Source of the DNA: Nonomuraea sp. MG754425
GTDB lineage: Bacteria; Actinomycetota; Actinomycetes; Streptosporangiales; Streptosporangiaceae
NCBI RefSeq assembly: GCF_021699195.1
Contig: NZ_SSXE01000017.1
Coordinates: 124,001-188,000, forward strand
Length of the DNA: 64,000 bases
Direction: 5' to 3'
Positions 1 to 64,000 of this stretch are shown one piece after another. How positions within the stretch are numbered: the first letter of the stretch is position 1; each line of letters opens with the position of its first letter. The position numbers and the translations under genes are program-made. The notes beneath the pieces were generated by a model. It was not told where the DNA came from and made no database searches. It saw nothing but the letters and a program-made list of their open reading frames with translations.

Positions 1-445
1 CACCGCGTTCGGCTTCGTCTTCCAGTTCGGCCAGCTCGTGCCGGAGCTCACGGTGGCCGACAACATCGCCCTGCCGCTGCTGCTCGGCAAGGCCAGGCGC
101 AAACACGCCTACGAGCGGGCGTTCGGTTCGCTGCGCCGGCTGGAGCTTGACGACCTCGGCGAGCGGCGCACCGGCGAGCTGTCCGGAGGGCAGGCGCAGC
201 GGGTGGCGATCGCCAGGGCGCTGGTGACCCGTCCCAAGGTGATCTTCGCGGACGAGCCGACCGGCGCGCTCGACTCCCTTGCCGGTGAGAAGGTCATGGA
301 ACTGCTCGTCGGCCTGGCCCGCCAGGAGGGCACGACCGTGATCGTGGTGACCCACGACGCCCGCGTCGCCGCCTGCGCCGACCGGGAGGTCCTGGTGCGC
401 GACGGCAAGGTCACCGACCCCTACGCCGGCCAGGCCGTCCGATGA
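1..445 (+). CDS. ABC transporter ATP-binding protein (MacB/LolD type), 5' end outside window
   Basis: The reading frame is already open at base 2, so only the last ~147 codons are present and Walker A lies upstream of the window. Visible are the Q-loop region (FGFVFQFGQLVPELTVADN), the ABC signature LSGGQAQRVAIARAL, Walker B (VIFADEPTGALD) and the switch histidine (VVTHDA). The FADEPTGALDS wording is typical of the LolD/MacB/FtsE group, which works with FtsX-like permeases. The stop codon overlaps the start of the downstream FtsX-like permease (ATGA), so the two are translationally coupled. It should supply ATP hydrolysis to that permease on the inner face of the membrane. Substrate unknown; antimicrobial peptide or envelope-stress export is a common role for the family, but this is inference. 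Confidence 0.93.
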   Translation, partial: TAFGFVFQFGQLVPELTVADNIALPLLLGKARRKHAYERAFGSLRRLELDDLGERRTGELSGGQAQRVAIARALVTRPKVIFADEPTGALDSLAGEKVMELLVGLARQEGTTVIVVTHDARVAACADREVLVRDGKVTDPYAGQAVR

Positions 446-2724
446 CGCTCCGGCTGGGCCTGCGGCTGGCGCTGCGCGGCGGCCGGGAGGCGGCCGTCCG
501 GCTGGCGCTCGTCACCTGCGCCGTCGCGATGGGGGTGGCGGTGCTGCTGTCCACGCTGGCGCTGTTCAACGCCTTCCAGGTCACCGCGGGCCGTCCGTGC
601 TGGGAGTGCACGACCGGCTCCGCGCCGGGCGGCTGGGCGCTCGGCGCCACGCCGGGCGCGGTGTTGTGGAACCACCGCCAGGACTCCTACGCGGGCCGCC
701 CGATCAAGCGGCTCGACGTCGCCGTCCTCGACGCGGAAGCACCCGCGCCGGCCGTGCCGGGCCTCCGCGCGCTGCCCGGCGCGGGACGGTACGCCGTCTC
801 CCCCGCGCTCGCCGAGCTGATGGCCGCCGTGCCGCCCGCGCAACTCGCCGACCGCTTCCCCGGCACCCGCGCCGGCCTGCTCGGACGGGCGGCGCTGTCC
901 GGCCCCGACGACCTGGTCATCGTCGTCGGCCAGACCCCCGACGACTTGGCCGCCATGGCCGGCACCGTGGCCGTCGACACCGTCATCACCACACCCGCCA
1001 CGGACGACACCACAGCGCTGTACGAGCACGGTTTCGGCATCGCCGCCCTCGGCCTGATCTTCCCGCTGCTCGTCCTCGTCGGCACGGCCACCCGCCTGGC
1101 CGCCGCCCGCCGCGAGGCGCGCTTCGCGGCGATCCGGCTGGCGGGCGCCACCACGCGTCAGATCAACGCGATCGCCTCGGTGGACGCGGCGCTCGGCGCG
1201 CTGCTGGGCGCGCTCGCCGGCGTCGCGGTCTTCCAGGCACTGCGGCCCGCCCTGGCCGAGGTTGCCATCACCGGCTCCCGCTTCTTCCCGGACGTGGTCG
1301 CGCCCACCGCGCCGCAGTACGCCGCCGTGGTCGCGGGCGTGCCGCTCGCCGCCGCCGGCGCCGCCCTGTGGTCGCTGCGCCGGGTGCGGATCACACCGCT
1401 CGGCGCCGCGCGCAAGGTGCGGGCCTCCGCCCCGGGATGGTGGCGGGTGCTCCCGCTCCTGGCGGGGCTGGGGCTGTTCGCGGGCCCGGTGTTCGCGGGC
1501 GGCGACGACCCGAACGCGGTGCTCGTCGACGCCGGCCTGGTGTTGATCATGGTCGGTCTCGTGGTGGCCGGGCCGTGGCTGACGATGCTGGCCGCGCGGC
1601 TGGCCGCCCGGGTCACCTCCGGTGCGGCGACCCTGCTGGCCGCGCAGCGGCTGGCGGCCGACCCGAAGAGCGCCTTCCGGTCGGTGAACGGGATCGTGCT
1701 GGCGGTCTTCATCGGCACGGCCGTCGCCGGCATCGTCCCTGCGGTCGTCTCGGGCCAGGAGGCGGCGGGCGACGGCACGCTGAACGCGGTCATGCGGGCC
1801 TCGTTCGGGTACGCCGACGATGACACCGAGGGCCTGCCGCTGCCGCCCGGCACGGCCGCCGAACTGCTCGCCGAGGTAGGCGCCCAGCCCGGCGTCACCG
1901 TGCTGCCGATCTACCGCAGGGCCGGGACGCCGCCCTGGCCCGACGGGCCGCTGCCGTGCGACCCGGGCCCCGGATGCCGGCTCGACTTCATGCTCGGCCA
2001 CGTGGTCGACTGCGACGCCCTGGCCGGCTTCCCGGCGCTCGGCCGGTGCGCCCCGGGCGTCCGCGCGGTGACGGCCACCTTCAACCGGCTGCTGACCAGC
2101 GACAACATGCTCTCCGTAGGCCGTAATCTGCCGATCGTGGACGCGGGCAGCCCCGCCGCGTCCGTCGGCCTCGGCGCGCCGCTGGCGGCGGTGCTGATCC
2201 GCGCGGACGACCCGGCCGTCCGTGAGCGGATCCGTACCCTGCTCACCCCGTACGTCGCCCGTTCCGGCAGCACCGAGACGCCGCTGACGTTCGCCGAGGT
2301 CGCCCGGGTCCGCGCGGTGCTGCTGGAGCAGATGGAACGCGTCGCGCTGGCCATCGTCGCGCTGACCCTGCTGGTGGCGGGCTGCGGCCTGCTGGTGGCG
2401 GTCGTCGGCGGCGTGGTGGAGCGCAGGCAGCCGTTCACGCTGCTGCGGCTGTGCGGGACGCCGACCCGCATCCTGTCCAGGGTGGTGCTGCTGGAGACGA
2501 CGGTCCCCGTGGTGCTGGCCGCCCTGGTGGCGGCGGCTGCCGGGTTCGGCGTGGCCAAGCCGATGATCGACCAACTGGCGATCAAGAGCGCGCCGGTGGC
2601 GCTGCCGGGCCCCGCCTACTTCCTGACCGTCGGCGGCGGGCTGCTGGTCGCCCTGCTGGTGATCCTCGCCGGCCTGCCGCCGCTCAGGCGCGTGACCGCG
2701 CCCGACAACGCCCGCTTCGAATGA
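442..2724 (+). CDS. FtsX-like permease of ABC transporter
   Basis: A 760-residue membrane protein with the two-module FtsX/MacB layout: one TM helix at ~20-42, a large extracytoplasmic domain, a TM bundle at ~190-320, further helices at ~330-440, a second outside domain, and three C-terminal helices at ~630-755. The first outside loop has Cys pairs (CWECTTG) and the second has several more (CDPGPGC, VDCDAL, GRCAPG), which could form disulfides outside the cell. It overlaps the ATPase gene by four bases and ends 10 bases before the acylase gene, so the three genes probably form one operon. Actinobacterial exporters of this size (two fused FtsX domains) are common; the cargo cannot be read from sequence. 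Confidence 0.9.
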   Translation: MTLRLGLRLALRGGREAAVRLALVTCAVAMGVAVLLSTLALFNAFQVTAGRPCWECTTGSAPGGWALGATPGAVLWNHRQDSYAGRPIKRLDVAVLDAEAPAPAVPGLRALPGAGRYAVSPALAELMAAVPPAQLADRFPGTRAGLLGRAALSGPDDLVIVVGQTPDDLAAMAGTVAVDTVITTPATDDTTALYEHGFGIAALGLIFPLLVLVGTATRLAAARREARFAAIRLAGATTRQINAIASVDAALGALLGALAGVAVFQALRPALAEVAITGSRFFPDVVAPTAPQYAAVVAGVPLAAAGAALWSLRRVRITPLGAARKVRASAPGWWRVLPLLAGLGLFAGPVFAGGDDPNAVLVDAGLVLIMVGLVVAGPWLTMLAARLAARVTSGAATLLAAQRLAADPKSAFRSVNGIVLAVFIGTAVAGIVPAVVSGQEAAGDGTLNAVMRASFGYADDDTEGLPLPPGTAAELLAEVGAQPGVTVLPIYRRAGTPPWPDGPLPCDPGPGCRLDFMLGHVVDCDALAGFPALGRCAPGVRAVTATFNRLLTSDNMLSVGRNLPIVDAGSPAASVGLGAPLAAVLIRADDPAVRERIRTLLTPYVARSGSTETPLTFAEVARVRAVLLEQMERVALAIVALTLLVAGCGLLVAVVGGVVERRQPFTLLRLCGTPTRILSRVVLLETTVPVVLAALVAAAAGFGVAKPMIDQLAIKSAPVALPGPAYFLTVGGGLLVALLVILAGLPPLRRVTAPDNARFE

Positions 2725-2734
2725 GGACCTCCTG

Positions 2735-5092
2735 ATGATCACGACATGGGTGCGGCGGCTGGCCGCACCGCTGGTGACCGCGCTGGTCGCCGCCCTCCTC
2801 GTGGCGGCCCCCGCGCCGGCGCGGGCCGCCGAGGGCCGCTACGCCGCCGACATCCGGCGCACCGAGTACGGCATCCCGCACATCCTGGCCGCAGACCACG
2901 GCGGTCTCGGCTACGGCTACGGCTACGCCTTCGCGCAGGACAATCTGTGCGTCCTGGCATCGTGGGCGCTCACCCTGCGCGGCGAGCGGTCGCGCCACTT
3001 CGGCGCGGAGGCGATGTCGGACGACGCCGTCGATCCGATCCCCAACCTGGCCAGCGACGTGTACTACAAGAGCGTCCAGGCGTCGGGCGTGCTGCGCCGG
3101 GTGCTCGCCCGCCCCGCCCCGCACGGCCCGAGTCCCGAACTGCGCGCGCTCGTGGACGGCTACGTCGCCGGGTTCAACCGCTACCTGAGCGACACGGGCG
3201 TGGCCGGGCTGCCCGACCCGGCGTGCCGGGTCAAGGCGTGGGTCGGCCCCATCACGGCCACGGACGTCTGGATGAACCTGCTCGACCTCGGCCGCCTGGG
3301 CGGCAGCTCCTCGTTCAAGGAGGCCATCGCCGGCGCGGGGCAGGCCCGGGAGAACGCGACGGAGCCGGGTGGCCCGACCAGGAAGGTCGCGACCGCTCCA
3401 GGCAGCAACGCCTACGCCATCGGGCGCGAGGCCACCCGTGACGGCCACGGCATGCTGCTGGCCGACCCGCACTTTCCGTGGCACGGCAGCCGCCGCTTCT
3501 ACCAGGTCCACCTGACCATCCCGGGCGTGCTCAACGTGTCGGGCGGCAGCCTGTACGGCACCCCGATGGTCCAGATCGGCCACAACACCAGCGTGGCCTG
3601 GACGCACACCGTCTCCCACGCCCAGCGCTTCACCGTGTACCGGCTCAAGCTGGTACCGGGCCGGCGCACGTCCTACCTGGTGGACGGCCGTCCAGAGCCG
3701 ATGGGCCGGCAGGAGGTGTCCGTCACCGTCTCGGACGCCAAGGGCGAGGCCCGCCCCGTCACCAGCACCCTGTACACCTCCCGGTACGGCCCGGTGCTGG
3801 CCGTGGACTGGACGGAGCGGACGGCGCTCGCCCTGGCCGACGTCAACGCCGCCAACCTCCGCTTCGCCGACGAGTGGCTGGCCATGGGCGCCGCCCGCGA
3901 CGTGGCCGCGCTGCGCCGCGCGCAGGAGACCTACCAGGGCATGCCCTTCGTCTACACGCTCGCCGCCGACGCGGGCGGCCAGGCGTACTTCGCCGACGCC
4001 TCGGTCGTCCCGCACGTCACCGACGAGCAGGCGGAGCGCTGCCGCGCCGAGGACGACCCCGAGATGCTCGTCCTGGACGGCTCCACGTCGGCCTGCCTGT
4101 GGGGCAGGGACGCGGACGCGATCGAGCCGGGCATCTTCGGCCCCGCCGCCCAGCCCCGGCTGACCCGCGCCGACTACGTGACCAACGCCAACGCCAGCCC
4201 CTGGCTGACCAACCCGAAGGCCCCGCTCACCGACTATCCCCGCATCTACGGCGACACCGCCACGGAACGGGACCTGCGCACCCGGGTCGGCCTGGACATG
4301 ATCGCCCGGCGGCTGTCGGGCGACGACGGGCTCGGCGCCCCCGGCTTCACGCTGGACACGCTCCAGCAGACGGCCTCCGGCAAGCGCAACCTGGGCGCCG
4401 AACTGCTCCGCCCGGATCTGCGCGCGTTGTGCCGGGCCAGGCCCGTGCTGACGGCGAGCGACGGCGAGCGGGTCGACGTCCGCCGGGCCTGCGCCACGCT
4501 GGCGGCCTGGGACGGGCGGGCCCGCCTCGGCAGCCGGGGCGCGGTCCTGTGGCGCGAGTTCTTCCTGAACCTGAACGGCCCGCACCGCAAGCCCGATGGC
4601 GCGCTCGGCCCGCCGGAGAGCTGGTGGAAGGTGCCGTTCGATCCCGAGCGTCCGCTCACCACGCCGCGCGGGCTCGACATCGCCAACCCGGCGGTGGCGA
4701 CCGCGCTGGCCGACACGGTGCGGTTCTTCACCACCAACGACATCCCGCTGACTCTCACACCGGGGCAGGCGCAGTGGTACGGAGCCGTCCCGGTGCCGGG
4801 CTGCACCGAGGGAGAGGGCTGCTTCGACCGGATCCGCACCGGTGGCCCGCTGGACGAGAACGGCCGCTATCCGGACGTCAACACCGGCTCCAGCTTCCTG
4901 ATGGCCGTGGAGCTGACGCCGGCCGGGCCGCGTACCCGCACGCTGCTGACGTACTCGCTGTCGGCCAATGCGGCCTCGCCGCATCATGCCGACCAGACCG
5001 AGCTGTTCTCGCGCGGCCAGTGGGTGACCGAGCGGTTCACCGAGGCCGAGATCACGGCGTATCCGCAGATGGCGACGACCTCGCTGCGGTAA
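2735..5092 (+). CDS. Secreted penicillin acylase family protein (N-acyl-homoserine-lactone acylase-like)
   Basis: Ntn-hydrolase of 785 residues. The N-terminus is a signal peptide (positive start, hydrophobic run, ARAA cleavage near residue 31). The alpha part follows (EYGIPHILAAD, then GYGYAFAQDNLC, the family's usual opening). Autoprocessing would occur before Ser224 in APGSNAYAIG, the Ntn nucleophile, with the conserved LLADPHFPW just after it and SVAWTHTVSHAQRF further on. Length and motifs resemble the secreted AHL/cyclic-lipopeptide acylases of Streptomyces (AhlM, PvdQ-like), which cleave fatty acyl amides. Ten bases separate it from the ABC permease, suggesting co-expression of an exporter and an amide-cleaving enzyme. 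Substrate could equally be an antibiotic acyl chain. Confidence 0.88.
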   Translation: MITTWVRRLAAPLVTALVAALLVAAPAPARAAEGRYAADIRRTEYGIPHILAADHGGLGYGYGYAFAQDNLCVLASWALTLRGERSRHFGAEAMSDDAVDPIPNLASDVYYKSVQASGVLRRVLARPAPHGPSPELRALVDGYVAGFNRYLSDTGVAGLPDPACRVKAWVGPITATDVWMNLLDLGRLGGSSSFKEAIAGAGQARENATEPGGPTRKVATAPGSNAYAIGREATRDGHGMLLADPHFPWHGSRRFYQVHLTIPGVLNVSGGSLYGTPMVQIGHNTSVAWTHTVSHAQRFTVYRLKLVPGRRTSYLVDGRPEPMGRQEVSVTVSDAKGEARPVTSTLYTSRYGPVLAVDWTERTALALADVNAANLRFADEWLAMGAARDVAALRRAQETYQGMPFVYTLAADAGGQAYFADASVVPHVTDEQAERCRAEDDPEMLVLDGSTSACLWGRDADAIEPGIFGPAAQPRLTRADYVTNANASPWLTNPKAPLTDYPRIYGDTATERDLRTRVGLDMIARRLSGDDGLGAPGFTLDTLQQTASGKRNLGAELLRPDLRALCRARPVLTASDGERVDVRRACATLAAWDGRARLGSRGAVLWREFFLNLNGPHRKPDGALGPPESWWKVPFDPERPLTTPRGLDIANPAVATALADTVRFFTTNDIPLTLTPGQAQWYGAVPVPGCTEGEGCFDRIRTGGPLDENGRYPDVNTGSSFLMAVELTPAGPRTRTLLTYSLSANAASPHHADQTELFSRGQWVTERFTEAEITAYPQMATTSLR

Positions 5093-5097
5093 CGCGT

Positions 5098-5547
5098 TCA
5101 GGAGCCGCCGAGGAGGCGGCGGGTACGGGACGGGGCCGTGGCGGGCAGGGTGTCGATGACGTCGGCGAGTGAGACGCGGGACAGGCTGCTCCGCCACGCC
5201 TGGTGCGCCTCGTGCATCTTCTGGGCCAGCACGCAGACGGACGCGCACTCCTCGGGGGATAGCGCGCCACGGCCCCGCTGCCGGATCTCGCGGCACTCGT
5301 ACGGGGAGGACGCGCCGTCGACCGCCTCGACGATGTGCAGGAGGGTGATCTCCGACGCCTGCCGGGCGAGGCGGAACCCGCCGCGCGGGCCGGTGGTGGC
5401 GGTCAGGACGCCGGACTTGACAAGGGCTTGAGGCACCGCCCGGGGCAGCGCGGTGACGACCACCGCCTCGTTCCGGTAGTCAGGCGCGGCGATCGCGTCG
5501 TCGGGTATGGCCTTGCACGCCGCTGGGTTCGCATGCGTCCCAGCCAA
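5098..5547 (-). pseudogene. Rrf2-family transcriptional regulator, N-terminus apparently disrupted
   Basis: The last ~110 residues read as an Rrf2 regulator: QALVKSGVLTATTGPRGGFRLAR is the end of the winged helix, then EITLLHIVEAVDG, CREIRQRG and a C-terminal helix ending LADVIDTLP. The first ~40 residues do not look like an Rrf2 start. A better match to the missing helix (WFAVNCRLLVGWD, cf. the family's EWALHCCL) is found in a different minus-strand frame around 5530-5580, so one or more frameshifts have probably broken the gene. Known Rrf2 proteins sense Fe-S clusters, nitric oxide or cysteine; no clear cluster-binding Cys trio is visible. It converges on the acylase gene, 5 bases apart. 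Confidence 0.6.
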
Positions 5548-5616
5548 CCAGGAGCCGGCAGTTGACGGCGAACCATGTGCCGGCAGCGGACGCCGGCTCA
5601 GCCTGACCGGCTATCA

Positions 5617-5651
5617 GAGCCTGACACCTCCTCGGTCGGGGTGTCAGGCTC
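5617..5651 (-). terminator. Strong hairpin, probable terminator of the beta-propeller operon
   Basis: Perfect 12-bp inverted repeat, GAGCCTGACACC at 5617-5628 and its complement at 5640-5651, with an 11-nt loop. It lies about 175 bases past the stop of the minus-strand propeller gene and before the Rrf2 remnant. No T-run follows, as is usual in actinomycetes. Confidence 0.7.
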
Positions 5652-5826
5652 GGTGATCGTTCGGGCTCAGAGCTTGCGGATCGACACGGCGTTGTCGCCG
5701 ACACCGCCGCCTCGGGCATTCTTTGTCACACATATTGCGCAGAAGGGCGAAAATTGCGATACTCCCGCAAAAAATAGGATACGCGGATCGCGGTTTAAGG
5801 TAGCGACCTCAATGACTTACCCGGTG

Positions 5827-8469
5827 CTAATCGTCTTCCAGCAGCGCCCCGTCCCGGGCCGCGCGGCCGAGTTCGGGCGGCGGACCGGGGAGTCCGTCCG
5901 TGGCGCGCAGGGCGTACAGGTTCCCGTTGGAGCTGCCGACGTAGACGAGGTCGCCGGCCACGACCGGCCGGGTCTGGAAACGGCCGCCGGTCTGGAAGCG
6001 CCAGCGGGTCGCGCCGGTGGCCGCGTCCAGCGCATGCAGGTTGCCGCCCTCGTCCTGGGCGAAGACGGTGTCCCCGTGGACCGACACTTGTCCGGTGAGC
6101 GGCCTGCTCCACTGTTCCGTCCCGGTTTCGGGGTCGAGGACGTGCAGGCTCCGGCCGGCGACGAAGACCTTCCCCCGTGACGCGGTGACGTTCCACAGAC
6201 CGCTGTCGCCCTCGGTGGTGAGCCTCCATCGTTCCTGGCCGGAGGCGGCGTCCAGCGCGTACGTGCGCCCGGCGACATCACCGAGGTAGACGGTGCCGCC
6301 GATCACGACGGGGTCGTACCGGAGGGCGGCGCTGACGCGGGCCCGCCACCGTGCCTTCCCGGTGGCGGGGTCCAGCGCGGACGCCTTCGCGCCGGTGATC
6401 ACGAAGATCGCCTCCCCGGTCGCGGCCAGGTGACCGGCCGGGTTGAGGTTGCCGGTACCTATGCGGGAACGCCGGCGAAGCGCGCCCGTCCTGGCGTCGA
6501 GGGCGTACAGCAGGCCCTCCCGGCTGCTCACGTGGACGGTGCCGGCGGCCACGGCCACCCGGCCCAGGGTGCCGGGGACGCGGAAGCGCCACCGCCGCGC
6601 GCCGGTGGCGGCCGCCAGCGCCACGACGTGGGTGAGTCCGACGCCCGCGTACACGCCGCCGTCCTGGATGACGAGGTCCTGGATCCCGAAGGACCGGGTG
6701 TCGAAGCGGCGGTTCCACCGCATCCGGCCGGTGGCGGTGTCGATGGCCGCCACCCCGTCGTCCCTCGCGCCGAAGAGCGTGCCGTCCACGAGCATGGGTG
6801 TGGCCGGCCGGGACCTCCACCGCTCCTGTCCGGTGACGGCGTCCAGGGCGTACAGGCCGTCGTCGGCGCCGGCGTACACGACACCGCCGTCCACCACCGG
6901 GTCGGCGCGAACGCCCGCGTCGGCGAGATGGGTCCACCCGCCCGTCCGCGCCAGAGGCGGGACGCGCTCCCCCGGCCGGTAGCGGGCCATCAGGTTGTCA
7001 CGCACCCGGAACGCGGCCAAGCGCTGCACCAGCCGCGACGGCGACGTCAGATGGACGATGACCGGGCCCACGTTGACCAGCGTCGCGCCGAAGGTCCCCC
7101 CGGGGCCGTGGGCGGTGTAAGAGAAGATGCCCTCGCCCTCGACCGTGGGGTCGTGGTCGAAGCTCTCGTGACGCCTGGTCAGCCCGGCGGCGGTGGCGAA
7201 GAGGGCGCCCGCGTCCGGGGACACCCAGCTCACCGAGAGCGAGACGACCCCGCCGTCGTCCTCGGGCGGCACCCAGTCGCAGGTCACGGGCCTGGGCAGG
7301 GTGAGACGGCCCAGGGACCTGGTTCCCGGGATGCGGCGGACGTCCGGGCCGAGGTCGCGTGAGGTGAGCAGGGAGCAGGCGTCCGGCCAGTCCCCCGGCG
7401 GGACGCCGCCGAGCGCGACGGGGCCGGTGGGATGCCCGTAGACGGGACGCAGGGCGGTGATCCGGGCGTCACCGTGGAGGAAGACCATGTGGGAGGTCGC
7501 CCCCACGAAGACGGTGGCGTGGGTGAGCGGCCTGTCGAGGGGCAGCGCGACGGGAGGACCGGCGTCCCGCTCTCGCGCATTGAGGTATCCGGGCAGCGGC
7601 CAGGCGCTGTTCCAGTCGAACCCGGGGCGGTCCTCGGCGTCGGGATGCCGGCCGACCTCCGGCGACGGACTCCCGGCGGCGGCCTCGTCCAGGCGGGAGC
7701 GGGGCAGCGGTGTGCCGTCCTGCGTGAAAAGGAACTCGTCGCCGTTCACCGCCGCGATGACGAAGCCCTCCGACGCCTCCTTGAACCAGAGCCGGACGCC
7801 GACACCCGGCGCGACGTCCCACGTGGTCACCGGACGGGTCCAGGTCCGCCGTAGCGTACGCGGATCGAAGGAGTCGAGCCGCACGCGGCCCTGCCCGCAG
7901 CGGCTCAGCAGCAGCAGAGCCCGGGAGGTGGAGCCGATCCCTCCCTCGCAGCCCACCGCCTCGGCGGCCCGCGCCCGGACGCCGCCGGTTCGCACGTCGA
8001 GCGAGAACAGCCCGGACTCCCGATGGAAGACGACGACGCCGTACTCGGACACCCGGATCTCCGGAACGTCGTCCCACTGTGGTGACGGGGGCAGCGTGTG
8101 CCGCCACAGCGGGACGCCGGAGGCGAGGTCGTAGCCGTACAGGATCCGGTCCCACGATTTTTTCCGGCTCCCGGCCACGACGATGGTGCCGGCCCTTGCC
8201 CACGCGTCGCTGAGGGAGCCGAGCGGGGTGCGAATGGTGAGCCGGACCGCGCCGGTGTCCGGCTCGCGCACGGTCACCGTCCCGTCCGGGGCCGCCATGA
8301 TCAGATTCTCGCCGGACAGGAAGGAGAGCGAGGCCGTGTCATCGGCGGGGGCCGACCAGGCCGCCTTCCACCCGACGTGTTCCAGTGGGGGCCGCCCGTC
8401 GTCGGCGGCCGTGAACGCGATGGCCACCGAGAGTGCCGTCAGCACCCGGAGGCAGCGGATGATCAGCAC
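5827..8469 (-). CDS. Secreted PQQ-type (WD40-like) beta-propeller repeat protein
   Basis: 880 residues beginning with GTG and a signal peptide (RCLRVLTALSVAIAFTA). The C-terminal half (~520-870) has eight or nine repeats of the form YALDAxTGxxxWR (e.g. LYALDAVTGQERWR, TYALDAASGQERWR, LHALDAATGATRWR), each followed by GGxVYxG. These are the blades of a PQQ-dehydrogenase/BamB-type propeller. The N-terminal half holds weaker repeats, so there may be two propellers. No PQQ-dependent dehydrogenase active-site Cys pair or catalytic Asp context is evident, so a binding or scaffold role outside the membrane is likelier than catalysis. The start overlaps the stop of the upstream one-TM protein gene by 7 bases, so the two are coupled. 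Confidence 0.85.
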   Translation of the reverse strand: MLIIRCLRVLTALSVAIAFTAADDGRPPLEHVGWKAAWSAPADDTASLSFLSGENLIMAAPDGTVTVREPDTGAVRLTIRTPLGSLSDAWARAGTIVVAGSRKKSWDRILYGYDLASGVPLWRHTLPPSPQWDDVPEIRVSEYGVVVFHRESGLFSLDVRTGGVRARAAEAVGCEGGIGSTSRALLLLSRCGQGRVRLDSFDPRTLRRTWTRPVTTWDVAPGVGVRLWFKEASEGFVIAAVNGDEFLFTQDGTPLPRSRLDEAAAGSPSPEVGRHPDAEDRPGFDWNSAWPLPGYLNARERDAGPPVALPLDRPLTHATVFVGATSHMVFLHGDARITALRPVYGHPTGPVALGGVPPGDWPDACSLLTSRDLGPDVRRIPGTRSLGRLTLPRPVTCDWVPPEDDGGVVSLSVSWVSPDAGALFATAAGLTRRHESFDHDPTVEGEGIFSYTAHGPGGTFGATLVNVGPVIVHLTSPSRLVQRLAAFRVRDNLMARYRPGERVPPLARTGGWTHLADAGVRADPVVDGGVVYAGADDGLYALDAVTGQERWRSRPATPMLVDGTLFGARDDGVAAIDTATGRMRWNRRFDTRSFGIQDLVIQDGGVYAGVGLTHVVALAAATGARRWRFRVPGTLGRVAVAAGTVHVSSREGLLYALDARTGALRRRSRIGTGNLNPAGHLAATGEAIFVITGAKASALDPATGKARWRARVSAALRYDPVVIGGTVYLGDVAGRTYALDAASGQERWRLTTEGDSGLWNVTASRGKVFVAGRSLHVLDPETGTEQWSRPLTGQVSVHGDTVFAQDEGGNLHALDAATGATRWRFQTGGRFQTRPVVAGDLVYVGSSNGNLYALRATDGLPGPPPELGRAARDGALLEDD

Positions 8470-9290
8470 GTCCGTCCCGCACAGGAGACCGGCCGCCAGC
8501 CGCCCTGCGGCGCCTGCCGGTAGTAGGACCGGTACCGGGCGGCCTCACCGGTCAACCGGAACGGCCCTCCGTCCGGCCCCTTGACCACGACCTCTTCGGT
8601 ACGGCCGTCCGCGAGCACCGTGACCCGCAACTCGAACTCGTAGTACGCCTTCTTGCCGGTGAAGCTCAGGCTGAGCGTGACCGGCTCGTCCCGTTTCAGA
8701 TCGATCTGCTTCTTCCGGAAGTACGCGCTGTCCCCGCCGGTCGTGAACCGAGGCGCGGGACGGTCGAGGTCGGCGGCCATCTCGACGGTTCCCGCCTCGC
8801 CGCCGGCCTTGGTGGCGATCAGGCGGGCCCCCCGTGACACCGGCCGGCGGGCCAGGACCTGCGGCCGGATGTCCACGATCCGCAGGCTGCCGCGGTTGCC
8901 GGTCAGCACGACCGTGACGTCCATGCTGCCGATCAGCGCGATTCGGTGGCGCGCCAGCATCGCGTCACGCTGCTGATCCGCGTGGGCGGCCAGCATGACC
9001 GCCCGGTCCTCCGGGTCGGTCACCGGTTCGCGCAGGACGGTGTCGCGCTCGGAGTAGTCGACGGCGACGTGGCCGACGGTGATCGGGGCGACGCCGCGTA
9101 CCCGGGCGACCGTGTCGGAGCCGTGCGTGCCGTACCAGTCGGTGAACACGACGCCGAACGCGGCCAGGGCCACGGCGCCGGCGATCCCCGCCACCCACGC
9201 CAGAAGCCTCTTCGACCAGGCGGGGCCGGACGCCTCGGTGCCCTCCTGCCGTTGAGCCGCGGTGCTCTTGTTCCGACGTGCTCTGCCCAT
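8463..9290 (-). CDS. Hypothetical protein with one transmembrane anchor
   Basis: Basic N-terminus (GRARRNKSTAAQRQ), one TM segment at ~residues 30-52 (LAWVAGIAGAVALAAFGVVF), then ~220 extracytoplasmic residues with beta-rich character and no recognisable domain. The start at 9290 is preferred over an ATG at 9308 because GGAGGA lies about 10 bases before 9290 and would be inside the gene otherwise. A C-terminal Cys pair (VSCAGRTC) may form a disulfide. The gene overlaps the propeller gene by 7 bases; the pair looks like a membrane-anchored partner plus secreted propeller. It diverges from the threonyl-tRNA synthetase leader. Function unknown. Confidence 0.7.
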   Translation of the reverse strand: MGRARRNKSTAAQRQEGTEASGPAWSKRLLAWVAGIAGAVALAAFGVVFTDWYGTHGSDTVARVRGVAPITVGHVAVDYSERDTVLREPVTDPEDRAVMLAAHADQQRDAMLARHRIALIGSMDVTVVLTGNRGSLRIVDIRPQVLARRPVSRGARLIATKAGGEAGTVEMAADLDRPAPRFTTGGDSAYFRKKQIDLKRDEPVTLSLSFTGKKAYYEFELRVTVLADGRTEEVVVKGPDGGPFRLTGEAARYRSYYRQAPQGGWRPVSCAGRTC

Positions 9291-9457
9291 GGGGACGCAT
9301 TCCTCCACGACCGATCGTCGAGACCAGCGTAGGCACGAGATCGAGCACGACGGAGCGGTTTCCGCTATTCACCGTCGCCTTCGAACCTCTCCGGGCAGTT
9401 CGGCGAACGAATGCTTCGACACCGGACAAGTCAGCGGCTTGCCGGCGCGGCGCGTGC

Positions 9458-9463
9458 TACGGT
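9458..9463 (+). promoter_or_regulatory. Candidate -10 element (TACGGT) of the leader transcript
   Basis: TACGGT fits the actinomycete TANNNT -10 pattern and ends 7 bases before the ATG of the leader peptide, which would make the leader mRNA essentially leaderless. No convincing -35 is seen at 17 bases. Confidence 0.4.
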
Positions 9464-9470
9464 CGGGATC

Positions 9471-9521
9471 ATGCAGCGCGCTTTCGTCACGACGACGCCG
9501 GACACCGTCCCGGCGCGCTGA
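9471..9521 (+). CDS. Thr-codon leader peptide (16 aa) controlling the downstream ThrRS gene
   Basis: ATG to TGA encodes MQRAFVTTTPDTVPAR. Codons 7, 8 and 9 are three consecutive ACG threonine codons and codon 12 is ACC, so a quarter of the peptide is Thr. It stands directly in front of a gene for threonyl-tRNA synthetase and is followed within 10 bases by a strong GC hairpin. This is the classic layout of ribosome-mediated transcription attenuation: a ribosome stalled for lack of Thr-tRNA at codons 7-9 would change folding of the RNA and let polymerase read into the synthetase gene. The peptide itself is not expected to have a function. Confidence 0.75.
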   Translation: MQRAFVTTTPDTVPAR

Positions 9522-9530
9522 TTTCCTGCT

Positions 9531-9550
9531 TCCCGGGCGGACGCCCGGGA
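9531..9550 (+). terminator. Attenuator hairpin between Thr leader and ThrRS gene
   Basis: Perfect 8-bp stem, TCCCGGGC (9531-9538) and GCCCGGGA (9543-9550), closing a GGAC loop. It begins 9 bases after the leader stop codon and lies 36 bases before the ThrRS start. There is no T-run, so termination would rely on the stem alone, as in many actinomycete terminators. Confidence 0.7.
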
Positions 9551-9586
9551 GCCTGGTCGTTCGCCCTTTCCTCGAAAAGGATGATC

Positions 9587-10771
9587 ATGAACGACCACCG
9601 CAGGCTCGGCCGCGAGCTGGGCATCTTCGACACCGATCCGCTGATCGGCTCCGGCTTGCCCTACTGGCTGCCCGCCGGAGCGGCCGTGCGCAAGGCCGTC
9701 GAGGACTACGTGTACGAGCTCGAACGCCGCAACGGCTACCAGCACGTCAACTCGCCGGTCCTGGGCAAACGCGAGTTGTACGAACGGTCGGGCCACTGGG
9801 CCCACTACGCCGAGGACATGTTCCCGCCCATGCGGGTGGGCGGCGAGGAGTTCGTGCTGCGGCCCAGCCTGTGCCCGCATCACGCGCTCATCTACCGCTC
9901 GCGGCAGCGCAGCCACCGTGAGCTGCCGTTGCGGCTGGCGGAGCTGGGCGGCATGTACCGCTCCGAACTGTCGGGCGTGCTGGGCGGGCTGAGCAGGGTG
10001 CGAGCCATTCAGCTCAACGACGGTCACGTGTTCTGCGCGCCGGAGCAGGCCGCCGGGGAGGTGTCGGCCGCGCTCGGCCTGATCGAGGCCGCGCACCGGC
10101 GACTCGGCGTCCGGGTCGCCCGCTACCGGCTGTCGCTGCGCGGCGAGGGCGCCAAGTTCGTGGACGACCCGGCCATGTGGGAGCGCTCGGAGGCCGTCCT
10201 GGGCGACGCGCTGGAACAGCACGGCCACGCCTACGACGAGGAACGCGGCGAGGGCGCGTTCTACGGCCCGAAGATCGACATCCAGATCGCCGACCCGGCG
10301 GGCCGCGAGAGCACCCTGTCCACCGTCCAGGTCGACTCCTTCCAGCCCGAGCGCTTCGACCTGCGCTACGTGGGCGGCGAACGACCCGTCATGGTGCACC
10401 GCAGCGTCGTCGGCGGCATCGAGCGGCTGGTCGCCCACCTGCTCGACCTGTACGGCGGCGCCTTCCCCGCCTGGCTCGCGCCGGTGCAGGCCGTCGTGCT
10501 GCCGCTGTCGGACGCCGAGTTGCCCGCCGCCTCCGACGTGCTGCGGCAGTGTCTGGAGGCCGGGTTGCGGGCCGAGCTGGCGCCCTCCGACCGGGGCAGT
10601 CTGGGGGCCAGGATCAGGGCGTACCGGCTGGTGCCGTACCAGCTCGTGGTGGGGCCGCGCGAGGTGGCGAGCGGGCGGGCGGCGGTGCGGTTGCGTGACG
10701 GCGGGCAGGCGGGCGAGGTGCCCGTCGGCCAACTCGCCGCACAGTCCCGACCGTTCGGACCCGGCCACTAG
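9587..10771 (+). CDS. Short threonyl-tRNA synthetase (catalytic and anticodon domains only)
   Basis: 394 residues, against ~640-690 for ordinary ThrRS: the N-terminal TGS and editing domains are absent. Class II motifs are intact: motif 2 RLAELGGMYRSE (~116-127), motif 3 region VVGGIER (~274-280), and the three zinc ligands that select threonine, Cys96 (LCPHH), His147 (DGHVFC) and His271 (VMVHR). The C-terminal ~100 residues form the HGTP anticodon-binding domain. The start at 9587 follows AAAAGG by 6 bases; an in-frame ATG at 9581 is too close. Preceded by a Thr leader peptide and hairpin. Editing-less ThrRS paralogs are known as second copies expressed under Thr starvation, or as self-resistance to ThrRS inhibitors (borrelidin, obafluorin). 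It should charge tRNA-Thr in the cytoplasm. Confidence 0.9.
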   Translation: MNDHRRLGRELGIFDTDPLIGSGLPYWLPAGAAVRKAVEDYVYELERRNGYQHVNSPVLGKRELYERSGHWAHYAEDMFPPMRVGGEEFVLRPSLCPHHALIYRSRQRSHRELPLRLAELGGMYRSELSGVLGGLSRVRAIQLNDGHVFCAPEQAAGEVSAALGLIEAAHRRLGVRVARYRLSLRGEGAKFVDDPAMWERSEAVLGDALEQHGHAYDEERGEGAFYGPKIDIQIADPAGRESTLSTVQVDSFQPERFDLRYVGGERPVMVHRSVVGGIERLVAHLLDLYGGAFPAWLAPVQAVVLPLSDAELPAASDVLRQCLEAGLRAELAPSDRGSLGARIRAYRLVPYQLVVGPREVASGRAAVRLRDGGQAGEVPVGQLAAQSRPFGPGH

Positions 10772-10994
10772 ACGAGCAGCTTCACCCGCGGCGGCCCATC
10801 GCGTTCACCGGACCAGCAGCTCATGCCGGCTGCGCCGCGCGAGAGCGCCGCGGGCTGCTCCCGGTCGGTAGGGCCGATGACGTGGGATCTCGTACGCGTG
10901 CGACGGCGTGCCCGGTGCGGGCCTACGGCGAGAGCCGAACCCCTCGCCGGCCTGGCCCGTACGTCGAGCGCGGCGGAGGCGGCATCCCGACCGG

Positions 10995-11226
10995 GTGACG
11001 TTCGTGCTCGGCACGGAGTTCTCGGTCACCACGGCGGTCATGGTCCCCGGGCCCGGCGGCGTACGAGGCCAGGCTGCTCGCGCTGCTGCGTGCGGCCGGC
11101 AAGCCGGTGGTCATCACAGAGTTCGGCTGCGGGACGCACGTCGGAGCCGACCGGCGGGGGCCGGGCGCATTCATGATCGTCAAGGCGGCGTCCGCCGAGG
11201 TGGCCCGCCACTACGCCGCCGGCTGA
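10995..11226 (+). pseudogene. Remnant of an actinobacterial 'abortive infection'-annotated protein
   Basis: Two frames together resemble the C-terminal part of a family often annotated as abortive infection protein: VTFVLGTEFSVTTAVMVPG in one frame, then ALLRAAGKPVVITEFGCGT and AFMIVKAASAEVARHYAAG ending at a TGA in another. The stretch between is shortened, so a deletion plus frameshift has occurred. No start is visible. The identification comes from memory of the GKPVVVTEFGC motif and is tentative. Bases 10772-10994 hold nothing recognisable. Confidence 0.4.
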
Positions 11227-11270
11227 CCCGCACCGGCGACGCGTCCGGTGGACCTGAGCTCGATTTGCGA

Positions 11271-12152
11271 TCAGAAGATCGCGATCGGATTGACCGCGAG
11301 CCCCGTGGTGCCCGTGATGCGCGGTGGCGCGAGAACGAGCATGAAGCTCCACCGCTGCAGGGAGGCACACCGGTCGGCGAGGTCGTCGAGGTGGGCGGCG
11401 TCCACCAGCGGGAGACCGAGCCGTGCCAGTGCGACCTGATGCATCGGCATCGGGAAGCTCGGTGGGCGGGCGTCGCTGATATCGCCGATATAGAGGGCCG
11501 CACCGTGCTCGTCCAGCCAGGCGACGGCGCTGAGGTCCAGTCCCGGGACGGGCTGCGTCATGGGCTGGTTCACGTTCCAGCCGGCGCGAACGACGATCGC
11601 GTCGCCCGGGTGCACCGACGTACCGGCTCGGTCGAGCGCCGCGTCGAGGTCTGTTCCGCTGACACGGTGGGCCGCGTCGAGACTGCCGCGGTCGGGGGCC
11701 AGGTCCAGGAGGACGCCCCGCGTGACGATGCCCCGACCGGCGTGGTCAGCGGAGGCGTGGCGTACTCCGGTCGGTGTGACGGCGTCCTGCAGCGGGACGC
11801 TGGGATAGACCTTGTCGCCGACAGGAATGTGAGAGAGCGCGTCGAAGTGCGTCAGCCCGGCGTTGTGCGTGTTGATGAGCAGGGAGTCGGTGAGCGCCAT
11901 GGGCCGGGCTCCGGTGAAGTTCACGACCTGCATGACGGGTGCGGGCATCGTGGCGGGACTCCCGACGGGCGCGAGGCCGGTGGTGAGCGGTATGGGGGTA
12001 GTGAGACGCGCAAGGCTCACCGAGGTCGCGTCGTGTACTTCGGCCGCGGCGCGTGACCGTGCCGCGTCGTCAATGAGGTTCAGCGCACCGATCTCGTCGG
12101 TGTCACCCCAGCGTCCCCAGTTGAGGGGCAGCTCGTTCTCGGTCATCCGCAT
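11271..12152 (-). CDS. Cyclase family protein (kynurenine-formamidase-like fold)
   Basis: 293 residues of the PF04199 cyclase family. The metal-binding signature NTHNAGLTHFDALSH (~94-108) supplies the His and Asp ligands; GIVTRGVLLDLA and VRAGW are further family motifs, and a late DISDARPPSFPMPMHQ stretch completes the site. Members hydrolyse N-formyl or cyclic amide/ester bonds or cyclise polyketides; the specific substrate is not evident. It is followed on the same strand, upstream, by the FAD monooxygenase gene (108 bases away), so both may be one operon controlled by the divergent MarR gene at 13931. An alternative ATG six bases in (12146) also has suitable spacing to GAGGAAAG. Confidence 0.85.
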   Translation of the reverse strand: MRMTENELPLNWGRWGDTDEIGALNLIDDAARSRAAAEVHDATSVSLARLTTPIPLTTGLAPVGSPATMPAPVMQVVNFTGARPMALTDSLLINTHNAGLTHFDALSHIPVGDKVYPSVPLQDAVTPTGVRHASADHAGRGIVTRGVLLDLAPDRGSLDAAHRVSGTDLDAALDRAGTSVHPGDAIVVRAGWNVNQPMTQPVPGLDLSAVAWLDEHGAALYIGDISDARPPSFPMPMHQVALARLGLPLVDAAHLDDLADRCASLQRWSFMLVLAPPRITGTTGLAVNPIAIF

Positions 12153-12260
12153 CTCTTTCCTCGTGTCCTGGGGTTTCGCCGCGGCGAAGCCTCACCGAAT
12201 CCACCCGCCCTGCGTGCTCCCTGTGACCCGGAGGGCGGTATCCGTTGCTCACGCGCGTGC

Positions 12261-13859
12261 CTACTCCGGCGTATGGAGGCTCGTCAGCCGGTTCAGGGCG
12301 GCGCGGAGGCCGGCGTCTCCAGTGCCACGGGCGCTGACGTAGCCGTCGGGGCGGACGAGGATCCAGTCCCCGTCGGTCGCGGCCAGGGTGTCGTGGACCC
12401 GGCTGTCGGGGTCCCACACGCCGTGGTCGTTGTCCGGGCGGCGCCGGTTGATCGTCACGGTGTCCACCCAGGCCGGTAGCGACCCGCTCTGGGCGGTGAG
12501 GTGATCCTGCCCGGTGGCGTCCTCGCTCCCGGTGAAGACGAGCAGGTGCCAGGCAGGCGACCTGAGCTCCGCCCGCAGGATCGTCCAACCGGGTGACTGC
12601 GCGTCGGCAGCCGAGAGCTGCGTGAGTCGCTCGCCGGGTCGCGGGCCCTCACCCGGTTTGTCGCAGGGCACCGTCAGCGGGCTATCGGGGTAGGCGATGG
12701 CCAGACCCGACATGTTCCGGATGAGCTGGTGCTGGAAATTGCGAGCAGAGTCCACGGAGCCCGTGGAGCTTTGGGCGTGGTGCGTCGCGCCGACCATGAC
12801 GGTGTTCATGACCTCGCCGGTGGAGGCGAGCAGGGCTTGGCCGATGGGCACGCGCTCGGCGTCGTAGGTGTCGAGCAGTGTGGCGTCGGCGTGGCCGTGA
12901 ATGACCATGGTCAGCTTCCACGCCAGGTTGTACGCATCCTGGATGCCGGTGTTCAGGCCCTGCCCGGACGCCGGGGAGTGGACATGGGCCGCGTCCCCCG
13001 AGACGAAGCACCGCCCGACGTGCATCGCGGGGACCGCGCGCTGCTGGATGGTGAACTTCGACGCCCAGCTAGGACGGTCCACGACGGTGTCGCGCCCCAG
13101 GGCCTGTGACAGCTTGGTGCTGAGCTGCCGGGCGATCTGCTCGGGGTTGTCCGGCTGCCCTTCACCGGTCGTGTCCAGCAGCCGCCATTTGCCCGGCTCC
13201 GGGAACGGGAACAGCATCAGCGTGCCGCCCGGCGGGAACAGCCAGTGCACGCCATCGATGTCCACGTCGGTGTGCACGATCGCATCGGCGATCAGCCATG
13301 TGTGGGCGGGTTCGCCCGTCAGGGGGAGCTGGAGGGTCTTGCGGACGGTCGAGTGCCCGCCGTCACAGCCCCACAGGTACCGTGCGCGCACGGTCTCTTC
13401 GGCCGCTCCGGCACCGTCGCCGCTGCGCAGCACGGCCGTGACGGCGGCATCGTCGTACTGGAACGACTCCAGCCTCGTGTTCCACTCCACCGCGACCCCG
13501 GCTGCCGCGGCATCTCCACGAAGGACGCGTTCGATGATCACCTGATCGACGTTGAACATGTACGGGAAGCGCGTCGGCAGACCGGCGAAGTCGAAATCGA
13601 GCCGGTTCGGACGGCCGTCCTGATGGATGACGAAGGTGTTGATCCGCGTTCCGTGCGGCGCGATCTCGCCGAGAACCCCGAGCTGGTCGTAGATCTCCAG
13701 GCTCCGGGCGTGGCAACCCAGCGCGCGGCTGGTCGTCGCCGGACCAGTCGCGGCATCCACCAGGCGAACCGATACCCCCGACCGTGCCAGCCGTGAGGCC
13801 GCCATCAGCCCCACTGGACCGGCCCCTGCCACGAGGACATCGACGTCATAGCCTGTCAT
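12261..13859 (-). CDS. FAD-dependent aromatic monooxygenase (class A flavoprotein)
   Basis: 532 residues. GAGPVG at 12-17 is the FAD dinucleotide fold, the DG motif is WGCDGGHSTVRK (~165-176) and the GD motif is FVSGDAAHVHSPASGQGLNTG, the three hallmarks of para-hydroxybenzoate-hydroxylase type enzymes. The C-terminal ~150 residues form the thioredoxin-like domain found in phenol hydroxylase and MhpA/RdmE-type members. It would hydroxylate an aromatic or polyketide ring with NAD(P)H and O2. It lies between the cyclase gene and a divergent MarR regulator, a common arrangement for inducible aromatic detoxification, with a small palindrome in the shared promoter. Confidence 0.9.
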   Translation of the reverse strand: MTGYDVDVLVAGAGPVGLMAASRLARSGVSVRLVDAATGPATTSRALGCHARSLEIYDQLGVLGEIAPHGTRINTFVIHQDGRPNRLDFDFAGLPTRFPYMFNVDQVIIERVLRGDAAAAGVAVEWNTRLESFQYDDAAVTAVLRSGDGAGAAEETVRARYLWGCDGGHSTVRKTLQLPLTGEPAHTWLIADAIVHTDVDIDGVHWLFPPGGTLMLFPFPEPGKWRLLDTTGEGQPDNPEQIARQLSTKLSQALGRDTVVDRPSWASKFTIQQRAVPAMHVGRCFVSGDAAHVHSPASGQGLNTGIQDAYNLAWKLTMVIHGHADATLLDTYDAERVPIGQALLASTGEVMNTVMVGATHHAQSSTGSVDSARNFQHQLIRNMSGLAIAYPDSPLTVPCDKPGEGPRPGERLTQLSAADAQSPGWTILRAELRSPAWHLLVFTGSEDATGQDHLTAQSGSLPAWVDTVTINRRRPDNDHGVWDPDSRVHDTLAATDGDWILVRPDGYVSARGTGDAGLRAALNRLTSLHTPE

Positions 13860-13876
13860 GCAACCACGCTCCCTGA

Positions 13877-13891
13877 GTTAGCTTTGCTGAC
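13877..13891. promoter_or_regulatory. Palindrome in the monooxygenase/MarR divergent promoter
   Basis: GTTAGC-TTT-GCTGAC, an inverted repeat with one mismatch, centred between the divergent starts at 13859 and 13931. A plausible binding site for the MarR-family protein encoded alongside. Confidence 0.4.
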
Positions 13892-13930
13892 ACAGGGACG
13901 ATAGCTCACGAGCCTGGAGACCCGCGAACC

Positions 13931-14371
13931 ATGACTGCTGAGGACTACTCGGACGCATATCTGCCGCTGCCTCTACTCCTGCAACGAGGTGCCCGATGGT
14001 TCTCCGATGAGCTCGTGGCGCGCCTGGAGGCCGCGGACGTGGCCCCCGTGACGCCGGCGCACACGACCGTGCTCGCGCACCTGAACCACGACGCGTCCCT
14101 GAGCATTGCCGAGTTGGCCCGCCGTGCCGGCGTCACCCGCCAGACGATGCACCGCGCCATCACGCAGCTCATCGACGAAGGCCTCCTGACCAGCACGCCG
14201 GGGCCCGGGTTTCCGCGCAGCACCCTCATCCGTCTGACCGACGCGGGCCGCCGGCGCCGTGACGTCGCCCTGGGAATTCTTCGCGACCTGGAGGACGAGC
14301 TCAGCAGCCGGCTGGGACCCGCGACCGTGGCGGAGCTTCGCGACACCCTGACGCGAGCGTGGCCACGCTGA
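13931..14371 (+). CDS. MarR-family transcriptional regulator
   Basis: 146 residues with the winged helix-turn-helix of MarR proteins: TVLAHLNHDASLSIAELARRAGVTRQTMHRAITQLIDEGLL (~40-85 in full) followed by the wing TPGPGFPRSTLIRLTDAG and a C-terminal dimerisation helix. Divergent from the FAD monooxygenase and cyclase genes with 71 bases between starts, so it most likely represses them and itself until an aromatic ligand binds. A small palindrome lies in the shared gap. Confidence 0.88.
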   Translation: MTAEDYSDAYLPLPLLLQRGARWFSDELVARLEAADVAPVTPAHTTVLAHLNHDASLSIAELARRAGVTRQTMHRAITQLIDEGLLTSTPGPGFPRSTLIRLTDAGRRRRDVALGILRDLEDELSSRLGPATVAELRDTLTRAWPR

Positions 14372-14469
14372 AAGATCACCCATGCCCTCGACGCCACCTG
14401 CGACGATGCCCACCGGAGGCCGCGCAGCAGACGTTCTGGAGCGCGACCCGCGCACCTCGGACGCTGCGG

Positions 14470-14998
14470 GAAGATGTCCACGTACCTGCGCACCGTCACG
14501 GTGGAGACCTCGCCGGTCGACTCATCGACGACCTCCTCGTTGCGCTGGCGCTGCTCGGCGCGGATGGTCTCCAGCAGCTCGCGGGCCCTGTTGTGCAAGG
14601 TGTTCATGCGCTTGCACAGCATGGTCACCAGGTCCATCACGGGCCCTTACCCGCGCCTCGTGCAGCAGGCACGCCTCCAGCACGATCCGCTTAGCCTCGC
14701 CGCAATCGCGCATTCGGGGGCGTCCAGCGCCCGCGCTTCGGCCGCGAAATGTGCGATCTTTGAAGCGGGGACCCCCTTGAGCCACGCGTCGCTGGCCCCG
14801 GCCATGCCATCCAGCCAGGCCAGATGGTCCAGTTTCTGACGCAACCTGGTCACCGTGGCAGTAGGCGAGGGTGAAGATGGCGCCGTTGACCTCCGCGCGC
14901 ACCTGAGAGGCCAGGTCATCCAGGGTGGAGAAGGCCGGGAACTCGCAGATGTTCTTGGCCGGATCCTCCAGCGCCACGTTGATCAGATCGGCCGGGTG
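14470..14998 (-). pseudogene. Tn3-family transposase, N-terminal half (frameshifted)
   Basis: Three minus-strand frames read in order as the N-terminal/central region of a Tn3 TnpA. First DLINVALEDPAKNICEFPAF and STLDDLASQVRAEVNGAIF, then LDHLAWLDGMAGASDAWLKG and VPASKIAHFAAEARALDAPE, then EAKRIVLEACLLHEARVRAR and LVTMLCKRMNTLHNRARELL. At least two frameshifts separate the pieces. The next part of the protein is found on the opposite strand starting at 14999, so the gene has been cut and inverted there. Confidence 0.75.
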
Positions 14999-15400
14999 GT
15001 CCCGGAGGCATGGCAGAAGGTGATCGCCGACAAGCGGCGCCCTGGCAAGCTGGTGCGCCGGCACTTCGAAATCTGCGTCTTCACCTGCCTGGCGGACGAA
15101 CTGGTGCGCGGCGATGTGACGGCGGTCGGCTCAGAGGCCTACGCCAACTGGCAATCCCAACCGCTGAGCTGGCAGGACTGCCAGCCGCACCTGGCCACCT
15201 ACTGCGCCGAGATCGGCCTGCCCACCACGGCCTCGGAGTTCGCTGCGCAATTGAAGACCCGCATCAAGAACGTGGCCGCGACCGTGGACGCGGGCTACCC
15301 GGACAACGCCGGCCTTCTCATCGACGAACAGGGCCGGCCCTCGCTCAAGGCCCGCAAGTCCGCCGGGCACAGCCCCGAGGCGCTCAAGCTGGCCGGCGCC
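14999..15400 (+). pseudogene. Tn3-family transposase, central fragment (inverted relative to its N-terminal part)
   Basis: Plus-strand frame reading VPEAWQKVIADKRRPGKLVR, then RRHFEICVFTCLADELVRGD, GSEAYANW, AAQLKTRIKNVAATVDAGYP and PSLKARKSAGHSPEALKLAG. This order is typical of the stretch after the LCKRM region in Tn3 TnpA. It joins minus-strand Tn3 sequence on both sides (14998 and 15401), so it is an inverted segment. No start or stop of its own. Confidence 0.75.
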
Positions 15401-15430
15401 CAGGTTGCAGCCGTAGGCGAAAGCGACCAG
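15401..15430 (-). pseudogene. Tiny Tn3 transposase fragment (AYGCNLG motif)
   Basis: Minus-strand VAFAYGCNL matches the conserved FAYGCNLGP motif from the later part of Tn3 TnpA. It is fused in frame to the truncated isochorismatase on its right and abuts the opposite-strand TnpA piece on its left. Confidence 0.5.
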
Positions 15431-15736
15431 CTTGGTCACGATGATGTCGCCGAGGTGGCCGGTCAGATCATCGACGATGTCGTCCCAGCCCGCCGGCAGA
15501 GGGCCAGGCGGGCGCGGGATCTCGGTGCGTCCTGGCGCAGCATCTGATCCGTCCGCCCTGGCCGTGAGCCGGACCAGGACAACCGGCGCACCGTGGTGGT
15601 GAAAGGCGTCAGCCGGCTCGACCGCACGGGCCACCACCTCAGAGCCGGCGTAGGGAGTGGTGGGGAGGCCGACGACGAGGTTCTGCAGATCGACGAGGAC
15701 GAGTGCGGTCGTTGTGTCGATCGTGGTGACGGGCAT
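15431..15736 (-). pseudogene. Isochorismatase-family hydrolase, truncated after ~100 residues
   Basis: The N-terminus is a normal isochorismatase/cysteine-hydrolase opening (TTIDTTTALVLVDLQNLVVG, with the catalytic Asp in VDLQN) and continues to LTGHLGDIIVTK. Ordinary members go on for another ~80-100 residues, including the catalytic Lys/Cys half, but here Tn3 transposase sequence takes over at ~15430. The enzyme cannot be active. It was the last gene of the operon starting with the carboxymuconolactone-decarboxylase-like protein at 17127, 126 bases after the NmrA gene. Confidence 0.75.
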
Positions 15737-15862
15737 GAGTGAGCGCCCTTTCTGAGGATGTGTCCGAAGAGGCAGCCACTGAGTCTCCGAGGGTGAGGCT
15801 CGGGGGAACCCTTGCTCTCGGGCCCCGGGTGGTGGAGTTCCGAGAACAAGGGCAAGGCCGGC

Positions 15863-16615
15863 TCAGGGCTGGGTGTCGAGCCACTCCTCGAAGGTGGGTC
15901 CGGCGAGCTTGGCGTGCGGGCTGGGCAGGAACCCGCCGTTGGCGGCGATCTCGGCATCGGGCATGCCGGAGCCCTCGACGCCGACGACCTTGATGCCTCG
16001 GCGGGCACCGAGGAGCTGGGCCGCCTCCGCCATGAACTCCTTGCGGGGTCCGGCGATCTCGGGGATCGGTGTTCCCGGGGCGGCGGGGGCGGTGGCCAGG
16101 TCGACCAGTTCCTCCGCCACGGTGCGGCAGGCCACGAGCTGGGTGGGCACTGCCGGGAGGTAGGCGACGTCGCCCTGCTGCCAGTCCAGGAGCTGGCCGA
16201 CGAACTCGTGGAACTGCGCGGCACGCAGGATGCGGACGGGGATCGGGCCGGACAGGAGGAGTTCCTCGTGCACCTTCTTGGCGGCGAGGAAACCGGCGGT
16301 GGCCTTGTCGGCGCCGATGATCGACGCCATGGCGATCTGGGCGACCCCCGCCTTCCGGCTGGCCTCGTGCAGATTGCGGGCCGACGTACGGAAGAACTCC
16401 GTCGCGGCGTCCTGGTCGGAGGAGTGCCAGGAGGCGACGTCGATGATGACCTCGATCCCGGTGAGGGCCTCGGCGAGGCCCTGGCCGGTGATGATGTCCA
16501 CGCCGGTGGCTCGCGACATCGGCACGACCTGGTGTCCCCTCTCGGTCAGGACGTCGACGACGTGGCGGCCCAGCCGCCCGGTCGCTCCCGCCACCGCGAA
16601 CGTGGTGATGCTCAT
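15863..16615 (-). CDS. NmrA-like NAD(P)-binding protein (atypical SDR)
   Basis: 250 residues; the Rossmann glycine motif is AVAGATGRLGRHVVDVL at the N-terminus (VxGATGxxG), followed by DIITGQGL, ASWHSSD and the LAAKKVHEELLLSGPIPVRI region typical of NmrA/NADPH-dependent sensor or reductase proteins. The start at 16615 follows AAGGAAGG. The gene begins 14 bases after the stop of the carboxymuconolactone-decarboxylase-like gene, so the two are co-transcribed. This pairing divergent from an ECF41 sigma factor is a recurring genome context in which sigma directs transcription of the pair. Confidence 0.85.
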   Translation of the reverse strand: MSITTFAVAGATGRLGRHVVDVLTERGHQVVPMSRATGVDIITGQGLAEALTGIEVIIDVASWHSSDQDAATEFFRTSARNLHEASRKAGVAQIAMASIIGADKATAGFLAAKKVHEELLLSGPIPVRILRAAQFHEFVGQLLDWQQGDVAYLPAVPTQLVACRTVAEELVDLATAPAAPGTPIPEIAGPRKEFMAEAAQLLGARRGIKVVGVEGSGMPDAEIAANGGFLPSPHAKLAGPTFEEWLDTQP

Positions 16616-16629
16616 GCTGGGTGCCTTCC

Positions 16630-17127
16630 TTACTCGCTGTAGTTCTGGCCGGGGGGCATGCCGGGGATCGGCTTGGCGATGAGAGCGGCTGGGGTGAAGA
16701 AGCCGATGTGGGCGATCGCCATGATGAGCGACCACATCGCCTGGTCGTCGTAGTGCGTCGACGCCCTGGCGTACAGCTCATCGGGGACGCGTTCCCCGGA
16801 CGGGTTCGGGGTGAGGACTGCCTCCACCAGCTCCAGCGCGACCCGTTCGGCGGCGGTGAAGTAGGCGGCGTCCCGCCAGGTGGCTACGGCGGTGATGCGC
16901 TCCTCTGATTCCCCGATCCTGTGGAGATTGCCGGTTTCCCGGATGGTGAAGTACGTGCTGCCGAGGAGCTGTCCGGCGCGCAGCTGCAGCAGGTGGATGG
17001 TGGTCTGCGGAATCGCGCCGTTCTGGAGGGCTTTGTGCAGACCTGCGCCGATTTCCGCCATCTCGGGGAGGAAAGGGAGGGGGTTGGGCATGCGCGACCG
17101 CTGGTCGGTCGTCGTGGGCGTGGACAT
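16630..17127 (-). CDS. Carboxymuconolactone decarboxylase/AhpD-like protein without the CxxC
   Basis: 165 residues with the AhpD-like helical fold: LLQLRAGQLLGSTYFTI (~50-66) is the core helix, then ERITAVATWRDAAYFTAAER and ALELVEAVL. In catalytic AhpD proteins the core helix carries Cys-x-x-Cys (NGCxYCxxxH); here the positions read S-T-Y-F, so peroxidase chemistry through a Cys pair is not possible. The start at 17127 is the last ATG before the homologous region. It is the first gene of an operon divergent from the ECF41 sigma factor gene; ECF41 factors are known for having exactly this kind of neighbour. Confidence 0.85.
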   Translation of the reverse strand: MSTPTTTDQRSRMPNPLPFLPEMAEIGAGLHKALQNGAIPQTTIHLLQLRAGQLLGSTYFTIRETGNLHRIGESEERITAVATWRDAAYFTAAERVALELVEAVLTPNPSGERVPDELYARASTHYDDQAMWSLIMAIAHIGFFTPAALIAKPIPGMPPGQNYSE

Positions 17128-17240
17128 GGGAAAGACTTCCCTTCTCACTCTCAACTCGTCGTAGTGCCGTACGGATCGTTCGCGCGGCGTCCTGACGACC
17201 ACGAGACGCCGGCGCCCCGATCCCCGTAACAGCGCGGCCA

Positions 17241-17247
17241 TGTGACA
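17241..17247 (-). promoter_or_regulatory. TGTCACA motif upstream of the ECF41-linked operon
   Basis: On the minus strand TGTCACA sits 114 bases before the decarboxylase-like gene. TGTCACA is, from memory, the -35 element reported for ECF41 promoters. The expected CGTC -10 is not found at ~16 bases (nearest is ~32 bases away), so this is a candidate only. Confidence 0.3.
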
Positions 17248-17336
17248 TAGGCCACCTACCGTGGGTGTTACAAAGCGGTGGGGACCCACGTCTTGTGCGT
17301 GTGGCAGTGCTGAGAACGAACAGGCAGGAGCGGGGC

Positions 17337-18284
17337 ATGACCGAGCCGAACGAACGAAGTGCGGACCCAGCCGAGCCGCTCGATCGTGCCGACCACGTTG
17401 ACTCCGTGGACTCCGCCACCCAGGCATTCGTCGCCCACCGCAACCTGCTGTTCACCGTCGCCTACGAGATGCTCGGCTCGGCCGCCGACGCCGAGGACGT
17501 CCTGCAGGAGACCTGGCTGCGATGGGTGGACGTCGATCTCGGCACCGTGCGGGAGGAGCGCGCCTACCTGGTGCGGATCGTCACCCGGCAGGCGCTGGAC
17601 CGGCTACGCGCGCTCGGCCGGCGCAAGGAGTCCTACGTCGGGCCGTGGCTGCCCGAGCCGTTGCTCACCGCGCCGGATGTGGCCGAGGACATCGAGCTCG
17701 CCGAGAGCGTCTCGATGGCGATGCTGCTGGTGCTGGAGACGCTCACGCCGACCGAGCGGGCGGTGTTCGTGCTGCGCGAGGTGTTCGATCTGGACTACGA
17801 CGAGATCGCCGAAGCCGTCGACAAGACCCCGAACGCGGTACGCCAGATCGCCTACCGGGCGCGGGCACATGTCGCCGCCCGCCGACCCCGCGGCATCGCC
17901 TCCCCGGCCGAGACCCAAGCCGCGCTCCAAGCGTTCCAGCGGGCGGTCGAAACCGGGGAGTTGCAGAGCTTGCTGGACGTCCTCGCGCCGGATGTCGTCG
18001 CCCTGAGCGACGGCGGCGGAGTCAGGCACGCCCTGCTGCACCCCGTCGTGGGGATCGACAAAGTCGCTCGCCTGCTGGCCGTCGGCTGGTGGAGACGCGA
18101 TGCGGAACGGTCGGTCGAGCTGGTTCAGATCAATGGCGGCCCCGGGCTGCTCGTACGGGTCGACGGGGAGATCGACGGAGTGGTGGCGGTGCGCGTGGAG
18201 AACGGCTACGTCACCGGCGCCTACCACGTGCGTAATCCCGAGAAGTTGTCGCGTGTGGAGCGGGAGACCGCCGTGACCCGCTGA
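17337..18284 (+). CDS. ECF41-type RNA polymerase sigma factor with SnoaL-like C-terminal domain
   Basis: 315 residues. Region 2 (FTVAYEMLGSAADAEDVLQE, TWLRW) and region 4 (LTPTERAVFVLREVFDLDYD, EIAEAVDKTPNAVRQIAYRA) are joined by a linker with WLPEPLL. The C-terminal ~110 residues are a SnoaL/NTF2-like fold and carry the DGGG and NPEKL motifs (cf. DGGGR and NPDKV of ECF41), which regulate these factors in cis in place of an anti-sigma factor. The start at 17337 follows GGAG by 6-7 bases. Divergent from the carboxymuconolactone-decarboxylase-like/NmrA operon, the usual ECF41 target. Confidence 0.92.
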   Translation: MTEPNERSADPAEPLDRADHVDSVDSATQAFVAHRNLLFTVAYEMLGSAADAEDVLQETWLRWVDVDLGTVREERAYLVRIVTRQALDRLRALGRRKESYVGPWLPEPLLTAPDVAEDIELAESVSMAMLLVLETLTPTERAVFVLREVFDLDYDEIAEAVDKTPNAVRQIAYRARAHVAARRPRGIASPAETQAALQAFQRAVETGELQSLLDVLAPDVVALSDGGGVRHALLHPVVGIDKVARLLAVGWWRRDAERSVELVQINGGPGLLVRVDGEIDGVVAVRVENGYVTGAYHVRNPEKLSRVERETAVTR

Positions 18285-18475
18285 GCTTTGCGAGACCGGC
18301 AGCGCGGGAACATGGCGGAGTCGGCAAGACCGAGGAGCAACAGCGACAACATACGCCTCCGTGCCAGCGAACCTCACGACACGATTGGCCAAACCCCACT
18401 GCCTGCGCTCCTCCTATGCCGTCGCGGTCCAGGCCGTTGCCCCGTTATCAACCTGGGCGGGCTGCAAGGCTGACA

Positions 18476-19069
18476 TCATGGCCAAGATCCGCAGAACGGC
18501 TCGACGCAGGGGGTGCCCGGGCGACATCGCGCCCATCTCATCGGTGATCTCGGCTTTGCTGCCGTAACAGAAGGACGACACGTCCCAGGTCCGCCGTAAT
18601 GGCGCGTGGTCAACAGGTACCGGTGAAGCGAGGTCTTGGGAATGCCGGTCTTGGCGGCGATCTGCGCCAGCGAGTCGCCTTCGGCCTTGAGTAGGCGCGC
18701 GTAGTCGATTTTCTCGGCGGGGTGCGCGATGGGGCGTCCCACGTGTCTGCCCGTGGCTTCGGCCACGCTGCGGGCGTGGGCGGCGCGCTCGGCGGTGAAG
18801 ATGCGCTCCATCTCGGCGAACAAGGCCAGCAGGAGGAAGGCGATGCGCGCCATGCCCTCCTCGGCGGTGTTGATGGGCAGCGGATCGGCCGGCGTGCGCA
18901 CGCCGATGCCCCGCCCTGCCAGCTCGTGGACGAGATCGAGGACCTCGCGCAGGTTGCGGCCGAGGCGGTCCAGGGTGTGCAGCACGATGACATCGCCGGG
19001 TCGGGCGTAGGTGAGTAGCCGCTTCAGGCCGTCGCGCTCGACGGAGGCGCCGGTCTTCTTGTCGATGTC
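18476..19069 (-). pseudogene. Serine resolvase/invertase, N-terminal catalytic part missing
   Basis: From residue '[19 protein letters not shown]' on, this is a clear Tn3-type serine recombinase: [20 protein letters not shown], then [20 protein letters not shown], the linker [14 protein letters not shown] and the helix-turn-helix [20 protein letters not shown]. The first ~50-60 residues, including the catalytic serine in the YxRVS motif, are gone and replaced by the complement of a tyrosine recombinase fragment. The C-terminus also reads ~45 residues past the usual end into unrelated sequence. Inactive. Confidence 0.8.
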
Positions 19070-19079
19070 GGCCCGCGAG

Positions 19080-19478
19080 GGCCGGTTGCGCCTGTACGGC
19101 AAGGGCGACAAGTTCCGCGAGGTCGATATCCACCCCAAACCCCGCACCGAACTGCAGCTCTGGCTCGACGAACGCCCCAACCGGCCTCATGCCGACGACA
19201 ACCGTGCCCTGTTTTCCTCAACGCCAAGGGCGGACGGCTGACCGCCCGCGCTGCAGGCGGCATCATCGCCGAGATCGCCCAGACCGCCGGGCTGGACGAT
19301 CCCACCACGGCGCACGTCCTGCGCCACACGCTCGCCACCACGCTGGTCCGCGGCAAGACCGACCTGGTCCTGGTCGCCGAGATCCTTGGCCACGCCCGCC
19401 TGGAGACCACCCGCCGCTACAGCTTGCCATCCGACAAGGGCAAGGAAGACGCCCTCAAATTGATCACAGTTGACCGCC
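19080..19478 (+). pseudogene. Tyrosine recombinase C-terminal half with a frameshift
   Basis: [20 protein letters not shown] and LQLWLDERP begin in one frame; at ~19213 a single missing base (CTGTTTTCC where CTGTTCTTCC would be expected) shifts to the frame with GGRLTARAAGGIIAEIAQTA and then HVLRHTLATTLVRGKTDLVL, VAEILGHARLETTRRYS. The HxLRH, H and catalytic Tyr motifs are all visible. The N-terminal half including the first catalytic Arg is absent: the sequence runs instead into the head-to-head resolvase fragment at ~19070. Confidence 0.8.
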
Positions 19479-19558
19479 GACCGCATGCCTGCCTGCGGAA
19501 AAGGGCATCAAGATCGACTCATGGCCGGTTTTACCCGTATCTCGGCTGGACCCGGTTG

Positions 19559-20836
19559 TCAGGCCGAACCGCGCATCTCCGCAGCGACCGCCCGTTCCCG
19601 CAACTGGGCCGCCTCGGCCCGTGTGGCCTCCAGTTCGGCCCGGAGGTCCTCCAGACGCGTCCGCTCCAACCGCAACTCCCCCTCCAGCCGATCGCGCTCC
19701 TTGACCACCGCCTCGACCTTCGCCTTCTCCCGCCCAGCCGCCTTACGCTCGCGGGCCAGCGCCGCGGCCCCTTCCTCCTCCAGCGCCGCCACCCTCCCCA
19801 GCAGCCGTTCGGTCTCGGAGACCGCCTGCGCGACGTCGTTCAACGCCAACGCGCGGTCACGTTCGGCGTCGGCGGCGGCCCGCTCTGCCTGGACGGCCCG
19901 TTCCACGGCCCGCTCCCGCTCCCGCACCGCCGCCTCCTCACGCGCCTGGGCCCCGATCGCCTCGCGTTCGGCCTGCTCACGCCGCCGCAGGGCGTTCGCC
20001 GTCTCCTCCCGGGCGCGATCACGTTCCTCCAGAGCGAGCGCGGTGTCCTCCTGCGCCTGTACGGCCCGCGCTCCGGCCTCCTCGGCCTGCCGGCCCGCCA
20101 GTTCCGCTCGCTCGGTGAGCTCCCGCACGGCCTGATCCTTGGCCTGCTCGGACAGCTCGGCCCGGTGGTCCGCCTCCGTGGCACGGCGTTCGGCCAGCCC
20201 CGCTCGACGCTTGGCGTCCTCGGCGGCCTGCAACGCCTGCCGTTCGGTGCTCGCGGCCTCGCGCAACGCGGCCAGTGCCTGCTCACGCGCCCGCTCGGCG
20301 TCACCCAACGCGGTCTCGCGCTCGCTCTCGGCCTCCTCGAGCCGCTGACGCATCTCGGCCGTCTGCCTGCGGGCATGCTCGGTGGCCTCGCGCGCCAGCC
20401 GTACCTGCTCGAACGCCTGCTCCCGCTCGGTACGCGCGATCGCCACCCGCGTGTGCGCCTCGGCCTGGACGGCACTCAACTTGGCCTCGACCCCGGCGGG
20501 ACTCAACTCCTCCGCCAGCGCCCGTGCCAGCGGCTCGATGGCCGAGGCCAGCCCGCTCTCCATGCGGTCGTACAGTTGCTCCGCCCTGGCCAGCGCGCCT
20601 TCCAGCCCGGGGGTCGCCCGCCGCATCTCCCGCTCCCGCTTGGCCGCCGCCTGACAATCCTTCTCAGGACAGTACGCCTTCGGCCGCCCTCTCCCCCGCC
20701 GCTGCTCGATCGGCGCACCACAGTGCTTGCAAGGGGTCACCGACGCGACCTCCCCTTCAAGCTGTCGGGTGCCGGCGTCGCTGACCTGCGGTTCGTCATT
20801 GGTGTCCGAGGTGGTCACTGGGCCTTGCCTTCTCAT
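19559..20836 (-). CDS. Zinc-finger, long coiled-coil DNA-binding-like protein (KfrA-like)
   Basis: 425 residues. A four-Cys finger (C36, C39, C56, C61) encloses an AT-hook-like RGRGRPK (47-53). After ~residue 70 the protein is almost entirely charged Ala/Glu/Arg heptads (REREQAEREAI, RDRAREETANAL and so on), a ~330-residue coiled coil. This head-plus-coil design resembles plasmid KfrA and similar proteins that accompany actinobacterial Tn3-like elements. ATG at 20836 overlaps the stop of a 50-codon upstream ORF; a GTG at 20818 has the better ribosome site (GAAGG). It sits beside two broken site-specific recombinases. DNA binding is inferred from the finger and hook, not shown. Confidence 0.75.
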   Translation of the reverse strand: MRRQGPVTTSDTNDEPQVSDAGTRQLEGEVASVTPCKHCGAPIEQRRGRGRPKAYCPEKDCQAAAKREREMRRATPGLEGALARAEQLYDRMESGLASAIEPLARALAEELSPAGVEAKLSAVQAEAHTRVAIARTEREQAFEQVRLAREATEHARRQTAEMRQRLEEAESERETALGDAERAREQALAALREAASTERQALQAAEDAKRRAGLAERRATEADHRAELSEQAKDQAVRELTERAELAGRQAEEAGARAVQAQEDTALALEERDRAREETANALRRREQAEREAIGAQAREEAAVRERERAVERAVQAERAAADAERDRALALNDVAQAVSETERLLGRVAALEEEGAAALARERKAAGREKAKVEAVVKERDRLEGELRLERTRLEDLRAELEATRAEAAQLRERAVAAEMRGSA

Positions 20837-20985
20837 TCGTAGGAGCGGATCTCAGAAAACGGAACGCCGTCCAACTCCGGGCCATGCGTCGAGAACAGAT
20901 CCATACCAGGCCAGGGCACCTGCGCCCGCGACCCCTCGCCGAGGTCTCGGCAGATCGCGCGTACCGAGCGGATCTCCACCGTCAC
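20833..20985 (-). CDS. Small 50-residue ORF upstream of the KfrA-like gene
   Basis: GTG start at 20985, TGA at 20833-20835 overlapping the ATG of the KfrA-like gene (sequence AATGA). The product contains VTVEIRSVRAICRDLGEGSR and ends LDGVPFSEIRSYE. Codon bias is normal for a coding sequence. A TAGGCT -10-like hexamer lies about 9 bases before the GTG, suggesting a nearly leaderless message. No family recognised. The tight overlap and the AT-rich palindrome just upstream suggest a two-gene autoregulated unit. Confidence 0.5.
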   Translation of the reverse strand: MTVEIRSVRAICRDLGEGSRAQVPWPGMDLFSTHGPELDGVPFSEIRSYE

Positions 20986-21001
20986 GCGATCAGCCTACCA
21001 T

Positions 21002-21025
21002 TTTTGATTTTCCAGAAAATCAAAA
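21002..21025. promoter_or_regulatory. AT-rich perfect palindrome upstream of the small ORF/KfrA-like unit
   Basis: TTTTGATTTT (21002-21011), CCAG, AAAATCAAAA (21016-21025): a perfect 10-bp inverted repeat made almost only of A and T in a GC-rich genome. It lies 17 bases before the small ORF start and overlaps where its promoter should be, so it looks like an operator, probably for the AT-hook/zinc-finger protein of the same unit. The rest of 20986-21289 holds nothing else recognisable. Confidence 0.55.
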
Positions 21026-21289
21026 TCAGAAAAGCCGATCTGTTGCGCGATGGGAACCTCCGCCAACTTGCGAGAAGGAAAGATTCCCGCAAGTAACGAT
21101 GAACGCATCAAGCCCCCTCCCTTCCCGCGGTGTGAGACTCGTCATCTGAAGCTGGGCGTTCGTCCAGCCCGCGAGGTCAGTGTGACGGGTAATCCAAACT
21201 CCCCATCACTCGTGGATGCCGCCAATGTGCCGAGGTGACCAGCGGTGCGCAACCCTTCTTCCGCGGATACAGCCTTCCAGATTGACATT

Positions 21290-21323
21290 GCTAGCTATTT
21301 CAGTCATGTTTGAAATCACTAGC
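21290..21323. promoter_or_regulatory. Imperfect palindrome in the hydrolase operon promoter
   Basis: GCTAGCTATTTCA (21290-21302) and TGAAATCACTAGC (21311-21323) pair at 11 of 13 positions around an 8-nt spacer, 20 bases before the hydrolase start. Likely operator for the GbsR/MarR-type regulator encoded second in the operon. Confidence 0.5.
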
Positions 21324-21343
21324 CAACAAGTGTGGAGCAAGCC

Positions 21344-22273
21344 ATGGAACACGTGACCTTCAACAGCCTCGGCACCCGCTGCGCGGGCGATCTCTACCTG
21401 CCCGAGACGAGCGACCCGGTCCCCGGACTGGTGCTCGGGCACAGCGGGGTGATGGTCAAAGAGGCGCTGGCGTTCTTCGCGCCGCACTTCGTCAAGGCCG
21501 GCTTCGCGGTGCTGGCCATCGACTACCGCACGGTCGGCTCCAGCGAAGGCGAGCCGCGCGGCCTGGACTACCCGGAGCGGCAGGTGGAGGACTTCCGCAG
21601 CGCCGTGTCCTACCTGCAGACCCGCCCCGAAGTACAGCCGGAGCGGATCGGGGTGTGGGGGGTGAGCATCGGCGGCTCGGTGGCGGCCCAAGCCGCCGTG
21701 CTCGATCAGCGCATCAAGTGCGTCGTCGTGCAGAGCCCCAGCGTGTGGAACGGATGGCGGTACCTGGAGCGCCTCCTGGGCCGTGCCGGTGCCCACGCGC
21801 TGCGCGACCAACTGCAGCAGGACTGGCAACGGCGCTACGAAGGCGGGCAGAGCGCTCGCGTGCCGCACCTGACGCTGGAGGGCGACAGCGTGAAGGACAC
21901 CCCGGACATGTCGATGCGCCTGTTTCCCACCTACCGCAACGAGAAGACCCTCGACTCAGCCGAGCACCTGCTCACCTTCGCACCGGAGAACCTCATCCAC
22001 CGGCTCGCGCCGACGCCGCTGCTGATGATCGCCAACGGCGGCTGGGACCCGTACCACATGCTCGAGGAGGCGCAAAGCGCCTTCGCCAAGGCGGGCGAGC
22101 CCAAGCGGCTCGCGGTGCTGCCCTACGACGTGCTCGGCCTCTACACCGGCCCTGGCCTGGAAGAGGCGATGGCGCTCGCGATCGACTGGTTCGACCTCTA
22201 CCTGCGCAGGACCCGGCTCGCGGACATCACCCCGACACCCACCTACGAGTCGGTGGCCGCCATGACAGAGTGA
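21344..22273 (+). CDS. Alpha/beta hydrolase (dienelactone-hydrolase-like)
   Basis: 309 residues from ATG 21344, which has GGAG six bases upstream; a GTG at 21332 would swallow that site. Oxyanion HG at LVLGHSG, nucleophile elbow GVWGVSIGGS with Ser108, and a candidate acid in NGGWDPYH. In relatives the catalytic His lies in a late D-H-LGxYTGPG stretch; here the same place reads YDVLGLYTGPG, so the usual His seems replaced by Val, and activity is uncertain unless another His (e.g. in DPYH) serves. First gene of a three-gene operon with a GbsR-type regulator and a methyltransferase. Confidence 0.85.
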   Translation: MEHVTFNSLGTRCAGDLYLPETSDPVPGLVLGHSGVMVKEALAFFAPHFVKAGFAVLAIDYRTVGSSEGEPRGLDYPERQVEDFRSAVSYLQTRPEVQPERIGVWGVSIGGSVAAQAAVLDQRIKCVVVQSPSVWNGWRYLERLLGRAGAHALRDQLQQDWQRRYEGGQSARVPHLTLEGDSVKDTPDMSMRLFPTYRNEKTLDSAEHLLTFAPENLIHRLAPTPLLMIANGGWDPYHMLEEAQSAFAKAGEPKRLAVLPYDVLGLYTGPGLEEAMALAIDWFDLYLRRTRLADITPTPTYESVAAMTE

Positions 22274-22306
22274 ACCGGCACACGATCAACAACGGAGGAC
22301 GCGACC

Positions 22307-22762
22307 ATGAGCACTGAGGAACAGCAGGACCGGCTGCTCCGCTGGGTGGAACGGGTGGCCGCCTTCTGCGTCGAGGAGTGGGGGCTGCCGCCCATCACCG
22401 GACGCATCCTCGGCTGGCTCATGATCTGCGATCCGGCCGAGCAGTCCGCCGGCCAGATCGCGGACGTGATCCAGGCCAGCCGGGCCTCACTCACCTCGAA
22501 CATGCGCTTCCTCACGGCCATCGACCTGGTCAAGAAGGTGAGAAGGCCCGGCGATCGCGTCTCCTACTACCGCATCGAAGACGACGCCTGGCAGAAGGTC
22601 ATCCAGCGCAAGCTCGAAAGCCTGAGCGCGTTCGGCGACATCGCCGACGAAGGGCTCGACATCACGGGCGGCGAGGGACACCGCACCGAGCGCATCAAAG
22701 CCGCCCACGACTCCCTGACGTGGCTGCAGAACCTCGCGGCCCGTCATCCGCTACGCCGTTAA
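22307..22762 (+). CDS. GbsR/MarR-type transcriptional regulator
   Basis: 151 residues beginning RLLRWVERVAAFCVEEWGLP and PITGRILGWLMICDP, the characteristic GbsR (COG1510) opening, then a winged helix (QIADVIQASRASLTSNMRFL; VKKVRRPGDRVSYYRI) and a C-terminal helix. Family members act as repressors, some responding to choline. It follows the hydrolase by 33 bases and is preceded by its own GGAGG. It probably binds the palindrome at 21290-21323 to control its own operon. Confidence 0.85.
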   Translation: MSTEEQQDRLLRWVERVAAFCVEEWGLPPITGRILGWLMICDPAEQSAGQIADVIQASRASLTSNMRFLTAIDLVKKVRRPGDRVSYYRIEDDAWQKVIQRKLESLSAFGDIADEGLDITGGEGHRTERIKAAHDSLTWLQNLAARHPLRR

Positions 22763-22771
22763 GGAACCCCC

Positions 22772-23584
22772 ATGCACCGCTGGCAACCCAAGCTCGGGCT
22801 GATCCAGGAAACGCTGCTGCTCACTCTGCACGCCAGAGCCCTGGACGCCGGGCGGCCCAGCCCCATCCTCGGCGACACGCTCTCCGCCGACCTGGCCGGC
22901 AGAATCGATTACGACTTCGGCAAGCTGAAGGTCAAGCCCAACCTCGTCCTCACCACGGCACTGCGCGCCAAGAAGCTCGACGGCGTCGTCCGCGCCTACG
23001 TCGCCGCTCATCCCGGATGTGTGGTGCTCGACCTGGGCTGCGGCCTGGACACCAGGATGTTCCGCTGTGATCCCCCGCCCGGCGTCGACTGGTACGACAT
23101 CGACTTCCCGGAAGTGGTGGACCTGCGGGCCGAATGCCTGCCCGGCCGTTCTCACCTGGTCGGAGCCGACCTCACCGGCTCCGACTGGCTCACAGCCATC
23201 CCCGGCGACCGGCCGGCGATGATCGTCGCCGAAGGGCTGCTCCCCTTCATGCCCGGCGACTCCTTCCAGACGATGACCTGCGCGCTGACCGGCCATTTCC
23301 CTTCGGGCGAACTCGCGCTCAACGGCTACACCCGCTTCGCCGCCTGGTCCATGAAGTACCACCCGACCATCAAGGCGCTCGGCATCAAAGCCGCCCAGGG
23401 CTTCGACGACCCACACGAACCAGAGTCCTGGGACGCCGGCCTCGAACTGATCGAGGAGCAGATCCTCACCCGCGCACCGGAAACAGCCCGGTTCCCGCAA
23501 CCCCTGCGCGCGCTCACCCGTCTCACCGCCCGCAGTACAGCCTTGTCGCGGCAAGGGGCCCGCATTCTCCGCTACCGATTCTGA
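22772..23584 (+). CDS. Class I SAM methyltransferase, LCMT/PPM family (COG3315)
   Basis: 270 residues; starts 9 bases after the regulator's stop. LKVKPNLVLTTALRAKKLD is the family's N-terminal helix, VVLDLGCGLDTRMFR the SAM-binding motif I with the GLDTR signature of the leucine-carboxyl/O-methyltransferase group, YDIDFPEVVDLR motif II, and MIVAEGLLPFMP the post-II EGL motif. Members methylate carboxylates or hydroxyls of small molecules, often polyketides. With a hydrolase and a repressor it makes an inducible modification operon. Product unknown. Confidence 0.85.
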   Translation: MHRWQPKLGLIQETLLLTLHARALDAGRPSPILGDTLSADLAGRIDYDFGKLKVKPNLVLTTALRAKKLDGVVRAYVAAHPGCVVLDLGCGLDTRMFRCDPPPGVDWYDIDFPEVVDLRAECLPGRSHLVGADLTGSDWLTAIPGDRPAMIVAEGLLPFMPGDSFQTMTCALTGHFPSGELALNGYTRFAAWSMKYHPTIKALGIKAAQGFDDPHEPESWDAGLELIEEQILTRAPETARFPQPLRALTRLTARSTALSRQGARILRYRF

Positions 23585-23783
23585 CCGACCCCGCCCGCGG
23601 CAGTCGCGACAGACATCGTCCTTCAGCTCGTGAACGTGCCGCCGAAGGCGGCTCGGGCGGTGGAACGGAAACCCACACGAGTGCGCCCGCTCAACGAAGA
23701 TCGCGCACTATCAGCGAGCCGTGCGAACGAGCCTTAGCGTACGTTTCCGTTCCCCACGCTCCGAAGGCCGGCTCGGCGAGGAC

Positions 23784-24335
23784 GAGGCGTGGCCGGAGCT
23801 GGAGGAGGTGCTGTCGAACAAGACGATCGACTGGGATGTGATCGGCCGCCACTACGACCAGATGATCAAGTACGCGACCGCGTTGCGGCTCAAGACCGCC
23901 GAGGCCCACCAGATGCTGCGCCGCTTCACCCGCGGCGGCCCCAAACACCCGACCTACCAGGCTCTCGAAGAGCTGGGCCGTGTGATCAGGACGATCTTTA
24001 TCTGCGAGTATCTCGCTGATGAGGCGCTGCGCCAGGAGATCCACGAGGGCCTGAACGTGGTGGAGAACTGGCATTCGGCCAACAAGGACATCTTCTACGG
24101 CAAGGCGGGCGACCTGACCGGAGACGACCGCGAGAGCGTCGAGGTGTCCGCGCTCGCGCTGCACCTGGTCCAGGCCTCGATCACCTACCTGAACACAATC
24201 CTGATCCAGGCCGTCGTACGCGATGCGAGGTGGCGCAAGAAGCTGACTCCGGTCGATCTGCGCGGCTTGTCCGCACTGTTTTGGACCCACCCGAACCTGT
24301 ACGGCAAGCTGGACCTGGACCTGGAGGGGCAGGCG
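23784..24335 (+). pseudogene. Tn3-family transposase, C-terminal half
   Basis: Reads [60 protein letters not shown], then [20 protein letters not shown] with the conserved third acidic residue of the DDE triad, and [38 protein letters not shown]. This is the last ~185 residues of a Tn3 TnpA. The preceding ~400 residues of TnpA are absent here; the N-terminal half of a similar protein lies at 14.5-15.4 kb. The frame continues after 24335 into unrelated sequence. Inactive. Confidence 0.85.
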
Positions 24336-24356
24336 CGGGGCGAGGACCTGCGTGAG

Positions 24357-24490
24357 CTACGGCAGGGCGACGGCGATGCCGCGGCCGCCGAAGAAGGTGG
24401 CGAACGTCTCGATGGGCAAGACCGCGCGGCGGGCGGCTTCGGGGTGGCCGGAGGGGTTGTGCAGGTGGAGCAGGCCGTGGTCGCGTCACC
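24357..24490 (-). pseudogene. Unidentified C-terminal protein fragment (possibly C39-like peptidase)
   Basis: Minus-strand frame ending at TAG 24357 reads [20 protein letters not shown], then [17 protein letters not shown]. It looks like the end of a real protein, perhaps a C39-like cysteine peptidase, but this is a guess. Upstream (24490-24650) another frame looks protein-like without a recognisable family. Bases 24650-24896 hold nothing recognisable. Confidence 0.25.
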
Positions 24491-24896
24491 GAGCAGCGTC
24501 ATCGGCTCCCTGTCCAGTCCCGGTGAGGATCTCAACGCCGGTCGCCGGTACGGCTTCACCGCCTCCCAGCCCGCCGACGGGCTGCGGCCCTGCGCGATCC
24601 AGCCCGAGCCGAGCCCGACGACGTCGACGAGTAGGCCGGAGTCGTGAGGCCATCAACTGTCTGTTCTGCTCGAGGAAGGCCCCCCGGCCGAGGCTCTGAC
24701 CCGGGGTCGTTGAGCCGGATCAGTGTCGCGGCGACCAGCGGCGGCTCTCGCGACGAACCTCCTGACGTCACAACGCCACGCACGGTGCGTGCATACGAGC
24801 AACCTCCCAGCCAGGGCCGACAGATCCCGTTGAAGACCCGAAGTCAGTCAGGGCTGAGTCAGACCCGGTGGGAGGTGCTCACCGACATCATCTCTG

Positions 24897-25337
24897 TCAG
24901 GGTTCGAGGTCGGTCGCTCCCTGGCCGCTCGGCATGTCGAGCGGAACGGAGATCTGGTCGTGCGTGATCAGCCAGGTGCCGGCGATTTCTCGGAAGCAGA
25001 ATGTCCATCGGACCCACATTCCGTCCGTCGAGGTCCCGCCTTTCAAGGTGCCGGCGAGTCGGGCGAAGCAGTGCCCGAACGCCACACCCTCGCCCACGGT
25101 GAGCTTCAGGTCGCGAACCTCATAGGTCACTTCCTCGAAGACCGCGAACACGTTCGCCCAGTTCTTCAGCTTCGCGTCTCTCCCTACATGCTGGAGTGGC
25201 GGCTCGATGTCGAAGGAGACGATGTCCGTGGCGTAGAGCTGCTTCAAGCCTGCGATGTCTTTGTTTCGGACGCCTTCGGCTAGCTTGTCGATGTGATTTC
25301 TGAGTTCGGTTTCGCTCACTTGCCTGGTTCCCTTCAT
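24897..25337 (-). CDS. SnoaL-like/NTF2-fold protein
   Basis: 146 residues: VSETELRNHIDKLAEGVRNK, DIAGLKQLYATDIVSFDIEP, LKNWANVFAVFEEVTYEVRD, then GVAFGHCFARLAGT and RWTFCFREIAGTWLITHDQI. The pattern of a leading helix and curved beta-sheet matches the SnoaL/DUF4440 group of ketosteroid-isomerase-like proteins. Members are isomerases, cyclases or simple binding proteins. The start is uncertain: ATG 25337 or a GTG 18 bases in, which is better spaced from AAGGG. It lies downstream of the broken multicopper oxidase and may have belonged to the same transcript. Confidence 0.75.
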   Translation of the reverse strand: MKGTRQVSETELRNHIDKLAEGVRNKDIAGLKQLYATDIVSFDIEPPLQHVGRDAKLKNWANVFAVFEEVTYEVRDLKLTVGEGVAFGHCFARLAGTLKGGTSTDGMWVRWTFCFREIAGTWLITHDQISVPLDMPSGQGATDLEP

Positions 25338-25347
25338 TCGTTGTGGG

Positions 25348-25720
25348 TCAGATGACCTCAGGGTTGGCCATCATTCCCATGTCCTCGTGTTCGGCGTTGT
25401 GGCAGTGAAAGAGGTAGCGGCCGCGGTAGCCGTCGAAGCGAGTGATGATCTCGGCTGCTTCGCCTGGCCGTAGCGAGATGATGTCCTTGAGACCCGCATC
25501 GTGGGACAGCGGGGCCCTGCCGCCGCGTGCGAGCACCCGGAAGCCGACCAGGTGCAGGTGGACGGGGTGGTGGATGTCGGCGATCAGCCGCCAGACCTCG
25601 ATGTCGCCGAGGCGGGTGGTGACGTCGGTGCGGGCGGGGTCGAACGCCTAGGCCATCACGTCGCGAGTGCGGCTTGTGCCCAGCCGGTTGATGATGCGGC
25701 CGCCGGCCGGGATCTGCTGC
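25348..25720 (-). pseudogene. Multicopper oxidase, C-terminal fragment with an in-frame stop
   Basis: The open part reads FDPARTDVTTRLGDIEVWRL, then IHHPVHLHLVGF (HxH copper ligands) and YLFHCHNAEHEDMGMM (the HCHxxxHxxxxM type 1/type 3 copper motif), so the copper site of a CotA/CumA-like oxidase end is intact. A TAG at ~25650 interrupts the frame just before FDPART, with GGRIINRLGTSRTRDVMA continuing upstream. The first ~350 residues of a normal oxidase are absent, because the FAD monooxygenase gene ends at 25723. Non-functional. Confidence 0.75.
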
Positions 25721-25722
25721 GG

Positions 25723-27198
25723 CTACCCATCGTGCGCACCGTGAAGACCAGCGGGGCCGAGCCACGTCGTGAGGGCGGTCCGGAAAGCGTCCAGGTCTGG
25801 CTGCTCGCCGGCGCGGGTGACCCAGGCGACGTGTCCGTCGGGACGGATGAGTACGGCGTCCGCGCCGAGGTCGGAGCCCTTCGCAGGATGGGCGCGGACG
25901 AGATCGACTCGGTCCGCCCAGCCGGTCACGACGGCGTCGAGCGGCGGGAGAGCGCCGAGATCCAGCAGAACCGCGCGAGCGCGGTGCAGCAGTTCGTAGA
26001 CGCGACCGTGTTCGAGGTCGAGATCCGGCATCCGCATGCCGAGGAGGTCGTCCGTCCCCGCCATCGGATACCTGATGTCGGTCGCCGTGATCATCCCGGC
26101 CAGGCGCAGCCGTACCTCGTCGATGCCGATGAGATCACCCAGCACCTCGCGCAGAGCGGAGGTGTGATCGTCCACCCGCCAGAGGGCGGTCTGGGCGCGG
26201 GTGTTCTGCAGGACGCGGGCGGCGACCGGGTGGCGTTCTGCCTGGTAGGTGTCGAGCAACAGGGCCGGGGCCTGGCCGCGGACGACGGCGGCGAGCTTCC
26301 AGCCGAGGTTGACCGCGTCCTGCACGCCGGTGTTCAGGCCCTGCCCGCCTGCCGGGAAGTGGATGTGCGCGGCGTCGCCGGCCAGGAGGACGCGGCCTTC
26401 GCGGTAGCGGTCGGCCTGGCGTGCCGCGTCGCCGTGCCGGGAGAGCCAGCGCGGCGAGTGCATCCCGTAATCCGTCCCGGCGATCTTGAGCACGGTCTTG
26501 CGGAGGGTCTCCAGGGTCACCGGTTCGTCCCGGCCGGCCACGTGATCGAACTCGTTGGTCAGCACCCGGTACCAGTCCGGACCGTAGGACAGCACCGAGA
26601 ATCTGCCGTGCTCGCGTCCCTCCTGGAAGATGTCGGCGGCGGGCGGCTCGGCGAGCTCGACGTCGCCGAGCATCGCGGTCATCGTGGCCGGCGTGCCGGG
26701 GAAGGCGATGCCGGCGAGCGCGCGCACGGTGCTGCGGCCCCCGTCGCAGCCGACAAGGTAGTCCGCCCGGACGCGCGACCCGTCCGCGAGCTCCACCGTG
26801 GCGCCCGTCTCGTCCTGGGTGAACCCCGTCACCTCGGCGTCGCGGCTCAGCCGTACCCCCAACTGCGCCGCGCGCTCCTCCAGCAGCCGTTCCACCTCGG
26901 CCTGCAAGATGAGCAGAGTGTACGGATATCTCGTCGCCATATCGGATAGGTCGAGACCGAGTCCGGAGAAATGCACCTCCTGTCGCGGCCGTCCGCGCTC
27001 GAGGAACCCGTCGAGCAGACCCCGCTGGTCGAGCACCTCCATCGTGCGGATGTGCAGGGCTCCGGCCCGCGATTCCACCGTTCGAGGCTCCGCGGCCCGC
27101 TCGAGGACGAGCACATCGATCCCGGCGAGCCCCAGCTCGCACGCGAGCGTCAGCCCGGCCGGCCCTGCTCCGGCGATCACTACCTGGGTATCGGTCAT
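25723..27198 (-). CDS. FAD-dependent monooxygenase (rifampicin monooxygenase/aromatic hydroxylase type)
   Basis: 491 residues from ATG 27198, which has AGGAG six bases upstream; an ATG 18 bases earlier would include it. GAGPAG (10-15) is the FAD fold, ESRAGALHIRTMEVLDQRGL the usual next stretch, CDGGRSTVRALAGI the DG motif and LLAGDAAHIHFPAGGQGLNT the GD motif. The C-terminus has a short thioredoxin-like domain ending in DAVLIRPDGHVAWV, the usual wording of tetracycline/rifampicin/polyketide hydroxylases. Function is oxidation of a planar aromatic compound with NAD(P)H and O2. An ECF41 sigma operon on the same strand ends about 160 bases before its start. Confidence 0.9.
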   Translation of the reverse strand: MTDTQVVIAGAGPAGLTLACELGLAGIDVLVLERAAEPRTVESRAGALHIRTMEVLDQRGLLDGFLERGRPRQEVHFSGLGLDLSDMATRYPYTLLILQAEVERLLEERAAQLGVRLSRDAEVTGFTQDETGATVELADGSRVRADYLVGCDGGRSTVRALAGIAFPGTPATMTAMLGDVELAEPPAADIFQEGREHGRFSVLSYGPDWYRVLTNEFDHVAGRDEPVTLETLRKTVLKIAGTDYGMHSPRWLSRHGDAARQADRYREGRVLLAGDAAHIHFPAGGQGLNTGVQDAVNLGWKLAAVVRGQAPALLLDTYQAERHPVAARVLQNTRAQTALWRVDDHTSALREVLGDLIGIDEVRLRLAGMITATDIRYPMAGTDDLLGMRMPDLDLEHGRVYELLHRARAVLLDLGALPPLDAVVTGWADRVDLVRAHPAKGSDLGADAVLIRPDGHVAWVTRAGEQPDLDAFRTALTTWLGPAGLHGAHDG

Positions 27199-27355
27199 GG
27201 TCAACTCCTTGGTCATCTTTCAGTCGAACGGGTCAACACGCGCAGAGGAGACGGAGAAGCGTTCGTCGATCGCCTGTCGCCCCGCTTCTCCGGCGGCACC
27301 TTCGCTTGCACCAGACATGCGCGATCGCGACTTACTGCGCTGCGGCTGCCGACTC

Positions 27356-28249
27356 CTACCGGCTGATCTGACGCGGAACCGTCAGTGCGAGGAGTTTGTC
27401 CGGGTTGCGGATGGAGTAGAGGTGGGTGATCTTCCCGTCGACGACATCGGCCAGGACGACACCCTCCAGGTGGTCGCCGCTGTAGGCGGCCATCGCGGGC
27501 GTGTTGTTGCAGTTGACGATCTCGATACGCAATTCAGGCGACCGCCCCGGGCGGACCAGTTCCATGACGAGCGCGGCCACTTTCTCCGCGCCCACCACCG
27601 GCCGGCGCGTCGCGGTGACCTTGCCGCCGCCGTCGGCGGTATACGTGGCGTCCGGCGCGAGCAGCGAGAGTAGCTCTCCCATGTCACCGGTCGCCGCCGC
27701 GGACATGAACTGCTCGGTGATCCGCGTGCACGTCCCGGCGTCGACGGGGTCGAAACGCCTGCGCCGCGCCTGTACGTGCCCGCGGGCGCGGTGCGCCATC
27801 TGGCGCACCGTCACCACGGATCTGTCCACCACTGCGGCGATCTCGTCGTAGTCGAACTCGAACACCTCGCGCAGCACGAACACCGCGCGCTCGTCGGGGG
27901 TGAGCGTTTCGAGCAGCACCAGCATCGCCATCGACACCGACTCGGCGAGCACCACATCGGCCGACGCGTCGTCCTCGCTGAGCAGCAGCGGCTCGGGCAG
28001 CCAGGAACCGACGTACTCCTCGCGGCGGCGCTTACTCGCCCGCAGGGCGTTGAGCGCCTGACGGGTCACCAGCCGCGCCAGATACGACTTGGTGTCGCGC
28101 ACCGCCGCGAGATCCACCTTGGCCCACCGCAGATAGCTGTCCTGCAGCACGTCGTCGGATTCTGTCGCCGAACCGAGGATCTCGTAGACGATCGTGAACA
28201 GCAGTGGCCGCAGTACGGTGAACCGCTCGGCATGCTCGTCGGTGGTCAG
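27356..28249 (-). CDS. ECF41-type sigma factor with apparent CTG start
   Basis: 297 residues. Region 2 (LFTIVYEILGSATESDDVLQ, DSYLRW), linker WLPEPLLL, region 4 (LTPDERAVFVLREVFEFDYD, EIAAVVDRSVVTVRQMAHRA) and a SnoaL-like C-terminal domain with both ECF41 motifs, DGGGK and NPDKL. Homology begins at the codon CTG at 28249-28247, which overlaps the upstream gene's TGA (CTGA, where ATGA would be normal). No ATG or GTG lies nearby in frame; the nearest is a GTG about 55 bases upstream inside the oxidoreductase gene. It is therefore either a true CTG start with translational coupling or a start-codon mutation. It is co-transcribed with the FAD oxidoreductase. Confidence 0.85.
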   Translation of the reverse strand: MTTDEHAERFTVLRPLLFTIVYEILGSATESDDVLQDSYLRWAKVDLAAVRDTKSYLARLVTRQALNALRASKRRREEYVGSWLPEPLLLSEDDASADVVLAESVSMAMLVLLETLTPDERAVFVLREVFEFDYDEIAAVVDRSVVTVRQMAHRARGHVQARRRRFDPVDAGTCTRITEQFMSAAATGDMGELLSLLAPDATYTADGGGKVTATRRPVVGAEKVAALVMELVRPGRSPELRIEIVNCNNTPAMAAYSGDHLEGVVLADVVDGKITHLYSIRNPDKLLALTVPRQISR

Positions 28250-29415
28250 CGGGCGGCCGCCACCTGCGCGAGCCGCGGTCCCGGCTTGGACCACACGATG
28301 GTGCCCGGGTTGCGGCCTTCCATGCCGATGCCCATCATCGTCTGGCGGCACTGCTCCTCCTTCATCTGCGCGCCCTCCTGCCCGTCGAAGTAGGTGTCCA
28401 AGGGAGTGTCGTCCGCGCGGACGAGCTGCTTTATACCGGCATGCCTGCCCAGACTGATGCACACCCCCTTGAAACCCTGATCGATCACCGCCGGCGCGGT
28501 TCCCGCGATGCGGCTCAGCACGGCGTCGGCGGCCTGCACTCCGAGCGGTATCGCGGACTGGCAGCTCATCCGCAGCGGCCGGCCCGACGGTGAACCGGCG
28601 TCACCCGCCGCGACGATGCGGTCGTCATCGACGCTGACCAGCGTTTCGTCCGTGAGCAGCCGACCCAGCTCGTCCACGCGCAACCCGCTGACCGCCGCCA
28701 AGCCCGGCACGCCGAAGCCCGCCGTCCAGATGGTGAGTTCGCTCTGCCGTACCGCACCATCGGTGAGGACGACCGCGTCCCGCCGGACCTCAGCCACCGC
28801 GCTGCCCTCCAGCACCGTGACAGCGTTCTCGGACAGCCACGTCGCGACGGATCGGCGGCCAGGAGCGCTGAGGGTGGGGGCCAGGGTTCTCCCGTCGACC
28901 AGAGTGACCCTGCGCCCTTGTTCGGCGAGCTCCGCGGCGGTCTCGATGCCGGTCAACCCGCCGCCGACCACGGTGACCACGGCATCCGCAGGCAGCTCCG
29001 CCAGCCTGACGCGCAGCCGCTCGGCGGATTCGAGGTCGGCGAGCGAGTAGGCGAATTCGGCCGCGCCCGGCACGGAGGAGGGGACCGCGCCGGTGCTGCC
29101 GACCGCGTAGATGACGTAGTCGTAGTCCAGCGCAGCGCCCGACGCCAGCTCCACTGTGCGGGAGGCGGTGTCGATCCGGGTGGCGTTGTCGACCACCAGC
29201 TTGATTCCGTCGCCGAGCATCGTGCCGTAGTCGACCGAGGGGTCGTAATTGCCGGCGACGAACTGGTGCAGCCGGATCCGTTCGACGAACGTCGGGCGGG
29301 AGTTGACCAGGGTGATGTCGACGTCGTCGCGCAACTGGAGGTGGTTGGCCGCGGCCGTTCCCGCGTATCCGCCGCCGATGACCACGATCTTGTGTGAAGT
29401 GTTGTGTACAGTCAC
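28246..29415 (-). CDS. NAD(P)/FAD-dependent oxidoreductase (NDH-2/FSP1-like)
   Basis: 389 residues. IVVIGGGYAGTAAANHL is the FAD-binding GxGxxG motif, YDYVIYAVGSTG follows, VVTVVGGGLTGIETAAELAE is the NAD(P) Rossmann motif, and VDDDRIVAAGDAGS the C-terminal FAD motif. No redox CxxC is present, so it is of the quinone-reductase type. Electron acceptor unknown. Its TGA overlaps the CTG start of an ECF41 sigma gene. Oxidoreductases are known neighbours of ECF41 factors, so sigma probably drives this operon from the promoter region 29416-29560. Confidence 0.88.
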   Translation of the reverse strand: MTVHNTSHKIVVIGGGYAGTAAANHLQLRDDVDITLVNSRPTFVERIRLHQFVAGNYDPSVDYGTMLGDGIKLVVDNATRIDTASRTVELASGAALDYDYVIYAVGSTGAVPSSVPGAAEFAYSLADLESAERLRVRLAELPADAVVTVVGGGLTGIETAAELAEQGRRVTLVDGRTLAPTLSAPGRRSVATWLSENAVTVLEGSAVAEVRRDAVVLTDGAVRQSELTIWTAGFGVPGLAAVSGLRVDELGRLLTDETLVSVDDDRIVAAGDAGSPSGRPLRMSCQSAIPLGVQAADAVLSRIAGTAPAVIDQGFKGVCISLGRHAGIKQLVRADDTPLDTYFDGQEGAQMKEEQCRQTMMGIGMEGRNPGTIVWSKPGPRLAQVAAAR

Positions 29416-29529
29416 GCCCTCAAGACACCGGGGACCGCAGCGACGTGACCGGAGGCGACGTGACGTGCGTCACTCCACACATGAGCGCGGAACACGTGCA
29501 CGTGGCAGAGCCTTCGGCCCATCCCAGAC

Positions 29530-29559
29530 TGTGACACAGAATATGTACTACCTGTCACA
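29530..29559. promoter_or_regulatory. Inverted pair of TGTCACA boxes upstream of the oxidoreductase/ECF41 operon
   Basis: TGTGACA at 29530-29536 and TGTCACA at 29553-29559 form an inverted repeat with a 16-nt AT-rich spacer (AGAATATGTACTACC inside). A third TGTCACA is at 29630-29636, just inside the end of the SDR gene. The heptamer equals the -35 element I recall for ECF41 promoters; a CGTC -10 at the right distance is not seen. Candidate autoregulatory promoter or operator. Confidence 0.45.
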
Positions 29560-29631
29560 CTGACCCTCGCGGCCGGGACTACGCCCAGCTCGCGGCGAGC
29601 CGGCCGGGACGCGACTCGGCCGCATTATGTG

Positions 29632-30381
29632 TCACATCGACGTGCAGGAGCTGCAGTGAGTTCCTCTGGTGGCATCAACCCGTGCGGTGGACCGGAACCG
29701 GATGGCGAACTCCCGCGGGTCCTTGCTCAGTGAAGCCTTGACCATTTCGGTGAACTCATCGACAACGACCTCGAACGCCTCGGCCTCGACGCCATCGAGA
29801 GCGGCACGCGCGACATCCGCCGCGGTCATCTTCGGTACATCGAGGCCCTTGGTCATGTCGGTGTCGGCAGCCCCGAGGTGCACCGAGGTGAGACGGGTTC
29901 CCTGTCCGGCCAATTCCTGGCGCAGCGCGTTGCCCATGCTCCACACGGCGGCCTTGGAGACTGCGTACGCGCTGGCCCCGGGGAAGACGAACCATGAGGC
30001 GGACGAGGCGATGTTGAGGATCGCGCCTCCACCGTTGTCAGCCAGGACCGGCGCGAAGGACCGGATCATGGACAAGGTGCCCCAGAAGTTCACGTCCATC
30101 GTGGCGCGGACGCTGTCGAGATCGCCGAGCAGGGTTCCACCCCCGATGCCGGCATTGTTGACCAGCAGGTCAACGTCACGAGCCTCGTGGGTGACGGCTG
30201 CGACGGAATCGGGATCGGTGATGTCGAGGGCGAGAACCTCCACGCCGTCGAGATCGATGGACTCGGGCCGGCGGGCCGTTGCGTAGACCTTCGCGCCCCG
30301 CTCGGCGAGCTGGGCTGCGAGGTGGCGGCCGATGCCGCGGTTGGCTCCGGTGACGAGCGCGGTCGCTCCGTTGATGTTCAT
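29632..30381 (-). CDS. Short-chain dehydrogenase/reductase
   Basis: 249 residues of the classical SDR fold: cofactor motif TGANRGIGRHLA, NNAG at ~85, catalytic Ser in ILNIASSAS and YAVSK (Tyr-xxx-Lys). Arg after the Gly motif and ATARR at the end of beta-2 suggest NADP(H) preference. The ATG at 30381 lies only 6 bases from a -10-like hexamer, so its mRNA is probably leaderless. It is divergent from a MerR regulator and has a MerR-style promoter, so it is very likely induced by that regulator. Substrate unknown. Confidence 0.9.
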   Translation of the reverse strand: MNINGATALVTGANRGIGRHLAAQLAERGAKVYATARRPESIDLDGVEVLALDITDPDSVAAVTHEARDVDLLVNNAGIGGGTLLGDLDSVRATMDVNFWGTLSMIRSFAPVLADNGGGAILNIASSASWFVFPGASAYAVSKAAVWSMGNALRQELAGQGTRLTSVHLGAADTDMTKGLDVPKMTAADVARAALDGVEAEAFEVVVDEFTEMVKASLSKDPREFAIRFRSTARVDATRGTHCSSCTSM

Positions 30382-30387
30382 GCCCGT

Positions 30388-30419
30388 ACGCTAGAACCTC
30401 ACGTCGGCGTGAGGTGCAA
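30388..30419 (-). promoter_or_regulatory. MerR-type promoter and operator of the SDR gene
   Basis: On the minus strand: -35 TTGCAC (30419-30414), a 20-nt spacer filled by the perfect palindrome ACCTCACG-TCGG-CGTGAGGT (30396-30415 on plus), and -10 TAGCGT (30393-30388). An overlong 19-20-nt spacer holding a dyad is the hallmark of MerR-activated promoters. The start codon follows 6 bases after the -10. Confidence 0.7.
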
Positions 30420-30442
30420 ATCGGGAACAGCCAGGAGGGACG

Positions 30443-30832
30443 ATGCGTATCGGAGAGGTCGCCGAACGCGCGGGGGTCAGCGTCCGCGCGCTGCGCTACT
30501 ACGAGGAGCAAGGACTCGTCGTCGCCGCCCGCGGCGCCGGGGGCCAGCGGGACTACTCCGATTCGGACGTCGAGCGGGTGAAGTTCATCCAGCTCCTCTA
30601 CGCGGCCGGGCTGCCCAGCAAGGCGATCCTGCACATCCTGCCGTTCCTGGACACCCTCGTGGCGACACTGGAGATGACGCAGCGGCTCACGAAGGAACGG
30701 GACCGCATCCAGGCCCGACTGCACGATCTGACCCGGGCACGCGACCGCCTCGATGAGCTGATCGGCTTTGCCGCCCAGTACACGGAATCATCGACGGCAC
30801 AGTGTCCACCGCGCGTGCACGCTCCCGCATGA
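30443..30832 (+). CDS. MerR-family transcriptional regulator
   Basis: 129 residues opening with MRIGEVAERAGVSVRALRYY, EEQGLV: the MerR winged helix at the extreme N-terminus. A dimerisation coiled coil (EMTQRLTKERDRIQARLHDL) follows. There is no Cys metal-binding pattern apart from one late Cys, and the C-terminal effector part is very short, so the inducer is likely small or sensed by the coil. Divergent from the SDR gene with the dyad at 30396-30415 in the 61-base gap. Confidence 0.9.
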   Translation: MRIGEVAERAGVSVRALRYYEEQGLVVAARGAGGQRDYSDSDVERVKFIQLLYAAGLPSKAILHILPFLDTLVATLEMTQRLTKERDRIQARLHDLTRARDRLDELIGFAAQYTESSTAQCPPRVHAPA

Positions 30833-30884
30833 CCATCACTCCTCCTGCGCCGACTGTCTCGGCGCCTTCACCGAGCAGTCTGCA

Positions 30885-30904
30885 ACCTCAATCAAAGTTG
30901 AGGT
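30885..30904. promoter_or_regulatory. Orphan MerR/SoxR-like operator
   Basis: ACCTCAA-TCAAAG-TTGAGGT, a perfect 7-bp inverted repeat with 6-nt spacer, in the usual form of MerR-family boxes. On the minus strand it lies between TTGACC and CAGACT with 19 nt between, again a MerR-type promoter, but transcription would run into the 3' end of the MerR gene where no minus-strand gene exists. It may be a remnant of a lost neighbour, or drive antisense RNA. Confidence 0.4.
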
Positions 30905-31022
30905 CAAATCTGGTCATCGTGAGGCCGCGGGCGCAGGCGCACGTGAAGGCTGCCCTGGTCAGCCCGCCGCTGGTTCGGTGAGCAGAGGATGATGATGCCG
31001 GCCCGTCGGCTGATCGAGAAGT

Positions 31023-31538
31023 TCACGGCGAACGCAAGAACACCACGATGTTCGCCGTCGGCCCGGTCAGGCGCCGCCAGCCGAGTCGTTCGTAGAGCCT
31101 GATCGCGTCGGCCGCTTGCGGGGCGGTCAGCAGCCAGCAGGGGTCGGTGCGGCCGCACAGGAGGTCGAGGATTCGTCCCGCGAGGCCCTGTCCGCGCGCG
31201 TGTGGGCTCACTGCCAGTTCGTCCACCTCCAGCGCTCCAACCAGCCGCGTTTCCACCGCGTCACCGAGTTCGGCACGGACGAGGTCGTAGGCGCGGCCCG
31301 TGGGGAAAGGTCTTGGGGTGCGCCATGCCGTACCGAAACCAGCGGGTTCGCCGTTGTCGCTGGCCAGCACCGCCGTGAATCCGGGGCGTCGCGCGTCCGC
31401 GGTCAGGCGTTCGGCGAAGGCGTCGGCGGCGCGCTCGTCCTCGTGCCATGGCGGGCCGCCGAACGCGGCACGGTAGAGCTTCACCAGGTGAGAGGTGCGG
31501 GGCAGGATCTCCTGACCGGTGAGACGTTCGAGGTTCAC
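31023..31538 (-). CDS. GNAT-family N-acetyltransferase
   Basis: About 171 residues from GTG 31538. ALEVDELAVSPHARGQGLAG is the acetyl-CoA-binding beta-4/alpha-3 motif (R/QxxGxG/A), and ADAIRLYERLGWRRL the C-terminal helix and strand of the fold. The region before (LVKLYRAAFGGPPWHEDE) resembles a common actinobacterial GNAT subgroup with unknown acceptor. The frame stays open upstream to 31640 but that part lacks family similarity and has no good ribosome site, so the shorter form is preferred. Converges with the MerR gene. Acceptor amine not predictable. Confidence 0.8.
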   Translation of the reverse strand: MNLERLTGQEILPRTSHLVKLYRAAFGGPPWHEDERAADAFAERLTADARRPGFTAVLASDNGEPAGFGTAWRTPRPFPTGRAYDLVRAELGDAVETRLVGALEVDELAVSPHARGQGLAGRILDLLCGRTDPCWLLTAPQAADAIRLYERLGWRRLTGPTANIVVFLRSP

Positions 31539-31619
31539 GCGGGCACCCGCACCTTTCCGATGCTCGAGGTGCACGTCAGCGTTCCATGACCGGACGGAGG
31601 ATGGTGCTGCGCAGACGAG

Positions 31620-31830
31620 ATGACTGCCAGACGCGCCCACGTGCCTCGGCGTTCTCCCGGCAGCGCCGGTACGGCCGGCATCGCCACGACCTGACTGGGG
31701 ATCATCACGGTCAGCATGATACCGGCGGTCGCCGCGTCGCGACCGGCGTCATCGTGCAACGGCGGCGTCACCCAGGCCGGCTCGCAGTAGTACAGGGCGG
31801 AGTAGCCGGCCGACAACATGGTGATGTGCC
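31620..31830 (-). pseudogene. MFS transporter fragment (CynX/CP family-like)
   Basis: Minus-strand frame with GYSALYYCEPAWVTPPLHDD, then AGRDAATAGIMLTVMIPSQV, which resembles a middle helix pair of cyanate-permease-type MFS proteins (..AWLPxLLxDxAGxxxxTAGxMLxxxxxxQ). Nothing before or after continues the protein. The neighbouring stretch 31831-32109 has no recognisable gene. Confidence 0.35.
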
Positions 31831-32109
31831 AGGCCGTGTCCGGCGGTGTGGTAGCCGGTGACCAGTCCGGGCGAAGCGCGTTTGACCACGGCGGGCAGCA
31901 GTGGACGGGCCGTTATTGCAGCATGGGGCTTGTTTCACGCCCGCCATGCCCAGCGCCGGACAAGCACCAGCGGATGGATCTTCCCGTCGGGAATGCGCGG
32001 TCAACTGCTGGCCTCGAAGCATGTTTCCGCTGCCTTCGCCTCGTGGCCGAGCGGACTTTTCGTCGGCTGGTCGCTCGCCCGGCACAACCGGGCTGGGTCA
32101 GGACTCCTG

Positions 32110-33018
32110 CTACGCCGCTTCAAAGGACCGGCGGGACAGGCCGACGCCGTAGCCGTCGAGCCTGGTCACGACCGGCGCGGACGGGTCGGTGGCCGCGCCG
32201 AGGGTGACGAAGAGCGGCGTGAAGTGTTCCACGGTCGGATGCGCGTACGGCATGCCGGGGGCGGCGGTGCGGAAACGGGCCAGTTCGGCGACGTCGCCGC
32301 GGGCCAGCGCGTCGGCGGCCCAGGCGTCGAAGTCGGCCGACCAGCCGGGCACCTTGTTCTCGGTGAACATCTCCCGAGTCAGGAACGGCAGGCCGTGGGT
32401 CATATGGCCCGAGCCGATCACCAGCACGCCCTGCTCGCGCAGCGGCCGCAGGCGCTCGCCGATGGCCAGCAGCCGGTCGGGGTCCTCGGTGGGCAGGCTG
32501 AGCTGCAGCACCGGGACGTCGGCGGCCGGGTACATGATCTTCAGCGGTACCCACGCGCCGTGGTCCAGGCCGCGGTGGGCGTGCCGGTGCACGTGCTCGG
32601 AGTCCGGCATGAGCCCGGTCACCTGCCGCGACAGCTCGCCGGCGTCGGGGGTGTCGTAGCGGAAGGTGTGGTACAGCGGGTCGAAGCCGCCGAAGTCGTA
32701 GACCAGCTCGTCGGGCCGGTCGGCGCTCACCGACAGCGGCGCGGACTCCCAGTGCGCGGAGACGACCAGGATCGCCTTCGGCTTGGGCAGGGCGCGGGCC
32801 CAGTCGTGCAGCGGGGTGAGCCACTCGGGGCTCTCGAAGGGCAGGGGGCCGCCGCCGTGGGACAGGTAGAGGCTGGGCAGCGGCCCGTCCTGCGGCGTCC
32901 ACGGCCGGTGCGGGTCGGTGGTCTCTAGGGCGGCGACTCGCCCCAGATGCGCGGCGAACGGGTGTGCGGCCGGGATGCGGGCGTCGGCGGCGGTCGGTGA
33001 GGCGTGGGGCGTGGTCAT
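32110..33018 (-). CDS. Class III extradiol dioxygenase (LigB/4,5-DOPA dioxygenase type)
   Basis: 302 residues from ATG 33018 with GAGGAA upstream. LYLSHGGGPLPFE carries the first metal His, AILVVSAHWESAPLSV the second, and GLDHGAWVPLKIMYP and VLVIGSGHMTHGL further active-site His residues; this set defines the LigB/DODA/YgiD family, which uses non-haem iron (or zinc) to open catechol rings. The divergent MarR regulator is 141 bases away with two operator-like palindromes between, so the gene is probably induced by an aromatic signal. It is separate from the catabolic island beginning at 33708 but chemically related. Confidence 0.88.
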   Translation of the reverse strand: MTTPHASPTAADARIPAAHPFAAHLGRVAALETTDPHRPWTPQDGPLPSLYLSHGGGPLPFESPEWLTPLHDWARALPKPKAILVVSAHWESAPLSVSADRPDELVYDFGGFDPLYHTFRYDTPDAGELSRQVTGLMPDSEHVHRHAHRGLDHGAWVPLKIMYPAADVPVLQLSLPTEDPDRLLAIGERLRPLREQGVLVIGSGHMTHGLPFLTREMFTENKVPGWSADFDAWAADALARGDVAELARFRTAAPGMPYAHPTVEHFTPLFVTLGAATDPSAPVVTRLDGYGVGLSRRSFEAA

Positions 33019-33086
33019 GCGGGTTCCTCGGTGCTGGTGATGCTGCGGTGTGCCATGACGGGCGGAGCGCGTCCATGAGGGAAGAT

Positions 33087-33138
33087 TGGTTGTAGCGACA
33101 AGCGACACTATGCTCCAGCAAACTTGTCGCGACAACCA
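33087..33138. promoter_or_regulatory. Two MarR-type operators between dioxygenase and MarR genes
   Basis: TTGTAGCGACAA (33090-33101) and the perfect palindrome TTGTCGCGACAA (33124-33135). Their flanks also match, so TGGTTGTAGCGACAAG (33087-33102) and CTTGTCGCGACAACCA (33123-33138) form a larger inverted repeat with one mismatch. The second site ends 20 bases before the MarR start, consistent with autorepression. Confidence 0.65.
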
Positions 33139-33158
33139 TTCCCGATGAGGGCAGGATC

Positions 33159-33680
33159 GTGGACACTCCCTGGCTCGACCGACCGCAGTTGAGCTCCTGG
33201 GTTCGGTTGCGGGCGGTGCTCGAACTGCTTCCGGGCGTGCTCGATGCCCAGTTGCGCCGTGACGCCGATCTGACGGAGTTCGAGTACTACGTGCTGTCGA
33301 CGCTCTCGGAGACGCCCGGCCGGGCGTTGCGCATGACCGAGTTGTCCTGGGGCACCAACGCCACGCTGCCCCGGCTCTCCCATGTGGTGACGCGCCTGCA
33401 GAAGCGTGGGCTGGTGGAGCGGTTCTCCTGTCCGGAGGACCGTCGCACGACCCACGTCCGGCTCACGGACGACGGCTGGGAAAAGGTCCGGCAGGCGGCT
33501 CCGGGCCACGTGGCCATCGTCCACCATCACGTCATCGACGTGCTCACCGACGAGCAGATCAGGCAGCTCGCCGCCATCAGCGACGCCATCCTGGCCAGAC
33601 TGGACCCGTCGGAGACGATGACGGCGACCTATACCCGCTACGACGAGCCGCCCAAGCCTCAGACGCGGGACGTCAAGTGA
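33159..33680 (+). CDS. MarR-family transcriptional regulator
   Basis: 173 residues from GTG 33159 (GGCAGGATC upstream). Helices PGVLDAQLRRDADLTEFEYY and VLSTLSETPGRALRMTELSW lead into the winged helix (TLPRLSHVVTRLQKRGLVER, wing CPEDRRTTHVRLTDDGW). A long C-terminal helix completes the dimer interface. Divergent from the LigB-type dioxygenase and next to two palindromic operators. Phenolic ligands are common for such pairs, but the inducer here is unknown. Confidence 0.9.
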   Translation: MDTPWLDRPQLSSWVRLRAVLELLPGVLDAQLRRDADLTEFEYYVLSTLSETPGRALRMTELSWGTNATLPRLSHVVTRLQKRGLVERFSCPEDRRTTHVRLTDDGWEKVRQAAPGHVAIVHHHVIDVLTDEQIRQLAAISDAILARLDPSETMTATYTRYDEPPKPQTRDVK

Positions 33681-33707
33681 TGCCGGGCGTCGCAGCCTCG
33701 CCACCGC

Positions 33708-35189
33708 TCAGAACGGGAAGCCGCGGTCCTGGTCGCGGACGGTGATCCATTGCAGCTCGCTGAATTCCTCGGCGGCGAATCCGAGCCCGAACCGGCCCCA
33801 GCCGCTGTCCTTGACGCCGCCGAACGGCATGTGCGGCTCGTCGTTGACCGGCTGGTCGTTGACGTGCACGATGCCGACGTCCAGCCGGGAGGCCAGCTTG
33901 AGCCCGAGACGAGGGTCACCGGTGATGACCGATGCGGCCAGGCCCAGGTCGGAGGCGTTGGCGCGGGTGACCGCCGCCTCGGCCGAGTCGACGGCCTCCA
34001 CCACCACGACCGGTCCGAACGTCTCGCTCTGCGCGATCTCCGCCTCGTCCGGCACGTCGGTCAGCACGGTGGCCGGATAACACGGCGGCTGGGGCACGCC
34101 GCCGGCCAGGACGCGGGCACCGAGCTCGACGGCCTCCTTGACCCGGCGGTCCAGCAGCGCCAAGGCCCACTCATTGATGACGGGGCCGACCACGGTGGCC
34201 GGGTCGTGCGGATCACCGGTGGGCAGCGTCGCCACCTTGGCCGCGAACCGCTCGGTGAACTCGGCGGCCAGGGGGCGTTCCACGTAGATGCGCCGGGCGC
34301 ACATGCACACCTGGCCCTGGTGGATGAAGGCGCCGTAGGCGGCGGCGTTCACCGCGTAGGTGAGGTCGGCGTCCCGGGTGACGATGAGCGGGTTCTGGCC
34401 GCTGAGCTGGAGCACGACCCGCTTGAGGTGGCGGCCCGCCTTCTCGGCCAGGCGCCGGCCGGTCGGGGTGGAGCCGGTGAAGTTGATCCGCTTGACCACC
34501 GGGCTCGCCAGCATCGCGTCGGCCGGCCCACCGGCCTCGCCGGGCGCGTGGGTGACCACGTTGAGCGCGCCGGCCGGCAGCCCGGCCTCGTGCAGGATCT
34601 CCGCCCACAGGGCGCCGCCGGTGCAGGGGGCCTCTTCGGAGGGTTTGAGCACCACGGTGTTGCCGAGGGCGAGCGGGCCGACGATGGCCCGTCCTGCCAG
34701 GGTGAGCGAGGCGTTCCACGGCGCGATCGCGCCGACCACGCCCACCGGGCGGCGTACCGCCATCGCCTGCGTGCCCTCGACGTCGGACGGCAGCAGGCTG
34801 CCGCTGGGCTGGTAGGCGAGCTGGGCGGCCTGGCGCAGCAGCTTGAGCGCGAAGTCCACCTGGACCTCGCCGAAGTAACGGCCGCACCCGGTCTCGGCGG
34901 CGAGGGCGTCGAGGACCTCACCGTGCCGGGCCTGCAGGAGATCGGCCGCGCGCAGGAAGACCTGCTGACGCCGCCAGGGCGGCAGCGTGGACCAGCCGGG
35001 GAACGCCGCGTGCGCGGCGGCGATCGCCCGCTCCGCGTCGTCGGCATCGCCGGCGGCCACCTCGGCCAGCACCTCACCGGACCAGGGTGAGTGGTCGGGA
35101 TAGGTACGGCCCGAGCCCGCGGCCACCCACTCGCCGTCGATGAAGTGCCCGATTCGCGACTTGCGCCAGCCGCCCCCCGCTCGGGCCAT
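33708..35189 (-). CDS. Aldehyde dehydrogenase family protein with Gln at the general-base position
   Basis: 493 residues, full-length ALDH. Oxyanion Asn159 (APWNAS), cofactor Lys182 (LKPSEEAP), FTGSTPTG and catalytic Cys295 (QGQVCMCARR) are all present, as is the late PFGGVKDSGWGRFG. The Glu that normally activates water and thiol (LELGG) reads LQLSGQNP, so Glu is replaced by Gln261 and the GG by SG. Deacylation may be slow, or the enzyme may be an esterase, lyase or CoA-dependent type. Most similar in wording to benzaldehyde/vanillin dehydrogenases. Divergent from the IclR gene and part of the amide catabolic island, opposite the second, normal ALDH at 43425. Confidence 0.9.
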   Translation of the reverse strand: MARAGGGWRKSRIGHFIDGEWVAAGSGRTYPDHSPWSGEVLAEVAAGDADDAERAIAAAHAAFPGWSTLPPWRRQQVFLRAADLLQARHGEVLDALAAETGCGRYFGEVQVDFALKLLRQAAQLAYQPSGSLLPSDVEGTQAMAVRRPVGVVGAIAPWNASLTLAGRAIVGPLALGNTVVLKPSEEAPCTGGALWAEILHEAGLPAGALNVVTHAPGEAGGPADAMLASPVVKRINFTGSTPTGRRLAEKAGRHLKRVVLQLSGQNPLIVTRDADLTYAVNAAAYGAFIHQGQVCMCARRIYVERPLAAEFTERFAAKVATLPTGDPHDPATVVGPVINEWALALLDRRVKEAVELGARVLAGGVPQPPCYPATVLTDVPDEAEIAQSETFGPVVVVEAVDSAEAAVTRANASDLGLAASVITGDPRLGLKLASRLDVGIVHVNDQPVNDEPHMPFGGVKDSGWGRFGLGFAAEEFSELQWITVRDQDRGFPF

Positions 35190-35242
35190 GTGCCTCGATC
35201 CTCTCGGCCGAAGTATTCGGATGACTAGAACTGTAAAACCAT

Positions 35243-36094
35243 ATGCTGACCACTGTGACCGATGAGGAGCCCACCCGGCGGCCCGACCGAGCCCCAGCCG
35301 ACACCCCGGCGTCGCACTCGGTGTCCCTGGAGCGGGGCCTGAGCATCCTGGACGTGTTCACCGGCAACCGCTCGGTGCTGGGGATCGCCGACCTGGCGCG
35401 GGCGGTGGGCCTGAACAAGAGCACCACGCACCGGTACGTCGCCACGCTGACCGCACTGAGATACCTCCAGCAGGACCCGGAGACGAAGAAATACTTCCTC
35501 GGCCCGCGCGCCGTGGACCTGGGGTTCGCCGCGATCGACTCGATGGAGCTCACCCGCGTCACCGGGCCGCTGCTGCAGGCGCTGGCCGACGAGACCGGGT
35601 TCACCGTCAGCGTGGCGGTGTGCGACGGGCCGGACGTCGTCTACGTCGACCGGCGGCGCAGCAGCAGGCGCAGTTCCCTGGCCATGGACCTCAACCTGCA
35701 CGTCGGCTCGCGCCTGCCGGCCTACTGCACCTCGATGGGCAAGGTGCTGCTCGCCTACCAGGACCCGGCGACGCTGCGGCAGATCCTGGACCACACCGAC
35801 ATGGCCCGCCGGGGGCCCAAGACGATCACCAACCGGGAGCAGTTGCTCGCCGCGCTGGCCAAGGTGCGCCAGAACGGGATGGCCGTCAACGACGAGGAAC
35901 TGGCCCCGGGCCTGCGATCGTTCTCCGCGCCGGTGCGCGACCGGTCCGGCGAGGTGGTGGCCGCGATCAACATCGCGGTGTACCTGACGGTGGCTCCGAC
36001 CACCGTCGAGGCGCTGGCCGGGCGGCTGGAGGCGCCGCTGCGGCGCACCGCGGCGGAGATCTCCCGGCGCCTCGGTTACCGGCCCCGACCCTAG
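35243..36094 (+). CDS. IclR-family transcriptional regulator
   Basis: 283 residues. N-terminal winged helix (VSLERGLSILDVFTGNRSVL, LGIADLARAVGLNKSTTHRY) and C-terminal effector domain (LYxD-like LPAYCTSMGKVLLAYQ, MAVNDEELAPGLRSFSAPVR, VAAINIAV). Typical of repressor-activators of aromatic and other carbon catabolism. It is divergent from the first aldehyde dehydrogenase (53-base gap, AT-rich for this genome) and lies 226 bases before the transporter/amidase operon, so it most likely controls both sides of the island. Confidence 0.92.
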   Translation: MLTTVTDEEPTRRPDRAPADTPASHSVSLERGLSILDVFTGNRSVLGIADLARAVGLNKSTTHRYVATLTALRYLQQDPETKKYFLGPRAVDLGFAAIDSMELTRVTGPLLQALADETGFTVSVAVCDGPDVVYVDRRRSSRRSSLAMDLNLHVGSRLPAYCTSMGKVLLAYQDPATLRQILDHTDMARRGPKTITNREQLLAALAKVRQNGMAVNDEELAPGLRSFSAPVRDRSGEVVAAINIAVYLTVAPTTVEALAGRLEAPLRRTAAEISRRLGYRPRP

Positions 36095-36320
36095 CGGTGT
36101 TCGACGTGGTGAATTCGCGTTCCAATCCCTGAAACAACCTGTTGCACCGGCGTTAACTAGGTCGTACCGTCGGGGCACCTTCACGGCATTCCGCAGGTCG
36201 GAGCGCATAACGGTGACGAACCGAGCGTGCCCGGCCACCCTCCTCAAGAGCACCCCTCTGTGTCCCGGCAGGGCGCTTCGCCATGCGCGCGGGACACGGT
36301 TCGGCATAAGGAGTCCTCGC

Positions 36321-37628
36321 GTGAGCGACGCTTCCCCCGGCGGCATGAACCGCCGGTCCTTCCTCGGCGCGGCCGGCCTCGGCGCCGCCGCGATCGGCGC
36401 AGCCCCGCTGCTGAGCGCCTGCGGTGGCCTCAAGGGCACCGGCACCTCGTCCTCCGACGTTCTCAAGATCGGCTACGTCAGCCCGCAGACCGGCGCGCTG
36501 GCCGGCTTCGCCACCGCCGACACCTTCGTGGTCAAGCAGATCACCGAAGCGCTGCGGGGCGGCTTCACCGCCGGCGGCAAGAAGCGCACCGTCGAGATCA
36601 TCGTCAAGGACACCCAGTCCAACCCCAACCGGGCCACCGAGGTCACCCGTCAGCTCATCAACAGCGACAAGGTGGACCTGATCGTCGGCTCCTCCACCCC
36701 GGACACCACCAACCCGGTGGCCGACCAGTGCGAGGCCAACGGCATCCCGAACGTCACCACGATCGCCCCCTGGGAGGCGTGGTGGAACGGCCGGGGCGGC
36801 AAGGACGGCGAAGGCTTCACGTACACGACGCTGTTCTTCTTCGGCATGCAGGAGTTCGCCGACTGCTTCTTCCCGATGTGGCAGCGGATGGAGGTGGACA
36901 ACAAGAACGTCGCGGCGCTGTGGCCCAACGACACCGACGCCAACGCCTTCCGGCAGGGCCTCGGCCCGATGATCACCAAGGCCGGTCACCAGGTGGTGGA
37001 CGGCGGCGCGTACCAGAACGGCATCACCGACTTCAGCTCCCAGATCGCGAAGTTCAAGGCCTCCGACGCCGAGTTGTTCACCTGCACCCCGATCCCGCCC
37101 GACTTCCAGACCTTCTGGAAGCAGGCCCAGCAGCAGGGCTTCAAGCCGAAGCTGGCCACGGTCGCCAAGGTCATGCTCTTCCCGTCCGAGGCGGAGGCGC
37201 TCGGCGGGCTCGCCGACAACATCGCCACCGACTTCTGGTGGAGCCCGGCCCACCCGTACAAGTCCACGCTGGACGGCAAGACCGCCCGGCAACTCGCCGA
37301 CGACTTCGCCGCGTCCTCGGGCAAGCAGTGGACCCAGGCGCTCGGCTCGATCTACTCGCTGTTCGAGATCGCCGTGCAGGCGTTCAAGCAGGCGAGCGAT
37401 CCCAAGGACCGCGACGAGGTGGCGTCCAAGCTGAAGGCGATGAAGATCAACTGCATGAGCGGCGACCTGGACTTCACCACCGGCCCCAAGCCCGGCATCG
37501 CCCTCCAGCACCCGGTCGGCGGCCAGTGGCGCAAGGGCACCAGGTTCCCCTGGGACGTGGTCATCGTGGACAACACGGCGAACCCGGCCGTCCCCGTCGG
37601 GGGCGACCTGCTGCCGACCAACGCGTGA
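36321..37628 (+). CDS. ABC transporter substrate-binding lipoprotein (branched-chain amino acid/amide type)
   Basis: 435 residues from GTG 36321, with AAGGAG 7-8 bases upstream. The N-terminus is a Tat signal (NRRSFLGAAG) combined with a lipobox LLSAC, so Cys34 is lipidated after export through the Tat route. Then comes a periplasmic-binding-protein type I fold: LKIGYVSPQTGALAGFATAD, EVTRQLINSDKVDLIVGSST, and WQRMEVDNKNVAALWPNDTD. It captures the substrate for the LivG/F/H/M-like partners that follow. Relatives bind branched-chain amino acids, amides, urea or aromatic acids; the linked amidase suggests an amide. Confidence 0.92.
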   Translation: MSDASPGGMNRRSFLGAAGLGAAAIGAAPLLSACGGLKGTGTSSSDVLKIGYVSPQTGALAGFATADTFVVKQITEALRGGFTAGGKKRTVEIIVKDTQSNPNRATEVTRQLINSDKVDLIVGSSTPDTTNPVADQCEANGIPNVTTIAPWEAWWNGRGGKDGEGFTYTTLFFFGMQEFADCFFPMWQRMEVDNKNVAALWPNDTDANAFRQGLGPMITKAGHQVVDGGAYQNGITDFSSQIAKFKASDAELFTCTPIPPDFQTFWKQAQQQGFKPKLATVAKVMLFPSEAEALGGLADNIATDFWWSPAHPYKSTLDGKTARQLADDFAASSGKQWTQALGSIYSLFEIAVQAFKQASDPKDRDEVASKLKAMKINCMSGDLDFTTGPKPGIALQHPVGGQWRKGTRFPWDVVIVDNTANPAVPVGGDLLPTNA

Positions 37629-38383
37629 TGGCCGAACCGCTGCTGCGCCTGGAGAGCCTGTCCAAGAGCTTCGGCCAGGTGACCGTCGCCAAGGACCTGG
37701 CGCTCTCGCTGGATCCGGGCGAGGCGCTGGGGATCGTCGGGCCGAACGGGGCGGGCAAGACCAGCCTGTTCGCGATGATCTCCGGCGACCTGCGCCCGGA
37801 CGCCGGCACGGTCTGGCTGGACGGGCGCGACGTCACCGGCGTGCCGCCGCACGCCCGCACCCGGGCCGGCATCGGCCGCACCTACCAGGTGCCCCGGCCG
37901 TTCACCCACCTCTCCGTGTTCGAGAACGTGCTCGTGTGCGCGCACCAGGGCGCCGGGCTGCACGGCAAACAGGCCTGGTCGCAGGCCATGGACGTGCTGG
38001 AACGCACCGGTCTGGCCGACCTGGCCAACACCGCGGCGGGACGGCTCACCCTGCTGCAGCGCAAACGCCTGGAGGTGGCCCGCGCCCTCGGCACCGGGCC
38101 CCGGCTGCTGCTGCTCGACGAGGTCGCCGGCGGGCTCACCGAGCCCGAGGTGGCCGAGCTGGTCGAGGTGATCAGGCGGCTGCACGCCGAGGGGCTCGGC
38201 ATCGTGTGGATCGAGCACGTGGTCCACGCGCTGGTCAAGACCGTCGCCCGGATGATCTGCCTGGCGGGCGGCGACGTGGTCGCCGACGGCGAGCCGGTCG
38301 CGGTGCTCGCCGACGCGAAGGTGCGCGAGCTGTACTTGGGCGCCGGGCCGGAGACGGGCCTGACGGACGAGGAGGGCTCATGA
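37628..38383 (+). CDS. ABC transporter ATP-binding protein (LivG-like)
   Basis: 251 residues. Walker A GPNGAGKTS (~38-46), Q-loop GRTYQVPRPF, a degenerate signature LTLLQRKRLEVARAL as usual for LivG proteins, Walker B LLLLDEVAGGL and switch His in IVWIEHVVHAL. The ATG shares its A with the preceding gene's stop (TGATG) and its own stop overlaps the next start (ATGA). One of two ATPases energising import of the substrate caught by the lipoprotein at 36321. Confidence 0.93.
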   Translation: MAEPLLRLESLSKSFGQVTVAKDLALSLDPGEALGIVGPNGAGKTSLFAMISGDLRPDAGTVWLDGRDVTGVPPHARTRAGIGRTYQVPRPFTHLSVFENVLVCAHQGAGLHGKQAWSQAMDVLERTGLADLANTAAGRLTLLQRKRLEVARALGTGPRLLLLDEVAGGLTEPEVAELVEVIRRLHAEGLGIVWIEHVVHALVKTVARMICLAGGDVVADGEPVAVLADAKVRELYLGAGPETGLTDEEGS

Positions 38384-39084
38384 CCCTCCTGTCGATCCGC
38401 GACCTCACCGTGCACCACGGCCTGCTCCGCGCCGTGGACGGGCTCAGCCTGGACCTGGAGCGCGGCGAGGTGCTGGCGATCATCGGCGCCAACGGCGCGG
38501 GCAAGTCCACGCTGCTGCGCGCCCTGGCCGGGCTCGACTCCCCCACGTCGGGGACCGTCCACCTCGCGGACCGCGACATCACCCGCCACCCCGCGCACAG
38601 GCGGGTCTCGGCCGGGATCGCGCTGGTGCCGGAGGGCCGGCGGCTGTTCCGCTCGCTCACCGTCGAGGAGAACCTGCTCACCGGCACCTACCGCAGGCGG
38701 CCCGGCCCCTGGTCGCTGGAGCGGATCTACGAGCTGTTCCCGTGGATGACCGAGCGGCGGCGGCAGAACGCCGCGCAGCTCTCCGGCGGCGAGCAGCAGG
38801 CGGTGGCCATCGGCCGGGCGCTGCTGTCCAACCCCGACCTGCTGCTCGTGGACGAGCTGTCGCTGGGCCTGGCGCCGGTGATCGTGCGCCGCATCTACGA
38901 GGCACTGCCGGAGATCGTCGCCGCCGGCACCACCGCGCTCATCGTCGAGCAGGACGTCTCGCAGGCCATGCGGGTCGCCGACCGGGTGCACTGCCTGCTG
39001 GAAGGGCGTTCGGTGCTGGCGGGACGGCCCGCGGAGCTCACCTCGGAGCAGGTCGAGCACGCGTACTTCGGCATCGGAGACTGA
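38380..39084 (+). CDS. ABC transporter ATP-binding protein (LivF-like)
   Basis: 234 residues. Walker A GANGAGKST, VPEGRRLFRSLTVEENL (the LivF EGRRxF stretch), signature LSGGEQQAVAIGRAL, Walker B LLLVDELSLGLAP and the switch region ALIVEQDVSQA (His replaced by Asp, as is common in LivF). Start overlaps the LivG-like gene by four bases. Second ATPase of the importer. Confidence 0.93.
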   Translation: MTLLSIRDLTVHHGLLRAVDGLSLDLERGEVLAIIGANGAGKSTLLRALAGLDSPTSGTVHLADRDITRHPAHRRVSAGIALVPEGRRLFRSLTVEENLLTGTYRRRPGPWSLERIYELFPWMTERRRQNAAQLSGGEQQAVAIGRALLSNPDLLLVDELSLGLAPVIVRRIYEALPEIVAAGTTALIVEQDVSQAMRVADRVHCLLEGRSVLAGRPAELTSEQVEHAYFGIGD

Positions 39085-39085
39085 C

Positions 39086-39949
39086 ATGCAATGGATCAAC
39101 GCGCTCGTCCAGGGGCTGCTGCTCGGCGGCCTGTACGCGCTGTTCGCGACCGGCCTGTCACTGATGTTCGGCGTGATGCGGATCGTCAACCTCGCCCACG
39201 GCGATCTGGCCGTCGTCGCCTCGTTCCTGGCCCTCGCCCTGGTCGGCGGCACCGGGCTGCCGCTGTGGGTGGTGATCGTGGTGACCGTGCCGCTGTTCGC
39301 GCTGCTCGGTTACCTGACCCAGCGGGTGCTGCTCCAGGGCAGCCTCTCGTCGGGGCCGATGGCCACCCTGCTGGTGACGTTCGGGCTGTCGATCGTGCTG
39401 CAGAACGTGCTGCTGGAGATCTTCTCGGCCGACACGCGGACGCTGGACAGCGGCTCGTTCGCCACCTCCTCCTTCCACCTGGGCCCGATCACGGTCGGCT
39501 GGCTGCCGCTGGTCACGTTCCTGCTGGCCGGCGCGGTGCTGGCGGGCATCGGGGTGTTCCTGTCGCGCACCGGCCTCGGCCGGATGCTGCGCGCCTCCTC
39601 CGACGACCGGGAGACCGCGAGCCTGGTGGGCGCGGACAGCCGGCACGTGTACGGGGTGGCCACCGCCATCGCGTTCGCCACCGTGGCGCTGGCCGGGCTG
39701 ATGTTCGCGGTGCGCTCGTCGTTCGACCCGGCCACCGGCCCGTCGCGGCTGATCTTCGCCTTCGAGGCGGTCGTCATCGGCGGGCTCGGCTCGCTGTGGG
39801 GCACCCTGCTGGGCGGCATCGTGCTGGGGGTCACCCAGTCGATCGGCTCGCAGATCGATCCGGCGATGACGCTGCTCGCCGGCCACCTCGTCTTCCTCGC
39901 CGTGCTGGCCTTCCGGCCGCAGGGCCTGCTCGCCGGACGGACCGCATGA
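39086..39949 (+). CDS. ABC transporter permease (LivH-like)
   Basis: 287 residues, about eight TM helices. Opens with WINALVQGLLLGGLYALFAT and GLSLMFGVMRIVNLAHGDL, the hallmark of LivH-type permeases, and contains GLGRMLRASSDDRETASLVG, the coupling (EAA-like) loop. Its start follows the LivF-like stop by one base and its end overlaps the LivM-like start. Confidence 0.92.
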   Translation: MQWINALVQGLLLGGLYALFATGLSLMFGVMRIVNLAHGDLAVVASFLALALVGGTGLPLWVVIVVTVPLFALLGYLTQRVLLQGSLSSGPMATLLVTFGLSIVLQNVLLEIFSADTRTLDSGSFATSSFHLGPITVGWLPLVTFLLAGAVLAGIGVFLSRTGLGRMLRASSDDRETASLVGADSRHVYGVATAIAFATVALAGLMFAVRSSFDPATGPSRLIFAFEAVVIGGLGSLWGTLLGGIVLGVTQSIGSQIDPAMTLLAGHLVFLAVLAFRPQGLLAGRTA

Positions 39950-40974
39950 CCCTTTCCCATCTGCTGAGCGAGCGGGCGGCGGCCGCCGTGGACGTGCGCC
40001 GCGCCGCCCGTACCTCCAAGGTGTCGGGCGGGGTGCTCCTCGCCCTCGTGGTGCTGCTGGCGGCGCTGCCGTACGTGGTGTTCAGCGACGTCACCGACAC
40101 GCTCGTCAACTTCTTCGTGCTGGTCGCGCTGGCGGGCATGTGGAATCTGCTGGCCGGGTTCGGCGGCCTGGTCTCGGTGGGCCAGCAGGCCTTCATCGGG
40201 ATCGGCGCCTACAGCGTGATCGCGCTGGCCGATCTGGGGGTGCAGCCGTATCTGGCGGTGCCGCTGGCCGCGCTCACCTGCGTGGTGTTCGCGGTGCCCA
40301 CGTCGTGGCTGGCGTTCCGGCTGCGCGGCGACTATTTCGCGGTCGGCACGTGGGTGATCGCCGAGGTGTACCGGCTGCTGGTGGTCCGGATCGACGCTCT
40401 GGGCGGGGCCAGCGGCAAGGGGCTGTCCGGGCTGTCCGGCCTGGACCCCGCGCTGCGTGGCGCGCTGACCTACTGGGTGGCGCTGACACTGACGCTGGCC
40501 ACCGTCGGCGGCTGCTACCTGCTGCTGCGCGGCCGGGTGGGGCTGTCGCTGATGGCGGTGCGCGACGAGGAGACCGCCGCGAGCGCCGCCGGCATCGACG
40601 TGACCAGGGCCAAGCGGATCGTGTACCTGGTCTCGGCCGCCGGGTGCGGTGCGGCGGGCGGGGTGATCACGGTCAGCTCGCTCAGCGTCAATCCGGACGC
40701 GATCTTCAACGTGCAGTGGTCGGCGTACATGATCTTCATCGTGGTGATCGGCGGGATCGGCTTCATCGAGGGGCCGCTGATCGGCGCGGTGGTGTTCTTC
40801 GCGCTGCAACAACTGCTGGCCGACTTCGGCTCGTGGTATCTGGTGATCCTGGGTGTCGTCGGCATCGCGGCCGCGCGGTGGCTGCCGGGCGGGCTGTGGG
40901 GGCTGGTGCGGGACCGGACCGGGCTGAGCCTGTTCCCGGTCGGCTATCACGTACGGACCGGCGATGTCCGCTGA
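39946..40974 (+). CDS. ABC transporter permease (LivM-like)
   Basis: 342 residues with about nine hydrophobic segments. WNLLAGFGGLVSVGQQAFIG and IGAYSVIALADLGV are LivM family signatures, and GLSLMAVRDEETAASAAGID is the coupling loop contacting the ATPases. Overlaps the previous gene by four bases; the amidase start lies inside its last 11 bases. Completes the five-part importer. Confidence 0.92.
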   Translation: MTLSHLLSERAAAAVDVRRAARTSKVSGGVLLALVVLLAALPYVVFSDVTDTLVNFFVLVALAGMWNLLAGFGGLVSVGQQAFIGIGAYSVIALADLGVQPYLAVPLAALTCVVFAVPTSWLAFRLRGDYFAVGTWVIAEVYRLLVVRIDALGGASGKGLSGLSGLDPALRGALTYWVALTLTLATVGGCYLLLRGRVGLSLMAVRDEETAASAAGIDVTRAKRIVYLVSAAGCGAAGGVITVSSLSVNPDAIFNVQWSAYMIFIVVIGGIGFIEGPLIGAVVFFALQQLLADFGSWYLVILGVVGIAAARWLPGGLWGLVRDRTGLSLFPVGYHVRTGDVR

Positions 40975-42310
40975 GACGATCGCCGGGGCCGCGGCGGCCA
41001 TCGCTCGCGGCGAGCTGTCGCCGGTCGAGCTGACCGGGTGGCTGCTGGCCCGGATCGCCGCGACCGAGCCCGCCCTGCACGCCTACGCCACCATCACCGC
41101 CGAGGCCGCGCTCGCCCGCGCCAAGGCCCTCGCCGGCGAACCGGCGCGCGGGCCGCTGCACGGCATTCCGATCGGGATCAAGGATCTGATCGACACGGCC
41201 GGCGTACGGACCTGCTACGGCTCGCCCCGGTTCGTCGGTCACGTGCCGGAGCGGGACGCGACGGCGGTGGCCGGGCTGCTGGCCGCCGGGGCGGTGATCC
41301 TCGGTAAGCACACCACGCACGAGCTGGCCTGGGGCGGCCGTACCGACAGCGCGTTCTTCGGTCCCACGCACAACCCGTACCGGCGCGGCCACATCCCCGG
41401 CGGGTCGTCCGGCGGGTCGGCGGCCTCGGTCGCCGCCGGCAGCGCGCTCGGCGCGCTCGGCTCCGACACGGCCGGCAGCGTGCGCATCCCCGCCGCGCTG
41501 AGCGGCTGCGTCGGGTTCAAGCCGACCCGGGGCCGGATCCCGCTGGACGGCGTGCTGCCGCTGGCCCCGTCGCTGGACCATCTCGGGGTGCTGGCCCGTA
41601 CCGTGGACGACGCCGCGCTGCTCATGGGCGGGCTCGCCGCTCCCGTCGCGGGAGAGCCGCCGCGGCGGCCACGGGTGGGCTGGCTGGGCGGCTGGTTCGG
41701 CGCGGTGCTCGCCCCGGAGGCACGCGCGGCGCTCGACACCGTCCGGGCCCGGCTGGAGGACGCCGGGGTGACCGTCGTGGACGTGCTCGTCCCCGGCGAG
41801 CCGCTGATGCCCGAGGCGCCGCTGGCCAGGATCGTGCGCGAGGCCGGCGCCCGCCACCGGGCCGCGTTCGGCGAGGATCCGGAGCTGTTCGGGCCGGACA
41901 TCGCCGAGCTGATGCGGCTCCCGCCGCCGTCCGCCGAGCAGGTCGAGCGGCAGGAGGCCGCGCTGGGGCGGGTGGTCGCCGCGCTGCGGTCCGCGCTGAC
42001 CGGCTGTGACGTGCTGGCCTGCGCCACCGTGCCGGTGACGGCGCCGCCCATCGGCGCGGCCACCGTGACGGTGGACGGCCGCGCGTGGCCCGTCGAGCTG
42101 GTGCTGACCCGGCTGACCGCACCGTTCAACGCGGCCGGTCTACCCGCCGTCTCGGTGCCCGTGGCCCTGGCCGGCGGGCTGCCGATCGGGCTGCAGCTCG
42201 CCGGCGCTCCCCTGCGCGACCCGACCGTGCTGGCGGCGGCACGCCTCGTCGAGCGGCTCACCCCGCCACTGCCGCGCCCCACCATCTCGAGCGAAGGAAT
42301 TCAGCGATGA
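40964..42310 (+). CDS. Amidase signature family amidase
   Basis: 448 residues. The Ser-Ser-Lys triad is visible: Lys in PIGIKDLIDTAG, Ser in the amidase signature GGSSGGSAASVAAG, and the nucleophile Ser in GSDTAGSVRIPAALSGCVG. Length and motifs fit general amidases that hydrolyse small amides to carboxylate and ammonia, and related allophanate or aryl-acylamide hydrolases. It overlaps the importer permease gene and the alcohol dehydrogenase gene, so it is co-translated with both: the imported substrate is most likely an amide cut here first. Confidence 0.92.
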   Translation: MSAETIAGAAAAIARGELSPVELTGWLLARIAATEPALHAYATITAEAALARAKALAGEPARGPLHGIPIGIKDLIDTAGVRTCYGSPRFVGHVPERDATAVAGLLAAGAVILGKHTTHELAWGGRTDSAFFGPTHNPYRRGHIPGGSSGGSAASVAAGSALGALGSDTAGSVRIPAALSGCVGFKPTRGRIPLDGVLPLAPSLDHLGVLARTVDDAALLMGGLAAPVAGEPPRRPRVGWLGGWFGAVLAPEARAALDTVRARLEDAGVTVVDVLVPGEPLMPEAPLARIVREAGARHRAAFGEDPELFGPDIAELMRLPPPSAEQVERQEAALGRVVAALRSALTGCDVLACATVPVTAPPIGAATVTVDGRAWPVELVLTRLTAPFNAAGLPAVSVPVALAGGLPIGLQLAGAPLRDPTVLAAARLVERLTPPLPRPTISSEGIQR

Positions 42311-43428
42311 GAGTGACGGCCGCGGTCGTCGACAAGCTCGGCGGACGCTTCCACGTCGAGGAACTCGACCTCGACGAGCCGGGACCGGGCGAGGCCCTCA
42401 TACGGATCGTCGCCTCGGGCGTCTGCCACACCGACACGATCACCCGGCACGGCGACCTGCCGATGCCGTTGCCCGCCGTACTCGGCCACGAGGGCGCCGG
42501 CGAAGTGGTGGCGGTGGGCGACGGCGTCACCTCGGTGCGGCCGGGCGACCACGTCGTCATCGGCTGGCCCTCCTGCGGCACCTGCCGCAACTGCCGCGAC
42601 GGCGAACCCCGCTACTGCGCCCGCCTCGGCGAAGCACTGTGCGGCGGCGGGCGCCTGCTCGGCCCGCAGGCCGGGCAGAGCGCGCTGCGCCGGCCGGACG
42701 GCTCGCCGGTACACAGCCATTTCTTCGGCCAGTCGTCGTTCTCCACCTATGCGCTGACCTGGGCGGACGCCCTCGTGGTCGTGCCCGCCGACGCGCCGCT
42801 GGAACTGCTGGGCCCGCTCGGCTGCGGCATCGCCACCGGAGCGGGGGCGGTGCTGAACACCCTCAAACCCGGCCTCGGATCGAGCCTGGTGATCTACGGG
42901 GCCGGCGCGGTCGGTCTGGCCGCCGTGCTGGCCGCCCGGCTCTCACCCGCCACCACGATCATCGCAGTGGATCGGCACCGGTCCCGGCTGGAGCTGGCCA
43001 CCGAGTTCGGCGCCACTCACACCATCGACGCCTCCCAGGCCGACCCCGTCGCCGAGGTGCACCGCATCTGCGACGGCCCGGCCGACTACGCCCTGGAGTG
43101 CACCGGTGTCATCCCCGTCGTCCGCCAGGCCGCCGACAGCGTCGGCATGCTGGGCACCTGCGTGCTCATCGGCGGCGCCCCGGCGGGAGCCGAGTTCGGC
43201 CTCGATCATCTGACCACGCTGTGGGGCAAGCGCATCGTCGGCACCCTGGGCGGCAGCGGCCGCAGCCGGCCGCTCATCACCACCCTGATCGAGCTGTACC
43301 AGCAGGGACGCTTCCCCTTCGACCGGCTGGTGCGCTTCTACGACCTGGCCGACCTCGAGACCGCGCTGGAAGACAGCCACCGGGGCGAGGTCCTCAAGCC
43401 CGTCCTCCGTATGAAGGAACACTCATGA
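42307..43428 (+). CDS. Zinc-dependent alcohol dehydrogenase (aryl/benzyl alcohol type)
   Basis: 373 residues of the medium-chain family. Catalytic zinc ligands Cys40 (GVCHTD), His61-Glu62 (GHEGAGEV) and Cys173 (LGCGIATGAG); structural zinc ligands Cys90, 93, 96 and 104. Rossmann motif YGAGAVGLAAV followed by VDRHRSR (Asp, so NAD-linked). The wording resembles benzyl alcohol dehydrogenases (XylB, AreB). Start and stop both overlap neighbours by ATGA. It would oxidise the alcohol freed or carried by the amide substrate to an aldehyde for the next enzyme. Confidence 0.92.
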   Translation: MRVTAAVVDKLGGRFHVEELDLDEPGPGEALIRIVASGVCHTDTITRHGDLPMPLPAVLGHEGAGEVVAVGDGVTSVRPGDHVVIGWPSCGTCRNCRDGEPRYCARLGEALCGGGRLLGPQAGQSALRRPDGSPVHSHFFGQSSFSTYALTWADALVVVPADAPLELLGPLGCGIATGAGAVLNTLKPGLGSSLVIYGAGAVGLAAVLAARLSPATTIIAVDRHRSRLELATEFGATHTIDASQADPVAEVHRICDGPADYALECTGVIPVVRQAADSVGMLGTCVLIGGAPAGAEFGLDHLTTLWGKRIVGTLGGSGRSRPLITTLIELYQQGRFPFDRLVRFYDLADLETALEDSHRGEVLKPVLRMKEHS

Positions 43429-44885
43429 CCATCACCCGCGAACTGCTCATCGGCGGCAAGAGCGTACCGGCACGATCCGGCCGTACCACCGCCGACCTCA
43501 ACCCCTACACCGGGCAGACCTACGCCACCGTGGCCGCCGCCGGACCCGAGGACGTGGCCCTCGCGGCGGACGCCGCGCAGGCCGCCTTCGACGACTGGGC
43601 GGCGCTGAGCCCGTTCGCCCGCCGCGCCATCTTCCTCAAGGCGGCCGACCTGCTGCAGGAGCGCGGCGAGCAGGCCGCCGCCCTCATGGCGGGCGAGGTC
43701 GGCGGCACCCGGCCGTGGGCCCTGTTCAACGTCGGCCTGGCCGCGAACATGCTGCGCGAGGTGGCCGCCGCGATCACCGCGCCGCGCGGCGACGTGCTCG
43801 CCGCGCAGGAGGAGGGCGCGCTCGGCCTGGCCGTGCGCGAGCCCGTCGGCGTGGTCGCCGCCTTCTCCCCGTGGAACGCGCCCCTCATCCTGGGGGTGCG
43901 CGCGGTGGCCGCCGCGCTCGCCGCCGGGAACACGGTGGTGATGAAGCCCAGCGAGGACGCGCCGATCGCCTGCGGCCTGTTCGTCGCCGACGTACTGGCC
44001 GAGGCCGGGCTCCCGGACGGTGTGCTCAACGTCGTCACCAACGACCCGGCCGACGCCGCGCTGATCGCCGAGACGCTCATCGGCGACCCCCGGGTGCGCG
44101 CGGTCAACTTCACCGGCTCGACCGAGGTCGGCCGCATCATCGGCACCCATGCCGCCCGGCACCTCAAGCCGGCCATGCTGGAGCTCGGCGGCAAGAACGC
44201 GATCATCGTTCTCCACGACGCGGACCTGGACTACGCGGTGGACGCCGCCACGTTCGGCGTATTCATGAACGCCGGGCAGATCTGCATGTCCGGCGACCGG
44301 GTCCTGGTGCACGAGTCGCTGGCCGGGGAATTCACGGCCAGGTTCGCCGCCAAGGTCGCCGGCCTGCCCGCCGGCGACCCGGCCGAGCCCACTACCGTCA
44401 TCGGGCCGCTGGTCTCCGCCACCGCGGCGCAGCGCGTCGCCGCCCTCGTCAACGATGCCGTCGCCAAGGGCGCCACCGTCGTGACCGGCGGCGGCGATCC
44501 GGAAGGGGCGGTCCATCCGGCGACCGTCCTGACCGGGGTGCCCGCCGACGCCGACCTGTACTACGGCGAGGGCTTCGGCCCGATCTGCGTGATCGACACC
44601 TTCGCCACCGACGAGGAGGCCATCACCAAGGCCAACGACACCGCCCACGGCCTGACCGCGGGCATCATCACCGAGAACGGCACCCACGGCCTGCGCGTGG
44701 CCCGCCGCCTGCAGACCGGCATCGTGCACGTCAACGACCAGTCGGTCGCCGACGAGCCGCAGGCCCCCTTCGGCGGGTTCAAGTCCTCCGGCTACGGGCG
44801 GTTCGGAGGCCGCTGGGGCATCGAGGCCTTCACCAACACCCGCTGGATCACCCTGGCGACCCAGCACGCCCACTACCCCTTCTGA
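43425..44885 (+). CDS. Aldehyde dehydrogenase (benzaldehyde/vanillin-dehydrogenase-like)
   Basis: 486 residues with all catalytic residues intact: Asn151 (SPWNAP), Lys174 (MKPSEDAP), FTGSTEVG, general-base Glu253 (LELGGKNA) and Cys287 (AGQICMSG). Last gene of the importer-amidase-alcohol dehydrogenase run, with a four-base overlap. It would turn the aldehyde made by the preceding enzyme into the acid using NAD(P). It converges with the NmrA gene, overlapping its end by 13 bases. Compare the divergent paralog at 33708 in which the same Glu is Gln. Confidence 0.93.
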   Translation: MTITRELLIGGKSVPARSGRTTADLNPYTGQTYATVAAAGPEDVALAADAAQAAFDDWAALSPFARRAIFLKAADLLQERGEQAAALMAGEVGGTRPWALFNVGLAANMLREVAAAITAPRGDVLAAQEEGALGLAVREPVGVVAAFSPWNAPLILGVRAVAAALAAGNTVVMKPSEDAPIACGLFVADVLAEAGLPDGVLNVVTNDPADAALIAETLIGDPRVRAVNFTGSTEVGRIIGTHAARHLKPAMLELGGKNAIIVLHDADLDYAVDAATFGVFMNAGQICMSGDRVLVHESLAGEFTARFAAKVAGLPAGDPAEPTTVIGPLVSATAAQRVAALVNDAVAKGATVVTGGGDPEGAVHPATVLTGVPADADLYYGEGFGPICVIDTFATDEEAITKANDTAHGLTAGIITENGTHGLRVARRLQTGIVHVNDQSVADEPQAPFGGFKSSGYGRFGGRWGIEAFTNTRWITLATQHAHYPF

Positions 44886-45730
44886 GGCGCGCCCACGACG
44901 TCGGCAAGCGGAGTGGCGGCGTGGCCTGTCAGACGGGGTATGTCGCCGCTCACCCCGTCGAGCTGCCCGGCTGCGATGGCCGTGTAGGTGGACACCCACG
45001 CCTCGACCTGCCAGTCCGGCGCGCCGTAGGAGGCGCGGGAGCGATAAGCCGCCTCCTCCGTCTCGGCCCGGTAGGTGATCGTGCGGCCGGTCGTCCGCGA
45101 CAAGATCGCGGCGACCTCCGTCATGGTGAGCGACCGCGGGCCGGTCAGATCGTACGTGCGGTTCGCATGCTCGCCCGGCCGCAACAGCACGGCGGTGGCG
45201 GCGTCGGCGATGTCGTCCTGGGCCACGACCGCGGCCCGGCCCGCCCCTGCCGGGCCACGGATGACGCCGTCGTCGCCCACCAGCGCGGGCATGAAGTCGG
45301 CGTAGAAGTTGTCACGTAGGAACGTGTAGGACAGTCCGCTGGCGCGCAGGTGCTGCTCGGTGGCCCAGTGATCGCGTGCCAGGGTGAAGACGGCGTCCGG
45401 GGCGGCGCCGAAGAACGACAGATACACCACGTGCCGGACTCCTGCCCGCGCGGCGGCGTCCACGAATGCCCGCTGCTGGTCCAGGCGGTCGGGCGACTCG
45501 GAGGCCGAGACCATGAAGAGCACCTCGACGCCTTCCAGAGCCGCGGCCGCGCCGGGCTCACCGTAGGCACAGCGCACCGCCGTCGCACCGGGCAACTCCG
45601 GGGCGCGCTCGGGATGGCGCACCGCCATGCGGTGCGGCACCCCGGCCGCGGCGACTCTGCGGGCGACCCGGCCGCCGATGCGGCCGGTCGCTCCCGTTAC
45701 GGCGATCTTCGCCTGCTCGGGCTGGGTCAT
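44873..45730 (-). CDS. NmrA-like NAD(P)-dependent reductase (azoreductase/quinone reductase type)
   Basis: 285 residues. IAVTGATGRIGGRVARRV is the extended GxxGxxG motif, AVRHPERA sets NADP preference, EVLFMVSASESPDRLDQQ and VRHVVYLSFFGAAPDAVFTL follow as in the QorB/YtfG group of atypical SDRs, which reduce quinones with NADPH. Start follows GGAGCTCC. It converges with the last gene of the catabolic island. No regulator next to it. Confidence 0.88.
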   Translation of the reverse strand: MTQPEQAKIAVTGATGRIGGRVARRVAAAGVPHRMAVRHPERAPELPGATAVRCAYGEPGAAAALEGVEVLFMVSASESPDRLDQQRAFVDAAARAGVRHVVYLSFFGAAPDAVFTLARDHWATEQHLRASGLSYTFLRDNFYADFMPALVGDDGVIRGPAGAGRAAVVAQDDIADAATAVLLRPGEHANRTYDLTGPRSLTMTEVAAILSRTTGRTITYRAETEEAAYRSRASYGAPDWQVEAWVSTYTAIAAGQLDGVSGDIPRLTGHAATPLADVVGAPQKG

Positions 45731-45812
45731 TGTGGAGCTCCTTCGGTATTGACGCGTACCCGGCGGGCCAGCGGATCATGTGGGGCGTGTTGAAGGCGCC
45801 GATCTCCAGTCA

Positions 45813-45866
45813 TGGTCGGTGGTGGACTATCTGGCCGAGCAACTGGGGATTGGTGACGCGTCGCAC
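45813..45866 (+). pseudogene. Very short Tn3 transposase remnant
   Basis: Plus-strand frame reads WSVVDYLAEQLGIGDAS, a stretch typical of the N-terminal part of Tn3 TnpA. The rest of 45731-46045 looks like decayed protein-coding sequence without a recognisable family. Confidence 0.4.
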
Positions 45867-46045
45867 GCCGTTCGTGCCCCGAATGCGGCCAGAGCCCGCG
45901 CGGCACGGGTTCTGGCTCGTTCTGGGTGCGATTGTCATGAGGCGGCGGGGCTGGCGGAGTTCGGTCGCGATGGCCAGTACGCCGAGCGCCTCCGTTACCG
46001 GGGCGTAGCTGCGGCGGATGTTGGCCGCCTGCTGTCACGCACGGC

Positions 46046-46630
46046 TCAGAGCCGGTCCATCGCGTCGTCCAGTTCACCCAAGAACTTGTCGACGGCGCTC
46101 GTATCCAGGCCTGGAGAGGTGATCGAGAAGCTGGGGAAGATCTTGATCCCGTTCGAGGAGGTCCCCGCACGGACAGCGGGCCCCCGCCCCTCCAGGCCCG
46201 CGATGATCTGGTTGATCAGGGCGTCGACCTGTCGCGCGCTGTAGCCCTGGGGCACGACAGGAACGTGGGTGCCGCGGATCTTTCGTACGAGCCTCGCTCG
46301 AGGGGTGTGCGCCGCGCCTCTGATCCGGCGCCATGCGCGCAGGCGCGTCATCGGGACGTCCAGCCTGTCGCGCAACAGGCCGCCGGCCAGCAGGAGCACG
46401 CCGCCCCCGGTGAGGGTCCCGCCGACCAGCAGCATTCCCGACGCTACGGCCGCGGAGTCGCTCTTGGACTCCTCATAGCTTCTCGGCCCCGACTTTCTGC
46501 TTGAGCAGTGGTCACCTGGGCTCATCCGGTCGAAACCGCACCGGGGCTCTTCGGTGTCCTTGGCCACCACGAGCCAGACCAGCATGACAACTGCCCCGAT
46601 GGCCAGCATCCAGGCGCCCGCCTTGGTCAT
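46046..46630 (-). CDS. Membrane protein with DivIVA-like repeats
   Basis: 194 residues. TM helices at ~6-24 (WMLAIGAVVMLVWLVVA) and ~64-87 (GMLLVGGTLTGGGVLLLAGG) flank an outside loop with two Cys. The cytoplasmic tail has two copies of a DivIVA-like motif, GYSARQVDALINQIIAGL (~129-146) and LDTSAVDKFLGELDDAM near the C-terminus, separated by GTSSNGIKIFPSFS. Actinobacterial proteins with DivIVA-domain repeats are usually unstudied; polar or septal targeting is only a suggestion. It stands alone, with TetR downstream on the same strand side. Confidence 0.6.
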   Translation of the reverse strand: MTKAGAWMLAIGAVVMLVWLVVAKDTEEPRCGFDRMSPGDHCSSRKSGPRSYEESKSDSAAVASGMLLVGGTLTGGGVLLLAGGLLRDRLDVPMTRLRAWRRIRGAAHTPRARLVRKIRGTHVPVVPQGYSARQVDALINQIIAGLEGRGPAVRAGTSSNGIKIFPSFSITSPGLDTSAVDKFLGELDDAMDRL

Positions 46631-46869
46631 GTCCGCCCCCTTTGGGTGGGCAAGATCGTATCGCGTGCCACCGAAATACCGCTGAAAATGGCTGCGTTCA
46701 CCGAAATCCGCAGGTCAAGCGATGGGGCCGGGTGCCGGGGTTTCGGCTGTGGGTGACCGTGTCCAGCGTGGGGCCGGAATGGCTCCCTTGGTTGCTCCAC
46801 TGCGCTGACCTGGCAGTACGCCACATGATCACCGGCAACGACCGGCGCACCGCCGAAAGTCAAGCTGCT

Positions 46870-47469
46870 TCAGCCCACGTAGTCGGTGCCAAACGCGGTG
46901 ATGATGTCGTCGAGCCCCGCCTTGACACACTCAGGGGTCAGCTTGCCGGTGTGAAGCCGATGTGCCAGGAGTGGAGCGGCCAGGGGGGCGAGGAGGATGT
47001 CGGCCAGGTAGGAGGTGGCGCGGTCGGGCCGGATCTGCGCGATGAGCATCGCGAGATGCCGGTGGTAGAGGTCGTAGGCGTCGCCGAAGCGCGCGAAAGG
47101 GCCCGCCGTCTCGGCCATGACGAGGAGATCGAGCTGTTCCACGGTTCGGTCGACCAGGGTGTGCAGGAAGGCGCGGATCCGGTCGAGAGCAGGGGCACCC
47201 GGCCCGAGTGGGGGCGGACCCTCGATGAACGCCGCCTGAAACTTCCGCTCTCGTTCGTTGATGAGTGCGTATGCCAGCCCTGATCGATCGCCGAATCGGC
47301 GATAAAGCGTGCCGACTCCTACTCCTGCTGTGGCGGCCACATGTGCCATCGACAACGCCTCGACGCCGCGGGTCGCCACGATCTCTGCTGCCGCGGCAAG
47401 AATCTTGGCACGATTGCGCGCCGCGTCCGCTCGTTCATGCCGTCCGTTCGTGACCGCATCCTTCGTCAC
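46870..47469 (-). CDS. TetR-family transcriptional regulator
   Basis: 199 residues. N-terminal helix-turn-helix ILAAAAEIVATRGVEALSMA, HVAATAGVGVGTLYRRFGDR (GVGVGTLYRxF is the classic turn). The C-terminal ligand domain has FIEGPPPLGPGAPALDRIRA and ends DIITAFGTDYVG. Divergent from the SDR gene at 47632 with two palindromes in the 162-base gap; it probably represses that gene and itself. Confidence 0.9.
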   Translation of the reverse strand: MTKDAVTNGRHERADAARNRAKILAAAAEIVATRGVEALSMAHVAATAGVGVGTLYRRFGDRSGLAYALINERERKFQAAFIEGPPPLGPGAPALDRIRAFLHTLVDRTVEQLDLLVMAETAGPFARFGDAYDLYHRHLAMLIAQIRPDRATSYLADILLAPLAAPLLAHRLHTGKLTPECVKAGLDDIITAFGTDYVG

Positions 47470-47569
47470 CGGGTCAGCCTAGCGGAGCGTGCTCGGGCTC
47501 CTTCTCACAGTCCACGACAGCCCCCGTCACGGTGGACCTTGAGGCCGCGTGGGTGGACCCTTGCGAAGA

Positions 47570-47608
47570 GGAATGCATTCCGGTTACCTTTATGCGGAAT
47601 TGGTTCCG
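47570..47608. promoter_or_regulatory. SDR promoter with two palindromes (TetR operators)
   Basis: GGAATGCATTCC (47570-47581) is a perfect 12-bp palindrome and CGGAA-TTGG-TTCCG (47595-47608) a second related dyad, both built on GGAAT/ATTCC. The first lies between TTGCGA (47561-47566, -35-like) and TACCTT (47585-47590, -10-like), spacing 18, so bound repressor would block the SDR promoter. Confidence 0.55.
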
Positions 47609-47631
47609 GTTGATGCGAGATGGAGGATCTC

Positions 47632-48363
47632 ATGGCGGGTAAGGTCGCTCTGGTCACTGGCGGGAGTCGCGGGATCGGAGCCGCGATCGCCAGGCGGCTG
47701 GCGGAGAACGGCGTAGATGTGGCGATCACCTACGAACGGGCGGTGGAGCGTGCCGCCGCGACGGTCAAGGGCATCGAGGCTGCGGGAGCACGGGGCATGG
47801 CCTACGCGGCACCCGCTGCTGACGCCGTCGCACTCGTCGACGCGGTGGAGAACACCGTCGCCGAGCTGGGACGTCTGGACATTCTGGTGAACAACGCCGG
47901 TATCGCTCCCCACGGGGCGCTGGAGGACATGACATTGGAGGAAGTCGACCGGGTTCTCGCTGTGCATCCGCGTGCGTGCTTCGTCCTTGCTCAGGCCGCC
48001 GCGCGGCACATGGAGGAAGGCGGCAGGATCATCACCATCGGCAGCAGCCTGGCCGAGCGGGTCCCCTATCCGGGCTGGACGCTCTACGCGATGAGCAAGT
48101 CGGCGCTGATCGGCCTCACGAAGGGCCTGGCACGCGACCTTGGCCCGCGTGGCATCACGGCCAATCTCGTTCATCCCGGTTCCACCGACACGGAGATGAA
48201 TCCCGCGGACGGCCCCGACGCAGACGAGGAACGCCGGTACACGGCGCTGAATCGCTATTGCAGCCCCGACGACATCGCCTCCATCGTCGCGCACCTTGCG
48301 GGAGAGGGAGGACGGAACATCACCGGCGCCTCCATCGCCGTCGATGCCGGCGCGACAGCGTGA
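47632..48363 (+). CDS. Short-chain dehydrogenase/reductase (FabG-like)
   Basis: 243 residues from ATG 47632; GGAGG lies 6 bases upstream (an ATG at 47620 would place it inside the gene). VALVTGGSRGIGAAIARRL (cofactor), NNAGIAPHG, catalytic Ser in ITIGSSLAE, YAMSK, and LGPRGITANLVHPGSTDTEM as in FabG-type SDRs. TYERA after beta-2 suits NADP. Downstream of a divergent TetR gene, so probably inducible. Substrate unknown. Confidence 0.9.
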   Translation: MAGKVALVTGGSRGIGAAIARRLAENGVDVAITYERAVERAAATVKGIEAAGARGMAYAAPAADAVALVDAVENTVAELGRLDILVNNAGIAPHGALEDMTLEEVDRVLAVHPRACFVLAQAAARHMEEGGRIITIGSSLAERVPYPGWTLYAMSKSALIGLTKGLARDLGPRGITANLVHPGSTDTEMNPADGPDADEERRYTALNRYCSPDDIASIVAHLAGEGGRNITGASIAVDAGATA

Positions 48364-48399
48364 AGACGACAGCCTGACCTCGAGCGAGAGATCACCCAC

Positions 48400-48790
48400 G
48401 CGCTGCTGGCAGCCGAACCGGGCGGGCGTTTTGTCGAACCGGTGACGCTCCAAGTCCTGATGGCTCGCGTTCCTTGAGCACAGGGCTGCTGGCCGGTCGT
48501 TCGGCGTGCGGGGCCAGGTGGCGAACTCGTTGCGGGCGATCGAGCGCGGGTTGGCGGCCTCGAAGGCGGTGGCGCGGTGCAATGTCCTTGACCGAGGTCA
48601 TCGCCACTCGTGCGGCGGACATGGCGTCGCGGGCGCTGAACTCGTCGCCGTGGCCGAAGCGCATGTAGCGGGTGGTCCAGAACTGGCGCCGACCAGCATT
48701 GTGGGGTCCGCCGGGATATCTGCCGGCCGCTTCGTCCGGGAACGCCGCGATGGCCTCGGCGCGGTCGGCGGTGAACCAGGCCGTCAGACA
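48400..48790 (-). pseudogene. Unidentified frameshifted protein remnant
   Basis: Two minus-strand frames read like one protein: AWFTADRAEAIAAFPDEAAG, RRQFWTTRYMRFGHGDEFSA and RDAMSAARVAMTSVKDI, then in another frame ATAFEAANPRSIARNEFATW and RPAALCSRNASHQDLERHRF. The switch is near 48590. No family recognised and no start visible. Confidence 0.35.
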
Positions 48791-48852
48791 CCGGTCCGGA
48801 CAAGCCGATAATTGACTCGCCGCGTCAGCCGGAATGCCGATGTAATACCGCC

Positions 48853-49605
48853 ATGCGCATCACCTCGGAAACGTTCGCTGACGGCGTCCGCGAGCAGCTC
48901 TTCACCGTTGGAGACATCCCTGGGGTGCTCTGGACGCCCGCCGAGGGCTCCGGTCCCCGCCCGCTGGTCCTGATCGGGCATGGCGGCGGCCAGCACAAGA
49001 AGGGATGGGAGGTCGTCTCCCGGGCCTTCCCGTACGTCACCTCCTGCGGTTTCGCGGTCGCCGCGATCGACGCGCCAGGCACCGGCGACAGGCCGGAACA
49101 CCCGGAAATCCGGCGGCTCGTCGCGCTCATCCAGGAACGAGAGGCCGCGGGCGAGCCCTTCGGCCCGGCGTGGCCCGCCCTCAACGAAATCGTGGCGGCG
49201 CAGCTCGTACCCGACTGGCAGACCACCCTGGACGCGCTCCAGAAGCTGGACTCCGTCGGCGACAGCCGGCCCGTCGGGTACTACGGCCTGTCCCAGGGCG
49301 GTGAGATGGGCATCCGCCTCGTCGCGGCCGAACCCCGGATCACCGCTGCGGTCCTCGGCCTCATCGGGAGCGACTGGCTCGTCGACATTGCGGCGCGGAT
49401 CACGATTCCGGTCGAGTTCGTCCTGCAGTGGGACGATGAAGGCCAGCCGCGGGACTCCGTCATGAAGCTGTTCGACGCACTCGGCTCCGCCGAGAAAACC
49501 CTGCACGCCAACCCCGGCGGCCACTTTCGAATCCCGTCCTTCGAAATCGACAGCTCGATCCGATTCTTCGCCCGGCACCTGAGTAGCGCTGGCAGTAGCT
49601 TCTGA
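48853..49605 (+). CDS. Alpha/beta hydrolase
   Basis: 250 residues. Oxyanion region VLIGHGGGQHKKG, AAIDAPGTGDR after strand 4, nucleophile elbow YGLSQGGEMG with Ser147, acid in LQWDDEGQP (Asp194 or 195) and His224 in NPGGHFRIP: a complete triad. The short lid and the GHGGGQHK wording match a common actinobacterial subgroup of dienelactone-hydrolase-like esterases of unknown substrate. No clear partner genes; flanked by two pseudogenes. Confidence 0.88.
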   Translation: MRITSETFADGVREQLFTVGDIPGVLWTPAEGSGPRPLVLIGHGGGQHKKGWEVVSRAFPYVTSCGFAVAAIDAPGTGDRPEHPEIRRLVALIQEREAAGEPFGPAWPALNEIVAAQLVPDWQTTLDALQKLDSVGDSRPVGYYGLSQGGEMGIRLVAAEPRITAAVLGLIGSDWLVDIAARITIPVEFVLQWDDEGQPRDSVMKLFDALGSAEKTLHANPGGHFRIPSFEIDSSIRFFARHLSSAGSSF

Positions 49606-49689
49606 CACCACCGGCGCACCACGCCGACGCGATGGCACCCACCCGGCTCGGCTCCGCCGCGACCCTGCCGTGTCCGGATCGGTGGCCCG

Positions 49690-50310
49690 CCTTCAGTTTC
49701 GGTGTTGTGCTCGGCGATCGACTGCATGAACGACCGGTCGGGGAAGTCTCCGTCGAGGAGTCGCAGCGGACCGGCCACCAGAGACAGGCGCATCGCGAGC
49801 ATGAACAGATCGAGGCGTTGCGGATCGAGACCGGGCTGGGACAGCGCCGCGTAGTGCTCGCCGAAGCGGAACCGGAGGAAGACGTGCTCCCACTCCACGT
49901 CGAAGTACATCAGACCTTCGATGCACGTTCGAGCACCAGGGCCTCGCACGAGGCGCCACTCGCTGCGAGGCCCTGCTCCAGCAGGTCTACCCGGCCATAC
50001 CGGGGGGCGTGGTCGCGGTGCATCTCGTTGAGCATCCCGGCGACTTCGCCCAGGGCTGCCGCCGCGCGCGTGGGATCAGTGTCGAAGAGCCCCTCGAGCG
50101 GGCCGCCGCAGACGTCCTCGACCACGGCGACATCGGCCCGATAGCGGCGTCGGCTGTCGTCGGCCAAAAATAGGCGTGGAGGGCGGGGACCTGGTGCGGG
50201 TCTCGACGGCAGGGCCCACCGCGGATGGTCTGGCTGGGTTCGGCGGGACACGCTTGTCAGCGCGACCGAACCGGAGATGACCGCGGACGAGGTCCTGTTC
50301 GGGAGGGTGC
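49690..50310 (-). pseudogene. Aminoglycoside phosphotransferase-family protein, frameshifted
   Basis: Pieces in three minus-strand frames: VPALHAYFWPTTADAAIGPM, then VAVVEDVCGGPLEGLFDTDP and LGEVAGMLNEMHRDHAPRYG, then YFDVEWEHVFLRFRFGEHYA and RSFMQSIAEHN. The order (hinge EDV, then HxxxAP-like helix) suits the APH kinase fold, but the HxDxxxxN catalytic loop is not found. At least two frameshifts; start and end are not defined. Bases 50311-50390 hold nothing else. Confidence 0.5.
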
Positions 50311-50390
50311 CCCTCCAGACCGTAGTGGGCCGACACCTCCCCGCAGCACTCGTCGTCGTAGTCGGACGTCGCGGAACGATCTTCACGCCC

Positions 50391-50409
50391 TATTGTCCAT
50401 TGGACAATA
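50391..50409. promoter_or_regulatory. Perfect palindromic operator before the TetR gene
   Basis: TATTGTCCA-T-TGGACAATA: 9-bp arms with a 1-nt centre, ending 11 bases before the TetR start codon. A similar dyad (TTCTCCA-CT-TGGAGAA) lies before the downstream DUF1707 gene. Very likely the TetR protein's own operator. Confidence 0.7.
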
Positions 50410-50420
50410 AACTGCCGGAC

Positions 50421-51053
50421 ATGGCACCCAGACGCAGGCGCAACCCCGCGGAATCACGCGCCGAGCTGTTGGCGGCGGCGGCCGAGCTGATCAGGCAACG
50501 GGGCCCGGACAACGTCAGCCTGAGGCAGATCGCCGAGGCCGCCGGTGTCGCCCATGGGCTCGTGTCCCACTACTACGGCACCTATGCCGCTCTGGTGCGG
50601 GAGGTGCTGCGCGTCGAGAACGATCGCATCGAAGCGCAGGTGCGTGAACGCATCCGGGCCGAGGACGGCGTGCCCACCGCGGCGGGAATCATGGACGTGG
50701 TGTTCGACACCCTGGCGGACGAGCGTTACCTGCGCCTGTTCGTCTGGGCTGAGATGCACGCCGACTACCGGGGCGCCACGCGGCCGGAGCTGGTGGAGCT
50801 GATCGACACGATCGAGGCCGGGATCCGTGACGCGCTCGCGGGGCGGCCCGTTCCCAGCAGGTCGCGCATCGAGGCGGTGGCGCTGATCGGGTTGTCGGCC
50901 GCGTACGGGTTCGCCATCGGCGGCCGGTCGTGGCTGGCGGGCATGAACCACGATCCGGACGAGCCGGCGCACGCGGCGGAGTTCCGTATCCAGCTCGCGC
51001 GGATGATGGGCGCCCACATGGTGGAGGAGTCCGGGTTGGAGTCGGCCGACTGA
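50421..51053 (+). CDS. TetR-family transcriptional regulator
   Basis: 210 residues from ATG 50421. PAESRAELLAAAAELIRQRG, NVSLRQIAEAAGVAHGLVSH YYG form the helix-turn-helix. The C-terminal domain (ADERYLRLFVWAEMHADYRG, VALIGLSAAYGFAIGG) resembles the group that controls membrane or stress genes. It is preceded by a perfect operator at 50391-50409 and followed 65 bases later by a DUF1707 protein whose promoter carries a related dyad, suggesting it controls both. Confidence 0.9.
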   Translation: MAPRRRRNPAESRAELLAAAAELIRQRGPDNVSLRQIAEAAGVAHGLVSHYYGTYAALVREVLRVENDRIEAQVRERIRAEDGVPTAAGIMDVVFDTLADERYLRLFVWAEMHADYRGATRPELVELIDTIEAGIRDALAGRPVPSRSRIEAVALIGLSAAYGFAIGGRSWLAGMNHDPDEPAHAAEFRIQLARMMGAHMVEESGLESAD

Positions 51054-51057
51054 CTTG

Positions 51058-51073
51058 TTCTCCACTTGGAGAA
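51058..51073. promoter_or_regulatory. Dyad upstream of the DUF1707 gene
   Basis: TTCTCCA (51058-51064), CT, TGGAGAA (51067-51073). It differs from the TetR operator at 50391 mainly by C/G for G/C at one position per arm and by one extra central base. Lies 45 bases before the DUF1707 start. Confidence 0.45.
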
Positions 51074-51117
51074 TAAGATGGTCCCGCCCCGTCGATCGCG
51101 AAGATAGGACCGAGAGC

Positions 51118-51702
51118 ATGGCCGAGCACCCCGATTACATTGCGGACCGTCAGGTGCGCCCCTCCGACGAGGACCGTGACCGGGTGGCCCAGCGACTCCA
51201 GGAGGCTGCCGCCGCGGGCCGGATCGAGCTGACCGAACTGGACCAGCGGCTGGCGGAGATTTACGGGGCCAAGACCCAGGGCGAGCTCGGGTACGCGGGG
51301 CGCGGCCTTCCCGGGCCGACCCGGACGGACTCGCTGGTGGTGCGGGACGAGCCCGGCTCACGCTTCGCCATCAGCGTGTTCGGCTGGTTCAGCCGCAAGG
51401 GCCGCTGGGTCGCCCCGCGCGTGTTCACGTCGTTGTCGGTGTTCGGCGGTGGTGAGATCGACCTGCGTGACGCCCGCTTCGCGAGTCAGGAGATCCGGGT
51501 GCGCGCCTTCGCCCTGTGGGGGTACACGGAGGTCGTCGTGCCCGACGACGTGGAGGTCGAGGTCAAGGGCTTCGGCCTGTTCGGCGCGTTCGACAGGAGC
51601 GCCGTCCGCAGCAGGCGGGGGACGCCGCGGATCGTCATCAGTGGCCTCGCCCTGTTCGGCGGCGTCGGCACGAAGGCCAAGGCCGCGCCCGACCGTGACT
51701 GA
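51118..51702 (+). CDS. DUF1707 domain protein with LiaF-like C-terminal domain
   Basis: 194 residues from ATG 51118. The N-terminal DUF1707 motif is DRQVRPSDEDRDRVAQRLQE, AAAAGRIELTELDQRLAEIY (~10-50, the actinobacterial SHOCT-like domain). After a basic linker (FSRKGRW), three beta-repeat stretches follow (FTSLSVFGGGEIDLRDARF, VRAFALWGYTEVVVPDDVEV, RIVISGLALFGGVGT), the pattern of LiaF/YvqF cell-wall-active antibiotic response proteins (DUF2154-like). Such proteins sense or buffer envelope stress at the membrane face. Expressed with the TetR gene upstream. Confidence 0.85.
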   Translation: MAEHPDYIADRQVRPSDEDRDRVAQRLQEAAAAGRIELTELDQRLAEIYGAKTQGELGYAGRGLPGPTRTDSLVVRDEPGSRFAISVFGWFSRKGRWVAPRVFTSLSVFGGGEIDLRDARFASQEIRVRAFALWGYTEVVVPDDVEVEVKGFGLFGAFDRSAVRSRRGTPRIVISGLALFGGVGTKAKAAPDRD

Positions 51703-51710
51703 CGGCGGGT

Positions 51711-51815
51711 TCATTCCCGGTCGGCGGTCTCGGCCGCCCACGCGCGCAGCCCGTCCAGAAAGCCCTCCCGCCGCTGGAGCGTGAGCCTGTCCATCGCGCG
51801 CAACCCGGGACAACC
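51711..51815 (-). pseudogene. Short C-terminal regulator-like fragment
   Basis: Frame ending at the TGA 51713-51711 reads LRAMDRLTLQRREGFLDGLR, AWAAETADRE, like the last helix of a MarR-type regulator. Nothing upstream completes it, and 51816-51965 is without a recognisable gene. Confidence 0.25.
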
Positions 51816-51965
51816 ATCGCCGCGTCCGGCGGAACCGCCAGCGGATCGTCGGTCAGAACACCCCCAGCATGCGCACCATGCCCACTGCACAGCCCAGCCG
51901 AGCTTGCCGTTTCGACGCCGGCGCATCCAAGGCACTGCGTAGGTGGTGTGGCATCCCTCGGCGTT

Positions 51966-52124
51966 TCACGGCTCCAGGCGGGTGAGGTCGAGCTGGGCCA
52001 GCCGGTCGGGGCCGGACAGGATGTCGAGGGCGGCGATCCTGGAGCCGAGCATGCGGTAGGCGACCGTCTTCAGATGGGGACGGTGCCCCTGGAACCGGTC
52101 GGCCAGGAAGTCATGGGACGTCAC
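51966..52124 (-). pseudogene. 52-residue relic of an ECF sigma factor with a large in-frame internal deletion
   Basis: GTG start with GAGGAA 7 bases upstream. Residues 1-28 (VTSHDFLADRFQGHRPHLKT, VAYRMLGS) are the N-terminus of an ECF sigma factor of the SigJ kind, up to the start of region 2. Residues 29-52 (RIAALDILSGPDRLAQLDLT, RLEP, stop) are the very C-terminus of the SnoaL-like domain of the same kind of protein (cf. GRIVAIDILADPERL). About 230-260 residues in between are missing without a frameshift. It cannot act as a sigma factor. Confidence 0.65.
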
Positions 52125-52213
52125 GATCGCGTTCCTCTCCATCGGCGACGCACCCGGTCACCTTTCCCCGGGATCGTCCGTCATGCCGGCGACCGACACC
52201 TATTCACGAAGGG

Positions 52214-53620
52214 TTGCCGAACGATGAGCAGGACGGATGTCCACGGGTGATGGACGGCACCATCGTGACCGTGGGCCTGCCCGTCATCGGAGCCGGGCTC
52301 GGCATCGCCGAGGCCGACCTGGACTGGCTGCTCACCGCCTACGCCCTGGCCTTCGGCGGTCTGCTGCTCGCCGGCGGCCGCGCCGGCGACCTGTTCGGCC
52401 GGCGCCGGCTGTTTCGCGCCGGGCTGGTCGTCTTCCTGGCCGCGTCCCTGCTGGGCGGCGTGGCCGGCACCGGGGCCGTGCTGATCGCCGCCCGGCTGTT
52501 GCAGGGCGTCGGCGCCGCGATCGTCACCCCGGCCGCGCTGTCCCTGCTCGCCGACACCTTCCCCGCCGGACCGGAGCGGAACAAGGCGCTCGGCGTGTAC
52601 GGCGCGATGGGCGGCCTGGGCTCGGTCGCCGGCCTGCTTCTGGGCGGCGCGCTCGCCGAATACGCGGGCTGGCGATGGATCATGTTCGTCAACATCCCCA
52701 TCGCGTTCCTGGTGCTCACCGGATCCTCCGTCCTGGTGCCCGGCACCCGCGAGCGCGGCGGACTCGACCTGCCCGGCGCGGCCACCGTGACGCTCGCCCT
52801 CGGCGCGCTGGTGTACGCGATCAACCTGGTCGGCTCGCACGGTGTCGGGGACGGGCTCACCCTGGCCTTCGGCGCGCTTGCCGTGGCCCTGTTCGTGGTG
52901 TTCGCGTTCATCCAGCGCACGGCGCGCGGCCCGATGCTGCCCCCGGACGTACTTGCCGACCGCGGCAGGCTCGGCGCCAACCTGGTCATGCTGCTCATGG
53001 GCGCCGGTCAGCTGGCCACGTTCTACTTCCTCACCCTCTACATGCAGACGATCAAGCAGTATTCGCCCATGACCACCGGCCTGGCCTACCTGCCGTTCGC
53101 GATCGGCATCGGCCTCGGCTCCGGCGTCATCGGCCCCAGACTGCAGGCCCGCACCTCCACCAGGATCGTCCTGACGATCGGGATGGCGGTGGCCGCCGCG
53201 GCGATGGGCTGGTTCAGCCTACTGCCCCCGGACCAGAATCCGCTGCTCGTGCTGCTGCCCGCCCAACTGACAGGCGGCATCGGACTGGGCATCGGCTTCG
53301 TCGCGGCCACCATCGGCGGCGTGAAGGGCGTCGCACCGCGCGACTCCGGCATCGCCTCCGGCCTGGTCAACACCAGCCAGCAGATCGGCGGCGCCCTCGG
53401 CCTGGCCGTCCTGGCCGGCATCGCCGTCACCGCCACCACGAGCAGGCCCCCGGGCACACCCCTGCCCGACGCGCTCACCAGCGGCTACACCACCGGCCTG
53501 CTCGGCGCGGGCGGCTTCTACGTGGCCGCGATCCTCACCGCCGTCCTCCTCCTGCGCCCCCGGCCCACGAACCGGGACACCGAGCCCACGCCAGGAACCC
53601 TCGGCAGCACGCCCGGCTGA
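52214..53620 (+). CDS. MFS exporter, DHA2 (EmrB/QacA) family, first helix shortened
   Basis: About 468 residues, 14-TM-type drug exporter: WLLTAYALAFGGLLLAGGRA, GDLFGRRRLFRAG (motif A), RLLQGVGAAIVTPAALSLLA, the motif C-like stretch GAMGGLGSVAGLLLGGALAE, and a long C-terminal half. Normal members begin with ~20 more hydrophobic residues (FMVVLDxTIVNVALP); here the protein starts abruptly at VMDGTIVTVGLPVIGAGLG after a non-hydrophobic run, so TM1 is incomplete. The start is uncertain (TTG 52214, GTG 52247 or ATG 52250). A deletion next to the sigma-factor relic may have clipped it. It may export the product of the methyltransferase/prenyltransferase pair downstream. Confidence 0.8.
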   Translation: MPNDEQDGCPRVMDGTIVTVGLPVIGAGLGIAEADLDWLLTAYALAFGGLLLAGGRAGDLFGRRRLFRAGLVVFLAASLLGGVAGTGAVLIAARLLQGVGAAIVTPAALSLLADTFPAGPERNKALGVYGAMGGLGSVAGLLLGGALAEYAGWRWIMFVNIPIAFLVLTGSSVLVPGTRERGGLDLPGAATVTLALGALVYAINLVGSHGVGDGLTLAFGALAVALFVVFAFIQRTARGPMLPPDVLADRGRLGANLVMLLMGAGQLATFYFLTLYMQTIKQYSPMTTGLAYLPFAIGIGLGSGVIGPRLQARTSTRIVLTIGMAVAAAAMGWFSLLPPDQNPLLVLLPAQLTGGIGLGIGFVAATIGGVKGVAPRDSGIASGLVNTSQQIGGALGLAVLAGIAVTATTSRPPGTPLPDALTSGYTTGLLGAGGFYVAAILTAVLLLRPRPTNRDTEPTPGTLGSTPG

Positions 53621-53846
53621 CATCGACCACCCCAACCGGTCGCCTTCGCTCCACCCGATCCGTCAGAGCAGCGGTCCACCAACTGAGACCCCGAAGGGAG
53701 ACCCCGCGATACAGAAACGTGCCGTCGGCGTCGACAGGCACACCCGATTCCCTCCGCGACTGAGATCGTTTTGGATGCCACCGCCCGACCGGTTCCCGCC
53801 CGGCGTACCGTTCAATGACGTCCAGCCCCATCCGCGGAGGCGGTCC

Positions 53847-54731
53847 ATGTCTGACACGGCGGAGCACGCAACCGGCTACCTTCTCGGTCATGCGGCACTG
53901 GAACAGCGCAGGCTGCTCATCCAGGCGTCCTACGTACGCCCCTGGACGGCACGGCTGCTACGCCGCGCCGGGCTCACCGAGGGCATGTCCGTCCTGGACG
54001 TCGGGTCGGGGCTGGGCGACGTCGCGTTCATCGCCGCGGAGATCGTCGGCCCCGGCGGGCGCGTGGTCGGCGTCGAACGCGAGCCCGCCGCCGTGGACAC
54101 GGCACGCCGGCGCGCCGCGTCCGCCGCGTTCACGGACATCGTGAGCTTCACCAACGCCGATCTGGCGGAGTTCGATCCGGTGGGGTCCGGCGCCGCGTGG
54201 CGACCGTTCGACGCGCTGGTCGGCAGGTTCGTCCTGCAGTACCTGCCGGACCCGGCCGGCACGCTGCGCCGCCTGGCCGGGTTCGTCCGCCCCGGCGGCA
54301 TCGTCGTCATGCACGACATGGACGTCTCCAACCCGGACGTCAGCGTCCCGCGCTGCGCACTCTGGAACGACTGCTACGCCCTGCTCGGCGCCCTGTTCCG
54401 CGCCCACGGGATCGCCCCGGACTTCGGCCGCCACCTCACCCGGGTGTTCCTGGACGCGGGCCTGCCGTGGCCGGATGTCGACTCCGGGGCCATGACGGGC
54501 GGGAAACCCGGCTCGACCGTCTTCACCTGGCTCGGTAGCGCCGTCCAAGCCGTCGAACCGCTCCTGCGCCAGGCCGGCATCGCCCTGCCCGACGGCCTGG
54601 TCGTCGACGACCAACTCGTCGCGACACTGGAGCGCGCGGTGCAGGAGAGCCGCAGCATGGTCCTGGGTAACACCCACTACGGGGCCTGGACCCGTCTCAA
54701 CGACGGCCCCCACCGATCGGAGCGCCCATGA
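53847..54731 (+). CDS. Class I SAM-dependent methyltransferase
   Basis: 294 residues from ATG 53847 with GGAGG six bases upstream. SAM motif I MSVLDVGSGLGDVAFIAAEI (~47-66), acidic loop VVGVEREPAAVDTAR, FDALVGRFVLQYLPDPAGTL (motif IV) and LAGFVRPGGIVVMHDMD (motif VI). The N-terminus (EHATGYLLGHAALEQRRLLI) matches a group acting on small natural products. Its stop overlaps the start of the CloQ-like prenyltransferase (ATGA), so both enzymes probably modify one aromatic substrate. Confidence 0.9.
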   Translation: MSDTAEHATGYLLGHAALEQRRLLIQASYVRPWTARLLRRAGLTEGMSVLDVGSGLGDVAFIAAEIVGPGGRVVGVEREPAAVDTARRRAASAAFTDIVSFTNADLAEFDPVGSGAAWRPFDALVGRFVLQYLPDPAGTLRRLAGFVRPGGIVVMHDMDVSNPDVSVPRCALWNDCYALLGALFRAHGIAPDFGRHLTRVFLDAGLPWPDVDSGAMTGGKPGSTVFTWLGSAVQAVEPLLRQAGIALPDGLVVDDQLVATLERAVQESRSMVLGNTHYGAWTRLNDGPHRSERP

Positions 54732-55675
54732 CCACCTCACTCGCGTTCTCCCCCGACCGGTTCCTGCGCGACATCAGGACGACCGCCGACGCGATCGGTG
54801 CGGCCTACTCCGAACCGGTGACACGGACGGTCCTGAACGCCTACCCCGGCAGCTTCCGCGACGGCGCCGTCCTGTGGCGCACCACCGACGCACCCGGCGG
54901 CCCGCTCAACTACCGGTTCTACGAACGCCGCCGCACCGACTCGATCGGCACCGCGATCCGCGCCGGACTCCTGGACCCGGGCCACCCGCTGATCGACCTG
55001 ATCGCCTCCTGGAGCGCGCTGTACGGCGACGCCGCCACCGAACTCTGCGACTTCGACGCCGCACGCGGCCTCGCCAAGACCTGGGTCTACCTGGGTGGGA
55101 TGCGCCCGGTCGAGCAGGTGCTCGGCGCGTCCCACGTCCCCCGGGCACTGCGCCTGCACGAGCCGCGCTTCCGCGCGCTGGGGCTGACCTCCGTGCGTCA
55201 CGTCGCCGTCGACTATCACGGCGGCAGCGCCAACCTCTACTTCCGGACGTCCCGCAAGATCACCCCCGACACGGCCGAAGAGCTGATCGCCCTGGCGGGC
55301 GGCAACCCGCCCGAGCCGACCCTGCTCGACGACATGGCGGCCTTCACACCGTCCGACGGACACACCTTCTCCGTGACCATGAGCGTGCCCGACGGACAGA
55401 TCCACCGCGTCGGGTTCTACGCCCTCAAACTGCCCGCCAACCGGTTCCCCACCATCGACGAACGCCTGACCACCTTCTTCCGAACCGCCCCCTCCAGAGA
55501 CGAGGAGGAGATGAACGCCATCGCCTGGTCCTTCGGCCCCGGCGGCCAGGACTACACCAAAGCCGAACGTAGCTACAGCGGGCGCCTGGTCGAACTCATG
55601 AAGACCTGGAACAGTCCCATGACCGCCGCGAAAGGACCAGCACCGCACTCGACGGCTGACGGCCGCCCATCGTGA
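54728..55675 (+). CDS. ABBA aromatic prenyltransferase, CloQ/NovQ type
   Basis: 315 residues, the usual length of CloQ/NphB soluble prenyltransferases (PTase_Orf2 family). Diagnostic stretches: FDAARGLAKTWVYLGGMRPV, HVAVDYHGGSANLYFRTSR, the GQIHRVGFYALKLP strand, and SRDEEEMNAIAWSFGPGGQD followed by YTKAERSYSGRLVELMKTWN. These match CloQ ([31 protein letters not shown]) far better than NphB. CloQ and NovQ move a dimethylallyl group onto C-3 of 4-hydroxyphenylpyruvate without needing Mg2+. The reaction here is probably dimethylallylation of a phenolic or indolic acceptor in the cytosol. Coupled to the upstream methyltransferase. Confidence 0.88.
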   Translation: MTTSLAFSPDRFLRDIRTTADAIGAAYSEPVTRTVLNAYPGSFRDGAVLWRTTDAPGGPLNYRFYERRRTDSIGTAIRAGLLDPGHPLIDLIASWSALYGDAATELCDFDAARGLAKTWVYLGGMRPVEQVLGASHVPRALRLHEPRFRALGLTSVRHVAVDYHGGSANLYFRTSRKITPDTAEELIALAGGNPPEPTLLDDMAAFTPSDGHTFSVTMSVPDGQIHRVGFYALKLPANRFPTIDERLTTFFRTAPSRDEEEMNAIAWSFGPGGQDYTKAERSYSGRLVELMKTWNSPMTAAKGPAPHSTADGRPS

Positions 55676-55706
55676 CCACCAGCACGGCACAGCCGGACAC
55701 CGTCAC

Positions 55707-56219
55707 ATGGAAGTGACCCCAGAGCGGGTCACGGTGCTGCGCGGCGATGTGCCGTGCCCGGGTGTCCGGGTTGGCCGGGTCGCAGCGTACGAGTTCGACA
55801 TCCCGGAAGGGATCTACGTTCGCCCGGACGCAGGGCGCCGGCAACGTGCCTTCCTGCTCCTGGATGAATCGGTACAGCTCAACCAGCCCGTGGTGTTCAA
55901 GCCGGAACGCGCTGGCTGGTGGTACATCGACCTGGTCGAGATCCGGGAGAGCGGCGACATGATCCGCGTGACCGACCACTACGTCGACTTCATCGTCGGT
56001 CCGCCCGGACGTCCTTACCGGGTACTGGATCTGCACGAGCTGGGCGAGGCGCTGACGTCGGGAGAACTCACCACGCGGCAGGTCGCGCACATCCTGGCCG
56101 CTGCCCAAGCCTTCGCCGACAAGTACCTGCAGGGCGAGGAACACTACGGGCAGCAGTGGCCGGACTTCCCACCGGCCGCGCTGGCACCCGTGCGTGAGGT
56201 CGACATTCCCGGCTGCTGA
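55707..56219 (+). CDS. DUF402 domain protein (FomD-like)
   Basis: 170 residues; WWYIDLVEIRESGDMIRVTD, HYVDFIVGPPGRPYRVLDLH, ELGEALTSGEL is the DUF402 barrel with its conserved Tyr, Asp and Arg residues. Characterised members (FomD, YgaC-like) are metal-dependent phosphohydrolases of nucleotide or phosphonate esters. It follows the prenyltransferase by 31 bases on the same strand, so it may be co-transcribed; whether it acts on a pathway intermediate (e.g. a diphosphate) is speculation. Confidence 0.8.
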   Translation: MEVTPERVTVLRGDVPCPGVRVGRVAAYEFDIPEGIYVRPDAGRRQRAFLLLDESVQLNQPVVFKPERAGWWYIDLVEIRESGDMIRVTDHYVDFIVGPPGRPYRVLDLHELGEALTSGELTTRQVAHILAAAQAFADKYLQGEEHYGQQWPDFPPAALAPVREVDIPGC

Positions 56220-56291
56220 AAGTGCTCATGAGATGAGCGCTTTGCCTGGAAGGATCGATCTCACAAGCCACCGAACGGAAGGCAGCAGGAC

Positions 56292-56705
56292 ATGCTCCGC
56301 GGACTCACCACCATCAGCTTCCACGCCCAAGACGTCGCCGCCGCCCGCGACTGGTACGCCGAGTTCCTCGGCGTACCGGCCTACTTCCAGCGGCCCGAGC
56401 AGGGCGACCCTGCCTACGTGGAGTTCCGCGTCGGCGACTACCAGCACGAACTCGGCATCATCGACACGCGGTACGCCCCGGACGGCTGGAGCACCGAGGA
56501 CCGCGGGGCGATCGTCTACTGGGCCGTCGACGACCTGGAGGCGACTTGGGAGCGGCTGCTGGAGATGGGGGCCACCCCGTTCGAGAAGCCGACCGAGCGC
56601 GGCCCCGGGTTCGTCACCGCCTCAGTGCGCGACCCGTTCGGCAACATCCTCGGCCTCATGGTCAACCACCACTACATGGACGTCCTCGCGGGCCGGAAGG
56701 GCTGA
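56292..56705 (+). CDS. VOC-family (glyoxalase/bleomycin-resistance fold) protein
   Basis: 137 residues with two beta-alpha-beta-beta-beta units: LTTISFHAQDVAAARDWYAE, FLGVPAYFQRPEQGD, and IVYWAVDDLEATWERLLEMG, FVTASVRDPFGNILGLMVNH. Candidate metal ligands are His11, the Glu/His in QHELGII and the C-terminal HH. Start follows GAAGGCAGCAGGAC. Functions range from dioxygenase and epimerase to drug binding. Followed directly by the YdeI-like gene. Confidence 0.85.
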   Translation: MLRGLTTISFHAQDVAAARDWYAEFLGVPAYFQRPEQGDPAYVEFRVGDYQHELGIIDTRYAPDGWSTEDRGAIVYWAVDDLEATWERLLEMGATPFEKPTERGPGFVTASVRDPFGNILGLMVNHHYMDVLAGRKG

Positions 56706-56710
56706 CCACG

Positions 56711-57127
56711 ATGACCGGCACGATGACCGGCGAGTTGACCGGCAACGCCCTGATCCTGCACGACGCCGCCGCCTGGAGAGCCTGGCTCGCCGAGCACCAC
56801 GAGACCGCCCGCGACGTCTGGCTGCTGATCGCCAAGAAGAGCGGCGACGCGACGACCGTCACCCTCGACGAGGCCCTGGACGAGGCGCTGTGCCACGGCT
56901 GGATCGACAGCCACCGCAGGGCGTACGACGGCGACTACTACCTGCAGCGCTACTCGCCGCGCACCCGCCGGAGCCCGTGGTCCGCCATCAACGTCGCCAA
57001 GGCCGAAGCGCTGACGGCCGCCGGCCGGATGCGCCCGGCGGGCCGCGCCGCGATCGAGACCGCCAAGACCGCCGGCCGCTGGTCCGCCCGGCCCGCGCCG
57101 CACGAACCGGCCGATGCGGCTCCGTGA
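56711..57127 (+). CDS. YdeI-like protein, short form
   Basis: 138 residues. ALILHDAAAWRAWLAEHHET, DVWLLIAKKSGDATTVTLDE, ALDEALCHGWIDSHRRAYDG, YYLQRYSPRTRRSPWSAINV match the YdeI/OmpD-associated (bacteriocin-protection) family. The family normally continues ~50 residues past the GRW motif; here it ends 13 residues after GRWSARPA. The stop TGA lies inside the 5-bp duplication CGTGA made by insertion of the element at 57128, and the same TGA would have been there before insertion, so the truncation is older. Starts 6 bases after the VOC gene. Confidence 0.8.
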   Translation: MTGTMTGELTGNALILHDAAAWRAWLAEHHETARDVWLLIAKKSGDATTVTLDEALDEALCHGWIDSHRRAYDGDYYLQRYSPRTRRSPWSAINVAKAEALTAAGRMRPAGRAAIETAKTAGRWSARPAPHEPADAAP

Positions 57128-57157
57128 GGCCTTGCTGTAGTCCTGGGGAAATTTCCA
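57128..57157 (+). repeat. Left terminal inverted repeat
   Basis: Begins GGCCTTGCTGTAGTCCTGGG on the plus strand. Pairs with 60859-60888 at 28 of 30 positions (differences at positions 6 and 22). Flanked outside by CGTGA. Confidence 0.8.
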
Positions 57158-57239
57158 ACGGGGTCTGCCTGAGCTGCGACGATGCACGGCTCTGTGACTG
57201 TGGTGTCGATTCGCTTTCGGTGAAGGCGAACGCCATGAC

Positions 57240-57650
57240 GGGTAGGACAGCCGGCCGCGCCGGGTGGTGGGGTCGATGTCGCCGTCCACGGGCACTCTGG
57301 GGCCGGAGGTGGGAGCGCGGCGGTCGGCCAGGAACACCGGCCCGCTCGTGCGGCCGGCCAGCAGTCGGGCCGTGGGGGTGGCCCAATGTACGTACTCGAT
57401 CGCGCCGCCCTTGGAGGTGACGCGGGCCCGGCGGAACTCGGGATCGAGGTCTTCGATGTTCAGGGTGAGGATCTCCTCGGAGCGGGCGGCCGTCTCATTC
57501 AGCAGCCGCCAGAGCAGCCGTTCTCGCAGGGCGTGCGAAGCGTCGGTGAACAGCGTCTCCAGCCGGGTGCGGGGGATGGAGCGGCCGCCGCGGCGGGCGC
57601 TCTTGCGACGCTCCAGCGGGCGGGCCGGCGGCCGGATGTGACAGATAAGT
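57240..57650 (-). pseudogene. Tyrosine recombinase (phage-type integrase) fragment
   Basis: Minus-strand frame reads LRERLLWRLLNETAARSEEI, LTLNIEDLDPEFRRARVTSK, GGAIEYVHWATPTARLL and GPVFLADRRAP. The ETAARSEE stretch holds the first catalytic Arg region of an actinobacterial integrase. The frame begins after a TGA near 57650 with no start codon, and the C-terminal half with HxLRH and the catalytic Tyr is missing after ~57240. Inside the transposon-like unit, close to its left end. The remainder of 57651-57776 holds no gene. Confidence 0.65.
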
Positions 57651-57776
57651 CATAGAAGCGTGCGGTCAGGAGCACCCTCCTGGCTGCCCACGTTTGGCCG
57701 CGATTCATGATTCGCGTGATCTGATCACCGATTCCAGCAACCCACGTACGTCACCGGCTGTAGCCGATGATGAAGG

Positions 57777-59588
57777 TTAGTGGGGCGTGCTCGCCGGCTG
57801 GGCGCGCGCATGCCGGAGGGTCAGCAGCGTGCGGAACGCGAGCACGTACAGCACGAGCGAGGTCGCGGCGAGAACGACAATGGCCGGGACCTGCAGCGCG
57901 GGCGGGAGGCCGAGGGGGAAGGTCCAGAAGGTACGGCTCGGCGTGCGGGTCGCCAGGTTGACGAGGGACAGCACCGCCGACAACAGCGGAGTCCAAGCAG
58001 TCCCCAGGCACAGGCCGATCAGGAACGTACGCCGGCCGTGGCCCGGCAGGGGGGCCGCGACTCGCCCCGTTGTGGCGGATCGCCCGGTGCGCAGCCGGAA
58101 CAGCAGTTCCGGGCCCGCTGTCTGCAGCCGGCGATAGGCGATCCGGCCGAACAGCCACGCGTAGCCGGCTCCGGTCACGACGGCGAGTGCCACGCCGGCC
58201 CACTGCAACACGATCAGGTTCATGAGGTGGCCGGCGGTGATGGCGGCGGCCGACGGCAGCGCGCACGCGGCGATGAGGCCGATCATCGCCCAGACCAGCC
58301 CGACGATGTTCGGGCCGTCGGCGGCGGCGTTTCCGGTACGGCGATGCACGTCCGGCATCCGGACCGGTGCCATCACCGACAGCAGGACCACGAGGCCGGC
58401 GCCGGCGCCGAGCGCGACGGCCTGCAGAGCCAGTGCGGGCGGCCAGGCCCAAGGGAGCCCCGACAGGGCGGTTCCGGCGACGGTGGCCATGACGCTCAGC
58501 GGAGCCACCTTCAGCAGCCAGGCGAGTTGCCGGCCACGCACGTCCGTCCGCTCCGCGCCCGGTCGCATCAGGGTCAGCCACAGAGCGGTGCCGTCGGTGC
58601 TGAAGAGTGTCGAGGCTGCGGCCGCCGCCATCCAGGTGATCGCGGCGCCGGTCCACGGCAGGTACCAGGTGAGATCGATGGCCAGCGGCATCAGGCACAG
58701 GGACAGGCCGAACGCGATCGCGAAGTACCAGTGGTAGGAGCGCAGCGTGTCCCGCGACCACTCGCGCAGTTCCTTGGTCGCGACCGCGCCGAGCGGGGTC
58801 GCGGGAAGGTGCCGCACCAGGAGCCCGTCGCCGGCCGGGTGCCGGGTCCGGCGGGCGAGAACACCGCTCATGCGCCGATCGAGCAGCCGGACCCAGGCGG
58901 CCAGCAGCATGACGATCAGGAGCGTGAGCCCGGTCAACGCGCTGACGCACACAAGCCAGTCGGCCCTCGCCGCCGCCTGCACTGCGACGATCCCCCAGTT
59001 GGGGGGCAGGACCAGCAGCCAGCGGCTGACGTCCACGTCATGGCGCGCGAGCGCGAGCGCGACGATGCCGATGTTGGACGCTGCGGCGATGGCCGCCGCC
59101 CACGGCAGCGCGACGAGCGCGGCGCCGAGCCGGGTGCGCATCACCTCGCCGAGCAGACCCACGACCACCCGCGAGGCGAGGATCACCAGGACGAGTTGTG
59201 CGGCCGCGGCGGGCACCGCGACCAGTCCGGGAAGCACACCGAGGCGGGCGCCGAACACGACCAATGAGGCGAACGCCACCGCGGTGATCACCGGTCCTGG
59301 ACCCGCGAACGCGGCGGCCAGCAGTCCCCTGGCAAGCCCGCGCGCCGTCATCGGCAGCCGGGTGAAGTACTCGGGGCGCAGGCCGCCGTCGCCGCCGCCG
59401 GTGAACAGCGGCCCGATCAGCCAGCCGAGCGCCCACACGGCGAACGCGGCGGCGAGAACGTCCGCGGAGGTCCCGAAGATCAAGGTGGCCACGGCGAGGA
59501 GAAGACCCGCCGGCACACCGGCGATCAGCATGCCGTTCGTGACACGCCACAGCAACTGCAGCCGCATGCGGATCAGGACGACAGCCAC
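57777..59588 (-). CDS. ABC transporter permease, large polytopic
   Basis: 603 residues from GTG 59588 (GGAAGG 6 bases upstream). A dozen or more hydrophobic helices over the whole length, with a basic loop at ~270-330 (LLDRRMSGVLARRTRHP) and the KELREWSRDTLRSYHW stretch typical of single-chain exporter permeases of the ABC-2 kind. The start lies within the last 16 bases of the ATPase gene, so they are translationally coupled. Together they form a complete exporter (two ATPases, one large or two membrane subunits). Cargo unknown. Confidence 0.85.
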   Translation of the reverse strand: MAVVLIRMRLQLLWRVTNGMLIAGVPAGLLLAVATLIFGTSADVLAAAFAVWALGWLIGPLFTGGGDGGLRPEYFTRLPMTARGLARGLLAAAFAGPGPVITAVAFASLVVFGARLGVLPGLVAVPAAAAQLVLVILASRVVVGLLGEVMRTRLGAALVALPWAAAIAAASNIGIVALALARHDVDVSRWLLVLPPNWGIVAVQAAARADWLVCVSALTGLTLLIVMLLAAWVRLLDRRMSGVLARRTRHPAGDGLLVRHLPATPLGAVATKELREWSRDTLRSYHWYFAIAFGLSLCLMPLAIDLTWYLPWTGAAITWMAAAAASTLFSTDGTALWLTLMRPGAERTDVRGRQLAWLLKVAPLSVMATVAGTALSGLPWAWPPALALQAVALGAGAGLVVLLSVMAPVRMPDVHRRTGNAAADGPNIVGLVWAMIGLIAACALPSAAAITAGHLMNLIVLQWAGVALAVVTGAGYAWLFGRIAYRRLQTAGPELLFRLRTGRSATTGRVAAPLPGHGRRTFLIGLCLGTAWTPLLSAVLSLVNLATRTPSRTFWTFPLGLPPALQVPAIVVLAATSLVLYVLAFRTLLTLRHARAQPASTPH

Positions 59589-60337
59589 GACAACCCTTCC
59601 GCCACCGTGTTCTCGGCGCCGGCCAGGCGGATGAACGCGTCCTCGAGGCTGCCCGCTCCGCGTACCTGATGCAACGGACCCGCGGCGGCGATCTTCCCGT
59701 CGACGATGACCGCAACGTGCTCGCACAACCGCTCGACCAGCGCCATCTCGTGGCTCGACACCACCACCGAGCCGCCGGAGCCGACGAACCGCTGCAGGAT
59801 CGCCCTGATCGTGGCGGCGGACACCGGGTCCACGGCCTCGAACGGCTCGTCGAGCACGAGGAGCCGCGGCGCGTGCAGCAGCGCCGTGGCCAGCCCGATC
59901 TTCTTGCGCATCCCCGCCGAGTAGCCGGCCACCGGCGTGCGTTCAGCCTCCAGCAAGCCCAGCAGCGCCAGCAACTCCTGAGCCCGCTCCGCCACGACCT
60001 GCTTGTCCAGCCCGTACAGCAGCCCCAGATAGGTCAGCACCTCACGCCCGGTCAGACGCTCGGGCAGCGCCAGATCGTCGGGCAGCACCCCGAGCATCGC
60101 CTTGGCGCGCGCGGGATCGCGCCAAAGATCCACTCCGAAGACCCGCACGGTGCCCGCCAGCGGCCGAAGCAGCCCGGTCGCCATGGAGAGCGACGTCGTC
60201 TTCCCCGCACCGTTCGGCCCCACCAAACCGAAGAACGTGCCGCTCGGCACCTGCAGCCCGATGCCGTGCACCACGGTGCGACCGGCGAATGTCATCGATA
60301 ACCCGGTGAGCTCCAGTGCCAACTCCATGGACCCCAT
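59573..60337 (-). CDS. ABC transporter ATP-binding protein
   Basis: 254 residues from ATG 60337 (AAGGG about 8 bases upstream; earlier ATGs exist at 60355 and 60367). Walker A VGPNGAGKTT, Q-loop LGVLPDDLALPERLTG (Gln replaced, as in CcmA-type ATPases), signature YSAGMRKKIGLATAL, Walker B LLVLDEPFEAVDP, switch VVVSSHEMALVE. The CcmA/DrrA group (COG1131) usually partners drug or peptide exporters. A broken TetR gene lies divergently upstream and was probably its regulator. Confidence 0.93.
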   Translation of the reverse strand: MGSMELALELTGLSMTFAGRTVVHGIGLQVPSGTFFGLVGPNGAGKTTSLSMATGLLRPLAGTVRVFGVDLWRDPARAKAMLGVLPDDLALPERLTGREVLTYLGLLYGLDKQVVAERAQELLALLGLLEAERTPVAGYSAGMRKKIGLATALLHAPRLLVLDEPFEAVDPVSAATIRAILQRFVGSGGSVVVSSHEMALVERLCEHVAVIVDGKIAAAGPLHQVRGAGSLEDAFIRLAGAENTVAEGLSWLSS

Positions 60338-60399
60338 ACTGGCACCCTTGCTCATGTTTTTGACCATGCCGTCAAAGGGCCGACAGGCTGTTCAGAAGG

Positions 60400-60786
60400 G
60401 GGCGCACCTTCACCGAGACGGCCCGCCGGGCCCAGATCGTGCGGTGCGCGATCGAGACAATCGCCGACATCGGGTACGGCAAAGCGTCGCCTCATCTCCT
60501 ACCACTTCGCCGGCCACGGCGAGCTCGTCGCCGAGGTACCCACAGCGGTCTCCACCCCCGCGGCCGAATACATGACGGCCATCATCGCCGAAGCCGATAC
60601 GCCCCTGCCAAACTTGAAGCCTTCATCCGGGGCAATCTCGCCTTCATCGGTGAGAACCGGCACGACATGACCATCGTCTTGGGCATCGAAAGGGGCTGGC
60701 AAAGCGGCGACTTCCGGCCGTTCTCCTCCTCAGCCATGGCACTGTGTACGCCGACGAAAGGGAGTAGTACTCGGTCGTCCAAGTGA
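60400..60786 (+). pseudogene. TetR-family regulator, broken
   Basis: ARRAQIVRCAIETIADIGYG is a normal TetR opening but the recognition helix is deleted, and after a frameshift LISYHFAGHGELVAEVPTAV continues; a second shift returns to LEAFIRGNLAFIGENRHDMT. So the helix-turn-helix is lost and the frame is broken twice. Divergent from the ABC exporter operon, it is the likely former repressor, meaning the exporter may now be constitutive. Confidence 0.65.
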
Positions 60787-60856
60787 TGACGGCGTTGGTC
60801 AAAACGGTCAAACACCACGCCTGGTCCGTCCGGTCGGCCAGAGCAAAGTTGATCAA
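60745..60856 (-). pseudogene. Tn3-family transposase fragment
   Basis: Minus-strand frame reads INFALADRTDQAWCLTVLTN, AVITWTTEYYSL, like the C-terminal QAxCLTLVTNAxxxWTTxY stretch of Tn3 TnpA. It abuts the right inverted repeat. Only ~35 residues remain. Confidence 0.5.
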
Positions 60857-60858
60857 CT

Positions 60859-60888
60859 GGAAATTCCCCCAGGACTACAGCGAGGCCC
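60859..60888 (-). repeat. Right terminal inverted repeat
   Basis: Reads inward on the minus strand as GGCCTCGCTGTAGTCCTGGG and on; partner of 57128-57157. Followed outside by CGTGA (60889-60893). The stretch 60894-61206 beyond it has no recognisable gene. Confidence 0.8.
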
Positions 60889-61206
60889 GTGAGCCCGGCC
60901 GTGACCGGACGTGACGCCGGGATCGTGTCGTGCGGCCGCGCTGCCCGCCTCGGCTGGCAGCCCCGGCCTTCGCGGGTGGATCAGCGCGACGCCGCGCTCA
61001 CCAAGTTCATGCCCGGCCGCGTGCCCGGCCACCGCACTCACTCTCCGACGTGTCCACAGACCGCGGTCCTTCACCGAGGTGGCACGTCCTCCAGAGCCCG
61101 AGAAGAAGCCGCGGGCCGCTGAGGAAGAACGTCGCTATCATGCCTCGATCGCACCACCTCGCTTGATCGTCCATTGCACGATCAACGATGGAGAGAAAGT
61201 GGTTTC

Positions 61207-62571
61207 ATGCCGATGAGCAACGAGCAGGACAACGAGCCGTTAAGCAGAAGGGCGCTGGGTCTGGGGATGGCGGCGACGGGCCTAGGCGCCATGGCGGTGT
61301 GGGGCGCGCAGCCCGCGTCCGCCGCCGCCGACCCCACGGCCCACACCATCGACGTCACCGACCACGGCGCCAAGGGCGACGGGGTGAGCGACGACTCCGA
61401 CGCGATCAGAGCCGCGGTGACGGCGGCGATCGCCGGTCGTTCGGGCGGCGTGGTCAAGAAGGAGATCTTCTTCCCGCCGGGCAACTACCGGGTGACCAAG
61501 AAGGACACCCTGATGTGGTCGCCGACGAACGGCAAGGCCGACCAGATCTTCGGTCTGCGCTTTCGCGGCTGCGGCCCGCGCGTGACGAACGTCTTCTTCG
61601 ACACCGACTTCGCCGCCACCGCCGACCCGCGGGAGAACAACCTGATCACCGCGGCCGTACGCCTGCGCTACACCTATTTCGAAGACATGAGCTTCAGCTC
61701 GACGAACCCGAACAACCGCTTCGCCTACTTCTGGTCGGTCGACGCCCTCACCGGCCAGCCCCAGTTCCCCGAGTACGGATTCGGCCAGAACCAGTATTTC
61801 GTCTACCGCAACATCGAGTGGAAGGGAACGTGGGACCGGGTCATCGGCATCGACGGCGACCACGAGGCCAACAACAACAGCGAGCACCACTTCATCCTGT
61901 GCTCCACCGACACCAAGTCGGCCTACACCGACGCGTTCCTGCACTGCGGCATCTCCAGCCCGGCCGACCGCAACCAGCAGAACCAGTTCCTCAACTACTT
62001 CATGCTCTCCTGCAATTTCGCGGTGGCGAAGGGCGACTTCTTCAGGTTCGACCGGGGCGGCTCGATCAACGTGCTCGGCGGCTCCTGGTCGACGGTCAAC
62101 GACGCCGAACTGGGGCCGCAGGACATCAGATACTTCTACATGCCGCTGCCCAACGGTGAGATGACCGCGACCAGGCTGCACGTCAACGGCGTCAGGTTCG
62201 AGCCGAAGGGCGAGAAACACAAGATCATCGACTGCAACTGGAACAACGGCAGCGTGACCTTCACCTCCTGCTCCGACATGGCCGCCATCCAGCGGTCCAC
62301 CGCCGCGGACTTCAACCTCCACCGGTACGCCGCCGACTCGGGCCGGCTGCCGATCGTCCGCTATCAGGACTGCATCCTGGGCGGCTACCACCTCGTCGAC
62401 GCGGCGGGCTCGTCCCTCACCAACGGAAAGATGATCTACGAGGGCTGCCGTTTCTACCACACCAGCACCGCCGTGAGCACGACCACGGGGTCGGCGTTCC
62501 TGCGCTACAAGAGCGCCCCGGCCCGTTACGCCTTCCGCGACTCCTGGGCCACCCCCGACGTCTCCGGCTGA
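61207..62571 (+). CDS. Tat-exported right-handed beta-helix protein (pectate-lyase-3 superfamily)
   Basis: 454 residues. Tat signal SRRALGLGMAATGLGAMAVW, cleavage near ASAAA (~residue 40). The mature part begins HTIDVTDHGAKGDGVSDDSD, the standard start of Pectate_lyase_3/GH28-like beta-helices, then IFFPPGNYRVTKKDTL. Rungs of the helix follow, rich in Asn and aromatic residues (GFGQNQYFVYRNIEWKG, RGGSINVLGGSWSTVNDAEL). No GH28 catalytic Asp triad was recognised, so it may be a lyase or a binding protein for polysaccharide. GGAGAG lies 11 bases before the ATG. A perfect 13-bp hairpin follows the stop. Confidence 0.85.
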   Translation: MPMSNEQDNEPLSRRALGLGMAATGLGAMAVWGAQPASAAADPTAHTIDVTDHGAKGDGVSDDSDAIRAAVTAAIAGRSGGVVKKEIFFPPGNYRVTKKDTLMWSPTNGKADQIFGLRFRGCGPRVTNVFFDTDFAATADPRENNLITAAVRLRYTYFEDMSFSSTNPNNRFAYFWSVDALTGQPQFPEYGFGQNQYFVYRNIEWKGTWDRVIGIDGDHEANNNSEHHFILCSTDTKSAYTDAFLHCGISSPADRNQQNQFLNYFMLSCNFAVAKGDFFRFDRGGSINVLGGSWSTVNDAELGPQDIRYFYMPLPNGEMTATRLHVNGVRFEPKGEKHKIIDCNWNNGSVTFTSCSDMAAIQRSTAADFNLHRYAADSGRLPIVRYQDCILGGYHLVDAAGSSLTNGKMIYEGCRFYHTSTAVSTTTGSAFLRYKSAPARYAFRDSWATPDVSG

Positions 62572-62587
62572 GGCCCATCGACAAGGA

Positions 62588-62631
62588 TCGCCGACCGGCG
62601 CGCATCCGCGCCGACGCCCGCCGGTCGGCGA
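62588..62631 (+). terminator. Strong terminator hairpin after the beta-helix gene
   Basis: TCGCCGACCGGCG (62588-62600) and its exact complement (62619-62631), 13-bp stem, 18-nt loop, 17 bases after the stop codon. No T-run. Confidence 0.75.
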
Positions 62632-63141
62632 CCCGGACATGCCGGCCTACGGCGTGACGAAGGCAGGGCTGCGGCCCATGACCCGTGGGCGGTGGGACAC
62701 CTGCTGGGCGTGGCCCGGTGCGGATGCGACGTCGACTTGGCCACACCCGACTTTGCCCTGCATCCAATCCGCCGCTGACCTGCGAGGCCTTGGTCTTAGA
62801 GGACGTACGGGCGAAGCCCGTGCCGTTGTGGGGATTTCAGAAATGGATTGTACGATCCCGACCGCCTTTACAAAGTAAGTTCCTGGGAGTTCTTCGACTC
62901 CGACGAGGAACTCAGGCGCTGAACTGTCGCGCCCGATGTCGGCGCGCGACAGAGCTGCCACGGACCGGGCGGCGCGGGCGAGCACTCCCCCAGCGGGGCC
63001 CAAGTTGCCTCCCGGTGGGAGCTCCTCCTGTGTTCTGGACACCGTACCGGACTCATGCCCTGCCGGGGGCTCCCCCGCGACGTCATGGTGGAAGCAAGTC
63101 GCTCCTTGCATCGTGCGCCCGGCATCGTGGACAGCGGCATG
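62632..63141. other. Region without a recognisable gene
   Basis: About 500 bases between the beta-helix terminator and the phosphotransferase stop. Codon bias is weak in every frame, no frame resembles a known family, and no clear repeat was seen. Confidence 0.5.
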
Positions 63142-64000
63142 TCACACGAGCAGCGCCTCGAGCTCCGGAAGTCGGCCGAACAGGTCGGGGAGGCCGCGCA
63201 CGCCGTTGCGCACGGACTCGTGCGACAGCGCGAGGTCAGGGCCGGTGCTCGCCTCAACACCGTCGAGGCACCGGAGGATGTTCCACCTCGTGTGCCCCAG
63301 CCAGCCGCCGATCATGAACACGAACCAGCTCGGACCTGACGGTGGCAGCACCCCGCCCCCCGCGACATAACCGTCGAGGACCGAGCGGAAGATGGCGGGC
63401 TCGATGTCGTCGAAGCCAGGTCCCTTCGCGAGGCTCAGCGCGGTCGAGCCGAGCTCACTGGACAGGTCGAGCATCCCCGAGAGCTCCCAGTCGAGCACCA
63501 CCGGCCGACCCTCTCGAGCGAGCAGGTTCCACGACTGGATGTCCTGATGGGTCAGCACGACGGGGCCTGGCCGTTCACAGGTGTCGACGAAGTGGGCGAT
63601 CGCGAGGAACGTCTCGACGTGAGAGGCGAGTTCGTCGGCCCACGGCTGTCCGGTCGCCGCCGCCCGCGCGGCGAGTTCGGGCCAGTCCCGTGGCGTCGGG
63701 TCCTCGATCGGCACATGGGTCCACGCGACGTCGAGCGCGTGGATGCGCGCGAGGATCTCACCGATCTCATACGCGTACGCCGCCGACACCGGTGCTTCGG
63801 GCACCTTTTCTCCCTCGACCCATCGGTGAACGAGCGTGTCGTGGCCGGCCGAGATCGGCTCTGGCATCGGGATGCCGGCGGCGAAGGCCGCCCGCTCGAA
63901 CCTGAACACGTCCTCGACGCGATAGGTCCAGCGGCGGTCGACGAGGTTCAACTCCTTCACCGCGAACGATCCTTGGTCGGTGTCGAGCCGGTACATCCGG
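63142..64000 (-). CDS. Aminoglycoside phosphotransferase-family kinase, start outside window
   Basis: At least 284 residues, running off the right end; the first codons are missing. GSFAVKELNLV holds the ATP-binding Lys, VVLTHQDIQSWNLLAREGRP the Brenner motif HxDxxxxN with catalytic Asp, and VVLDWELSGMLDLSSELG the metal-binding Asp. The rest, HRWVEGEKVPEAPVS and the late FVFMIGGWLGHTRWNIL, is typical of actinobacterial APH/ChoK-like kinases of unknown substrate. Could phosphorylate an antibiotic, sugar or choline. Ends ~510 bases from the beta-helix gene. Confidence 0.88.
   Translation of the reverse strand, partial: RMYRLDTDQGSFAVKELNLVDRRWTYRVEDVFRFERAAFAAGIPMPEPISAGHDTLVHRWVEGEKVPEAPVSAAYAYEIGEILARIHALDVAWTHVPIEDPTPRDWPELAARAAATGQPWADELASHVETFLAIAHFVDTCERPGPVVLTHQDIQSWNLLAREGRPVVLDWELSGMLDLSSELGSTALSLAKGPGFDDIEPAIFRSVLDGYVAGGGVLPPSGPSWFVFMIGGWLGHTRWNILRCLDGVEASTGPDLALSHESVRNGVRGLPDLFGRLPELEALLV

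Follow-up and report, generated by a model that had tools for sequence, protein, structure and literature searches.

A conserved threonine-codon leader with attenuator-like pairings precedes an auxiliary threonyl-tRNA synthetase gene in Nonomuraea

Organization of the locus

The window analyzed here is a whole stretch of 64,000 nucleotides of DNA from Nonomuraea sp. MG754425 (contig NZ_SSXE01000017.1). On its + strand lies a gene for an auxiliary threonyl-tRNA synthetase (ThrRS) of 394 aa (9587..10771, ATG at 9587, stop codon at 10769-10771), preceded by a short ORF containing consecutive Thr codons and by a GC hairpin, designated H2. The gene product, already taken for a ThrRS in a preliminary description of this DNA, scores 415.8 bits against NCBIfam thrS (cutoff 383.65), and Pfam returns tRNA-synt_2b and HGTP_anticodon and nothing else; judged by these matches, the enzyme consists of catalytic and anticodon-binding domains only and is without TGS and editing domains. 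Alignment with a solved ThrRS (1nyq) shows that a Cys and two His residues, which we take to be the zinc ligands, are kept. The Shine-Dalgarno sequence (SD) of the ORF is AAAAGGA. The host genome (11.3 Mb, 641 contigs) encodes a second, longer ThrRS elsewhere, with 42% identity to the short one. The nearest named relatives of the short enzyme, among the best 80 of 268 loci, are from Nonomuraea species and [Actinomadura] parvosata, with identity up to 89%.

The predicted leader ORF (9471..9521, + strand) encodes MQRAFVTTTPDTVPAR in 16 codons and ends in TGA. Its sensor codons, ACG ACG ACG (9489..9497), are followed by a further Thr codon, ACC (9504-9506), in agreement with the three Thr codons and a fourth first reported for this ORF. 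Among the Thr codons in five ORFs of the window, ACG accounts for 48 of 152. The -10 element TACGGT (9458..9463) is located 7 nt 5′ of the leader ATG at 9471, and the leader mRNA is accordingly predicted to be leaderless.

H2 (9530..9551, loop GGAC, -17.8 kcal/mol), whose two arms are referred to below as regions 3 and 4, is a terminator-like hairpin without a T-run. Its core is a stem at 9531-9538/9543-9550 with the 4-nt loop GGAC, extended by an outer T-G pair. The core stem begins 9 nt after the leader TGA, and about 35 nt separate H2 from the ThrRS ATG at 9587. The preliminary description had it as a perfect 8-bp GC hairpin 9 bases past the ORF; spacing and length stand, but the core pairs are seven G-C and one T-A.

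Conservation and association with ThrRS

A protein search of genome contigs yielded 268 confirmed loci, of which the best 80 were retained. The leader and hairpin are present in 73 of these 80 relatives (L004-L074, L078, L080), so that the upstream alignment that had been proposed as a check bears out conservation of the Thr run and stem next to short ThrRS genes. The run itself is replaced by Thr-Ser-Thr in L005 and by Met-Thr-Thr in L064. Among the best 80 of 268 loci, genera with the leader include Nonomuraea, Planobispora, Planomonospora, Microbispora, Thermocatellispora, and Streptomyces as well as Kitasatospora, Streptacidiphilus, Yinghuangia, Kutzneria, Actinocrispum, and Dactylosporangium. 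Judged from these genomes, the arrangement of leader and hairpin is conserved across several actinobacterial families. Seven of the 80 relatives are without the leader, and in six of them the sequence further upstream seems, by eye, to be coding. One of the seven, L081 from a metagenome bin, has another leader-like ORF with LTTPES located 98-143 nt before the ThrRS match; its ACCACC codons seemingly fall within the 5′ arm of a hairpin that is followed by T6. This ORF may represent a Thr attenuator that is distantly related or has arisen by convergence.

A covariance model built from 28 leaders and run on 394 genomes of the class matched 81 of them at E 0.001. Matches above 60 bits number 58 (family labels f1, f4, f17, f18, f19), and 57 of them, the window's own included, precede a short ThrRS gene, while the remaining one lies at a contig end. 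One strong leader match 90 nt from a contig end (L087, G234:C18) has no ThrRS match in the stretch examined, for which either the contig end or an insertion could account. Conversely, a short ThrRS is found at E 1e-118 in 62 of the 394 genomes, and 60 of these carry the leader: 57 as strong matches, G196 as a weak match, and G200 and G209 by reading. In the other two (G152, G292) the contig stops 106 and 57 nt upstream of the ThrRS match. A conserved, testable RNA device thus appears to accompany the spare, editing-less ThrRS wherever the upstream sequence is readable (60 of 62, with two cut off). Conservation in 73 of 80 relatives and specificity for ThrRS in 57 of 58 strong matches rule out chance or artefact, as had been supposed at the outset from the match between codon and enzyme. 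A leader on the housekeeping thrS of the host was also rejected: the model has a single match in the host genome, at the window's own locus, and no such leader is seen by eye 5′ of the long ThrRS gene.

Matches below 40 bits number 28, and 13 of these were inspected. Three (L142, L143, L147) are true or variant Thr leaders, and seven (L144, L148-L153) look by eye like chance. L143 and L147 are variant Thr leaders before a seemingly full-length ThrRS gene, in two genomes of the family where a short ThrRS is not found at the cut-off applied; it is as if the leader had been relocated to the housekeeping ThrRS gene. Three further weak matches are aromatic-codon leaders: L141 (G232:C1:2563396-2563505, + strand), L145 (G206:C19:539231-539336, - strand), and L146 (G330:C37:22158-22269, - strand). 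Each has a TATAGT box, a leader ORF, and a GC hairpin, followed by a gene whose product starts MVIV and which looks like DAHP synthase, an identification we presume. The L141 leader peptide reads M-Q-R-K-F-W-R-F-Y-G-Y-R-P, and its hairpin is followed by T6.

The statistics below rest on 140 examined loci, of which 131 have a leader by the Thr-codon pattern and 7 have none; the two loci before a long ThrRS gene (L143, L147) were set apart, and removal of 9 duplicates left 122 distinct leaders. ACGACGACG occurs in 117 of the 122, an invariance that is partly built in because the pattern used to locate leaders itself draws on the Thr-codon region. The start codon lies 3′ of a TANNNT box in all 122, at 7 nt in 94 and at 6 nt in 28, with the script choosing the start that has the box where a leader offers several in-frame starts. 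The comparison fits the earlier suggestion that the leader may be leaderless.

Alternative pairings in the leader RNA

The leader can fold in mutually exclusive ways. Region 1 (9474..9501) consists of CAGCGCGC (9474-9481, codons 2-4) and CGCCGG (9496-9501), which flank the Thr codons and pair with region 2 plus the stop codon. Region 2, GTCCCGGCGCGC (9507..9518), pairs either with region 1 or, as an antiterminator, with the 5′ arm of H2. The leader hairpin formed by region 1 with region 2 and the stop has a folding energy of -23.0 kcal/mol in the window and a mean z of -1.83 over the 122 leaders. Its outer part stems from the start-proximal CAGCGCGC, which encodes Q-R-A and is complementary to GCGCGCTG at the stop. 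Watson-Crick runs of at least 7 between the start- and stop-proximal parts occur in 93 of 122 leaders, compared with 11 of 122 after shuffling of the 5′ part. Dactylosporangium keeps a CAGCGC/GCGCTG pairing in another frame, and L142 has CAGTGC/GCACTG.

These pairings bear on whether the product of the ORF might instead act as a small protein, or as an arrest peptide that responds to a drug, with the ORF being no codon sensor. Many leader peptides do share an M-Q/K-R-A start and a P-A-R end, as such a protein might, but the CAGCGCGC:GCGCGCTG pairing explains these recurring ends. The length before the Thr run varies, and the end of the peptide is altered in L098, L137, L142, and Dactylosporangium, yet ACGACGCCGG and CCGGCG are kept, exactly or nearly. 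Because the peptide end changes while the RNA motifs persist, a function of the peptide itself is very improbable.

The competing antiterminator, for which a fold of the leader RNA had been suggested, was found. With the RNA covered to 12 nt past the first base of the first Thr codon, the assumed position of a waiting ribosome, and with the transcript end set just past the H2 loop, region 2 forms at least 8 pairs with region 3 in 121 of 122 prefixes; this 2:3 antiterminator has an energy of -15.8 kcal/mol in the window. Covariation between regions 2 and 3 was not found (own pairs -18.32, permuted -18.59), since both strands are nearly invariant. By folding, the 1:2, 2:3, and 3:4 pairings exclude one another and are placed such that a ribosome on the sensor codons would release region 2.

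Control by a T-box or another known riboswitch can be set aside as practically negligible. The T-box reportedly controls the thr genes of B. subtilis, and, in the available part of one comparative study, it governs most synthetase genes in Firmicutes (PMC1262725). However, no Rfam family reaches its gathering score anywhere in the window, and the best sub-threshold match within 9430-9620 is to an unrelated family (E 0.11), so that this candidate is ruled out by the missing covariance match.

Termination at H2

The H2 stem is often 11-16 bp long among the leaders, but in 115 of 122 no T-run of at least four follows within 10 nt past the last G-C pair, and none stands behind H2 in the window. 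H2 alone therefore does not show termination, and the output may be partly translational. The preliminary description had called the element an attenuator; the attenuator-like stem is indeed conserved, but the T-run is mostly missing and a second hairpin masks the SD of the ThrRS gene. Termination may be neither the sole nor the main output.

Two simpler readings differ from the one preferred below in output only. The first is attenuation of transcription alone, with H2 as a terminator that works without a T-run and with the SD hairpin and the loop complementarity as incidental features. The 1:2, 2:3, and 3:4 geometry that it needs is present, and it has company in print, as trpS and leuS attenuators are predicted in Streptomyces in the available part of one study (PMC1262725) and an auxiliary TrpRS gene is described as being under transcriptional attenuation (Vecchione and Sello 2010, as far as available). 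The scarcity of T-runs speaks against it, whereas the aromatic leader L141 does have T6. The second reading is attenuation of translation alone, in which H2 would be non-terminating and the leader ribosome would decide whether the ThrRS SD is masked. The missing T-run favors it, but the length of the H2 stem goes beyond the need of such a switch. Further evidence on both comes from the sequence between H2 and the ThrRS gene.

A hairpin over the ThrRS Shine-Dalgarno sequence and a shared strand

The SD is predicted to be blocked not by H2 (3:4) but by a separate hairpin spanning the SD and start codon (9554..9597). In it, TGGTCGTTCG (9554-9563) pairs with TGAACGACCA (9588-9597), which includes part of the ThrRS start codon, and TCCT (9569-9572) pairs with AGGA of the SD (9578-9581). 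Compared with dinucleotide shuffles, the sequence from H2 to codon 6 has a z of -2.83 in the window and a mean of -1.63 over the 122 leaders, and in 104 of 122 pairing covers at least 60% of the SD. Within this hairpin, element B (GGTCGTTCGCCC, 9555..9566) can pair with the ThrRS start region, element C, or alternatively with element A (9535..9543), the top of the H2 5′ arm and the loop; the A:B duplex has an energy of -19.8 kcal/mol.

The loop and element B vary together among the leaders. The most frequent combinations are GAGT/ACTC (40), GGAC/GTTC (12, with one G-U), GAAC/GTTC (9), GAGC/GCTC (9), and GAAT/GTTC (6), and mismatched combinations occur as well, e.g., the loop GAGC with ACTC in 5 cases. 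In a first A:B test by loop class (24 classes), own pairs average -16.6 kcal/mol versus -14.2 for permuted pairs, and 0 of 200 permutations reach the own value. A flexible-register duplex test with 300 permutations used 82 relatedness-reduced representatives of the 122 leaders. It gives -19.07 kcal/mol for B:C versus -16.70 with C permuted (z -7.8) and -18.47 versus -16.40 for A:B (z -9.6), with 0 of 300 permutations reaching either value; the 82 representatives still share ancestry, which the permutations leave in, and six control pairings that involve upstream or coding sequence, serving as a check, range from -0.9 to +2.4, while A with C gives -1.5. In a rigid, ungapped register the B:C value is reached by 76 of 500 permutations (not significant) and the A:B value by 19 of 500 (weakly significant), a weakening we attribute to register changes caused by insertions. 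For the 11 representatives of the Nonomuraea type, which includes the window, own B:C pairs (-16.36) are no better than permuted ones (-16.48).

Transcription control alone would not require B to covary with A as well as C, which counts against that reading; attenuation of translation alone, on the other hand, gains from this covariation and from the stability and extent of SD pairing. At equilibrium, the SD has the same mean pairing, 0.79, in the antiterminated and the free state, and the difference exceeds 0.3 in 0 of 122 leaders. Folding thus does not free the SD in the antiterminated state, as control of transcription alone would have it, and leaves it masked in both states, which argues against control of translation alone. 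An equilibrium switch in which 2:3 pairing would release the SD by way of A:B is likewise unsupported, and a pseudoknot of closed H2 with B was set aside, as the loop mostly has only four bases. Imposing A:B in the 85 of 122 leaders whose loop has four bases and where six pairs are possible raises the energy on average by about 6 kcal/mol relative to the antiterminated state and by about 21 relative to the free state; pairing of the SD then amounts to 0.68 versus 0.77. Because the SD stays paired, A:B could act only briefly during transcription, before C is made, or could have another role. On this evidence, attenuation of transcription alone is a possibility to be held tentatively, and attenuation of translation alone is a slightly less likely one.

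Relation to known systems

The leader as such is already in print. In S. lividans TK24, thrL (SLIV_19412) precedes thrS (SLIV_19410), has a mapped leaderless start, and encodes the peptide MKRVRPFLETTPGFVPAR; the available text of that report describes one hairpin and no uridine-rich sequence and leaves the mechanism open (Droste et al. 2021, PMC8079986). A pattern from part of the thrL peptide, run on 392 Streptomyces genomes, matched two (L160, L161); both encode exactly MKRVRPFLETTPGFVPAR and carry H2, B, and the SD hairpin, and the downstream ThrRS starts DHRRLGREL.... Sequence identity of this kind indicates that the window leader is the same element as thrL: both are Thr leader peptides, leaderless in thrL and predicted to be so in the window, before a gene for a Thr-tRNA ligase, with one hairpin and no uridine-rich sequence, and differ, as far as that report is available, in that thrL has two Thr codons in a row and the window leader three. 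The mechanism proposed below is a candidate answer to the point left open there, namely how a single hairpin without a uridine-rich sequence would act. The available text of the thrL report (PMC8079986) was found to contain neither a comparative analysis nor any mention of an SD hairpin or of complementarity to the loop.

In the preliminary description, regulation of a synthetase through codons for its own amino acid had been thought less familiar, a view that does not hold, since leader-peptide attenuators of Streptomyces leuS and trpS were predicted in 2005 (Seliverstov et al. 2005, PMC1262725) and thrL was listed in 2021 (PMC8079986). The leuS and trpS attenuators resemble the present system in having a cognate-codon leader peptide before a synthetase gene and antiterminator and terminator hairpins, but, according to a figure legend, the leuS terminator is followed by poly-U, whereas H2 in the window has no T-run; for threonine operons, the available part of the same study reports no conserved RNA structures (PMC1262725). 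The LEU element 5′ of actinobacterial leuA, as far as described there, also has a leader peptide, alternative structures, and pairing with the SD of the structural gene, but in that case it is the Leu codons that pair with the SD, and the authors propose a pseudoknot (PMC1262725); the window system instead has B, a strand distinct from the codons, with the SD region and the hairpin loop as its alternative predicted partners. Mycobacterial polycysteine ORFs (Canestrari et al. 2020, as described in the available part of PMC9031893) are leaderless, as is predicted for the window leader, with a run of cognate codons that controls downstream genes, and differ in the amino acid, which is Cys.

As far as comparison of genomes can tell, the Thr-codon attenuator on the auxiliary ThrRS gene is real, conserved, and of a kind already known. 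A further relative is the auxiliary TrpRS gene of Vecchione and Sello (2010), which reportedly belongs to Streptomyces and is said to be under ribosome-mediated transcriptional attenuation; according to what is available of that work, it too is a spare synthetase under leader attenuation, with tryptophan in place of threonine and transcriptional output. New here are the attenuator geometry, the hairpin masking the SD and start of the ThrRS gene, and the anti-SD strand that covaries with both the SD region and the H2 loop. In the open-access literature searched, no description of an SD hairpin/loop exchange was found for thrL or for synthetase attenuators.

Proposed mechanism

It is highly probable that the leader is part of a ribosome-mediated attenuator that senses charged tRNA-Thr through its Thr codons and sets 2:3 against 3:4 pairing upstream of an auxiliary, editing-less ThrRS gene. 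The enzyme is most likely switched on when charged threonine tRNA runs short, and the likely inducer would be such a shortage as may arise in threonine limitation or from ThrRS inhibitors. The level of output, transcription or translation, is less certain. The covarying layer that masks the SD makes a partly translational contribution likely.

Translation of the leader would begin at the very 5′ end of the mRNA. When Thr-tRNA is sufficient, the ribosome would reach the stop codon, region 2 would be covered or folded onto region 1, and H2 (3:4) would form; transcription would then end at H2 or, failing that, B would pair with the ThrRS start region and mask the SD. When Thr-tRNA is short, the ribosome would wait on ACG-ACG-ACG and hide region 1. 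Region 2 would then pair with the 5′ arm of H2, letting RNA polymerase continue into the ThrRS gene, so that the enzyme is produced. In addition, element A in the loop of H2 may, through B, transiently unmask the SD while transcription is under way.

A two-tier attenuator with one sensor, in which the waiting ribosome would set first H2 and then, via the shared strand B, translation of the ThrRS mRNA, is put forward only tentatively. If it is correct, the exchange among A, B, and C would be a fail-safe layer that covaries across several actinobacterial families and has seemingly been rebuilt with other letters in L157 and L158. These two loci (genus label g80, family f19) show, by eye, the same three-element arrangement: GAGCCC occurs twice, once in the hairpin's 5′ arm and once within the SD (GGAGCCC), and GGGCTCC lies between the two.
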